From Candidatus Velthaea versatilis (lineage in GTDB: Bacteria > Vulcanimicrobiota > Vulcanimicrobiia > Vulcanimicrobiales > Vulcanimicrobiaceae), in contig PLAE01000182.1 of NCBI GenBank assembly GCA_003134035.1, forward strand, positions 24,945 through 66,212: a DNA stretch of 41,268 nucleotides. The letters run 5' to 3'. Within the stretch, counting starts at the first letter, position 1, and each line of letters opens with the position of its first letter. The notes beneath the pieces were generated by a model that did not search any database, had not been told where the DNA came from, and saw only the letters and a program-made list of their open reading frames with translations. Positions 1-41,268 of the stretch are shown in pieces. The position numbers and the translations under genes are program-made.

Positions 1-86
1 GCCCCAGGCGGCCGATCGGGGCCGGCTCGAGCAACGGCGCCCGCTAGCAGCAAGAGGACAACGAGGAGCACGCGCGCTCCGGTCAA
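1..86 (-). CDS. Partial CDS, signal-peptide-like N terminus running off the left edge
   Basis: Reading the minus strand from a TTG at 86 gives an uninterrupted frame to the window edge. It begins with a short segment holding one Arg, then a Leu/Val/Ala-rich core (VLLVVLLLLAGAVA) and a likely cleavage site around ARA-GP. This is the form of a Sec signal peptide, so the gene probably encodes an exported protein. Only about 28 codons are visible, so no family can be named. It is divergent from the efflux operon on the right and may share its control region. The start is uncertain, because the frame stays open upstream of the TTG. It could also be a chance hydrophobic frame. Confidence 0.33.
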   Translation of the reverse strand, partial: MTGARVLLVVLLLLAGAVARAGPDRPPG

Positions 87-129
87 GCCGCGCCCCGGAC
101 CCGAGTCGGCCGCTGGCCGGCCAGTAACG

Positions 130-160
130 TTGCCGTTCGGGTGAAACCCTTCAACGGCAA
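130..160. repeat. Compound hairpin in the divergent intergenic region
   Basis: TTGCCGTT (130-137) pairs perfectly with AACGGCAA (153-160). Inside it, GGGT (139-142) pairs with ACCC (146-149) across a GAA loop. Only one and three unpaired bases separate the two stems. There is no T-tract, so it does not look like a standard intrinsic terminator. It lies in what would be the 5' leader of the leftward gene, or between that gene and the rightward promoter, so a leader structure or a protein site are both possible. Confidence 0.5.
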
Positions 161-177
161 ATCAGGTCACAAATGCG

Positions 178-191
178 TGTAAGCACTTGCA
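178..191. promoter_or_regulatory. Operator half-pair O1 (probable TetR site)
   Basis: TGTAAGCACTTGCA has the dyad form TGYAAG-CA-CTTRCA. It overlaps the -35 hexamer of the promoter at 187-216. An equivalent site (O2, 222-235) lies 44 bases away centre to centre, about four helical turns. The two sites are near-inverted copies of each other. With 20-base flanks (173-192 and 221-240) they match at 18 of 20 positions as an inverted repeat. The gene at 1289 encodes a TetR-family repressor in the same operon, the usual arrangement for autoregulation. Binding by that protein is inference. Confidence 0.72.
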
Positions 192-216
192 TCGATCTCC
201 CGATCTGCGCTATACT
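187..216 (+). promoter_or_regulatory. Sigma70-type promoter of the efflux operon
   Basis: TTGCAT at 187-192 and TATACT at 211-216 are separated by 18 bases and match the -35 and -10 consensus at four to five positions each. The likely transcription start falls at about 223, inside operator O2, and the -35 lies inside O1. Repressor bound at both sites would therefore block polymerase at two points. The first start codon is at 258 or 261, giving a leader of about 35 bases. Confidence 0.7.
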
Positions 217-221
217 TCTAA

Positions 222-235
222 TGCAAGCACTTACA
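222..235. promoter_or_regulatory. Operator half-pair O2 (probable TetR site)
   Basis: TGCAAGCACTTACA is the second copy of the TGYAAG-CA-CTTRCA dyad. It begins six bases downstream of the -10 hexamer and so covers the predicted transcription start. See O1 for spacing and the proposed regulator. Confidence 0.72.
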
Positions 236-260
236 CGCATCTGTAGGAATTGTCGTCTTG

Positions 261-1289
261 ATGTTATTGGAAGAACCCATTGCCACCCTGCGCCTCGACG
301 ATGACGGCGACGGCGCGCGGAGTGAGATCGTGGCAGCCGCCGAGGACTTGGTCCGGGGCGGCCGTGAGAACCCGCGCCTGCGCGTCATCGCGGCCGCGGA
401 CTCGTTGGCCGCGCCGACGATCTCCGCGCTGATTTCCGCTTTGCGCAAGCTGCGCGAGCGGGGCGGCGCGATCGAGTTGGTCGGCGAGACCGAAGCAGTG
501 CGCGCAGCGATTCTGCTCAACGGGCTCGACCGGGTTTTCGCCTTCCCGCTGGTTCCCGAAGATGGCCCGCAGCGCCGGAGCGGCGTGCGGCGCAATCGGC
601 GCGGGCTGGAGAACGCGGCGCGGGCGGCCTGTGCGTTCGTGGGCTTTTTCATCTTGTTGGCCTCGCTGGCCGGCCCGGCGCTGCCGGCTCGCGCCGCTGA
701 AACCGCAATGACCGCTCCGGAGGCGATTCTGGCCCGCGTGATGGAGCGCAACCCGAATCTTTCGTCGTACCAGTCGCGCCTGCACGTCGATATCCGGCTG
801 ATTTCCTTTCCGTATATCGGCCAGCACCTCGAGGGTTCGACCTACTTCAAACGCCCGGCCAACTACGAGGTCGTCTTCGATCGGGTGCCGTCGTACGCGA
901 AGGGCTTCGAGAAGCTCTACAGCGACGTCGGCGATCCGTCGAACTGGGCGGGGCGGTTCGTCATCACGTATGCGGGGGAACAATCCTTCGAGAATCGGAC
1001 CGACCTGGCGCTGCACATGGTTCAGCGGGTGCGCGGCATGATCGATCATGAGACGGTCCTCATCGACCCCGGCGCCTGGACGATCGACCAGATCCGGTAC
1101 GACTACTACAACGGGGGGGTCGTGACGATGACGCAGCACTTCGCCCAGGTTGGCGGGTACACGATGCTCAGTTCGCAACAGGCCGACATCCACATCCCGC
1201 ACGTCCACGCGGTCGCCTCCGGAACCTATACCGACTATCAAACCAACGTCGCGATTTCCGACGCTGTTTTTACGACAAAGAAGTATTAG
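261..1289 (+). CDS. STAS-domain protein fused to a signal/anchor segment and a LolA-like periplasmic domain
   Basis: The frame has two unlike halves. Residues 1 to about 100 read as a STAS domain (anti-sigma-factor antagonist type), with the typical end KLRERGGAIELVGETEAVRA followed by LNGLDRVFAF. A hydrophobic stretch at about 121-142 ends in LPARAAE, like a signal peptide with an AxA site. The last 200 residues resemble LolA/outer-membrane lipoprotein-sorting proteins by eye (long beta-rich segment, NLSSYQSRLHVDI, GSTYFKRPANYEVVFDRV). The ATG at 261 follows AGGAA at 245-249; a TTG at 258 is equally possible. An internal GTG at 585 with GGAG four bases upstream would give a normal secreted LolA-like protein. 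It is the first gene of the TetR-EmrA-TolC operon and its stop overlaps the tetR start by one base. The role is unknown; an envelope accessory to the efflux system is a guess. Confidence 0.7.
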   Translation: MLLEEPIATLRLDDDGDGARSEIVAAAEDLVRGGRENPRLRVIAAADSLAAPTISALISALRKLRERGGAIELVGETEAVRAAILLNGLDRVFAFPLVPEDGPQRRSGVRRNRRGLENAARAACAFVGFFILLASLAGPALPARAAETAMTAPEAILARVMERNPNLSSYQSRLHVDIRLISFPYIGQHLEGSTYFKRPANYEVVFDRVPSYAKGFEKLYSDVGDPSNWAGRFVITYAGEQSFENRTDLALHMVQRVRGMIDHETVLIDPGAWTIDQIRYDYYNGGVVTMTQHFAQVGGYTMLSSQQADIHIPHVHAVASGTYTDYQTNVAISDAVFTTKKY

Positions 1290-1870
1290 TGCAAACCTCA
1301 GCTCGACTGGGCTCATCAACCGAAGAAACGCGGGCCAAAATCCTCATTGCCGCCAAGGCGATTTACGAACAAAACGGGACGCGCGGGACGACCACGCGTG
1401 AGGTGGCCGAACGGGCCGGAGTCAACGAGGCCACCGTCTTTCGGCATTTCGGCAACAAGCATGCTCTGCTCCAGGCGATGCGCGAAGATGCCTGCCCGCT
1501 GGCGGTGTTCGAGACCGTGCTGGCGTCGCTGGACGGCGACCTGCGCCGGGACCTGGGTGCGATCGCCGCGGCGATGGTCACCGCAATGCACGCGCAGCGC
1601 TCGATGTTGTGCATCTCGCTAGCGGAAGACGCGACGGGCGACTCGCAGCCGGAGTGGCGCGGCCCGATCACGATCATGCAGCGGATGGAGGCTTATTTTG
1701 CCGATCAGATCAGCCTTGGGCGCATGCGGGGCGAGGCCCGTCGTCTGGCCGCCTTTTTTATGGGGATGTGTTTCTCGTACGTCATCGCGCGCAAGATTTG
1801 GAACTCGTACGTCATCGATCCCAGCGATCTCGACGGTTTGGTCGATATCTTCTTGAACGGAGCGAAATAG
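1289..1870 (+). CDS. TetR/AcrR-family transcriptional repressor
   Basis: This 193-residue protein has the N-terminal TetR DNA-binding domain. The helix-turn-helix runs about 34-56 (TTREVAERAGVNEATVFRHF), followed by GNKHALLQAM. The remaining all-helical part is the usual ligand-binding and dimerisation domain, whose inducer cannot be read from sequence. The GTG start shares one base with the preceding stop (TAGTG), and the same TAGTG junction joins it to the adaptor gene downstream, so the three are translationally linked. It very probably binds the two operators at 178-191 and 222-235 and represses its own operon, releasing when a toxic small molecule binds. That regulatory model is inference from position and site symmetry. 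Confidence 0.93.
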   Translation: MQTSARLGSSTEETRAKILIAAKAIYEQNGTRGTTTREVAERAGVNEATVFRHFGNKHALLQAMREDACPLAVFETVLASLDGDLRRDLGAIAAAMVTAMHAQRSMLCISLAEDATGDSQPEWRGPITIMQRMEAYFADQISLGRMRGEARRLAAFFMGMCFSYVIARKIWNSYVIDPSDLDGLVDIFLNGAK

Positions 1871-3264
1871 TGGAATCGCGCACCGAGACCCCGCCAAAAC
1901 CCCAGGGGCCGGCCGACACCCGCGGCGCGTCCCCCGGAACTCCCGCCGAGCCGCCGAAGGCGCGCCGGAAACGCCCGCCGCTTTGGCTGCTAATCGTCAT
2001 CGGCGTGCTGGTCATCGCCGGGCTCATTTATGGGATCAAGTTCGTGCTTTACGCGGTGAGCCACGAGTCGACCGATGACGCGCGAGTCGATGCCGACACC
2101 GTCGCGATTACCAGCAAGATCTCCGAGCGGATCGACAGCGTGCTCGTCGATACGAACCAGCCCGTCAGCAAGGGACAGATCCTGGTCCGGCTCGACGACG
2201 TCGACGAGCGCACCAAGTTGGCCGTGGCGCTGGCGAACCGCCAAGCCCAAGTAGCGCAAGCCCACGCCGCCGATTCGAACGTCGCCCTGACCAGTGCGAC
2301 CCAGATCGCCCAGAACCAGCAGAATAGCGGTGCGATCGCTTCGGCGCGGGCGGGAATTCTCAACGCCACCGCGAGCGCATCCTCGGCCCAGCAGCAAGTC
2401 GATGCGGCGAATGCGGCCGTCGGTCAAGCGCAAGCCCAGCTGCGGGTCGCGCAATCGAACGTGCCCAGCGCGCGCGAAGCCCTCGTCCGCGCGAACGCCG
2501 ACCTGCGCCGCACCAGCGCCCTGGTTCGGACCGGCGACCTCGCCCAGCAGAACCTCGACGCCGATCGAGCCTCGCAGGCGCAGGCGCAAGCCCAGTATCA
2601 GTCGTCGCTCGAGAACGTCACGGCCGCCCAAACAGCCGTCACTCAAGCACTCGCGCGATACACCGCAGCGGTCGCGACGGCGAGCGCCGCGCAAGCCGGA
2701 ATCGGCTCACAGCAAGGCCAGCTCACGACCGCCTACGGCAAGCTCAGCGAATCCGATACGCCCTATAAGATCGGTGCCCAACAAGCCCAAGCCGCCGCCG
2801 CGCAGGCCCAAGTCAAGTCCCTCGACGCTCAGGTGCGCACCGCGCGAGATCAGCTGGGTTACACCGTGATTCGATCGCCGATCGACGGCTTCGTCGGCGC
2901 GAAGAATATCGAGATCGGCGCGACGGTTTCGCCGGGTCAATCGCTGCTCGACATCGTCCCGCGCTTCGGCACCTACATCACCGCCAATTACAAAGAAACG
3001 CAACTCGGCAAAATCAAGGTCGGGCAACCCGTCGACATCACGGTCGATGCGTATAAAGGCACCACGTTCCAGGGCAAAGTCCAAACGATCGCGCCCGCAT
3101 CGCAGAACACCTTTAGCCTCGTTCCCGCGCAGAATGCCACCGGAAACTTCGTCAAGGTGACGCAGCGCTTACCGATCCGCATCATCGTGATCGATCCGCC
3201 CGCTGACAAACCGCTCCGCGTGGGTATGTCGGTCGAGACCAGCGTCGATATCACGTCGCACTAA
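1870..3264 (+). CDS. EmrA/HlyD-family periplasmic adaptor of a drug efflux pump
   Basis: The 464-residue protein starts at the GTG that shares a base with the tetR stop; the frame is open further upstream but overlaps tetR. It has a Pro/Lys/Arg-rich cytoplasmic tail (1-36), one membrane anchor (about 37-60), a biotinyl-lipoyl-like half motif with DDARVDADTVAITSKISERI and VLVDTNQPVSKGQILVRLDD, a long Ala/Gln-rich coiled-coil hairpin (about 115-330), the second lipoyl half (YTVIRSPIDGFVGAKNIEIG) and a C-terminal beta-barrel. This is the EmrA layout, which bridges an inner-membrane MFS pump to a TolC channel. The TolC-like gene follows after 82 bases. No EmrB-type transporter is present in the window, so the inner-membrane partner must be encoded elsewhere or the pair serves another pump. 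Confidence 0.92.
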   Translation: MESRTETPPKPQGPADTRGASPGTPAEPPKARRKRPPLWLLIVIGVLVIAGLIYGIKFVLYAVSHESTDDARVDADTVAITSKISERIDSVLVDTNQPVSKGQILVRLDDVDERTKLAVALANRQAQVAQAHAADSNVALTSATQIAQNQQNSGAIASARAGILNATASASSAQQQVDAANAAVGQAQAQLRVAQSNVPSAREALVRANADLRRTSALVRTGDLAQQNLDADRASQAQAQAQYQSSLENVTAAQTAVTQALARYTAAVATASAAQAGIGSQQGQLTTAYGKLSESDTPYKIGAQQAQAAAAQAQVKSLDAQVRTARDQLGYTVIRSPIDGFVGAKNIEIGATVSPGQSLLDIVPRFGTYITANYKETQLGKIKVGQPVDITVDAYKGTTFQGKVQTIAPASQNTFSLVPAQNATGNFVKVTQRLPIRIIVIDPPADKPLRVGMSVETSVDITSH

Positions 3265-3346
3265 GACCCGTTAGAGCGCGAATGCGGCCGGTCGACGGTC
3301 GCGCCCGCGCGATCTTCTCGATGTGCGAGTTTCACAGGAGTTTCGT

Positions 3347-5245
3347 GTGCATTCCGCCGCTCTTTGCATCGCGCTGAGTTGCGCCGTCGCCGTCGCGACG
3401 ACGCTCGGCCCGGCCGGTGCAGAACAACCGCCCGCGCCGCAAGCATCGTCGCAACCTCAGGCGAGCCCCGCCATGCCGCCGCCGCCCCAAGCGCCGGTGC
3501 TTCCGCCCGTGCCGGCGGTCGACCCGGGCTATCGCGCGCCGTCGACGACGCTGCCCAGCGGATCGCTCGTCGGCGTCAACCCCGAGCCGTTCGTCGGCAT
3601 CGCGCTCGATGACGCGATCGCGATGGCGCTGGGCCGCAATACCGATCTTGCCGTGGCGCAGTCGAACCAGCGCATCGCGAACTATCAAATCATCGCCGCG
3701 CGCGGCGCGTACGACGTGCAGTTCCAGCTCGCGCCCGAATATCAGCACAGCTCGACGGCCGCCGTGAGTTCGTTTCAAGCGGGGCCGGGCGGCGGCCCCG
3801 TCGTGCAGGACACCGCCGGCGCAACCGGCGGCTTCAGCGGCCAATTGCGCAACGGCGGGCGTTTCAGCGTGAGCGCCGAGCAAGATTACGTCAATTCGAA
3901 CTTGACGCTGAACAGTTACAACCCGTTTTACGAAACGGCGCTGAAGTTTAATTTCACTCAACCATTGGGCCGAGGCACGGGAACGACCGAATCGCGCCGG
4001 GCGTTCGAGCTCGCGCTAGCGGGCGCACAAACGAACCGGGCGCAGGCGCTCACGACGGTTTCGCAAACGATCACGACGGTTTCCAACACGTACTGGGATC
4101 TGGTCGCGGCTTGGCGCAACGTCGGCATCCAAGAAGAAGGCCTGCGCCAAGCCCAAGCGCAGGCGCAGTCGAACGCGCGGCTGTCGGCCCGCGGCGCCGT
4201 CGCGCCGGTCGACATCGTTGAGTCCCAAACGCAAGTCAACGTTTTTCAGGACAATGTTTTCTCGGCGCTCGCGAGCGTGCAGCGGCTGCAGACCCAGCTC
4301 AAGGAATTGATTTTGGCCAACCCGGCCGATCCGGTTTGGGTCGCCAATCTCGTCCCGACATCGCCGGTCATCAATCTTCCCGCCGAACCTCAACTCGAAG
4401 ATCTGATTGTATCAGCGCTCAAGAACCGGCCGGAAGTCGCAGCGCTGCGCGCACAACGGGACGTCGCCGATACGAATCTCGCGTACGCGAAAGACAATCT
4501 CAAGCCGCAGATCGATCTGAATCTCGGCTACGCCTCCAACGGCTTCGCGGGCTTTTCGACGGACCCGACGGCCAATCCGATTTTCGGTTTACTGGGCGAA
4601 GAGACGACGGCGATCAACAAACTGTTAACGCTCGCCGGCGATCCGCTGCCGCTGCTGCCGGTCGGCTTCGGCGCCAATCCGCCCGTTCAGGTCGGCGGCT
4701 TCGGCCAATCGTGGAAGAACACGCTCGACAATCGCTTCCCGACCTACACGATCGGCGTCACGTTCACGTACCCGCTGGGCAATCGCACCGCCAAAGCCGA
4801 CTATCAGATTTCGCGCGAGCAGGCAAAGCAGGTCGGCATCCAAGAGATCGCGCTGCTCGAGCGCATTCGGGGCGAAGCCGTCAATGCGATCCAGCAATTT
4901 CGGGAGACGCAATATCGGCTCGTCGCGGCCGGTCGCGCGCGCGCCGCTTCCGAACGCGTGCTGCTGGCCGAGCAACGCCGCTTCTCGGTCGGCAGTTCGA
5001 CCACGTTCCTCGTGCTGCAGCGGCAGCTCGACGTGGCGAACAATCGCGGCCGCGAACTGCAGGCGCAGACGGACCTCAACAACGCGGTGGTCGAACTCAA
5101 TCGCGTCGGCGGCACGGTTTTTTCGCTCTACAACGTGGACGTCACGGCGCTGGGCGGCCAGACGCTCAACGGCGTGACGCCGACGACGAGCGTCTTGCCG
5201 CCGGCATCACCATCGCCGGCGGCTTCCAGCGCTTCCCAGAAGTAG
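3347..5245 (+). CDS. TolC-family outer-membrane efflux protein
   Basis: I chose the GTG at 3347 because CAGGAG at 3335-3340 lies six bases before it and the product then begins with a clean signal peptide (SAALCIALSCAVAVATTLG, cleavage near AGAEQ). A GTG at 3323 in the same frame is less likely. A Pro/Ala/Gln-rich linker follows (about 30-75). The rest shows the duplicated outer-membrane-factor pattern: the segments starting GIALDDAIAMALGRNTDLAV and EDLIVSALKNRPEVAALRAQ are the two repeat-entry helices. It forms the trimeric exit duct used by the adjacent EmrA-type adaptor. At about 632 residues it is longer than E. coli TolC because of the linker and extra loops (for example about 395-450). 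The gene ends two bases before the stop of the convergent pgl. Confidence 0.9.
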   Translation: MHSAALCIALSCAVAVATTLGPAGAEQPPAPQASSQPQASPAMPPPPQAPVLPPVPAVDPGYRAPSTTLPSGSLVGVNPEPFVGIALDDAIAMALGRNTDLAVAQSNQRIANYQIIAARGAYDVQFQLAPEYQHSSTAAVSSFQAGPGGGPVVQDTAGATGGFSGQLRNGGRFSVSAEQDYVNSNLTLNSYNPFYETALKFNFTQPLGRGTGTTESRRAFELALAGAQTNRAQALTTVSQTITTVSNTYWDLVAAWRNVGIQEEGLRQAQAQAQSNARLSARGAVAPVDIVESQTQVNVFQDNVFSALASVQRLQTQLKELILANPADPVWVANLVPTSPVINLPAEPQLEDLIVSALKNRPEVAALRAQRDVADTNLAYAKDNLKPQIDLNLGYASNGFAGFSTDPTANPIFGLLGEETTAINKLLTLAGDPLPLLPVGFGANPPVQVGGFGQSWKNTLDNRFPTYTIGVTFTYPLGNRTAKADYQISREQAKQVGIQEIALLERIRGEAVNAIQQFRETQYRLVAAGRARAASERVLLAEQRRFSVGSSTTFLVLQRQLDVANNRGRELQAQTDLNNAVVELNRVGGTVFSLYNVDVTALGGQTLNGVTPTTSVLPPASPSPAASSASQK

Positions 5246-5247
5246 GC

Positions 5248-5988
5248 CTAGGAGACGGGCAAGTTGAGTTGCGCGGCGGCCGCCGCGTCGACGAGCCAGT
5301 GCAGCTCACCGGCTTGCGGCGCTACCAGTTGCGCCGGGTAAAGGTTCGGATCGCGCGGACCGTTGATCACGGCGGCGAGCGCGGCGGCCTTCTCCGCGCC
5401 GGCCGCGGTGATCGTGACGTGCCGGGCCGCGTTGATCACGCGCGGCGTCACTGTGATCCGATAGGTGTCGAACTTGGGGACGAAATTGGCGATGGCAAGC
5501 GCCCGCGCGTCGAGCGTCGCGATGGTGCCCGGGAAAAGCGACGCGGTGTGCCCGTCGGGACCCATGCCCAGATACACCAGGTCGAAAACGGGCGACTCCC
5601 CGAGCAACGCCTCAAGCCGGGCCCCGTACGCCGCGGCTGCGGCGTGCGGCACGTCTTCACCGCGGATGCGTTCGACGTTCGCGGCGGGAATGCTCAAGGG
5701 ATCGAAGAGCGTTTCTCGCGTCATCCGGTAATTCGAGTCGGCATGGTCGGGCGGCACGCAGCGCTCGTCACCGAAAAAGAAGCGCACGCGCCTCCAGTCG
5801 AGGCGTCCGCGGCGCGGTTCGGCCGCCAGCAGCGCGTTCATCGCGCGCGGAGTGGATCCACCGGCCAAGGCGACGGCGACCGTGGCGCGCACGGCGAGCG
5901 CCGCGCTCGCCAACTCGATGAAATGATCGGCAGCTTGGGCGGCGAGCTCACCGGGATCGGCCAGAACGGTAATTGCGGGGGCGCTCAT
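5248..5988 (-). CDS. pgl: 6-phosphogluconolactonase
   Basis: This 246-residue enzyme hydrolyses 6-phosphogluconolactone to 6-phosphogluconate, the second oxidative pentose-phosphate step. Family motifs are clear: VAVALAGGSTPRAMN near residue 40 (phosphate loop), VRFFFGDERCVPPDHADSNY near 70-88, and LGMGPDGHTASLFPG near 140-155, which holds the catalytic His. Length is typical of the DevB/Pgl family. It is the last gene of the minus-strand cluster, 118 bases after opcA, with two hairpins in that gap. A GGAAG sequence lies ahead of the ATG at 5988. Confidence 0.96.
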   Translation of the reverse strand: MSAPAITVLADPGELAAQAADHFIELASAALAVRATVAVALAGGSTPRAMNALLAAEPRRGRLDWRRVRFFFGDERCVPPDHADSNYRMTRETLFDPLSIPAANVERIRGEDVPHAAAAAYGARLEALLGESPVFDLVYLGMGPDGHTASLFPGTIATLDARALAIANFVPKFDTYRITVTPRVINAARHVTITAAGAEKAAALAAVINGPRDPNLYPAQLVAPQAGELHWLVDAAAAAQLNLPVS

Positions 5989-6045
5989 ACCGTACCGCTT
6001 CCCCGTCGCCGCCCGATTTTACCGCTCGCGCCGTTTCCGCCACGA

Positions 6046-6096
6046 GCGGCTTGCGGCGCAGCCGCAAACGCCACCGCGGATCGGGCCGAAGGCCCG
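6046..6096. repeat. REP-like double hairpin between opcA and pgl (copy 1)
   Basis: Two adjacent hairpins lie in the gap between opcA and pgl. The first (6046-6071) is built on TTGCGGC-GCA-GCCGCAA with flanks GC and AC. The second (6082-6096) is CGGGCC-GAA-GGCCCG. Reverse-complemented, the 26-base core of the first matches the core at 14400-14425 at 25 of 26 positions, the difference being in the loop. Both copies carry a second, unrelated-sequence stem with a TTC loop on the same side. It may act as an attenuator or mRNA-processing site between opcA and pgl, or may simply be a mobile palindromic repeat. Confidence 0.7.
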
Positions 6097-6106
6097 AACC
6101 CTGCTG

Positions 6107-7135
6107 CTACGCGGTGAGCGCGCCGACCATCCGCAGTGCCGTCTCGAAGACTTCGTCGGTCGACCCTTCGAGGATCGCGCGTTCGAGCAGCGAGGGGCTG
6201 TCGACGGCTTGCAGCGGCACGAAGCGGCCGTTCATCGCGTTTTTGCCGCTGGCCTTCACGACGACGAGCGTTTCATCGTCGTCCGAAACGGTCGCGTTGT
6301 AGGTCGTGGTCGTCGTCGTCAGCTCGACCGAGCGCACGCGCCGAATGCGGCCCGCGCGTTCGGAACGAAACGGAATGCGCACGCCGCTTTGATCGCTGAA
6401 CTCGTCGTGTCCCGAGGCGGTCCAGCCAAGCCTGCTGGCCAACCAGCCGCCCAGGTACAGGGCTTCAGCGTCCGAACCCGAGATGATCTGCAGCGAGCGA
6501 ACGGAATAAAGTTCTTCCCTTAAGGTCGGGTCGTCGAAGAAACGCGCGATCATGTCTTGCCACGGCCGCAAACGCATCCAGGCAAGATCGCGGATGCCCA
6601 CCGAGCGCCGGCTGTCGAGAAAGCGCACCAGTTCGACGACCGTCGCGTTGTCGTTGCGCGTGCCCGACGAATCGACCACCAGCGAATCGGCCAAATGGAC
6701 GAGCGCGTCGAAGTTCGGCTGACCGGTGATGCCCTTACCGGTCCACCAGAGGAGGGTCGGCAGTTCGTTCATCGTGAGTGAGGCCGTCAGCTCGCGAATC
6801 TGTTCGGTGGACATGCCGGCGACGCCGATCTCAACGCGTTCGCCCTGCACGGTAATATGCGCGGCGTCGGCGTCGTCGGGCTCGCTGCGCACCAGCGTCG
6901 CACCGGGCTTGCCGTCGGCGCACGCATCGAGCACGATCGCGCGCGCCGGATGCTTGTCGAGAATCTTCGCCGTGCGCTCGAGCACCCAGTCGCGAAAACC
7001 CACGTCATCGATCCACACGATGAAGTTCATCGTCGTCGCCGAGATGCTCGAGCGGGCGAGGGCCGCCCGCAGCGAATCGAAATCAGTCGCGACGATCGGA
7101 GCGGTCATCGCGACGTCACCGGGACTTTGCGGCAT
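6107..7135 (-). CDS. opcA: OpcA, glucose-6-phosphate dehydrogenase assembly/effector protein
   Basis: The product (342 residues from the ATG at 7135) has the OpcA hallmark ELPTLLWWTGKGITGQPNFD in its middle and the usual ending in a beta-rich domain. In cyanobacteria OpcA activates or helps assemble G6PDH, the product of the gene directly upstream. The start follows the zwf stop by one base (TGA-C-ATG), a strong sign of coupled translation. An ATG nine codons later (MTAPIVATD) is an alternative start. OpcA is largely known from cyanobacteria and actinobacteria, so it is a useful lineage marker here. The C terminus lies 118 bases before pgl. Confidence 0.93.
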   Translation of the reverse strand: MPQSPGDVAMTAPIVATDFDSLRAALARSSISATTMNFIVWIDDVGFRDWVLERTAKILDKHPARAIVLDACADGKPGATLVRSEPDDADAAHITVQGERVEIGVAGMSTEQIRELTASLTMNELPTLLWWTGKGITGQPNFDALVHLADSLVVDSSGTRNDNATVVELVRFLDSRRSVGIRDLAWMRLRPWQDMIARFFDDPTLREELYSVRSLQIISGSDAEALYLGGWLASRLGWTASGHDEFSDQSGVRIPFRSERAGRIRRVRSVELTTTTTTYNATVSDDDETLVVVKASGKNAMNGRFVPLQAVDSPSLLERAILEGSTDEVFETALRMVGALTA

Positions 7136-7136
7136 G

Positions 7137-8723
7137 TCAAATCTTTCTCCATTCGCGCCCGTCGGCGGCGAGCAATCGTTCAGCCGAGGCCGGACCCTGT
7201 CCGCCCGCGGCATAGTTGGGGAAGGTTTCGTCGATCACGTCCTGCCACCGTTCGAGCACCGGCATCACGGCTCCCCACGCCGCCTCGACGGCATCCCAGC
7301 GAGTGAACAGCGTGGCGTCGCCGCGCATCGCGTCGCCGATGAGCCGCTCGTACGCCGGCGGCGAAGCGACGCCGAAGCCGGTTCCGTAGTTGAAGTCCAT
7401 GGAGACCGAGCGGATGTGCATCTTGGGGCCCGGCACCTTAGCCGAGAAACGCAGTGAGATGCCCTCTTCGGGCTGAATCTTCATCACGAGCACGTTGTTG
7501 TCGATCGTGTCGCCGAGCTCGCCGAAGAGCCGATGCGGGATCGACTTGAAGCGCACCGCGATCTCGGAGCCCTTGCGCGCGAGGCGTTTGCCCGATCGCA
7601 GATAGAACGGAACATCGGCCCAGCGCCAGTTGTCGATGTAGAGCTTGATCGCGGCGTATGTGTCGGTGTTGGAGTCGGGTGCCACATCGGGCTCCTCGCG
7701 ATAGCCCGCCACCGGCTTCCCGGCGATCGAGCCGGCGTCGTACTGGCCGCGCGCCGTATCGAGGAACACGCGGTTGCGGTCGATCGGCCGCAACGCGGTG
7801 AGGACTTTGAATTTCTCGTCGCGGATGGCCTCGAAGTCCGAGAGCGCCGGGGGTTCCATCGCCACGAGCGTCATGAGGTTCAAGACATGATTCTGAATCA
7901 TGTCGCGCATCGCTCCGGCGCTATCGTAGTAACCGCCGCGCAGCTCGACGCCGACCGTTTCGGCGGCGGTGATCTGAATCGAATCGACGTAGCGGCGATT
8001 CCAGAGCGGCTCGAAAATGACGTTGGCGAAGCGCAGCGCCATGATATCCTGCACCGGCTCCTTGCCCAAATAATGGTCGATCCGGTAGACTTGGCGCTCG
8101 TTGAAGACTTTCTCGACTTCGGACTGCAGGGCGCGCGCCGAATCGAGGTCGGTTCCGAACGGCTTTTCGATGATGATGCGCGTCCAGCCATCGCGGTTGT
8201 CGCGCGGTCCGAGGCCCGACTGCTCGATCATGTTGATGATCGGCGAAAACAGCGATGGCGGGGTCGAGAGATAGAACAGCCGGTTGGACTTCGTGCCCAG
8301 CACCTTATCGTTGTTTTCGAGATGTTCGCGCAACGAGCGGAAGCAGGCGACGTCGTCGAAATCGCCGCTGATGTAGGAGATGCGCTTCTCGAAGTCGCCC
8401 CACATCGGTTCTTTGGCCGGCCCGCTGCGCGAGAACTCGTCGATCGATTTCTTCATCTCGGCGCGAAACTGCTCGTCGGTGTAGCTGCTGCGCGAGAATC
8501 CCACGATGCCGAAGTCGCTGGGCAGCATGTCTTCGAGGCGCAAGTTGTACATCGCGGGCAGCAGCATCCGTTTCATGAGGTCGCCGCTGGCGCCGAAAAA
8601 GATGATATTACACGGGTCTTGGAGGCGATTCGAATCGATGCCCGCGCGCAGCGGATTCGGCCGCGGGCGGTTGACCGGCGCGGTCGGACGGGTCAGGGTC
8701 GCGGCCGAGGAACTATCGGACAC
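7137..8723 (-). CDS. zwf: Glucose-6-phosphate 1-dehydrogenase
   Basis: This 528-residue enzyme oxidises glucose 6-phosphate to 6-phosphogluconolactone with reduction of NADP+. Visible landmarks are the dinucleotide-binding FFGASGDLMKR (42-52), EKPFGTDLDSA (186-196) and the signature RIDHYLGKE (214-222), which contains substrate-binding Lys. The GTG start at 8723 has an excellent GGAGG six bases upstream. The roughly 35 residues before the Rossmann strand form a Ser/Thr/Pro-rich extension. It is followed by opcA with a one-base gap and preceded by about 330 bases of non-coding DNA, so it may have its own promoter within the cluster. Confidence 0.97.
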   Translation of the reverse strand: MSDSSSAATLTRPTAPVNRPRPNPLRAGIDSNRLQDPCNIIFFGASGDLMKRMLLPAMYNLRLEDMLPSDFGIVGFSRSSYTDEQFRAEMKKSIDEFSRSGPAKEPMWGDFEKRISYISGDFDDVACFRSLREHLENNDKVLGTKSNRLFYLSTPPSLFSPIINMIEQSGLGPRDNRDGWTRIIIEKPFGTDLDSARALQSEVEKVFNERQVYRIDHYLGKEPVQDIMALRFANVIFEPLWNRRYVDSIQITAAETVGVELRGGYYDSAGAMRDMIQNHVLNLMTLVAMEPPALSDFEAIRDEKFKVLTALRPIDRNRVFLDTARGQYDAGSIAGKPVAGYREEPDVAPDSNTDTYAAIKLYIDNWRWADVPFYLRSGKRLARKGSEIAVRFKSIPHRLFGELGDTIDNNVLVMKIQPEEGISLRFSAKVPGPKMHIRSVSMDFNYGTGFGVASPPAYERLIGDAMRGDATLFTRWDAVEAAWGAVMPVLERWQDVIDETFPNYAAGGQGPASAERLLAADGREWRKI

Positions 8724-9052
8724 CGCCGACCTCCGGGTTGACGAGGTGAGCGCCGAACCAACGGGGCAGCGCGGCGATCAGGGTGGCGCACAATAAATCG
8801 GCCGGCCGCGCTTGGTTATCACGTCGAACACGCACATACGTTCGCATATATTTGCCTATCACCTTGCTCAACAGTTCAAGGCCCCCGGTCGCGGGGTTCC
8901 CGCAGAGAGTGGCCGGTCGTTGGTGGCACGTCGGTTGGCGGCGCCCATCGCTTGGGTCATTGCACGGCGGCGCGGAAGAGTATGTTGTCCTTTTGGCGCA
9001 ACGCGTCGCCCCGCGATCCTTTCGTTCCCTCTGCCGCCCGCGTGGGAGTTCG
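8724..9052. other. Non-coding gap between tal and zwf
   Basis: About 330 bases separate the tal stop from the zwf start, unusual in this otherwise tight cluster. I see no credible gene in either strand; open frames here are Arg/Pro-rich and lack ribosome sites. Bases 8821-8860 are noticeably more A+T-rich than their surroundings and hold a candidate minus-strand promoter for zwf. A weak stem (CCCC/GGGG, near 8882-8896) could contribute to a tal terminator but has no T-tract. Confidence 0.6.
8843..8871 (-). promoter_or_regulatory. Candidate zwf promoter
   Basis: On the minus strand TTGAGC (8871-8866) is followed after 15 bases by TATATG (8850-8845) or after 17 by TATGCG (8848-8843). The site lies in the A+T-rich part of the tal-zwf gap, about 120 bases ahead of the zwf GTG. 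The match is modest and the spacing ambiguous. Confidence 0.3.
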
Positions 9053-10192
9053 TTAGCGGCCGGCTGCGACCGCCCCAGCCGCGAGCGCCTTCTGCTTCTT
9101 GGCGATCGCGTCGAGCATCTCGTCGAAGGAGTCGGCGAACGACTTGACCCCTTCGCGCACCAATTGCGCGGTCACGTCGGGCAGCGAAATGCCGGCCTTG
9201 GGCAACGCGGCGAGCGTCGCTTTCGCGCCGTCGAGATCCGCTTCGATCGTGTCGGCCACGATCTTGCCGTGGTCGAGCAGCCCATCGAGCGTCTGCGGCG
9301 GCACGGTGTTGACGGTGTCTTTGGCGACGAGGCCCTCGACGTACAGCAGGTCGCTGAACGCCGGGTTCTTCGTGCCGGTCGAGGCCCACAGCGGACGCTG
9401 CACATGGGCGCCCTTGCTCGTCCGCGCGTCGGCGAATGCCGGGCCTTCGAAGAGCTGCCGAAAACGCTGATACAGGAGTTTGCTGTTGGCGATCGCGGTT
9501 TTTCCGATATGCCCGCTAAGCGTCGTATCGCCGGCCTTGATTTTCGCGTCGAGCAGCTTGTCGACCGCGCTGTCGATCCGCGACACGAACACCGATGCCA
9601 CCGACGCGATCCGGTCGACCGGCAAGCCCGCTTTGATGCGGTCGTTGATGCCGTCGATGTAGGCTTGCGCTGCGGCTTCGTACGCCTCGATCGAGAACAG
9701 CAGCGTCACGTTGACGTTGATCCCCGCGGCGATCGACGCGCGGATCGCCGGACCGCCCTCAGGCGTCCCGGGGATCTTGATCATGACGTTGGGCCGGTCG
9801 ACGGCCTTCCACAAACGCGCGGCCGCGTCGATGGTGCCCTGCGTGTCGCGCGCGAGCGTCGGCGAAACTTCGAGCGACACGTAGCCGTCCAGACCGTTCG
9901 TCGACGCGTACAGCGCGGCGAACGCGTCGCACGCGCTGCGGATGTCCTGAATGGCGAGGGCCTCGAAAAGCGATGTCGGGTCGGACACTTTGCCGATGAG
10001 CGAACGCAGTTGGTCGTCGTAGTCGTCGCCGTGCCCGATCGCCTTCTCGAAGATCGTGGGGTTGGAGGTCATCCCGCGCAGTCCCTGATCGATGAGTGCT
10101 TTGAGTTCGCCCGAGGCGAACATCGAGCGGCGGATGTTGTCGAGCCAGATGCTCTGGCCGAAGGCGGTGAGTTGCTGCATCTGCGTTGCCAT
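9053..10192 (-). CDS. tal: Transaldolase (long, actinobacterial/cyanobacterial type)
   Basis: Transaldolase moves a dihydroxyacetone unit between sedoheptulose 7-phosphate and glyceraldehyde 3-phosphate. At 379 residues this belongs to the longer subfamily seen in mycobacteria and cyanobacteria rather than the 316-residue E. coli type. Visible motifs are SIWLDNIRRSM (14-24), GMTSNPTIFEKAI (40-52), the Schiff-base Lys139 in VMIKIPGTPEGGPAI, and GINVNVTLLFS just after. AAGGA lies eight bases ahead of the ATG at 10192. It follows tkt by 31 bases and is clearly in the same operon. Confidence 0.96.
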   Translation of the reverse strand: MATQMQQLTAFGQSIWLDNIRRSMFASGELKALIDQGLRGMTSNPTIFEKAIGHGDDYDDQLRSLIGKVSDPTSLFEALAIQDIRSACDAFAALYASTNGLDGYVSLEVSPTLARDTQGTIDAAARLWKAVDRPNVMIKIPGTPEGGPAIRASIAAGINVNVTLLFSIEAYEAAAQAYIDGINDRIKAGLPVDRIASVASVFVSRIDSAVDKLLDAKIKAGDTTLSGHIGKTAIANSKLLYQRFRQLFEGPAFADARTSKGAHVQRPLWASTGTKNPAFSDLLYVEGLVAKDTVNTVPPQTLDGLLDHGKIVADTIEADLDGAKATLAALPKAGISLPDVTAQLVREGVKSFADSFDEMLDAIAKKQKALAAGAVAAGR

Positions 10193-10223
10193 GATGCGTG
10201 TCCTTTTCTAGCTCTCGTTCGAG

Positions 10224-12215
10224 CTAAACTTGGGAAAGTAGTCCGGCCGCCACGTCGGCGACATGTTCTGGGGTGAAGCCGTATTCTTTCGCGATCGCCG
10301 GCGCCGGTGCCGACGTGCCGAAGTGATCGAGTCCGATCGCGATGCCGCGATCGCCGGTGTAGTGCGACCAGCCGATGGTCGCGCCGGCTTCGATCGAGAC
10401 CCGCGCTTTGATGCTGGGCGGCAGGACGCTGTCGCGATACGCCTGATCTTGCGCCTCGAAGAGCGACCAGGAAGGCAGCGAAACGACGCGCGTCTTGATG
10501 CTCTTGCCGGCCAGCACTTTGGCCGCGTCGACGGCCAGCGACACTTCCGAACCGGTCGCGATCAGAATGAGGTCGGGCGTCCCGTCGCTGTCGACGAGGA
10601 CGTAGCCGCCCTTGCCGACGGCCGCATTGCGCGCGCCCAAGAACGGGAGCTTTTGGCGCGAGAGGATCAGCGCCCACGGTCCGGTGCCGGGCTGGATCGC
10701 CAGCTTCCAGGCTTCGAGTGTTTCGAGCGCGTCGGCCGGGCGCACGACTTGCACGTTGGGCGTCGAACGCAGCATCGCGAGCTGTTCGATGGGCTGGTGC
10801 GTCGGGCCGTCTTCGCCTAGGAACACCGAGTCGTGCGTAAACACGTAGATCGAGCGGATCTTGTTGATGGCGGCCAGCCGCAGCGCGGGTTTGAGGTAGT
10901 CCGCGAAGTTGAAGAACGTGGCGCAAAACGGCAGCAGCCCGCCGTGTAAGGCGATGCCGTTGAGGGCCGCCGCCATCGCGTGTTCGCGCACGCCGAAGTG
11001 GATGTTGCGCCCGGCGTACGACTCAGGCTGGAAGTCGCCGAACCCCTTGAGATACGTCTTCGTCGACGGATCGAGGTCGGCCGAGCCGCCGACGAGTTCG
11101 GGTAAGTTGCCGGCGATCGCGTTCATGACGGTGCCGCCGGCCTCGCGCGTGGCCACGCTGCCGTTTTCGGCCGTGAACGTCGGCCAAGCCAGCGTGTCCG
11201 GCAGCTTACCGTCGCGCGCGCGCTCGAACTGCGCGGCCAGCGCGCCGTTGGCGGCCTTCCAGCGCGCATAGCGCGCGTTCCATTCGCCTTGCAGCTTGGC
11301 GCCGCGCGCCTTGGCTTCGGTCGCGATCGCCGCGGCTTCGGGCGGCACGAGGAAGGCCGGCTCGGCCGGCCAGCCCAAGGCGGCCTTCGTTTTGGCGACG
11401 TTGTCGACGCCCAGCGGCTCACCGTGGGCGCCGAACGTATTGGCTTTGGGCGAGCCGTAGCCGATGATCGAGCGCACCAAGATCAGCGAGGGTTTGTCGG
11501 TGACGGCTTGCGCGGCCGCGAGCGCGTTATCGATCGTCGGGACGTCGTTGGCGAATTCGGTTCCGACGAACTGGGTGTGCCAGCCGTAGGATTCAAACCG
11601 CTGCTGCACGCTTTCGGTAAACGTGATCTCGGTATTGCCGGCCAGCGAAATCTTGTTGTCGTCGTAGAGCGCGATGAGCTTGCCCAGCCCCAAGTGACCG
11701 GCGAGCGAGGCCGCCTCCGCGGAGACGCCTTCCATGAGGTCGCCGTCGCCGACCAACACGTACGTGTGGTGATCGACGATCGTCTCGCCTTTGTTGTACG
11801 TCGCGGCGAGGTGCGCTTCGGCGATGGCGATGCCGACGGCGTTGGCGAAGCCCTGGCCGAGCGGACCGGTCGTGACTTCGACGCCCGGGGTGTGATGATA
11901 CTCGGGATGGCCCGGCGTCTTGCTGCCGAGCTGACGGAACGCCTTGAGATCGTCGAGCGAGAGATCGTAGCCGTACAGGTGCAGCAACGCGTAGAGCAAC
12001 GCCGAGCCGTGACCGGCGCTGAGAATGAAGCGGTCCCGGTCGAACCACGTCGGATCTGCCGGATTGAAGCGCAGCCGGTTCTGCCAGAGCGCATAAGCCA
12101 TCGCGGCCGCGCCGAGCGGTAGTCCCGGATGGCCGGAATTTGCTTTCTGCACCGCGTCGACGGCAAGAAAGCGTATTGCATTGATGCGCGTCTCGTCTGC
12201 TGCTGTGTTCGCCAT
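10224..12215 (-). CDS. tkt: Transketolase
   Basis: This 663-residue thiamine-diphosphate enzyme transfers two-carbon ketol units in the non-oxidative pentose-phosphate pathway. The N-terminal domain has [20 protein letters not shown] (about 22-41), [38 protein letters not shown] and the cofactor/metal motif [19 protein letters not shown]. The pyrimidine domain has [20 protein letters not shown], with the Glu that activates the cofactor. Length is normal. GGGAG lies four bases before the ATG at 12215. It is the first gene of the pentose-phosphate cluster and is divergent from dapD, with 138 bases between the two starts. Confidence 0.97.
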
Positions 12216-12353
12216 AGAACTCCCGTATGCGGTTGGTGGTGCGCACCGCGATCCGGGTGCGTGCCCGACCGAGGTTCGCTTCTCACCACGCCATCCTTCT
12301 CATACCCAGTATGGACGGGGTGCTCTCGCGGTGGCGGTCAAAGTGGGGCTCCA

Positions 12354-13187
12354 ATGGATGTGGCGGAACTCGAATCAGCGATCGTGGCCCTCGCCGAACG
12401 GCCCGCGGAGATCAAGAAGAAACGCGGCAAGGTGATCGACCGGGTCATCGCGTTGCTCGACAGCGGCGAAATCCGGGTTTGCGAGCCGATCGACGGCCAC
12501 TGGGTCACCCACGCTTGGATCAAGCGGGCGATTCTGATGTATTTTCAACGCCTGGACTCCGTGCCGATCAACCCCGGCAAACGCCGTACCGACGGCCCGA
12601 GTTATTTCGACAAGCTGCCGACGAAGCGAAATTTCGCGGTCGCCGGCGCGCGTTGCGTTCCCGGCGGAATCGCTCGCTACGGCTCGTTTCTGGGCCCCGG
12701 CAGTATTTTGATGCCGAGTTTTGTCAATATTGGCGCGTACGTCGATGCGGGCTCGATGGTCGACACCTGGGCCACGGTCGGCTCGTGCGCGCAGATCGGA
12801 AAGAACGTGCACCTGTCGGGCGGCGTCGGCATCGGCGGGGTCCTCGAACCGCCGCAGGCGCAGCCGGTCGTCATCGAGGACGGCGCGTTCGTCGGCTCGC
12901 GCTGTATCGTGGTGGAGGGCGTGCTCGTTGAGCGCGAAGCCGTGCTCGGAGCCGGCGTCGTGCTGACCGCTTCAACGCCGATCATCGACGTCCGCGGGAG
13001 CGAACCGGTGACGAGCAAAGGCCGCATCGAGGCGCGCAGCGTTGTGATTCCGGGCACAATTCCTAAGCGCTTCCCGGCCGGCGAATTCGGTGTGCCCTGC
13101 GCGCTGGTGATCGGAACCCGCGGGGAGTCGACCGATCGGAAGACCTCGCTCAACGCGGTCCTGCGCGATTACGACGTCGCGGTGTGA
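12354..13187 (+). CDS. dapD: 2,3,4,5-tetrahydropyridine-2,6-dicarboxylate N-succinyltransferase
   Basis: DapD succinylates tetrahydrodipicolinate using succinyl-CoA, in the lysine/meso-diaminopimelate pathway. The 277-residue product has the helical N-terminal domain (1-100) with the substrate segment KRTDGPSYFDKLP-like region and then the left-handed beta-helix of hexapeptide repeats (GARCVPGGIARYGSFLGPGS, NIGAYVDAGSMVDTWATVGS, GVGIGGVLEPPQAQPVVIED). I took the ATG at 12354 because it gives the normal length. The Shine-Dalgarno is weak (GGGGC). The frame is open further upstream but overlaps the tkt promoter region and has no family match. The gene is 19 bases from a likely downstream pathway aminotransferase. 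Confidence 0.95.
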   Translation: MDVAELESAIVALAERPAEIKKKRGKVIDRVIALLDSGEIRVCEPIDGHWVTHAWIKRAILMYFQRLDSVPINPGKRRTDGPSYFDKLPTKRNFAVAGARCVPGGIARYGSFLGPGSILMPSFVNIGAYVDAGSMVDTWATVGSCAQIGKNVHLSGGVGIGGVLEPPQAQPVVIEDGAFVGSRCIVVEGVLVEREAVLGAGVVLTASTPIIDVRGSEPVTSKGRIEARSVVIPGTIPKRFPAGEFGVPCALVIGTRGESTDRKTSLNAVLRDYDVAV

Positions 13188-13206
13188 TCGCGGCGGCGCG
13201 TCGGGG

Positions 13207-14322
13207 ATGAACCCCAAGCTCGCGACGATCGAACCGTCGCTGATTCGGGCGCTGGCGGCGAAAAAAAAGCCGGAGTCGATCGACCTTGGCCTGGGCGAAC
13301 CGACGTTGCTGCCGCAGGCGCGCTTCATCGAGTCGGCGACGCGCTGGGCCGTGCGTTCGGGCCTAAAATATACACCCAATGCGGGCGATCCCGCGACGCG
13401 CGCGCGCATCGCCGCGCACTACGCGTACCCGGGTTTGGGCGCCGCCGCCAACGTGTGCATGACGACCGGCTCGCAAGAAGCGGTGTATGTTGCCGTGAAG
13501 GCGCTGCTCGATCCCGCCGCGGACGAAATTTTGGTCGTCGAGCCGGCGTACCCGGCGTATCTCAAGATCGCGCAGCTCGAGGGGATCGCGGCGCGCGGCG
13601 TCGCGCTGAGCGCCGCGAGTGGGTTTCGTTTTGATGTCGATGCGATCGCCGCGGCGATCGGACCGCGCACCCGCATGATCGTGATTGGCTCGCCGGCAAA
13701 TCCGACCGGCCGCGTGATCACGCGCGCCGACGCGCAACGGCTCGCCGCCGTGCTGGGCGCACGTTCCGGTCCGCCGATCTGGGTGCTGCACGACGAGATC
13801 TATCGCGAATTGACATATGTCGAGGATGCCGGTTCGCTCGCCGCGGTGTATCCCTATACGATCGTTGCGAATTCGCTCTCGAAATCCAACGCGCTCACGG
13901 GCTTGCGAGTCGGTTGGGCGCTCGCGCCGTCGCCGGCGATCGAGGCGATCGTGCAAATTCATGCCTGGGTGACGTCGACGGCGAGCACGTTCGCGCAGCG
14001 CGTCGCGTTCGAGATTTTCGGCGAGCCGGGGGCGCTCGTCGAGCAAGCCGCCTGGTACGCACGTCAGCGCGCCGGCGTGCTCGAGATCCTGCGCGCGGGT
14101 GAACTCGAATTCGTCGAACCCGACGGCTCGTTCTACGTTTGCGTGAAGCTCGCGCGCGGGGGCGACTCGGTCGCCGCGGCGCACACGCTCGTGGATCACC
14201 ACGGCGTCGTCGCGATCCCCGGCCGCATCTTCGGTTCGACGCTCGAAGGCTGGCTGCGCTTGAGTTTCGTCGCTCCGCTCGACCAATTCGCCGAGGGCGT
14301 GCGGCGCATCGCCGCGCTGTAA
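13207..14322 (+). CDS. Class I/II PLP-dependent aminotransferase (DapC candidate)
   Basis: This 371-residue fold-type I aminotransferase shows LGLGEPTLLPQARF near 27-40, KYTPNAGDPATRARIAAHY (substrate loop), MTTGSQEAVYVAVKALLDP, SPANPTGRV (Asn165), LHDEIYRELTY (Asp196, Tyr199), the cofactor Lys226 in NSLSKSNALTGLRVGW and Arg234. Directly following dapD by 19 bases, it most likely performs the next step, conversion of N-succinyl-2-amino-6-ketopimelate to N-succinyl-LL-diaminopimelate (DapC role). That substrate is inferred from context; the fold alone would also allow an aspartate or aromatic aminotransferase. GGGG lies just ahead of the ATG. Confidence 0.88.
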   Translation: MNPKLATIEPSLIRALAAKKKPESIDLGLGEPTLLPQARFIESATRWAVRSGLKYTPNAGDPATRARIAAHYAYPGLGAAANVCMTTGSQEAVYVAVKALLDPAADEILVVEPAYPAYLKIAQLEGIAARGVALSAASGFRFDVDAIAAAIGPRTRMIVIGSPANPTGRVITRADAQRLAAVLGARSGPPIWVLHDEIYRELTYVEDAGSLAAVYPYTIVANSLSKSNALTGLRVGWALAPSPAIEAIVQIHAWVTSTASTFAQRVAFEIFGEPGALVEQAAWYARQRAGVLEILRAGELEFVEPDGSFYVCVKLARGGDSVAAAHTLVDHHGVVAIPGRIFGSTLEGWLRLSFVAPLDQFAEGVRRIAAL

Positions 14323-14377
14323 CCTGGACTTGCGCGGAACGCCGCGCGAGTGGTATCGGTCGGAACTGATCGCTAGT

Positions 14378-14455
14378 GGGTCGACTTCGTCGACCCTTCG
14401 CGTTTGCGGCTTCGCCGCAAGCCGCCCGTCGTCACGTGTCGGGTAAACCCGACAC
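14378..14455. terminator. Array of three consecutive hairpins between convergent genes (includes REP-like copy 2)
   Basis: Three perfect stems stand in a row between the aminotransferase stop and the convergent gene stop at 14460. Stem one is GGGTCGAC-TTC-GTCGACCC (14378-14396). Stem two is TTGCGGC-TTC-GCCGCAA with flanks extending to 14400-14425, the second copy of the element at 6046-6071. Stem three is GTGTCGGGT-AA-ACCCGACAC (14436-14455). No T-tract follows any of them. Position suggests a bidirectional terminator or mRNA 3'-end stabiliser; the repeated middle unit suggests a palindromic mobile repeat. Confidence 0.7.
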
Positions 14456-14459
14456 ACTC

Positions 14460-15134
14460 CTAGAATGATACCGTAACGTCAATCGAACGATTTGGCTCGC
14501 CTACCAAATTGAACGGATCAGCCCCCGCCTGGGGACCGAGCTGGAACACGGTCGTTGGTTCACCGTTGTCGGCTGCGGCATACATCTCGAATGCCGGAAA
14601 CGGTTCGACGGTGCCGACAAAACGAACCGTCCGTCCGACGGGATCGATCATTGCGGTGCCAAGCATGTCGATGTCGGGCGACGTGAGACATGGATTGTTC
14701 CCCGCATCGTCAAGATCGATTTGAACCAGATTGGGGTTCGGGTCGGTGCAGAGGCCGCCTTGAGGGTCAACCGTCACGTTTCCGCGCAGATTCGACCACT
14801 CCATTCGTGAAGTACTCGCAGTTGCATCCATTATCGTGGCCCCACTGCCGCAGTCAATGCGATGAGTCGGAAAGCACTGATGAAACTGAAAGTTGATTGA
14901 GGGACCGGATATGGCGATTTCCACCTCCGAATGCATGCGTGACGGTGCATGAATATCCGAAGAAAAGTCGCGATTGTCGGTGCGATAGCAGTCACCTCCG
15001 CCGGGAACGAGAGGCGGTCCTTTGACCATCGTTCCAGTGTCGGGAGCGGACATCGTGATATCCGATACCTCGGCGGGGATGAAAGCATTGATCCAGAGTT
15101 TCACGGTGCTAATAGCTGTGGGACTGTTAACCAC
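14460..15134 (-). CDS. Protein D: uncharacterised leaderless, cysteine-containing protein
   Basis: This is a 224-residue protein of unknown function with a GTG start. The N terminus reads STVKLWINAFIPAEV and the C-terminal third GTVEPFPAFEMYAAADN, a pattern I associate loosely with uncharacterised bacterial families (DUF3238-like), without certainty. There are five cysteines (49, 87, 95, 129, 149) and many Asp/Pro/Gly turns, as in an extracellular beta-sandwich, yet there is no signal peptide or membrane segment. It is the last gene of a four-gene operon (C, A, B, D), 43 bases after B. Its end abuts the triple hairpin array. I cannot assign a biochemical role. Confidence 0.7.
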   Translation of the reverse strand: MVNSPTAISTVKLWINAFIPAEVSDITMSAPDTGTMVKGPPLVPGGGDCYRTDNRDFSSDIHAPSRMHSEVEIAISGPSINFQFHQCFPTHRIDCGSGATIMDATASTSRMEWSNLRGNVTVDPQGGLCTDPNPNLVQIDLDDAGNNPCLTSPDIDMLGTAMIDPVGRTVRFVGTVEPFPAFEMYAAADNGEPTTVFQLGPQAGADPFNLVGEPNRSIDVTVSF

Positions 15135-15152
15135 TTGACCCGAACACCTTAG

Positions 15153-15182
15153 AGATTGCGTTCATTAAAGATTGCGTTCATT
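15153..15182. repeat. 14-base direct repeat across the stop codon of gene B
   Basis: AGATTGCGTTCATT occurs at 15153-15166 and again at 15169-15182, two bases apart. The second copy contains the TGA stop of gene B. It looks like a short slippage duplication just after the gene, leaving a 43-base gap before D. Confidence 0.8.
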
Positions 15183-16596
15183 GCTGCGCGGCGGGAAAGC
15201 CGGGAATCTGGACGTCGCTAAGGATGAAGATGGGGTCGTCGATGAAGTCGGTCGTCAGCGTGAAGTGCACCGGCGATGTTCTGCCGTCGAGCGGAGCGAC
15301 GCTAAACGCGAGCGTCGCGGGAAGCGTGCTGATCGCCGACATGACCGGAATGGTGATTTGCTCGTTGCCCGCTCGGTTGAGATTGGTCAATGTAAAGTTC
15401 GGCACGGTCAGCGCCGGCAGACTCGTAACGACGATCGAAACGTCGATGCTGGCGATCCCGCGGGCCGCGAAGTCGACGCCGCTGGCAACGACCCCGAGCT
15501 GATACGCCACGTCGGCGACGTCGACCACGTCGAAACCCAGATAGCGCGCCGTTGCCGCTTTCGTCAACGGCGACTCGAGCGCGAGCGTTCGCTCGACGAG
15601 AACACTCAGCGGCCCGCTCGTCGCGGCGACGGCGATCGAAGCCGTCTGCTTCGCGGGGATTTCCTGCTGCAAAGCGTTGACCGAGAGTGCGCCGCCGGCG
15701 GCGATCGCGTAGCGGCTGAGCTGGAGATCGAGCGGCGACCGGTTCGTCAAGATGATCGAATTCCCGCTCGGATCGACGGTGAAGCCGATATCGTCGCTGC
15801 CGCTGGTCAGGCTGAAGTTCAGCACCAGGTCGGCGGCGACCGGCTGCTCGTAGAAATCGTCGAGCTTTAACATGGTCTGCCCGCCGAGAAACGGCTCGAC
15901 TTGCGCGGTCAGGGCCTTGATGAAGAGATTGGCATTGGCAACCGCCGAGGTCGTCGCTCCCTCGTCGGTTATCTCCACCGTCAACGTGAACGTTCCCGGC
16001 TTGTCGCCGAGTGCGAATGCGACCGAGCTTTGAAACGGTGTCGCGAGCGTCGCGCCGGCGGCGAATTGCATCGGCAGCGTAACCGTGCAGTCGTGCGATG
16101 CGCTATTCGCGGCAACGTCACTCGAAAGCTCGATGAGATCGATCGAGCTGATCACCGGCCCTAGCAAGAACGAAAACTCGAACTTGCAGCGCCCGCCGCC
16201 GGTCGCCGACGTATCGAGCAGCGCCCGGCACCTGGCGGCGGTACCGTCCATGCCGCGGACGATTCCGTAGCGGGCCGGCACGGCCACGATCGTTCGGCTG
16301 AGGGCGCCGACGTAGAGCGAACGCAACGAGGGATACTTTTGGGCGACGTCGCCAAGAGCGGTGAATTCGCTGAATTGCGACTGGCGCGTATTGAAGTTCG
16401 TCAGATCGGCGATGCCTTCGATCGCTCGCGTCGTCGATCCGTCGGTCAAACAGTATTTTGTCGCGTAGCCCAGGCCCGCATACTTTTTTTCGAGCGGACA
16501 AGTGGTCGACCAGGCAACCGTCCCCTGGTCGAACGTCGGCGCCGGCGTTTCCCGGGCCGGTGATGACGCGGTCGCGGAGATCGAGTGCATCATCAT
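15178..16596 (-). CDS. Protein B: uncharacterised leaderless beta-rich protein
   Basis: This 472-residue protein of unknown function begins at an ATG that overlaps the TGA of gene A by four bases (ATGA), so the two are translationally coupled. Two more ATGs follow at once. Residues 103-115 (IVAVPARYGIVRG) and 133-147 (GGRCKFEFSFLLG) resemble a core also seen in A and C. Residues 205-460 are strand-rich, with repeated alternating hydrophobic segments like Ig-type sandwiches (GTFTLTVEITDEGATTSAVA, ATLAFSVAPLDGRTSPVHFT). There is no signal peptide, no membrane helix and no catalytic motif that I recognise. It is third in the C-A-B-D operon. A structural or assembly role fits the composition but is inference. 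Confidence 0.72.
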   Translation of the reverse strand: MMMHSISATASSPARETPAPTFDQGTVAWSTTCPLEKKYAGLGYATKYCLTDGSTTRAIEGIADLTNFNTRQSQFSEFTALGDVAQKYPSLRSLYVGALSRTIVAVPARYGIVRGMDGTAARCRALLDTSATGGGRCKFEFSFLLGPVISSIDLIELSSDVAANSASHDCTVTLPMQFAAGATLATPFQSSVAFALGDKPGTFTLTVEITDEGATTSAVANANLFIKALTAQVEPFLGGQTMLKLDDFYEQPVAADLVLNFSLTSGSDDIGFTVDPSGNSIILTNRSPLDLQLSRYAIAAGGALSVNALQQEIPAKQTASIAVAATSGPLSVLVERTLALESPLTKAATARYLGFDVVDVADVAYQLGVVASGVDFAARGIASIDVSIVVTSLPALTVPNFTLTNLNRAGNEQITIPVMSAISTLPATLAFSVAPLDGRTSPVHFTLTTDFIDDPIFILSDVQIPGFPAAQQ

Positions 16597-17312
16597 ACCA
16601 GCGCCGGCCGGGGACGTCCGATCGCGCTCGGCGGAAACGAGCTTTCGCGGATTGGTTGGGGGTGAAAGATCGGGAACGGCCGTTGGTAGACGGTCTCCCG
16701 CCAAACGGCGTAGCTGCCGGTCAGCGCAATGACGGCGCCCCCTCTTTGCAAGTTGTCGTATGCGACCACGACGGCTGTGCCGGTCAGCCCGCCGAACGTG
16801 ACGCTCAACGTACCGTCGGCACCCATCGTCAGGGTGCCGGGATAGGTTGCTGAATGTGCGGCTCCGGTTTGGGGATCGGGCGCAGTCGTCGTCAGCGTCG
16901 CGGCGATTGAGTCGATCGGGATCTCGCGAAGCTCGCACGCCGGGTGCTGTTGCCCGTAGGCAACCGCGTCGTCCGGCTTCTGCTTCACCAGGCCGAACGT
17001 TAGCGTCACCTGATCGAAAGGATTCCGGGCGATGTCGACTCCGGATTGGATCGCGTTGAATGCAAACGCCGGATCGACATCAGGCGCCAACACAACGGAC
17101 GGCAGATACCAGGCAAGATTCGTCACGAATCGATCTTGAAAGATATTCCCGGTCCGCGAATTGGCCAAGGGGAGACTTTGGTTCGCGTTTGCCAGCTCGT
17201 CAACCGACGAGGCCGAGAGCGCCGTCGGTGCGATTTGCACCGCCGGCGACGGCGGGCGTGCGATGAAAGGGCGGGTAGAAGGTGTCAAGCTGGGTTCGCT
17301 GGCTTGTTGCAT
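16593..17312 (-). CDS. Protein A: uncharacterised leaderless protein
   Basis: The 239-residue product starts at the ATG at 17312, chosen because AAGGAG lies seven bases upstream; an ATG two codons earlier is only one base from it. The first 60 residues are Ser/Pro/Ala-rich and probably disordered. Residues 67-87 (AWYLPSVVLAPDVDPAFAF) and 100-109 (DQVTLTFGLV) match the core pattern in B and C. Residues about 140-200 are strand and Gly rich (GTLTMGADGTLSVTFGGLTG, VVVAYDNLQRGGAVIALTGS). There is no signal peptide or membrane segment. It starts 20 bases after gene C and overlaps gene B by four bases. Function unknown. Confidence 0.7.
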   Translation of the reverse strand: MQQASEPSLTPSTRPFIARPPSPAVQIAPTALSASSVDELANANQSLPLANSRTGNIFQDRFVTNLAWYLPSVVLAPDVDPAFAFNAIQSGVDIARNPFDQVTLTFGLVKQKPDDAVAYGQQHPACELREIPIDSIAATLTTTAPDPQTGAAHSATYPGTLTMGADGTLSVTFGGLTGTAVVVAYDNLQRGGAVIALTGSYAVWRETVYQRPFPIFHPQPIRESSFPPSAIGRPRPALV

Positions 17313-17332
17313 CGGCATGCTCCTTACGAGCT

Positions 17333-19387
17333 TTAGCTTACCGGTTGGAGCTGATAGTTCTTGATGTACGCATTGATCTGCGCGATCTGGTCGGGCGGCG
17401 CGTCGGGAAGCTGCAGGCTGACCGCATTGAGATATTTCACTCGGCCGCCCGGCAGTTTGACCGTAATGGGCGCAGCGGATTGATAGGTGATCGGATTGTC
17501 GGTGAAATTCGGGCCTTGAACTTGCACCTGCACCGAGTACGTGAACGATGTCTGCGCGACGTACTTGTCCGAAAAGATCTCCCAAAGCACGTTCTTCTGA
17601 TTCGCTTGGGTGATCGTGATCGTGTCGGTGCGCGGACCGATGGTCGTGGTGAGGGTCAGCGTGACGGCCGCCGGCAGCGGACGGCAGAAGAAACGCGTGA
17701 ACAAGTAGCCGACCTCGGCGCCGGTGATGATCGGCGTATGGTCGTTGCCGGTCGTTTCGACGACGACGGTCGTCGCATTGTTCAATAGATCGACTCGCGG
17801 ATCGTTCCCGTCGAAGATCAGCGTCTTGCGCACCTTGACCTGATCGGACGGCCACTGCGGCAACTGCTGGTCGAGTCGGAGATAGGCAATATTGATGATA
17901 TCGCTCGGGTTGTTGGCCGACCACTGCGCGAGACCGGCCTGACCGGCTCCGCTCTGGCCCACCAGGTAGTGGAAGCCCTGGCCCAGTGTTTTGAGATTGG
18001 GCTGCTGCGCACTATCCAGCGGCTGTGTGTAATCCGGATAGCTGACCTCGATCATCGCCGACGTGATCGGATCCGACAGTTTGGTCCCGTCCGGCAGCGT
18101 CTCACTCCAATTGATGGCGTTCGTGGCCGCGACCTGGATTTTTTTGAAATACTCGCCGATGTCGTAAACGACCAAATACTTCTCGGGATGAGCGGCCAGT
18201 GCCGGCTGCAAGTCGGTCAAGTCGCCGTATTTGGCGTCGGTCATCGTGACGACCGTGTCCAGTTTGAGCTCTTGGGTGAAATGCAGCGACTGCTTTTGGT
18301 ACGTCGCCTTCATGGAAACCTGAGCGCCGAAGCCGAAGAGGCTGCCGAACAGACCGCCGCCGCTACCCGACGTCGTCGCGGGGCCGCCGTCGGTCGGTTT
18401 CCAATCAAAAATCTGGTCTTTGACCGCGTTCATCGCGAAGGTCTGCATGTCTTGGCATTTTTGGTCGATGAACGTCTTGAGGTCGGGCGGAATCGCCGCA
18501 CCGTTGATCTTGATATCGGTGACGATCCCGCCGCGCGTCACCGTATTCTGATAGGCGGCGGAAAAGGACGCGCTCTCGAAAAAGCCCGAGGCCGAAGCGG
18601 CCACCGAGAACGAATCGAAGACCTTGTCCATGTCGACGGTGACGGTGATGTCGCAGGCCGGTAAGTAATATTGCTCGGTCAAATTATACTGGACGACAAA
18701 CGGCGGTAAGCCGTTTTTCACCGCTCCGGCCACCGCGCCCGCGGCGAATTGGTTGCAGGTGACCAGGAACGAGTTGATGCCATGCGCCTCGATACTGCCC
18801 TTCTCGGTCGAGACCGCCTTGAGGATCATCGGTGCTTGCGCCGAGCCCGCAGCCGAGGCGTCGAGCAATTGCAGCGTGACGTCGTTGCTGAGGATCGGTA
18901 CGATTCCCAGCTTCGGATCCGGATCGTTCTTCCCGATGTCGAGCAAGCCCGCAAAGCGCGGCGGAGCCGGGCTCCCGGCCCCTTTGGACCCCGAGTAGTT
19001 ATTGGTCTTGAGAGCCTGAATCGCGTTGGCGATCACGCTGTCCGGAATGGCGAACGTTGTCGAGAACACGCAGAAGCCGCCGCCCGCTTCGACATCGCCG
19101 CCCGCGGCGGTCGGCGAGATGCCGACCGTATCTTCCGAGGTCATCAGACCTTTGAAGACGGCCATGCCGAAGTCGAAGTCCTGCGGTGAGTCTTGCTTCT
19201 TGGCAACGTACACGCGCTGCGGAACGAAGTAGAACTGCTGTTGAAGTCCATTCGCTTTGAGCAGTGCATTGTTCGCGTCGGGATACACCTCGAGCGAAAA
19301 CGACGTCTTCGTCTCGTCGTTGACGGTGACCATGAGAAAGTCGGGACCAAACAGCGGTCCAAGCGGGGAAGGGCTGTCGCTCGTCAT
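17333..19387 (-). CDS. Protein C: large uncharacterised leaderless protein, first gene of the C-A-B-D operon
   Basis: The product is 684 residues from the ATG at 19387, which has AGGAG about seven bases upstream; an earlier in-frame start lacks one. Residues 52-62 (FYFVPQRVYVA) and 102-115 (GGGFCVFSTTFAIP) carry the core pattern shared with A and B. A Gly/Ser hinge (SGSGGGLFGSLFGFGAQVS) lies near 335-355, and the C-terminal third is beta-rich, with TSFTYSVQVQVQGPNF and PITVKLPGGRVKYL. There is no signal peptide, membrane helix or enzyme motif. It heads an operon of four genes and is divergent from the small membrane-protein gene at 19695. I do not recognise the family. An oligomeric or surface structural protein is possible but unproven. 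Confidence 0.75.
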   Translation of the reverse strand: MTSDSPSPLGPLFGPDFLMVTVNDETKTSFSLEVYPDANNALLKANGLQQQFYFVPQRVYVAKKQDSPQDFDFGMAVFKGLMTSEDTVGISPTAAGGDVEAGGGFCVFSTTFAIPDSVIANAIQALKTNNYSGSKGAGSPAPPRFAGLLDIGKNDPDPKLGIVPILSNDVTLQLLDASAAGSAQAPMILKAVSTEKGSIEAHGINSFLVTCNQFAAGAVAGAVKNGLPPFVVQYNLTEQYYLPACDITVTVDMDKVFDSFSVAASASGFFESASFSAAYQNTVTRGGIVTDIKINGAAIPPDLKTFIDQKCQDMQTFAMNAVKDQIFDWKPTDGGPATTSGSGGGLFGSLFGFGAQVSMKATYQKQSLHFTQELKLDTVVTMTDAKYGDLTDLQPALAAHPEKYLVVYDIGEYFKKIQVAATNAINWSETLPDGTKLSDPITSAMIEVSYPDYTQPLDSAQQPNLKTLGQGFHYLVGQSGAGQAGLAQWSANNPSDIINIAYLRLDQQLPQWPSDQVKVRKTLIFDGNDPRVDLLNNATTVVVETTGNDHTPIITGAEVGYLFTRFFCRPLPAAVTLTLTTTIGPRTDTITITQANQKNVLWEIFSDKYVAQTSFTYSVQVQVQGPNFTDNPITYQSAAPITVKLPGGRVKYLNAVSLQLPDAPPDQIAQINAYIKNYQLQPVS

Positions 19388-19694
19388 ACAGTGTCTCCTG
19401 ATGGGCGTGTGAGCCAAGTGACTCGAGGAATGGCGGCGTGCGCCAGCAATCGCTCGCGGCCAGGGCGTCCGTGCGACATTTGCGCTTTAGCGCTTGCGCA
19501 AGCGGATCAGTCGTTTTTGGACCGGTCGATCGGCCGGCGGAGCGGCACGGGTGCACCAGAAGTATACGAACTGGCCTCGCCGGGCGAGTATCTGTCGTTC
19601 TGCATCGCGGATAAAGGTCGAAAGTCCCTGGCTGGCCCGGTAGGGGCATTACTGTGCGCTCCCGCGGTAAGGGGCTCGACAAGGAGATCTAAAG
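19388..19694. other. Divergent intergenic region with a perfect palindrome
   Basis: About 300 bases separate the starts of gene C (minus) and the membrane-protein gene (plus). No gene is visible. It holds a perfect 14-base palindrome, CGCTTGCGCAAGCG (19491-19504), a good candidate operator between the two divergent units. AAGGAG (19681-19686) is the ribosome site of the plus-strand gene. I could not find convincing -35/-10 pairs in either direction. Confidence 0.6.
19491..19504. promoter_or_regulatory. Perfect 14-base palindrome, candidate operator
   Basis: CGCTTGC is followed immediately by its reverse complement GCAAGCG. It sits roughly 100 bases ahead of gene C and 190 ahead of the plus-strand membrane-protein gene. 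A dimeric regulator could bind here; no regulator gene is adjacent, so its identity is unknown. Confidence 0.4.
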
Positions 19695-20273
19695 TTGGCC
19701 GAAGAGTCCGTAAAGTGGACCGATGTCATGACCGCCTGGTCCACTCTTGGTCAGGCCGTCTTTGTTGTGGTCGGGATTATCGTTGCGCTATGGCAGCTTC
19801 AGTCGACCAAGAATGCGGACCGGTCTCGAGCTACCGATGAACTCTTCAAAGAACTTCAAAATCCAGAAGTTGATGCGGCGATAGATCGAATTTCCACGTG
19901 CATCGATCCACGAGAAGATTGCGAACGAATTGCCGAACTGCTGCAACGCGACGCAGAGGACCCATTGCGTCTTCAATGCGAGAGCGATATCACGAAGCTC
20001 ACAAATTTATTTGAGAGGATCAACGACCAGTTTGAGAATCAGCTTATAAGCCGCGAGCGCTTTATCAATATCTACGACGAGATCACGCTATTTGTTTGTC
20101 ATGCGCTTTCACAAGCTCATCGCTACTTCGACCAGGCCGACTATGGGCCACTGATAAAAATTGGAAGGCGTTGCCAAGCAAACTATATTGCAGCAGCGGG
20201 TGAAAACAAAAATCTGATCGAAATCAAGATAGCGGCGGTACCGCCGAGACGCTTCGTATCCTCAAAAAAGTGA
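19695..20273 (+). CDS. Single-pass membrane protein, DUF4760-like
   Basis: The 192-residue product has one N-terminal membrane helix (about 16-35, GQAVFVVVGIIVALWQLQ) and a helical cytoplasmic part with TKLTNLFERINDQFENQLIS and a His/Arg/Cys-containing end. That arrangement resembles the DUF4760 family by eye. The TTG start at 19695 has AAGGAG eight bases upstream. The gene is strikingly A+T-rich for this window; the sample 19981-20040 is about 40% G+C, against visibly 65-70% around it, which points to recent acquisition. It lies opposite to and between the two minus-strand groups of the accessory region. Such proteins are often near mobile or defence genes, but no function can be assigned here. 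Confidence 0.72.
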   Translation: MAEESVKWTDVMTAWSTLGQAVFVVVGIIVALWQLQSTKNADRSRATDELFKELQNPEVDAAIDRISTCIDPREDCERIAELLQRDAEDPLRLQCESDITKLTNLFERINDQFENQLISRERFINIYDEITLFVCHALSQAHRYFDQADYGPLIKIGRRCQANYIAAAGENKNLIEIKIAAVPPRRFVSSKK

Positions 20274-20524
20274 CGAAAAGCAATCTTCCTGTAAACGTTT
20301 CGGCGCCCAGATCTGCTAATCGTCAAAGCCTAACGCACGTGTTCGTGCGCCAATTCTTGCGACGTCAGCGTTTCGACATCGATCTCAAAAACGCCAAAGG
20401 CGGCAGGACCAGCCTCACGTTCGGGCTGAGCGGCACCGCGATGGGCGAATCGGAACAGCGCCTCGCCGGCTCGAAACAATTCGTGCAACACGACTACGGG
20501 CGGCCCGCCGCCGAACCGATGTGA
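20270..20524 (+). CDS. Small ORF coupled to the membrane-protein gene (uncertain)
   Basis: An 84-codon frame begins with a GTG that overlaps the preceding TGA (GTGA), the same coupling seen at several real junctions in this window. The product is basic in its first half (FVRQFLRRQRFDIDLKNAKG) and matches nothing I know. There is no Shine-Dalgarno, and composition changes from A+T-rich to G+C-rich partway through. It may be a chance frame or the remnant of a longer gene. Confidence 0.25.
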   Translation: MTKSNLPVNVSAPRSANRQSLTHVFVRQFLRRQRFDIDLKNAKGGRTSLTFGLSGTAMGESEQRLAGSKQFVQHDYGRPAAEPM

Positions 20525-20570
20525 ACGTATCGAACCCCGGGCCGGTATTGCGGAGGTCGGCTATTAACGG

Positions 20571-21950
20571 CTACGCGAGGCTGACGGCGCGCAGAACCGT
20601 AAAGGCGATTTCGTCGTGCGTGACGTCGCCGTGGTTTTGAATGATCGCGTCGCCGTTGAGGTTCCGCACCATTTTTCCCGTCGGAAGCGGTTGGTACGCC
20701 TGCCCCACCGGTCGCAACGTGTCATCCAACGCTTCGGGCGTCGCCCGGGCTCCGTCGGCCCCCATGCCGCCCCACGGATTGATGAAGAGCCCTTGACCGA
20801 TTTGATTGGCGAGCGCCGATGCGATCGGATACGCTAGGCCCACCGCCACATCGTGAACACTGTGCGTCACCTGGATCTCGCCGGTTACTTTTTTGGAGGT
20901 GATCACGGAGCGGAAGACCCCGTCGACGTTGGGCTGATAGTTGGTCGCGAGGCCGAAATGCGAATAGGCCGCTTGCAAAAGCGACATCGTTGCCACCTGA
21001 TGGCCGGGAGAACCGCCGGTCAGCGCGTTTGCCGCCGCCGTGACGAGCCGACCGCCGAAGCTGTGCCCGATGAGATGAACCTTGATGCCAGGTACATCGA
21101 CAAGAGTCTTAGCGATCGTTTGAGCGACGCCGGTTCGGCCGATGAGACCGGCGCGCTCTTTTATCGTCCAGTACGTCGTCACGTTGGCAAGCGCGAGTGC
21201 TGCGTCCTTTACGGCCTGAATCGGATTGAAGCCCAACGCTCCGCCGAGTTGAGCGGCTCCGCCCAAAAATGCGCCTTGGGCGGGAACGGCCCGTGCGTTG
21301 AGCGTGCGGCTGATGGTTGCGAGCGCTATATGACCCTGCATCGTGGTGAGATGCGCAAGCCCGCCGTCGACACCAGGATCGCTTTCTTGTGGCGGCGCTG
21401 GGAATGCGCCCGCTAAGGCGGCGACGAAGTCGTCTTGGGCACTTTGGCTGACGCCCAGGAGCGTTATCTGGTTGATCGCGTGATCGAGAAGCTGATCCGC
21501 CGTCGGATTGTTGGCGATTTGCTTGAGCACGGTCAGTTGCGCCGTGAGTTGCGCGTCGAAGGCATCAGGCTGCATCGCCGCCGCGGTCCCCCGAATTGCC
21601 GGCGCCGTACCGGGTAGAGAAGGTGCGATCGCCGCAAACGCGTTCTCATCGAACATTTTCGACGGCCAGATGACGCCCAGCGTGAAACATGTTGTCGGAT
21701 CGATGGCGGGAAACTGTGCCCACACGCTGTCCATTGCCTTGAAGAAGTTGTCGTAAAGCGTATCAGCTTCCGACTCGTCGTTGTTCCATCCGTGAGATAT
21801 GACGAAAAGGTGCTTCGGTTTTTGCGTTGCGACGTCAGTCAAAAAGGCGGCTTCGTCGGACGGGACCCCGCTCGCATCGTAGTGTACTTTGTCGCCTTGC
21901 ATAGTCTTGCCGTAGGTGATCACGTCGACCTCAAGAGCTTTCAAGGGCAT
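20571..21950 (-). CDS. Alpha/beta hydrolase (serine esterase/lipase-like), leaderless
   Basis: The 459-residue product shows alpha/beta-hydrolase landmarks. LFVISHGWNND (48-58) is the strand and oxyanion turn. GHSFGG (295-300) is the nucleophile elbow with Ser297. The acid is probably Asp367 (HSVHDVAVG) and the base His440 or His445 (NHGDVTHDEIAF). The distance between oxyanion turn and nucleophile is about 240 residues, far more than usual, because of an Ala-rich insertion (about 105-270) that may be a lid or partner-binding region. The ATG at 21950 lies inside the end of the subtilase gene (20-base overlap), so the two are co-translated. There is no signal peptide. Substrate unknown. Confidence 0.82.
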   Translation of the reverse strand: MPLKALEVDVITYGKTMQGDKVHYDASGVPSDEAAFLTDVATQKPKHLFVISHGWNNDESEADTLYDNFFKAMDSVWAQFPAIDPTTCFTLGVIWPSKMFDENAFAAIAPSLPGTAPAIRGTAAAMQPDAFDAQLTAQLTVLKQIANNPTADQLLDHAINQITLLGVSQSAQDDFVAALAGAFPAPPQESDPGVDGGLAHLTTMQGHIALATISRTLNARAVPAQGAFLGGAAQLGGALGFNPIQAVKDAALALANVTTYWTIKERAGLIGRTGVAQTIAKTLVDVPGIKVHLIGHSFGGRLVTAAANALTGGSPGHQVATMSLLQAAYSHFGLATNYQPNVDGVFRSVITSKKVTGEIQVTHSVHDVAVGLAYPIASALANQIGQGLFINPWGGMGADGARATPEALDDTLRPVGQAYQPLPTGKMVRNLNGDAIIQNHGDVTHDEIAFTVLRAVSLA

Positions 21951-23925
21951 GCATGAGGTCGACAAGGCCCGCGCCCTGATAGGCTTTCCTACGTCCCAAA
22001 CTTAATGCGGTTTTTTTGAACAGCTCCTTGACATCGCGCGGCCGGCCGATATACTCGCGCTTAATCGATAAAAAGGCCGCGATGACGCCGGATACGTGAG
22101 GAGCGGCCATGCTCGTCCCGCTATCTTCTTTGTAGCAGTAGTCATCCGCCGCAATAGTTGCCGGCGCGGCGTTATCACTTTGGACCGTCGTGACGGCAGC
22201 CCGGCTCTGCGTCGACGCGCAGGAGATGATTCGCTCGCCCGGCGCCAAGAGGTCAGGCTTCATCCGACCGTCACCCGTCGGGCCTTTCGAGGAGAAGTAC
22301 GACACCCCGAACTGATGGGGTGCCGTGCGGTGCGTCGATCCGACCGTAATCGCCAGCTCCGCGTTTCCGGGATCGGCGATCGACATTTCGATGCCGTGCG
22401 CTATCGCACCCGAACCCTCGGTTTCCGCGTAGCCGTATCCGGCGTTGCCGGCAGCCACGACGACGACGACACCGGCGGCAACCAATTGGTCGACCTCCAC
22501 GCAGAGTGGGCTTTGCCCACACGCGAACCACTCCGCATCGAACGGGTAGCCGAGACTCAGGTTGACGCCGTGCACGATGATGTGACGCCCGTAATTGTTC
22601 CACTGCTGGATCTGATCGATCGCGTCGAGCAGCGAGCTGACATGGCCGGTTCCGTCGTTATCAAGGACGCGCAGACTCAGGAGCTTACACTGCGGTGCCA
22701 TGCCTGAGATTTCTGGAAGCTCGCGCTTCTGCGGCTCTTCGGCCCCGGCTTCGTTGTGGGTCGCGACGATCGCGGCAGGTGCTTGCATCACTGGCGCATT
22801 TCCCGGACTCGTCGGATGCGACGTGTCGGGCCACGCCCTCGACATCGCGCCCGCGATGATGCCGGCCACATGCGTTCCGTGGCCGTAAGCATCTTGGGTC
22901 GCGAAGTTGACGCTTGCTGCTGCCTGAGCTCCCGCACCGGGGCCCGGCGCCACGACTGCCGCGGGTGCCGGCGGAGGTCCAGGAGCGGAGTCCGTGACGG
23001 CGGCGATCGCGCTATTCGCAGGCGTCCCGGCACGCCGGCAGTCTTTGTGTTCCATGGGATGATCAAGTGTGAGATTGTCGTAGTGCCCAAAATGCGGATG
23101 GGACTTGTCGATTCCCGAATCGAGCACCGCCCACACGATGTTCTCACCACTCGCGCCGAACGCCGCGTGCGCGGCGTTGGCCTTCACTGTCGCAATCGTG
23201 TCGGTGATGAAGGCCCGGACGCGCGCGTCCTCCCAGACTCGAAAAATGTAACGCGGCGCCGTGAAAGGATTTCGGTCCAGGTCGATCAGCGCGAGGATTG
23301 CGTATCCGGTCATCCGAGCAAATACGTACGGGTGAGTGGCCGCGCTCTTGGGGTCGAAGTCGACCGCCGATCCCAGCCGATCGCTGATGATCTGTAGCTC
23401 CCGAAAGACACCTGCTCGCGCCTCCCCTGGGGTCGTTCCCTTATCACAGAGATGAATGATTACATCCTCGTGTTCGGTAGGGTTCGACCGAACGCGCGAC
23501 CCCAGCGGTTCCGCCAGCGTTTGGCTGACGAGGTCAGTCGGCGTGAACCGGCGTCCTTGTCCGCCCTTCCCTGGGCTGGGCGAAACCCGCAACACGCCGC
23601 TCTTTCCAGCGTTGGGCGAGATTCGAACGAGCAACTCCGCCGCGACATCCGCGATCTTCTTGATACTTGAGCCGCTTAAATTCGCGAAAAGATACGGTGC
23701 GATCGCGGGATCCTGTCGAAAAAGGCTTGTGCCCGTCCCGCTACTCTTGATTTCTGCATCGACCGCTTGCGCCAGTTGCCGGTAATCGTCAACAAGTGCT
23801 CCATAGGCGTCGGCGACCACGTCGCGAGAAGCCGGTGTCGGCACGGCGATCTCAAAGATGACCTCATAGATCTCGTCGTCCTTCATCTGAGATGCAAACG
23901 GTTGACTAATCAGTTCTTTCGGCAT
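21931..23925 (-). CDS. Subtilisin-like serine protease (S8) with a duplicated N-terminal domain
   Basis: The 664-residue product has the full S8 triad: Asp269 in WAVLDSGID, His349 in YGHGTHVAGI, Ser605 in DSGTSMAAPHVSG, and the oxyanion Asn494 in VAAGNAG. An Ala/Pro-rich, probably flexible insertion (about 308-340) lies between the Asp and His, and a second insert follows at about 362-405. Residues 1-250 hold two similar units: one with APYLFANLSGSSIKKIADVA, the other with HPYVFARMTGYAILALIDLD, each preceded by a helix. They look like tandem prodomain or inhibitor-type domains. There is no signal peptide. GGGAGG lies five bases before the ATG. It overlaps the hydrolase gene by 20 bases. It may process the leaderless proteins C, A, B and D, but that is inference. 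Confidence 0.93.
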   Translation of the reverse strand: MPKELISQPFASQMKDDEIYEVIFEIAVPTPASRDVVADAYGALVDDYRQLAQAVDAEIKSSGTGTSLFRQDPAIAPYLFANLSGSSIKKIADVAAELLVRISPNAGKSGVLRVSPSPGKGGQGRRFTPTDLVSQTLAEPLGSRVRSNPTEHEDVIIHLCDKGTTPGEARAGVFRELQIISDRLGSAVDFDPKSAATHPYVFARMTGYAILALIDLDRNPFTAPRYIFRVWEDARVRAFITDTIATVKANAAHAAFGASGENIVWAVLDSGIDKSHPHFGHYDNLTLDHPMEHKDCRRAGTPANSAIAAVTDSAPGPPPAPAAVVAPGPGAGAQAAASVNFATQDAYGHGTHVAGIIAGAMSRAWPDTSHPTSPGNAPVMQAPAAIVATHNEAGAEEPQKRELPEISGMAPQCKLLSLRVLDNDGTGHVSSLLDAIDQIQQWNNYGRHIIVHGVNLSLGYPFDAEWFACGQSPLCVEVDQLVAAGVVVVVAAGNAGYGYAETEGSGAIAHGIEMSIADPGNAELAITVGSTHRTAPHQFGVSYFSSKGPTGDGRMKPDLLAPGERIISCASTQSRAAVTTVQSDNAAPATIAADDYCYKEDSGTSMAAPHVSGVIAAFLSIKREYIGRPRDVKELFKKTALSLGRRKAYQGAGLVDLMHALESS

Positions 23926-24634
23926 GGCGCCCTCCCGAGGACGGACACTTTCCGGGATTCTTCAACGCAAGCTCAAGTTGGACCAGATCGCTTGGCGGGC
24001 TGTGCCGCTGCGAGGGCGGAACGAAATGTCGCGAGGACTCCGTACGTGCGGGAGAAGAAGAACTTCGTGGTGCGAGATGACGTCGCCAAGACAAGCTGCG
24101 TCGGCGCGTATTGCAACCGCAAGTCCGGCCATGCCACATCCGCGGGAAATGCTGCGACCATCGCATCTTGATGTATGCGTTAGATTCCGGGTTTTCGTTC
24201 GATCCCGGCGCCACATGAAAAAGCGACGCAAGAGAAGAAACGTTCTGGTACTTTCCGCCCAGTATCTCCCAGACAAGTTCTCTACGACAATGCTACCAAA
24301 GACCCGCGAAGTTGGGACGAAAGTAGTACATTCAATTCTCGGTACAGCGCGTGTTTCTTTTTCTACACTGAAACGTTGCGTTACCGGGCGACCGGCGCGC
24401 CAGCCCGTCGCGACGACGACCAGCGCGAACCTCAGCTACAATGTCCAGCTAGATGATGGAACGGCCCTCGAAGGGGCTGAAGTCACTCGACGACGTCGCG
24501 CGCGCGTTCTGCGGTAACGGCCGCGATACGGGACCGCAGGCCGGTAAATCAAGCCCTTTCTTCCTCCATTCCGCCGAAGTCGCACATGAGAAGCCCGATC
24601 TCGCGGGCTTTCATGACGCGAGCGGCCCTCCGGT
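23926..24634. other. Long non-coding or degenerate stretch
   Basis: About 700 bases between the subtilase start and the crcB stop hold no gene I can support. Open frames in both strands are short or Arg/Ser-rich, lack ribosome sites and match no family. Composition is mixed, with an A+T-richer part near 24220-24370. The promoter of the subtilase-hydrolase pair should lie at the left end. A hairpin at 24591-24610 near the right end may terminate crcB. It could include remnants of lost accessory genes. Confidence 0.55.
24591..24610 (-). terminator. Candidate crcB terminator hairpin
   Basis: AAGCCCG (24591-24597) pairs with CGGGCTT (24604-24610) around a six-base loop, 24 bases beyond the crcB stop on the minus strand. 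No T-tract follows, so it may be a stabilising stem rather than an intrinsic terminator. Confidence 0.4.
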
Positions 24635-25027
24635 TCAGCGCGCGAATACGCGAACTGCGAACGCTCCGACGTACGCCGCGGTCACGCCGGCGGCGACGCT
24701 GCCCAGCGCGTACGCCAGGCTCTGCGCCTGACGCTCGGCGCTGGCCATGGCATAGATCTCGAACGCGTAGGCGGAAAAGGTGGTGAAGCCGCCGAGGATG
24801 CCAGTCGCGAAGAACAACCGGACATACGGGCTCAACCCGGCTCGCGACAACGCGAGTTGCAGCACGACTCCGATCGCGAGCGAACCGCTCACGTTGATGA
24901 ACATCGTTCCCCACGGGAAGCCGCTGCCGACGCGTTCGACGAACCAGCTCGAAACGAGGTAGCGCGAAACGGAGCCGATCGCGCCGCCGACGGCCACGGC
25001 GACGATCGCAAGGGACTGCTGCTGCAT
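24635..25027 (-). CDS. crcB: CrcB/Fluc-type fluoride channel
   Basis: This 130-residue, four-helix membrane protein exports fluoride as a dimeric channel. Family motifs are GGAIGSVSRYLVS near the N terminus, GTMFINVSGSLAIG (with the pore-lining Asn) and GILGGFTTFSAYAFE (the central Phe/Thr/Ser stretch). Length is normal for the family. It follows the Old Yellow Enzyme gene by 48 bases on the same strand. I looked for a fluoride riboswitch upstream and did not see one; the gap is too short. Confidence 0.95.
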   Translation of the reverse strand: MQQQSLAIVAVAVGGAIGSVSRYLVSSWFVERVGSGFPWGTMFINVSGSLAIGVVLQLALSRAGLSPYVRLFFATGILGGFTTFSAYAFEIYAMASAERQAQSLAYALGSVAAGVTAAYVGAFAVRVFAR

Positions 25028-25075
25028 GGAAGGCCAGCGTTCTGCGCCGGCAGCGGAAAACCAGCGCGGTTCGCG

Positions 25076-26185
25076 TTAGCGCGCCGCGCTTTCGAGGGCC
25101 GGATAGTCGGTGTAGCCTTGCGCACCGCCGCCGAAGAGGTGTTCGGTGTCGAGCGCGTTGAGCGGAGCGTTGCGCCGCAGCCGTTCGACCAGATCGGGAT
25201 TGGCGATGAACGGTTTTCCGAATGCCACGAGATCGGCGTAGCCGCTCGCGATCGCGTCGATCGCCGTCTCGCGCGTGTAGCCGTTGTTAACCAGCCAGGC
25301 GCCGCGGAAGCGTTTGCGCAGCGCGTGATAATCGAACGGAGCGACGTCACGCGGTCCACCGGTCGCGCCTTCGATGACGTGAACGTAGACCAAACCGGCG
25401 GCGTCGATCGCATCGACGAGCGGGAAGAACACCGCGCTCGGATCGCTGTCGCTCAAGCCCGACGCCGGGCTGACCGGTGAGATGCGGATGCCGGTGCGTT
25501 CGGGTCCCGCGATCTCGCTGACGGCGGCGATCACTTCTTGGGCGAAACGCAGCCGGTTCGCAACCGAACCGCCGTAGTCGTCGGTGCGTTTGTTCGCGCC
25601 GTCGCGCAAGAACTGGTCGACTAAATAGCCATTCGCGGCGTGAATCTCGACGCCGTCGAAACCGGCGTCGAGCGCATTGCGCGTCGCCGTGCGGTAATCG
25701 TCGACGATCCCGGCGATCTCGCTGCGCTCGAGCGCGCGCGGCGTGCCGACCGGCGCGAACGTGCCGTCTTCGAGGAACGTCTTTTGGTCAACCGGCGCGA
25801 TCGCCGACGGTGCGACCGGAAGCTGTCCGCCCGGCTGCAGCGCCGGATGGGAGAAGCGCCCGACGTGCCAGAGCTGCAGGAAGATCTTGCCGCCTTTCGC
25901 GTGTACCGCGGTCGTCACCAGCCGCCATCCAGCGACTTGTTCGGGCGAATATATTCCCGGCGTCCAGGCATAGCCCTTACCGGTAGGCGAGATCTGGGTC
26001 GCCTCGGCGATCAGCAGACCGGCCGTGGCGCGCTGAGAGTAATACGTCGCGTTGAGTTCGTGCGGGACGTCGGTGCCGTGCGTTGCCCGGTTGCGGGTCA
26101 GTGGCGCCATGACGATCCGGTTGGCCAGCGTGATCGGGCCGAGGTTGAACGGTGCGAAGAGCGCGTCGGCGGATTGTTCGGGCAT
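25076..26185 (-). CDS. Old Yellow Enzyme-family NADH:flavin oxidoreductase (ene-reductase)
   Basis: This 369-residue TIM-barrel flavoprotein reduces activated C=C bonds or nitro/nitrate-ester groups with NAD(P)H and FMN. The family start LFAPFNLGPITLANRIVMAP, then LTRNRA, LQLWHVGRFSHP, the flavin/substrate segment FDGVEIHAANGYLVDQFL, and DDYGGSVANRLRF are all present. It is closest in pattern to NemA/xenobiotic reductases. GAGGAAAC lies just before the ATG at 26185. It is followed by crcB. Physiological substrate is unknown; the family often detoxifies electrophiles. Confidence 0.95.
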   Translation of the reverse strand: MPEQSADALFAPFNLGPITLANRIVMAPLTRNRATHGTDVPHELNATYYSQRATAGLLIAEATQISPTGKGYAWTPGIYSPEQVAGWRLVTTAVHAKGGKIFLQLWHVGRFSHPALQPGGQLPVAPSAIAPVDQKTFLEDGTFAPVGTPRALERSEIAGIVDDYRTATRNALDAGFDGVEIHAANGYLVDQFLRDGANKRTDDYGGSVANRLRFAQEVIAAVSEIAGPERTGIRISPVSPASGLSDSDPSAVFFPLVDAIDAAGLVYVHVIEGATGGPRDVAPFDYHALRKRFRGAWLVNNGYTRETAIDAIASGYADLVAFGKPFIANPDLVERLRRNAPLNALDTEHLFGGGAQGYTDYPALESAAR

Positions 26186-26498
26186 TGTTTCCTCGTGTTC
26201 GCGTTCCTAAGGTGGAGAAGTGGCCGCTCCGCGCCGTGAGCGCATGCGGGCCACCCGCATTACCCGCGAAGGTGCGAAGAAGATGTCCGGGCGCGCCGCG
26301 ACGTGCTGAAGCCCAGTTGCTGATGCAACTCGTCAACGCCGCGACGGAAGCATAAGAGCGAGGCATGGATTTGTTCAAGAAGGCCTGTTTCGGCGACATA
26401 TCCGGCGAAGAAGCGGCGAGATCTGGGATTCCATTCCGATGGCAATAATGATCGATGAAATAGGCCGCGGATCCGTCGCTGAAGTGACAGAGAGGACG
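26186..26498. other. Intergenic region upstream of the oxidoreductase
   Basis: About 310 bases with no intact gene. The left end should hold the promoter of the minus-strand oxidoreductase. The right part may contain the eroded N-terminal half of the VOC pseudogene; a short frame from an ATG at 26365 runs to a stop near 26446 and ends in FRW, which is reminiscent of VOC proteins but too short to trust. Confidence 0.45.
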
Positions 26499-26633
26499 AT
26501 GGTCGCGCAACTGCGGAAGGCCGATATTGACGTGAAGGCGGATCCGTAAAAATATCCCAACGGTCAATTTGCGCGGCTTCACGATCCGGATGACAACCCG
26601 ATTGAGCTATGGGAGGCGGCAAGTCCGGAGTAA
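26499..26633 (+). pseudogene. Decayed 3' end of a VOC/glyoxalase-family gene
   Basis: One frame reads VAQLRKADIDVKADP, then a TAA at 26547-26549, then KYPNGQFARLHDPDDNPIEL followed by WEAASPE and a proper stop. The second part is the classic VOC (glyoxalase/bleomycin-resistance) C-terminal signature, with the metal-ligand-type Glu in IELW. In intact relatives the same stretch is continuous through the position of the TAA. The N-terminal half of the family (about 80 residues) is not readable upstream in one frame. This is therefore a truncated and interrupted remnant, on the strand opposite to its neighbours. Confidence 0.72.
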
Positions 26634-26695
26634 CCACGAAGATCTCGGTTGCCGTTCGATCTCGACTGCGCTAGTGTAGCGGGCGCCAGCCCGGG

Positions 26696-27580
26696 TCACG
26701 CCGAGTCGCGGCTCGAACAATATGCTTGAGCCGTCGTTTCGACGGCGGCCCAGGGCGTTAGTCCGATCAGCTCGCTGTTCCCAACCGCCACGCCGTCGCG
26801 TGCCGCCAATACCCGCACGAGTTCGCGCACCAGATACAGCGGTGTCGCGGCATAATCGGTGATGTTGAAGCTGACCTGCACGCGCTGCGGGTCGAGCCGG
26901 ATCGCGAGCGCGCGCAGCGTGCGCAAGCCGCCGTCGCGTTCGCGCATGAGCTTCGCGATGCGCCGCGCGACGTCGAGATCGCCGGTCGCCAGTTCGACGT
27001 TGAAAGCGACCAGAATCGGCCGCGCGCCGATCGCGATCGCGCCGGCGGCCGGATGCGGCAGATCGCCGTAGTCGAAGCGCCATTGCGGATCGGCGATCTT
27101 GCGCGCGAGCCCCTCGAATTCGCCGCGCCGTACGTCGGCCAGCAACCTGCGGTGCGGTGCGCTCGCCGCGGCGCCGTAGAGAAACGACGGGATGCCGACC
27201 TCGCGCCAGATCCGCCCCGCCGCGCGGTGCGCGAGGGTGATCGCGTCGTCGAGCGTCGCGCCGGCGAGCGGGACGAACGGCAGCACGTCGAGCGCGCCCA
27301 GCCGCGGATGCGCGCCGCGGTGCGCGCGCAAATCGATGCGGTCGTGCACGGCGTGCGCCAGCGCGACCGCCGCCGCGACCGTTTGCTGCGCGCTGCCGAT
27401 CGCGGTGATAACGCTGCGATGGTGAACCGCGTCGCTGGTGCGGTGCACGACGCGCGCACCCGCGCCGGCAATCGCCGCCGCGCACGCGTCGATGACCGCC
27501 GGGTCGCGGCCCTCGCTGATGTTGGGCACGATCTCGAAAACGCTCGGCACGATCTCGAACGCCGGCGCGGGCCCGCTCAC
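26696..27580 (-). CDS. ftcD: Glutamate formimidoyltransferase
   Basis: The 294-residue product matches the formiminotransferase domain: FEIVPNISEGRDPAVIDACA at the N terminus, then DLRAHRGAHPRLGALDVLPF (with the catalytic-region His residues) and, later, GARPILVAFNVEL and VQVSFNITDYAATPLYLV. The enzyme transfers a formimino or formyl group between glutamate and tetrahydrofolate. No cyclodeaminase domain is attached and no histidine-utilisation genes are visible, so a folate-salvage role is as likely as histidine breakdown. The GTG at 27580 overlaps the stop of a 38-codon ORF (GTGA). A second in-frame GTG falls at IVPSVF, so the start is open. The first residues contain a small duplication (FEIVPSVFEIVP). 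Confidence 0.9.
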   Translation of the reverse strand: MSGPAPAFEIVPSVFEIVPNISEGRDPAVIDACAAAIAGAGARVVHRTSDAVHHRSVITAIGSAQQTVAAAVALAHAVHDRIDLRAHRGAHPRLGALDVLPFVPLAGATLDDAITLAHRAAGRIWREVGIPSFLYGAAASAPHRRLLADVRRGEFEGLARKIADPQWRFDYGDLPHPAAGAIAIGARPILVAFNVELATGDLDVARRIAKLMRERDGGLRTLRALAIRLDPQRVQVSFNITDYAATPLYLVRELVRVLAARDGVAVGNSELIGLTPWAAVETTAQAYCSSRDSA

Positions 27581-27693
27581 TGCGCGCAGTGCAGCCGGAT
27601 CACGCCGTCGGGGTCGGCGCTGAACGCGCGGGTCCGCGTCGCGGCCAGCACCACGGCGGCGGCAAGACAAGCCGCCAGGCAGAATCGATTCAC
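27577..27693 (-). CDS. 38-residue signal-peptide-like ORF between radA and ftcD
   Basis: A GTG seven bases after the radA stop opens a 38-codon frame: NRFCLAACLAAAVVLAATRT then AFSADPDGVIRLHCAQ. The first part is a typical Sec signal or lipoprotein-like hydrophobic core; the remaining 15 residues would be the mature peptide. Its TGA overlaps the ftcD start as GTGA, the same coupling as at real junctions elsewhere in the window. No Shine-Dalgarno is clear. It may be a tiny secreted peptide, or a leader whose translation opens ftcD. Confidence 0.42.
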   Translation of the reverse strand: MNRFCLAACLAAAVVLAATRTRAFSADPDGVIRLHCAQ

Positions 27694-27700
27694 GCGGCCA

Positions 27701-29041
27701 TCAATCGAGCGCACTGCGTACCGCAGCGGCGATATCGCGCACGGTGTCGGGACTGATCGCGCGCGTGAAGCCCAGCTTCGCCGCTTCGGCCGTGCGGCGC
27801 GCCCCTTGGCCGACCGCGCGCACTTCGCCCGAGAGCCCCAGTTCGCCGAAGGCCGCGACGTTCGCGTCGATCGGGACATTGCGGAACGCCGAAGCGATCG
27901 CTAGCGCGATGCCCAAATCCGCCGCCGGTTCGTTGATGCGCAAGCCGCCCGCGACCGAGGCGTAGACGTCGTGGCCGCCGAGTTGCATCCCGCTGCGCCG
28001 TTCGAGCACGGCGATAATCATCGCCAAGCGCGCCGGATCGAGATTCGCGGCTAAACGGCGTGGCGTGCCGTACGACGTTTCGCCGACGAGGGCCTGAATT
28101 TCGACCAGCACGGGACGCGTGCCGACTAGCGACGGCACGACGCACGACCCGCTCGGGCGGTCGCCGCGGCCATTGAGAAACAGGGCCGACGGGTCGGTGA
28201 TCTCGCTCAGCCCCGAGTCGTGCATGGCGAACACGCAGATCTCGTCCACCGAGCCGAAGCGATTTTTGTACGCGCGCACGATGCGGTACTCACCCGTCGC
28301 GTCGCCCTCGAAGTAGAGCACCGTGTCGACCAGATGCTCGAGCAGTCGCGGCCCGGCGATCGCGCCGTCCTTGGTGATGTGCCCGACGAGAAACGTCGCG
28401 CAGCCGGTGCGTTTGGCGAACTCCATGAGCAGTTGGGTGCAATCGCGGATCTGGCTGACGCTGCCCGCATACGACTCGACGTCGGGTAGCCACATCGTCT
28501 GAATGGAGTCGACGATGAGAATGTCGGGCCGGCGTGCTTCGAGGTCATCGAGGATCGCGCGCAGATTCGTTTCGGCGAACACCAGCAGCGACTCGCCGGC
28601 GCCCAGGCCCAGCCGCTGCGCGCGCAGCTTGGTCTGAGCCGCCGATTCTTCACCGCAGACGTACACCGCGGACGCGCCGGCCCGGCTGAGCCCCTCGGCG
28701 ATCTGCAGCAGCAGCGTCGATTTGCCGGCGCCCGGCGGCCCGCCGAGCAGAATCAAGCTGCCCGGCACCAAGCCCCCGCCCAGGCAGGCGTCGAACTCCG
28801 GCAGACCGGTGCCGATCCGGGCGATGCGCCGGTCGTCGATGTCGGCCAAGCGCAGCGGCCCGCTCGCCGTCGTGGGCCCGCCCGCTCGCGGTCGGGTGGC
28901 CGCCGGGCCGCGCGGCGGCGGCTTGTGCACGGGCGTCTCGGCAAACGTGTTCCAGGCGTCGCAGGTCGGGCAGCGCCCCAGCCAGCGCGCCGATTCGAAT
29001 CCGCACGCGCCGCAGAAGTAGGCGCTCCGGGCCTTAGCCAA
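27701..29041 (-). CDS. radA: DNA repair protein RadA
   Basis: RadA is a hexameric RecA-like helicase that drives branch migration in recombinational repair. The product (446 residues from a TTG at 29041, giving the usual MAKARSAYFC start) has the zinc finger Cys10, Cys13, Cys24, Cys27, Walker A GGPPGAGKST (100-109), Walker B ILIVDSIQTM, the RadA-specific KNRFGS motif and a C-terminal Lon-protease-like domain (GGLRINEPAADLGIALAIAS). The frame stays open to a TTG at 29113, which would overlap the cmk-side region; neither start has a strong ribosome site. It is divergent from cmk. Confidence 0.96.
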   Translation of the reverse strand: MAKARSAYFCGACGFESARWLGRCPTCDAWNTFAETPVHKPPPRGPAATRPRAGGPTTASGPLRLADIDDRRIARIGTGLPEFDACLGGGLVPGSLILLGGPPGAGKSTLLLQIAEGLSRAGASAVYVCGEESAAQTKLRAQRLGLGAGESLLVFAETNLRAILDDLEARRPDILIVDSIQTMWLPDVESYAGSVSQIRDCTQLLMEFAKRTGCATFLVGHITKDGAIAGPRLLEHLVDTVLYFEGDATGEYRIVRAYKNRFGSVDEICVFAMHDSGLSEITDPSALFLNGRGDRPSGSCVVPSLVGTRPVLVEIQALVGETSYGTPRRLAANLDPARLAMIIAVLERRSGMQLGGHDVYASVAGGLRINEPAADLGIALAIASAFRNVPIDANVAAFGELGLSGEVRAVGQGARRTAEAAKLGFTRAISPDTVRDIAAAVRSALD

Positions 29042-29201
29042 CGCGGCCGCCGGCAGCCGGCGCGGCCGCGCAGCGCGATGGATGAAGACGTGGTCGGTCG
29101 ATGGTTCCTCCAAGACCTGCCCGCCTTGCCCGCGACGCGAGGAGGTTGCCGGGCGCCGGACAGGCCGATCTATGGTGCGTCCGCGAATGCGTTGGCCCGG
29201 T

Positions 29202-29876
29202 ATGTCGAACCGTCACGTCGCCATCGACGGCCCCTCCGCATCCGGGAAAACCGTCGTTTCGCGCGCCCTTGCCGGCCGCCTGGGCACGCTCTATCTCGAT
29301 ACTGGCGCGATGTATCGCGCGGTCGCGTATCTGGCGCTTCGTAACGGTGTCGACTTGGACAACGATACGGCCCTCGTCGAGATGTTCGCCGGGCACTCAC
29401 TGAGCATCGCCGCCGACGAGGCCGCGCCCAACGGGTATCGGGTGCTCGTCGACGACCGCGACGTAACGGCCAAACTGACGCAGCCCGATGTGACCGCGGC
29501 GGTGTCGACCGTCGCGGCCGCGCCCCACATTCGCGAAGCGTTGGTGGAGCGCCAACGAACGATCGCATCCGCCGAACCGGTGGTGATGGCCGGCCGCGAC
29601 ATCGGCACGGTCGTGCTGCCCGACGCGCGCTACAAGTTCTTCCTAACCGCTTCGCTGGCCGAACGCGCCGAGCGGCGGCGCTTGGAACTCGTCGCGAACG
29701 GCATCGCCGTGCGCGGCGCGGACGTCGCCGCGCAGTTGGCCGAACGCGACCGGCTGGATGCGGCCCGAACCACGTCGCCGCTGCGCGCCGCCGCCGACGC
29801 CGTGCTGATCGATTCGACCCAAATCGACGTCGACACGGTCGTCGAACGCATGCTCGCGGCGATGCACGCCCAGTGA
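29202..29876 (+). CDS. cmk: Cytidylate kinase
   Basis: This 224-residue enzyme phosphorylates CMP and dCMP. It has the P-loop IDGPSASGKT (8-17), YLDTGAMYRAVAYLAL (about 29-44), the CMP-binding insert, VMAGRDIGTVVLPDA and the lid Arg-rich segment LAERAERRRLELVANG. I took the ATG at 29202, which gives normal length and puts the P-loop at the N terminus; upstream codons in the frame are Arg/Pro-rich noise. The stop overlaps the plsC start (GTGA). It opens the long plus-strand run that continues to thiL. Confidence 0.96.
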   Translation: MSNRHVAIDGPSASGKTVVSRALAGRLGTLYLDTGAMYRAVAYLALRNGVDLDNDTALVEMFAGHSLSIAADEAAPNGYRVLVDDRDVTAKLTQPDVTAAVSTVAAAPHIREALVERQRTIASAEPVVMAGRDIGTVVLPDARYKFFLTASLAERAERRRLELVANGIAVRGADVAAQLAERDRLDAARTTSPLRAAADAVLIDSTQIDVDTVVERMLAAMHAQ

Positions 29877-30469
29877 CGCCGTTTTACCGGGTGGTGCGCG
29901 GCATTTGTAAAGTCGTCTGCCTCCTGGTATGGCGCTTTCGCGCCATCGGAGTCGAGAACGTGCCGCGCACCGGGCCGCTCATCGTCGCCTGCAATCACGT
30001 GTCGTATCTCGATCCGGTCGTCCTGGGCGTCGGCGCGCCGCGCATGATCACATATTTAGCGAAGAAGCAGCTCTTCGATATCCCGCTCCTGGGGCCGATC
30101 ATTCGCGGCTGCGGCGCCTATCCGCTCGATCGCGAGGCCGGGGGAGTGGCCGCCGTCCGCGTCGCGCTGCGGGTGCTCAAGGAGGGGCGCTGCGTGGGCA
30201 TCTTTCCGGAGGGCACGCGCAACTTGAGCGGATCCGCCGCCGAGAAGGGCGGCGCGGCGTTCCTGGCCGCACTTTCGGGCGCGCCGGTGGTTCCGGCGGC
30301 GGTTGCCGGAACCAAAGCGGCGAAGCGCCTCGCGCAGATCCGGGTCGCGTACGGGAAACCGATGACAATTGTGCGGAACCGGAAAGCGGACGAGGACGAT
30401 CTAGAGAAGTGGACGGCGGAGATCATGCGGCGCATCCGGGCACTTGAGGAGTCGATCGGTGGTAATTAA
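29873..30469 (+). CDS. plsC: 1-acyl-sn-glycerol-3-phosphate acyltransferase
   Basis: This 198-residue membrane-associated enzyme acylates lysophosphatidic acid to phosphatidic acid. The catalytic HX4D motif is NHVSYLDP (His42, Asp47), followed by PLDREAGG and the substrate motif FPEGTR (111-116), then VVPAAVAGT. One hydrophobic segment at the N terminus (about 10-20) anchors it. GTG start overlapping the cmk stop, and a stop inside the first codons of ispH, show tight co-translation. The cmk-plsC pairing is common in Gram-positive and related lineages. Confidence 0.95.
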   Translation: MTPFYRVVRGICKVVCLLVWRFRAIGVENVPRTGPLIVACNHVSYLDPVVLGVGAPRMITYLAKKQLFDIPLLGPIIRGCGAYPLDREAGGVAAVRVALRVLKEGRCVGIFPEGTRNLSGSAAEKGGAAFLAALSGAPVVPAAVAGTKAAKRLAQIRVAYGKPMTIVRNRKADEDDLEKWTAEIMRRIRALEESIGGN

Positions 30470-31304
30470 GCGGGCCAAAACCCAAGGCTTTTGCTTCGGG
30501 GTGGCGATCACGGTAAAAAAAGCCGAGGAAGTCGTCGCGCGTCCCGCCTCGAACGTGACCACCCTGGGTCATGTCGTGCACAACCCGCAGATGGTCGCGG
30601 AACTCGAAGCCAAGGGCCTCAAGAATGCGCACTCGGTCGACGAGGTCGACTCGGGCACCCTCTTCGTGCGGGCCCACGGACTGCCCACCGACGTCTTCGA
30701 AAAAGCCAAAGCCAAGGGGCTGACGATCGTTGACGCGACCTGTCCGATGGTCACCAAGATCCACGTCCAGGCCGAGAAGCTCAAGGCCGACGGCTACAAG
30801 ATCGTCGTCGTCGGCGATCCGTCGCACCCCGAGGTGAAGGGGACGCTCTCGCACGTTCCCGGCGCGTGGGTCGTTCAGGCGCCGTCGGACGTCGACGCCT
30901 TGCCGCGCGGCAGCCGGATCGGCGTCGTCGTGCAGTCGACCTGGTCGGGGACCGGCTTCACCGATATCGTCAAGCGGCTGAGCGAAAAATATTATGAGGT
31001 CCGGGCGGTCAACACGATTTGCACCGACACGCACAACCGCCAGTCCGAAGCCGAAGACCTGGCCAAAGACGTCGACGTGATGGTGGTCGTCGGCGGCAAA
31101 ACGTCGGCCAATACCAAGCATCTCGCCGATCTGGCCGCTTCGCACGGCGCGCGGTCGTATCATATCGAGGGTCCCGACGAATTGCAGCCGGCGTGGTTCG
31201 CTGGTGTGGCACGGGCCGGGCTGATGTCGGGCGCGTCGACGCCGGGCTGGCTGGTCGATCAGGTCGCGGATCGGATGGATGCTCTCAGTCGTCGCGCAGT
31301 CTAG
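30459..31304 (+). CDS. ispH: 4-hydroxy-3-methylbut-2-enyl diphosphate reductase
   Basis: IspH makes IPP and DMAPP in the last step of the MEP pathway, using a 4Fe-4S cluster. Cluster ligands Cys12 (GFCFGV), Cys95 (ATCPMV) and Cys188 (TICTDTHNRQ) are present, with His41, His74, His123 and Glu125 of the active site at the expected positions. The product is 281 residues. I chose the GTG at 30459 because GAGGAG lies seven bases upstream; a TTG at 30444 in the same frame is possible. The start lies inside the plsC end, and the stop inside the start of the prenyl synthase gene, which uses its product. Confidence 0.97.
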   Translation: MVIKRAKTQGFCFGVAITVKKAEEVVARPASNVTTLGHVVHNPQMVAELEAKGLKNAHSVDEVDSGTLFVRAHGLPTDVFEKAKAKGLTIVDATCPMVTKIHVQAEKLKADGYKIVVVGDPSHPEVKGTLSHVPGAWVVQAPSDVDALPRGSRIGVVVQSTWSGTGFTDIVKRLSEKYYEVRAVNTICTDTHNRQSEAEDLAKDVDVMVVVGGKTSANTKHLADLAASHGARSYHIEGPDELQPAWFAGVARAGLMSGASTPGWLVDQVADRMDALSRRAV

Positions 31305-32280
31305 TTTCGAGCGCGCCTTGGAGGCCGCGGTCACGCGGTACGACAGCACGGCCCCGATCACCGCGATGATCCGGTACCACTTCGGCTATGCCGCCGGAGG
31401 GTGCGACCAACGCGGCAAGCGCCTGCGGCCGATGCTGCTGCTCACCGTTGCGCAAGAAGAAGGCGGCTCCATCGAGTCGGCGCTGGATGCGGCCTGCGCG
31501 ATTGAGATTTTGCACAACTACTCGCTCGTCCACGACGATATCGAAGACGGTGACCGCGTCCGCCACGGGCGCGATACCGTCTGGGCAAAGTGGGGCACCG
31601 CGCACGGCATCAACGCCGGCGATTCGCTGTGCGCGATCAGTTATCTCGCGCTGCTCGAGAGCGACGTCCCGCGGCCCGCGGAGCGAACGGTCGCGATGAC
31701 CCGCGCCCTGCACGAAGCCAACCTCGCAATGTGCGCCGGTCAAGGACGCGACATCGCCTTCGAGGTCGAATCCCAGGTCACGATGGACGATTACATCGCG
31801 ATGGTCACCGGCAAGACCGCCGCGCTGTTCGCGGCTGCCTGCGAGCTGGGGGCGTTGGCCGCCGGCTCGGACGCCTCCCGCGCGCGGGCGTACGGTGAGT
31901 TGGGCCGAGCCTATGGTCTGGGCTTTCAGATCGAAGACGACCTGCTGGGCACCTGGGGCGAATCGGCTGCGACGGGCAAGCCGGTGGGTTCCGATTTGGC
32001 GCGCCGCAAATGGACGTTCCCGGTGGTCTGGGCGCTCGACGGTCCGGCCTCGCCCGCGCGCGACGTGGTGGTCGAACGCTATGCGCGGCACGGTCCGCTC
32101 TCGCCCGACGACGTCGCCGCGACGATCGCCGCGCTCGACGCGCTGGGCGTGCGCAACGCCGGTATGCTGCAGGCGCAAACGTATTTCGACCGCGCGGACG
32201 CCGTCGCGCAGGCGAGCGCGATCGATACCGGCGGCCGTGTGCGCGCATTCCTGGCCGCCAATGTGCGCCGCGCCGTTTGA
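31279..32280 (+). CDS. Polyprenyl diphosphate synthase (trans-isoprenyl type)
   Basis: This 333-residue enzyme extends allylic diphosphates with IPP. It has GKRLRPML, the first Asp-rich motif LVHDDIEDGD (Asp86, Asp87, Asp90) and the second, FQIEDDLLGTWG (Asp220, Asp221). In the second motif the final Asp of DDxxD is Gly224. A similar DDLLG form occurs in some actinobacterial-type synthases, so the enzyme is probably active, but chain length cannot be predicted. GKTAALF (about 178) is normal. The gene overlaps ispH by 26 bases and its stop overlaps the next start (TGATG). Polyprenyl diphosphates made here could supply the carriers used by the downstream glycosyltransferase. Confidence 0.92.
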   Translation: MLSVVAQSSFERALEAAVTRYDSTAPITAMIRYHFGYAAGGCDQRGKRLRPMLLLTVAQEEGGSIESALDAACAIEILHNYSLVHDDIEDGDRVRHGRDTVWAKWGTAHGINAGDSLCAISYLALLESDVPRPAERTVAMTRALHEANLAMCAGQGRDIAFEVESQVTMDDYIAMVTGKTAALFAAACELGALAAGSDASRARAYGELGRAYGLGFQIEDDLLGTWGESAATGKPVGSDLARRKWTFPVVWALDGPASPARDVVVERYARHGPLSPDDVAATIAALDALGVRNAGMLQAQTYFDRADAVAQASAIDTGGRVRAFLAANVRRAV

Positions 32281-35200
32281 TGAGCACCTCCGCAAGCACG
32301 CCGTCGGCGTTCGTCAAACGCTCCGAAGCGCTCGCCGGCAGCGGACCGCTGCTCGCAATCCTGGGCGTGGGATTGGCGCTGCGGCTGATCTTTTTGCCCG
32401 CCAGCGGCTTTCACAACGATCTCCAGGCGTTCGAGGCCTGGGCGCTCACGCTCACCGAGCACCCGCTGCGCGACTTTTACAGCTCGACGTCGTTCGCCGA
32501 TTATCCGCCGGGTTATTTTTTTGTTTTGATCGCGGTCGGCTGGGCCTTCAAAGCGCTCGTCGCCGCGCACCTGGTCGCGCCGGATGCCTATAACGTGCTG
32601 GGCATGCTGGCCAAGCTGCCGGCGATCGGGATGGACCTCGTCAACGCGTGGCTGCTGTGCCGGATCGTCGGCCGGTTCGCGCCGCGCCCGGTCGCGCTTG
32701 GCGCGGCGATGCTCTACGCGCTCAACCCCGCGGCGATCTACGTTTCGGCGTATTGGGGGCAAGTCGACAGCGTTTCGTGGGGCCTCGTGCTGGCCGGGAT
32801 CGAGTTGCTGCTCGCGGCGCGGAATGACGCGCGAGCGGGCGGCGCCAAAGTCGCCGCGGCTTGGGTTCTGCTCGCGATCTCGGTGCTGATCAAGCCGCAG
32901 GGATTGTTCGTCGGGTTCGTCTTCGCCGCGTTCGCGCTGGTCCCGTCCGACCACGCGGAACGGCGCCGCCGCGTCGTCGGAACGCTGGCGGGATTGGCGC
33001 TCGGCGTCGGCCTGGCGTGGTTCGCTTCGGCGATCTTCCACGGCAGCCTCAATCCGGTCGCCGATCTGCGCTGGCTCTTCGCGCGCTATACCTTCGGCAG
33101 CGCGGTCTATCCGTACAACTCGATCAACGCGTTCAACCTGTATGCGATTCGCCAGCCGTTCTGGCAGCCCGATTCGCAGCCGCTCACGCTGCCCCTCGTG
33201 GGCCTCGGGCTCGGACCGATGGCCGTCTGGGGCTGGGTGCTCGTCGCCGCCGCGACGCTGCTCTTCGTCGGCCGCTACCTGCAGCGCAAAGACGATCGCG
33301 CGTTCCTCGAAGCCTCGATGCTGGTATCGTTCGGATTTTTCATTCTCGCCACGCGCATGCACGAACGGTATATCTTCGGCGCGTTCTTGCTGATGATGCC
33401 GCTCGTCGCGTTCGGCCGGCGCTACATCTTGGCGTCGATCATCGTGTCGATCACGCTGCTGGCGAACTTAGCGTATTCGCTGGCCTATCAGACCGTCATG
33501 GAAGCCCACACGCCGGGGGTCGACGCGACGAGCTTGTGGCCGGTCGTCAGCGGCCCGCTCGCCGCGGTCAATACGCTGCTGTTCTTTTATCTGGGCTATC
33601 TGTTCTTGGGCGGAACCGTCGGCGCCGCCGCCCTCGACGGCGAGTCGGTCGCCCACGCGCTGGGCGCGCACGCCGCCCAAACGGTTCGCCGGGTGCGCTC
33701 GTGGTTCGATCCGCGCGAAGGCGTCACTACTATGCGGCGTGCCGATTGGTGGCTGGCGCTGGCGTTCACGCTCGTTTCGTTCGGACTGTGCATCATGTGG
33801 TATCAGTGGCCCGCCGAGCGGTATTTCGATGAGGTCTACTATCCGCGCTCGGCCGAGGAGTATTTGCGCCATGCGGGAACCGGCGGGGACCTCGGCGTGT
33901 TCGAGTGGACGCATCCGCCGCTGACCAAGCTGATCATCACGCTTTCGATGCTGCTCTTCGGTGGTCTGCACGGTCTGGGCAACACCGGCTTCGGCTGGCG
34001 TTTTCTCAACATCGTCGTCGGCGCGCTGACCGTCGGCGCGCTCTACGTGTTCGCCAAATACCTCACGCGGTCGACGCTTTTCGCCGCGTGCGCCGCGGCG
34101 ATGCTGACCTTCGACGGCTTTCATTTCGTGCAGTCGCGCATCGCGACGCCCGAAGTCACCGTCTCGTTTTTTTCGCTCACGACGCTCTATGCGTTCTATC
34201 GGTTGTGGATCGCGTCACAAGCGCAGCGCCGGCCCGTCGCCGGGCCGCGTTACCGGCCGGCGTTTATCGCGACGATGGCCGGCGGGACGCTGCTCTCGGC
34301 GGGCCTGGCATACGTAGCGGCGAACGTCGGCCCGTCCACGGCCGGGCATGAATTCTACACCATGACGATCGTCGTTGCGTTCGTGTACTTCGAGATCGCG
34401 GTGTATCTGTTCGCGCGGGTTGGGCTGCGCCGGCTGGTGCCCGCGGTCGCCGCCGACGTTACGTACGCGGATGGAACACAGTTGCGCTTGGGTGACGGCG
34501 GTGAACTCGACGGTATCACGCCCGAAGGGCGCGCGCTCGAATCGAACGGCAGCCGCTCGAAGCGCAGCGACGTCCTCGCGACGTTGATCGACGAGGGCTG
34601 CACGCGAACCTACTGGCGCGACGGGAACATGACGTACGCGACCCCCGTCGACAGCGCCGATTTCATCGCGGACGGATCGTTCCGCGTCGCGGGCGTGCGG
34701 CTCGATCCCAACGCGGCGCGCTTTTGGATGATCGCCCTGTCGATCTCGGGCGGATTGCTGGCCGCCTCGAAGTGGAACGGGCTCTTCGATTTCTTCGTCG
34801 TTTGGATTTTGACGGCGCTCGTCGTCGCGCAGCGCTGGTTGCGCCGGCCGGCCGTCTTCGGCAATCCGTCCGGGATCGCGCTCGACGTGGCGATCGCCGC
34901 GATGGTCGTGGTTGGCGGCGCCATCTACATCGCGAGCTACATCCCGCATTTCCTCATGGGCCACAATCTCGTCGATGTGGTGTCGCTCCAGCACGAAATG
35001 TATTGGTATCATTCGACGCTGTCGGCGACGCATCCATATGCCTCGAAGTGGTGGCAGTGGCCGATCATCCAGAAGCCGATCTCGTATTTCTACACCGACT
35101 TCCGGCCGCCGAATTTGCGCAACGATCCGACGGCATGCTGCGTGGCCGAGATTCTCGCGCTGCCCAATCCGCTGGTCTGGTGGGCCGGCCTCATCACGGT

Positions 35201-35549
35201 GCCGGCGGTCGCGATACTGGCCTGGTTCGAGCGCAACAAAGGTTACGCGCTGCTGGTCACGGCGTATTTTCTGCAATGGCTGCCCTGGATCGGTTCGCCG
35301 CGCATCGCCTTCGAGTACCACTTCTATCCGAATCTGTCGATCATCGTGCTGTGCAACGCGATCGTCCTGCAACGCATCTGGAAATGGCGCGCGGAGACCG
35401 AAACGGTGTTGCTGCCGCGCATCGGCGTCGGTATCTATCTGTCAGTTGTCGTCGGGCTGTTTTTCTTTTTCTATCCGGTGTTGGCCGGGGTCCACATGAG
35501 CTGGGACGCCTGGCACGCCAGAATGTGGTTCACCAGTTGGATCATCTAA
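32280..35549 (+). CDS. Double GT-C glycosyltransferase: ArnT/mannosyltransferase-like half fused to a PMT-family half
   Basis: This 1089-residue membrane protein joins two GT-C enzymes. The first half (about 1-460) has FHNDLQAFEAWAL, ADYPPGYFFVL, SAYWGQVDSVSWGL and ATRMHERYIFGAF, typical of lipid-linked hexose transferases. The second half, from about Met485, is a PMT protein O-mannosyltransferase: YFDEVYYPR (catalytic Asp517-Glu518), EWTHPPLTKL (from Glu542), GWRFLNIVVGALT, FDGFHFVQSRIATPE, and the C-terminal ATHPYASKWWQWPI, with PNPLVWW. Bacterial PMTs use polyprenyl-phosphate mannose on exported proteins. An unusual soluble insert of about 100 residues (717-815) lies between membrane helices of the PMT half. 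The ATG at 32280 overlaps the preceding stop. The order of sugars or acceptors cannot be told. Confidence 0.88.
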   Translation: MSTSASTPSAFVKRSEALAGSGPLLAILGVGLALRLIFLPASGFHNDLQAFEAWALTLTEHPLRDFYSSTSFADYPPGYFFVLIAVGWAFKALVAAHLVAPDAYNVLGMLAKLPAIGMDLVNAWLLCRIVGRFAPRPVALGAAMLYALNPAAIYVSAYWGQVDSVSWGLVLAGIELLLAARNDARAGGAKVAAAWVLLAISVLIKPQGLFVGFVFAAFALVPSDHAERRRRVVGTLAGLALGVGLAWFASAIFHGSLNPVADLRWLFARYTFGSAVYPYNSINAFNLYAIRQPFWQPDSQPLTLPLVGLGLGPMAVWGWVLVAAATLLFVGRYLQRKDDRAFLEASMLVSFGFFILATRMHERYIFGAFLLMMPLVAFGRRYILASIIVSITLLANLAYSLAYQTVMEAHTPGVDATSLWPVVSGPLAAVNTLLFFYLGYLFLGGTVGAAALDGESVAHALGAHAAQTVRRVRSWFDPREGVTTMRRADWWLALAFTLVSFGLCIMWYQWPAERYFDEVYYPRSAEEYLRHAGTGGDLGVFEWTHPPLTKLIITLSMLLFGGLHGLGNTGFGWRFLNIVVGALTVGALYVFAKYLTRSTLFAACAAAMLTFDGFHFVQSRIATPEVTVSFFSLTTLYAFYRLWIASQAQRRPVAGPRYRPAFIATMAGGTLLSAGLAYVAANVGPSTAGHEFYTMTIVVAFVYFEIAVYLFARVGLRRLVPAVAADVTYADGTQLRLGDGGELDGITPEGRALESNGSRSKRSDVLATLIDEGCTRTYWRDGNMTYATPVDSADFIADGSFRVAGVRLDPNAARFWMIALSISGGLLAASKWNGLFDFFVVWILTALVVAQRWLRRPAVFGNPSGIALDVAIAAMVVVGGAIYIASYIPHFLMGHNLVDVVSLQHEMYWYHSTLSATHPYASKWWQWPIIQKPISYFYTDFRPPNLRNDPTACCVAEILALPNPLVWWAGLITVPAVAILAWFERNKGYALLVTAYFLQWLPWIGSPRIAFEYHFYPNLSIIVLCNAIVLQRIWKWRAETETVLLPRIGVGIYLSVVVGLFFFFYPVLAGVHMSWDAWHARMWFTSWII

Positions 35550-35622
35550 CGTCGATCGGACACAAACAACAGCCCCGCCGGGCGAGCGGCGCGATGCGAC
35601 AAGATCGACGTGGAGTAGCGCG

Positions 35623-36366
35623 ATGAGCGGACATTCGAAGTGGCACAACATCAAGCTCAAGAAGGGCAAGGTCGATGCGCAGCGCGGCGCGCTTTTTACC
35701 AAGCTCAGTAAAGAGATCATCCTCGCGGCCAAGGGCGGCTCGCCCGATCCTGAAGCCAACTACCGCCTCAAGATGGCGGTCGAGAAAGCGCGCGAGAACA
35801 ACGTGCCGCAGGAGAACATCAAACGCGCGATCGCGCGCGCGAGCGGCGGGGGCGACGAAAAGCAGATCGAGGAACTGCGCTACGAAGGCTACGGGCCGGC
35901 CGGCGTGGCGGTGATCGTCGATGCGGCGACGGACAACCGCAATCGCACGGCGGGTGAATTGCGCTTTCTGTTCAGCCGCAACGAGGGCAGCTTGGGCGAA
36001 ACCGGCAGCGTCGGCTGGATGTTCGAGGCGGTCGGCCTCATCGAAGTGCGGCCGCGCGAATTGACGGAGGACGCACTGACCGAACGCGCCCTCGTCGATG
36101 GCGTCATCGACGTGCGCTTCGATTCGGCGCTGACCGAGATCGTCACCGCTCCGGCGGCGCTCATGGCGGTGAAGGATGCGCTCGAGGCCGGCGGTCTGAC
36201 CGTCACCGCGGCGCGCTTGGCGATGGAGGCCAAACAGACGTCGAACCCTGGCGCCGACACCGCCAAAGTCGTGACCTTCCTCGAGGCGCTCGAAGAACAC
36301 GAAGACGTGCAAACCGTCTTCAGCAATGCCGAGTTCGATGACGCCGCGCTCGAAGCGCTCGCCTAA
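35623..36366 (+). CDS. yebC: YebC/PmpR-family protein (TACO1-like translation factor or regulator)
   Basis: This 247-residue protein begins with the invariant MSGHSKWHNIKLKKGKVDAQ and has FTKLSKEIILAAKGG, ENIKRAIARASGGG and YEGYGPAGVAVIVDAATDNR, followed by NRTAGELRFLFSRN. The family was annotated as a transcriptional regulator; work on YebC proteins and mitochondrial TACO1 also points to relief of ribosome stalling, for example at proline stretches. It is 73 bases after the glycosyltransferase gene. Length and sequence are ordinary. Confidence 0.97.
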   Translation: MSGHSKWHNIKLKKGKVDAQRGALFTKLSKEIILAAKGGSPDPEANYRLKMAVEKARENNVPQENIKRAIARASGGGDEKQIEELRYEGYGPAGVAVIVDAATDNRNRTAGELRFLFSRNEGSLGETGSVGWMFEAVGLIEVRPRELTEDALTERALVDGVIDVRFDSALTEIVTAPAALMAVKDALEAGGLTVTAARLAMEAKQTSNPGADTAKVVTFLEALEEHEDVQTVFSNAEFDDAALEALA

Positions 36367-36418
36367 CACGCCGCGAGTACCGGAGAAAACCGTCTCCGTC
36401 GCGAACGCCCGAGGTCGG

Positions 36419-37480
36419 ATGCAACTTGAAAGCCCGAACGCTGCGGCGGCGCCGCGTCACGAACGCCGAGATTCCGGCTTCGGTCGCGATTGGATCTTCG
36501 CGCTGGCGTTAGCCTTCGCCGTCGGCGTCGTAGTGTGGTTCGGCCGTTCGGTCAAGGATTTTTTTCAGCCCACGGTCGCCGATGTCGTCGTGCCGTCGTT
36601 TAGCGGCCAATCCGCCGGCGACGCAAGTGCCGAGGCCGAACGGCTCAAACTGCACGCGACGGTCGTCGCCAATCAGCCCAGCGATCGTTTCCCCAAAGAC
36701 GTGATCATGAGCCAGCGGCCGCCGGCCGGCAGCCACGTGCGCGAGGGCCGGGAGATCTCCCTTGTGGTGAGTACCGGGGTCACGATCTTCCCCATGCCCG
36801 ATCTGCGCGATCAATCGTTTCGCGAAGCGAACCTCGCGCTCGACCGCAGCAAATTGCAGCTCGCGCGGGCGACGGTGGTGCCGAACGACGACGTGCTCGC
36901 CAACCACGTTCTGGCCCAAGATCCGCCCCCGCTGACCAGCGTGCGCGAAGGCACCAAAGTCACGCTCACGCTCAGTAAGGGGCCGCCGTCGGCGGTGCGC
37001 GTGCCGAACTTCGTCGGTGAGTTCATCGACGACGCGCGCGCGGACGCGGCGCGGGCGAAGGTGCACCTCGGCCAAATCGTGTGGACGCCGTTCGGTCCGC
37101 AGGGGCCGGCGCGCGGTCAAGTCGCCAAGCAGAATCCGGCGCCGGGCGCGCTCATCGACCCGTTCGCGCCGGTCTCGCTGCAGGTCAGCGCCGGGCCGAC
37201 CGAATACGGCTATTTGATTCGTCAAGTGCATGCGACCGCGACCGTGCCGGCGCGGGACGGCGCGGCCAACGTGCGCATGGAAGTGACCGACGAGACCGGT
37301 ACCTGGAACGTCTACGACGGGTACGCCCAGGGCGGACAAAAGCTCGACTTCAATTTGACCGTCGTCGGCAAGAGCGAACTCGACACGTACATCAACAACG
37401 AACTGCTCAGTCAAGTCACGCTGGGCGGCGATGCGCCGATGCCCTCGCCGAGCCCGAACAGAAAGCCGCGCACGCCATGA
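36419..37480 (+). CDS. Membrane-anchored protein with three PASTA domains, no kinase domain
   Basis: The 353-residue product has a short cytoplasmic tail, one membrane helix (about 25-42, IFALALAFAVGVVVWFG) and three PASTA repeats outside: about 56-119, 122-187 and 192-259, each ending in the pattern xxGxxVxLxxSxG. A further strand-rich domain (260-335) and a Pro/Ser tail follow. PASTA repeats bind peptidoglycan or muropeptides, usually as the sensor of Ser/Thr kinases or PBPs; here no kinase is attached. I chose the ATG at 36419, with GAGG four bases upstream; the frame is open further back into yebC. The stop overlaps the rpe start (ATGA). Confidence 0.88.
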   Translation: MQLESPNAAAAPRHERRDSGFGRDWIFALALAFAVGVVVWFGRSVKDFFQPTVADVVVPSFSGQSAGDASAEAERLKLHATVVANQPSDRFPKDVIMSQRPPAGSHVREGREISLVVSTGVTIFPMPDLRDQSFREANLALDRSKLQLARATVVPNDDVLANHVLAQDPPPLTSVREGTKVTLTLSKGPPSAVRVPNFVGEFIDDARADAARAKVHLGQIVWTPFGPQGPARGQVAKQNPAPGALIDPFAPVSLQVSAGPTEYGYLIRQVHATATVPARDGAANVRMEVTDETGTWNVYDGYAQGGQKLDFNLTVVGKSELDTYINNELLSQVTLGGDAPMPSPSPNRKPRTP

Positions 37481-38160
37481 ACGCCGTCACCCGCTCAATC
37501 AAAATCGCACCGTCGCTGCTGGCGGCCGACTTCGCGCAGATCAAGGATCAGATCGAACTGGTCGAAAGCGCCGGCGCGGATCTGCTGCACCTCGATTCGA
37601 TGGACGGCCGTTTCGTGCCGAATCTCACCTGGGGTCCCAAGATCGTCGCCGATTTGCGCAAGCTCACGAAGTTGCCGTTCGACTGTCACTTGATGATCGT
37701 CGAACCCGAGAAGTACGTCGATGATTTTCGCAAAGCGGGTGCCGACTACATTACGTTTCACTACGAGGCGACGCCGCATGCGCATCGTCTGCTGCAGTAC
37801 ATTCGCTCGATCGGCGCCAAAGCGGGGGTCGGCATCAACCCGGGGACGCCGGTGAGCATGCTTCAAGACCTCATCGAGGACATCGATTTGCTGCTGGTCA
37901 TGAGCGTCAACCCGGGCTTCGGCGGCCAGCCGTTCATCGAACGCGCGCTCACCAAGCTGCACGAGGCGCGCAAACTGCGCGACGAACGCAACCCGAACTG
38001 CGAGATTGAAGTCGACGGCGGGATCGGCCTAGCCAACATCGAGCGCGCCGTGAGCGCGGGCGCCGACGTGCTCGTGGGCGGTTCGAGCATCTTCGGTGCG
38101 GCCGATCCGCAGGCGACGTTGCGCGACATGCGCGCGCGCGCCCGGGCGACGCGGGGGTGA
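37477..38160 (+). CDS. rpe: Ribulose-phosphate 3-epimerase
   Basis: This 227-residue TIM-barrel enzyme interconverts ribulose 5-phosphate and xylulose 5-phosphate. Signatures are IKIAPSLLAADFAQI, the metal/catalytic segment LLHLDSMDGRFVPNLTWGP (Asp40), DCHLMIVEP (His71), MSVNPGFGGQPFI and VDGGIG with the second catalytic Asp. The ATG overlaps the PASTA gene stop (ATGA); codons upstream in the same frame lie in that gene and are Arg-rich noise. It complements the pentose-phosphate cluster at 5.2-12.2 kb but is not next to it. Confidence 0.97.
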   Translation: MNAVTRSIKIAPSLLAADFAQIKDQIELVESAGADLLHLDSMDGRFVPNLTWGPKIVADLRKLTKLPFDCHLMIVEPEKYVDDFRKAGADYITFHYEATPHAHRLLQYIRSIGAKAGVGINPGTPVSMLQDLIEDIDLLLVMSVNPGFGGQPFIERALTKLHEARKLRDERNPNCEIEVDGGIGLANIERAVSAGADVLVGGSSIFGAADPQATLRDMRARARATRG

Positions 38161-39167
38161 TCGTGCCGCCGCCGGCGTCCGGCGGCGCCGCGACCGAAGA
38201 CGAGCTCATTGCGAGCATCAGCGCGATCTGCGCGACCGCAGCTCCCCAAAAACTGGTGCTCGGCATCGGCGACGACGCCGCCGTCTGGCGGCCGTCACGC
38301 TCCAATCTCTCGGTCATCACGACCGACGCGCTGGTCGAAGACGTGCACTTCACGCTCGCCGCGATGTCGCCGCGCGACGTTGGCTGGCGCGCGCTGGCGG
38401 CCAACCTCTCCGATATCGCCGCGATGGGCGCGCGCCCGGTCCTCGCGACAATCGCCCTGGGCGTCAACGCGCGCAGCGACGCCGGCTGGATTCGCGAACT
38501 TTATGAAGGCATGGCGCTCTTGGCGCGCCGCAGCGGCTGCGCTCTGGCGGGCGGCGACGTCACCCGCTCGCCGGCGATCAGCATCGCGATCACCGTTGTC
38601 GGCGAGGTACGGCCCTCGAATCTCAAGCGCCGCAGCGGCGCCCGGCCGGGCGACGTTATCGCGCTGACGGCGCCGCTGGGGGCGAGCCGGGCCGGTCTGC
38701 GGCTGCTTACGGATCGGCCTGATCTAGCTGAAGAACCGCAATTTGCCGGCGTGCTGCGGGCCTTCCGGACCCCGGAGCCGCAGCTTGGGCCGGGGCGCTG
38801 GCTGGGTGCGTCGCGCAACGTCCATGCGCTCATGGACTCCTCCGATGGCTTGTCGACGGATGTAGCCCGGCTGTGCGCCGCATCGGGTGTGGGAGCGACG
38901 CTCGACGCGATTCCCGTGGACGTCACCGCGCGCGCCGTCGCCGAACGCTGCGGCGACGACCCCGAGGTCTACGCGCTCGACGGGGGCGAGGACTTCGCGC
39001 TCATCGCGGCGATTGCGGCGCACGCGTTCGGTTATCTTGCCGGGCGCTACGCGCTGCGCTTCGGCACGCCGTTGCTGCGAATCGGCCGGATCGAGGCCGA
39101 ACGCGGTCTACGACGCACGAACGGCAACGCGATCAAACCTGCTGGCTGGGACCACCTCGCCGGTTAA
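38157..39167 (+). CDS. thiL: Thiamine-monophosphate kinase
   Basis: ThiL phosphorylates thiamine monophosphate to thiamine diphosphate, the cofactor of transketolase among others. The 336-residue product has LGIGDDAAVW, TTDALVEDVHF, NLSDIAAMGARPV, CALAGGDVTRSP and LMDSSDGLSTDVARL, all characteristic of the family. The GTG start overlaps the rpe stop (GTGA). A short Pro/Ala-rich N-terminal extension precedes EDELIASI, the usual beginning. It is the last gene of the plus-strand run and meets the chemoreceptor gene tail to tail with a seven-base gap. Confidence 0.96.
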   Translation: MIVPPPASGGAATEDELIASISAICATAAPQKLVLGIGDDAAVWRPSRSNLSVITTDALVEDVHFTLAAMSPRDVGWRALAANLSDIAAMGARPVLATIALGVNARSDAGWIRELYEGMALLARRSGCALAGGDVTRSPAISIAITVVGEVRPSNLKRRSGARPGDVIALTAPLGASRAGLRLLTDRPDLAEEPQFAGVLRAFRTPEPQLGPGRWLGASRNVHALMDSSDGLSTDVARLCAASGVGATLDAIPVDVTARAVAERCGDDPEVYALDGGEDFALIAAIAAHAFGYLAGRYALRFGTPLLRIGRIEAERGLRRTNGNAIKPAGWDHLAG

Positions 39168-39174
39168 GCGGCGG

Positions 39175-41268
39175 CTACGCGGGCACGGGCTCGGCGTGCA
39201 TCGTCAGCGCTTCGCGCCGCGCGTCGAGAATGTAGGCCATGATCGATTCACGCATCGCGTCGGGCAGCGCCGTGAAAGAGATATGGTGGAGCGCCGTTCC
39301 TTCGTGATTTTGTTCGGCAACATTTCGACCGAGCGCCTCGATCGTCTCGCCGGTTGGAAGAGCGAAGCGTATCGTCAGTGCGGCGTTCAGCGGCAGCTGC
39401 TCATCACTGGTGAAGCACATGCCGCCACCCCCAAGATCGCGCGCTTGGCCTTGCTTCATTGCCTGGCTGCCTTCGATGCTGAACGCGATGGGGAGACTCA
39501 TGCGGAAACGTGGAAACTTTCGCATCTGGATCGCTGCGGCCGTCTCCGCCGCTGCGTCACGCACCCGGAATCGACCGACGGCGTCGTTGAGATTTCCGGC
39601 GAGTGACGTCAGCGTCGCCGCGCTCTCGCTCAAACGCGTAAATTCGGTGATTTGATCGAGCACGGAGTCGCTCACGCGATTCGCACCAGTCGCCGTGTCT
39701 TCGGTTATGCGCCCGATCCGTTTGATCGCCGAGATCACCGCGTCCGTTCCTTTCTGAACGCCACCGATCGCAATGCTGCTGGCCTGCGCCGTCTGTGCGA
39801 CGGCAGTCGTCGTATCGCCGACCCGCGTGATGCTGGCAGCGATCTTTTCAATGGCTTGCTCAATCAAACGCGTTTGTGCATTCGTTTCGCTGACGTCTTT
39901 GACAATCTCGTCCAGCGACGTGCGCGCAAGCACGCCGAGCTCCGTCGTTCGTGAAACCGCACTGCTGCTGTCGAGCATCACCCCGCTTACGCCCTCGACC
40001 TGCACGCGCATCGATTGAACCTGACCGGAGATTTTCTTGGTTTCTGAAGCGACGCGCTCGGCGAGTTTACCGATTTCCATAGCGACGACGGCAAAACCAC
40101 GACCGTGCTGACCGGCGCGCGCGGCTTCGATTGCAGCGTTGAGGGCCAGGAGCTTGGTCTGTTCGGCGATGGCGGCAATCGCCGTTACAATATCGCCGAT
40201 CTTGTCGGACTGCGCCCGAAGCGCGACGATTTGTTCGGCACCACGGGCGGCGGCACCGCGAACTTCGTCCAAGCTCGCGATGCTTGCGGCGATCGCCTCG
40301 CTGCCGTCACAGGCGGTTTGCGCGGCACGGTCCGCCGCCTTGGCGACGTTGCTTACGCTGCCTGAGGCGCGATCGAGATCCGTGCGCAGCAGATCGACGG
40401 CTTGCTGCAGTTCGGCGGCACCGTTCTGTTGCGCGACTTTGGCCGCGGAAAGATCTCGCACATGGAGATTAAAGTCTCCGAGTTCGCTTTCGATTTCCAC
40501 CGTGGCCGAACGCTGATCGCCCGTTCCGGTTACGACGCTCGAAATGGTATCCGCGATGTCGGAACTGCCCGCGCTGATGTGGACCGTCGATTCGACGACG
40601 TGCGCCGAACTTTCGGTGATTCGAGCGGCGCCGCTGACGACCACCTCGACGAGCCGCCGAAGATCGTCGACCATGAACTCGAAGGCTCGTCCCAAGCCGT
40701 CCTGGGTTCCGCGGGAAAGCTGCGTGCTTCGCAAGTCGCCGCCGGCCACTGCCTCCGCGGCGAGCGCCACGCGATTGAGATTTTGGGCCATCTCCCGGAA
40801 TGTCGCCGACAGCGTGCCCAACTCGTCCTGACCGGCCGGCGGCAAATCCGCCTCGACGTCGATCGCTCCGGCAGCAATCTTGCGCGCGGCCTTTGTAAGC
40901 ATCGCGAGTCCGCGTTCGAGCGGCCTGGCGACCAGAATGAGCACGCCGATGAGCACGCAGAAAACCACAACGGCTATGATGCCGATGTGCAGCGTCATGC
41001 CGGCGATCGCCGACTCTAAATCGACAAGCGGGATCCCGGTAAAAACGATGCCGAGCGTGCGGCCAGCTTGGTCACGGACGATGTTATAGTCGGTCAGGAA
41101 AGGCGTCCCGAGGATCGGATTGATGCCGGCGAAGTGTCCCGTCTGCTGTATGCCGAGCAACGCCGGCCCCATGAGGTTTGTTCCGACGACTCGCTTGCCG
41201 TCACGCCTGATCGTCGTCGCCAAGCGTATGAAGCCGTCATGATCCGCGCCGAAGAACGTCGCATCCGC
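39175..41268 (-). CDS. Methyl-accepting chemotaxis protein with C-terminal PilZ domain (5' end outside the window)
   Basis: The frame runs off the right edge without a start. Visible order: the end of a periplasmic single Cache domain ([49 protein letters not shown]), a membrane helix ([20 protein letters not shown]), HAMP and a related linker helix, then the MCP signalling hairpin with [20 protein letters not shown] and [18 protein letters not shown], and a PilZ domain (about the last 115 residues). PilZ binds cyclic di-GMP through RxxxR and D/NxSxxG; here RKFPR is present, but the second motif reads DLGGGG, with Gly for Ser. The receptor would couple an extracellular ligand and possibly cyclic di-GMP to a CheA pathway. 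No che genes are in the window. Confidence 0.92.

Follow-up and report, generated by a model that had tools for sequence, protein, structure and literature searches.

Two separable gene modules, a subtilase-hydrolase pair and a conserved C-AB pair, at one locus of Candidatus Velthaea versatilis

Introduction

Do six genes that lie close together on one strand of the Candidatus Velthaea versatilis genome form a single system, or did they come together as separate units? In the window, i. e. the whole stretch of 41,268 nucleotides that was analysed (contig PLAE01000182.1, positions 24,945 to 66,212), the region from 14460 to 23925 encodes a subtilase, an alpha/beta hydrolase and four further proteins, C, A, B and D. 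The initial annotation had joined all six into one undescribed system. As presented in this study, the observation behind that proposal is real but mis-joined: the locus consists of two modules plus passengers.

Organization of the locus

The coordinates bear out that six open reading frames are located on the minus strand within 14460-23925. In the order of their reading direction, these encode an S8 subtilase of 664 amino acids (21931..23925; Pfam PF00082, E 2.7e-37), the alpha/beta hydrolase with its GHSFGG motif (20571..21923; 450 amino acids counted from the GTG at 21923), the protein C, which leads the C-AB pair and has no family match (17333..19387; 684 amino acids), A and B, which correspond to the N- and C-terminal halves of a protein AB (16593..17312 and 15178..16596), and the DUF3238-like protein D (14460..15134). 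The reported spacing of the last four genes was confirmed, with +20 bases between C and A if A starts at the ATG at 17312, -4 between A and B, and +43 between B and D. The overlap described for the hydrolase and the subtilase requires that the hydrolase begins at a start further upstream, whereas the start that was picked by alignment to its relatives, GTG 21923, leaves a gap of 7 bases. Judged by hydropathy only, none of the six proteins has a hydrophobic N-terminal stretch of the signal peptide type, in agreement with the earlier view. The cysteine residues that had been thought to distinguish B and D do not do so: five are present in each of B, D and C, and seven in the subtilase.

Between the hydrolase and C, an open reading frame for a small membrane protein is located on the plus strand (19695..20273). 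It is DUF4760-like (E 5.4e-5, below the gathering score), and its GC content of 49% is much lower. Since this gene separates the modules on the opposite strand, the six genes make up two transcription blocks rather than one operon. The GC3 values differ between the blocks, suggesting separate arrivals: they are 0.52 for the opposite-strand gene, 0.60 for D (which has a GC content of 55%), 0.70-0.71 for the subtilase and the hydrolase, 0.73 for A and 0.79-0.81 for C and B, and the flanking genes are mostly at 0.82-0.87. Between B and D, at 15149-15180, there is a near-perfect tandem repeat of 16 bases (TTAGAGATTGCGTTCA / TTAAAGATTGCGTTCA), which suggests a recent join or duplication. No convincing tRNA or boundary repeats that would delimit an island were found at the locus.

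The relationship of D to DUF3238 is an indirect one: a Mycetohabitans protein with a score above the cut-off of PF11579 shares 32.6% identity with D over 95%, and D itself gave no match to Pfam PF11579 at E <= 1. D is absent from ten other genomes that carry the C-AB family, has one weak match elsewhere in the phylum, and is not similar to the small gene that precedes C in the same-family genome G051. D is probably a passenger, and the gene on the opposite strand looks like one as well.

The subtilase-hydrolase module

The tandem N-terminal units noticed earlier in the subtilase are indeed present: two units that are weakly similar to each other (pairwise E 1e-4) precede the catalytic domain. 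The catalytic D/H/S motifs, with D269, H349/H352 and S605, are invariant in six relatives. For the hydrolase, the family assignment is based on the nucleophile motif GHSFGG, which includes S288, with only weak matches to the Abhydrolase profiles; the catalytic residues S288, D358 and H431 are invariant in seven sequences. About 240 residues lie between the oxyanion region (H44-W46) and S288, and their middle part is poorly conserved. It is possible that this long variable insertion ahead of the nucleophile acts as a gate.

The subtilase and the hydrolase form an independent two-gene module. The relatives of the hydrolase in the genomes G118 and G123 are 65-68% identical and that in G016 is 48% identical, and in each of the three genomes the subtilase gene is found directly before the hydrolase gene, with C and AB absent nearby. 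The pair is also carried by plasmids of Rhodococcus and Rhizobium, and among the loci seen it is only in the window that it lies beside C-AB. Other relatives of the hydrolase have different peptidase-clan neighbours: in Planktothrix, the next gene encodes a CHAT-nSTAND1 fusion, in Nostoc the gene precedes C25 and CHAT genes, which belong to the caspase clan, and in Bradyrhizobium a CHAT gene is located two genes beyond it. The hydrolase is thus constant and the protease varies, as one would expect if different proteases serve one effector.

The C-AB pair

The idea that C, A, B and D cannot be placed in known families holds for C, A and B, which together with their relatives have no family in any of four libraries (Pfam, NCBIfam, PADLOC and PHROGs), but not for the DUF3238-like D. 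Profile searches of the PDB with the alignments of C and of its superfamily gave no match either. The search for relatives of C identified four other loci in which C is 45-61% identical: L009 in the same-family genome G051, L006 in Kitasatospora mediocidica, L007 in a Bacteroidetes MAG and L008 in a Silvibacterium MAG. Two additional genomes of Bacteroidota (L071, L072) and one of the Kitasatospora family (L075) encode more distant C-AB pairs. In all eight loci, the window included, AB follows C, adjacent and on one strand; the loci come from several phyla. Close relatives of C were found neither in phages nor in viral contigs, and plasmids gave one distant match. C-AB is an undescribed conserved pair.

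A and B had been regarded as two orphan proteins. The alignment revealed that they are halves of one protein, which is encoded by a single gene directly 3' of C and on the same strand in all relatives examined. The single-gene AB proteins of L006-L009 have about 700-755 amino acids, and A aligns to their N-terminal and B to their C-terminal half; B is 50% identical to the Silvibacterium protein. A consists of a mixed alpha/beta domain with a WYLP motif and ends in a proline-rich linker that is variable in length between the relatives. The A/B junction is located inside this linker, at the 4-base overlap of the two genes in the window, and may reflect a genuine split of the gene, a frameshift that the ribosome reads through, or a mistake in the assembly.

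Structure prediction was of limited help. Calculated from 4 sequences, the AlphaFold model of C has a mean pLDDT of 40 and is poor outside the C-terminal region, where residues of about 520-660 form an Ig/FN3-like domain with a pLDDT of about 70-89. For AB, the model that was calculated with the L008 protein as the query (5 sequences, mean pLDDT 49) is fair only for a mixed alpha/beta domain at residues 49-199 (pLDDT about 70-84). Foldseek searches with these weak C and AB models gave no match at E <= 0.001, and the best match, the beta-sandwich of a Kir channel at E 0.0075, was judged not meaningful. Since the models are too weak, no fold was assigned.

These results bear on the original proposal that the six genes encode one system making a protease-processed particle, a toxin-like complex or a compartment. 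Common strand, close spacing and the presence of a protease and a hydrolase beside leaderless beta-rich proteins speak for such an assembly, but we consider it very improbable: the subtilase-hydrolase pair occurs elsewhere without C-AB, C-AB occurs without that pair, and D does not accompany C-AB in other genomes. A lack of conserved co-occurrence had been named at the outset as an argument against the proposal, and this is what is seen for the set of six, but not for each of the two modules. Moreover, no capsid, tail or encapsulin match was obtained for A-D in PHROGs, or with the weak C and AB models in the viral fold library and the PDB, and nothing in our analysis shows a particle, toxin-like complex or compartment.

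The superfamily of C

An alignment of C with its distant matches revealed an N-terminal motif, approximately 'FPDhaDPxqFYYLP', and a common pattern following it in 13 proteins from several sources; in the window, the motif of C reads 'YPDANN...QFYFVP'. C belongs to a broad, sporadic and undescribed superfamily. Its members were found in 2 of 148 genomes of the window's phylum and, counting the seeding relative of each search, in 6/396, 2/396, 5/296 and 4/249 genomes of the other sampled groups. In G051, G1049 (L070), Paracoccus (L043) and Pararhizobium (L042), three to six paralogues lie in tandem. The domain of A may be akin to the N-terminus of C: the two have the same motif and a similar order of strands and helices, but the support from hhalign is weak, with E values of 0.004 and 0.026 at low probability.

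The loci differ in their make-up. The Pararhizobium plasmid NZ_CP119567.1 (L042:13722-30786) carries eight tandem hypothetical genes on one strand, superfamily members among them, adjoining genes for a Crp/Fnr regulator, a cytochrome P450 and a cyclase. The region of G051 that corresponds to L009/L010 (G051:C7:918-948 kb) encodes C, AB, at least three superfamily paralogues, a PLD and a patatin as well as an AAA ATPase and an IPT/TIG-like small protein. L027 and L028, which are of the Acidobacteriota group, have four to six superfamily genes in an array, and TPR insertions and low-complexity linkers occur in some of them.

Proteases and lipases at the C-AB and superfamily loci

The loci were obtained through C or its superfamily alone, and their neighbours are therefore unbiased with respect to proteases. 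Counting the window, where the subtilase is the peptidase neighbour, a peptidase is encoded beside or within the cluster in 7 of 18 superfamily loci; in the stretch read, the other 11 have no protease (e. g. L007, L008, L009/L010, L072 and L075), several of them having been read only for long open reading frames or from annotation. In Kitasatospora mediocidica (L006), a caspase gene directly follows C-AB and overlaps the end of AB, and a genome-wide search identified its product as the one and only Peptidase_C14 domain of the 8.7 Mb genome. The two caspases in the G1049 locus (L070) account for two of the three Peptidase_C14 domains of that genome. A caspase with peptidoglycan-binding domains is the neighbour on a Deinococcus plasmid (L017), and a papain-type protease in L071. 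In Paracoccus (L043), trypsins, one of them with an EAD1 domain, are encoded beside an EAD1 protein and a STAND-type ATPase. Finally, in a member of the Streptomycetaceae (L076), a subtilase gene is located directly after the superfamily gene, and the long C-terminal part of the protease is homologous to the product of that gene (E 5e-13). Lipases are found as well, i. e. patatin in L006 and L010 and PLD in L009 and L043, and a muramidase is encoded beside C-AB in L071 and L072. The link between the superfamily and proteases or lipases is real: caspases, papain, trypsins, subtilase, patatin and PLD occur near relatives of C, and the protease can be exchanged from locus to locus.

In the gene pair of L076 (8054-15534), the subtilase polypeptide has well over 1500 amino acids. 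On the Paracoccus plasmid NZ_CP102356.1 (L043:1013-26865), a long run of genes on the same strand encodes a trypsin, a tyrosinase with a twin-arginine-like leader, a PLD, five to six superfamily proteins, the STAND-type ATPase, the EAD1 protein and the EAD1-trypsin. This run has the appearance of the system in a complete and elaborate form.

It could be argued that these are ordinary accessory families, that the proximity of proteases is incidental and that the window is simply an island of accumulated, unrelated genes. The segments differ in GC and GC3, D and the opposite-strand gene resemble passengers, and many C-AB loci have no protease. This explanation is unlikely in our view: the sole caspase of an 8.7 Mb genome is encoded directly after AB, the linkage recurs with four peptidase families including a subtilase polypeptide with a superfamily-type region, and the hydrolase keeps peptidase-clan neighbours across phyla.

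The main rival is an exported structure that is matured by proteases. The superfamily would then build an extracellular or envelope structure, such as a coat, an adhesive or a lytic machine, with muramidases, lipases and the tyrosinase as its working enzymes, and C-AB would leave the cell without a signal peptide. The superfamily members in L027, L028 and L073 (Acidobacteriota and Bacteroidota) have signal-peptide-like N-termini, and the branch represented by L027 and L028 is apparently exported. The muramidase beside C-AB, the Deinococcus caspase with its peptidoglycan-binding domains, the tyrosinase of the Paracoccus operon and the Ig/FN3-like C-terminus of C point in the same direction, and muramidase, amidase and peptidoglycan-binding partners suggest the cell wall as the site of action. 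Against this stand the lack of an export signal in C, A and B, the presence of caspases, STAND NTPases and EAD1, which are cytoplasmic control modules, and the lack of secretion genes in the loci read. We regard an envelope structure as doubtful, if a serious contender.

Discussion

Our work supports, at a little under an even chance, the idea that the locus represents an island with two adjacent modules, each mobile on its own and both of a type that couples proteases to conflict or cell death. The first module, the subtilase and the lipase-like hydrolase, is most likely a protease-activated effector pair: upon triggering, the subtilase would cut the hydrolase or a regulator, and the hydrolase would then attack membrane lipids. 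In the second module, C-AB is most likely a leaderless beta-rich complex, a sensor or scaffold, that would be read by the adjoining protease and lipase or would control them; elsewhere, the partner sets are caspase and patatin, papain-like protease and muramidase, or trypsins, PLD and a STAND NTPase. The likely outcome would be growth arrest or death of the infected or stressed cell, and the two modules may cooperate in the window genome. The most economical reading is that both belong to a protease-gated theme with lipase-type enzymes as executioners. Several observations count against this explanation: no protease is seen in the stretch read of 11 of the 18 superfamily loci, PADLOC recognizes none of the C-AB proteins, some superfamily members look exported and have partners that point to the cell wall, and the subtilase-hydrolase pair was seen beside C-AB in the window only.

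In bacterial gasdermin operons, a protease is encoded beside a membrane-attacking protein. The locus shares with them a protease that adjoins a putative membrane-attacking protein, but there is no gasdermin-like protein here, and C and AB, of about 700 amino acids, are unrelated by sequence search. Proteases that open a proenzyme effector are established in the trypsin-nuclease pairs of Hachiman and AVAST and in the caspase-nuclease canu loci, and protease-nuclease loci of the canu type also encode Ig-like and unknown partners (PMC12799240). As in these systems, the protease gene adjoins the gene for the effector enzyme and is kept with it as a pair (G123, G118, G016, Rhodococcus, Rhizobium), and there are Ig-like partners and a spread by repeated acquisition. 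In contrast, the window combines a subtilase with a lipase-like hydrolase rather than trypsin- or caspase-type proteases with MBL nucleases, and C and AB have no match among the components of those systems.

Assemblies of trypsin, EAD1 and STAND proteins have been predicted to be conflict systems ('System 3'; Kaur et al. 2020, PMC7159879). The Paracoccus superfamily locus resembles these by its STAND-type ATPase, EAD1 protein and EAD1-trypsin, as does Planktothrix with the CHAT-nSTAND1 fusion beside the hydrolase relative. Unlike System 3, the cluster in the window contains no EAD, STAND or NucA and has no core of NucA endonuclease and trypsin; patatin, tyrosinase or similar partners did not turn up in text searches of that paper (PMC7159879). 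The anti-phage system IetAS consists of an ATPase and a subtilase, and the subtilase of the window matches the IetS models weakly. This candidate was rejected: the IetS score is 29.6 bits at a cut-off of 900 bits, and the neighbour is a hydrolase, with no IetA ATPase alongside. We found no description of the gene combinations reported here in the open-licence literature.

It is tempting to go one step further: C-AB could be the invariable core of a modular bacterial immune or cell-death system that is widespread and has not been described. The protease would be exchangeable between caspase, papain, trypsin and subtilase, and the enzyme that attacks the membrane or wall between patatin, PLD, alpha/beta hydrolase and muramidase; the N-terminal domain would be a new fold, common to a large unnamed superfamily. 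We put this forward as a possible but rather unlikely extension.

What makes the locus interesting is the undescribed C-AB pair, together with its link to proteases, bacterial caspases among them. To our knowledge, the natural partners and substrates of bacterial caspases are largely unknown. Because the only caspase of Kitasatospora mediocidica is linked to C-AB, its substrate and function are directly testable in a cultured organism. If our interpretation is true, a lipase branch would be added to the protease-gated theme of bacterial defence, and an unassigned superfamily of proteins of approximately 700 residues, repeatedly tied to bacterial caspases, would receive a name.
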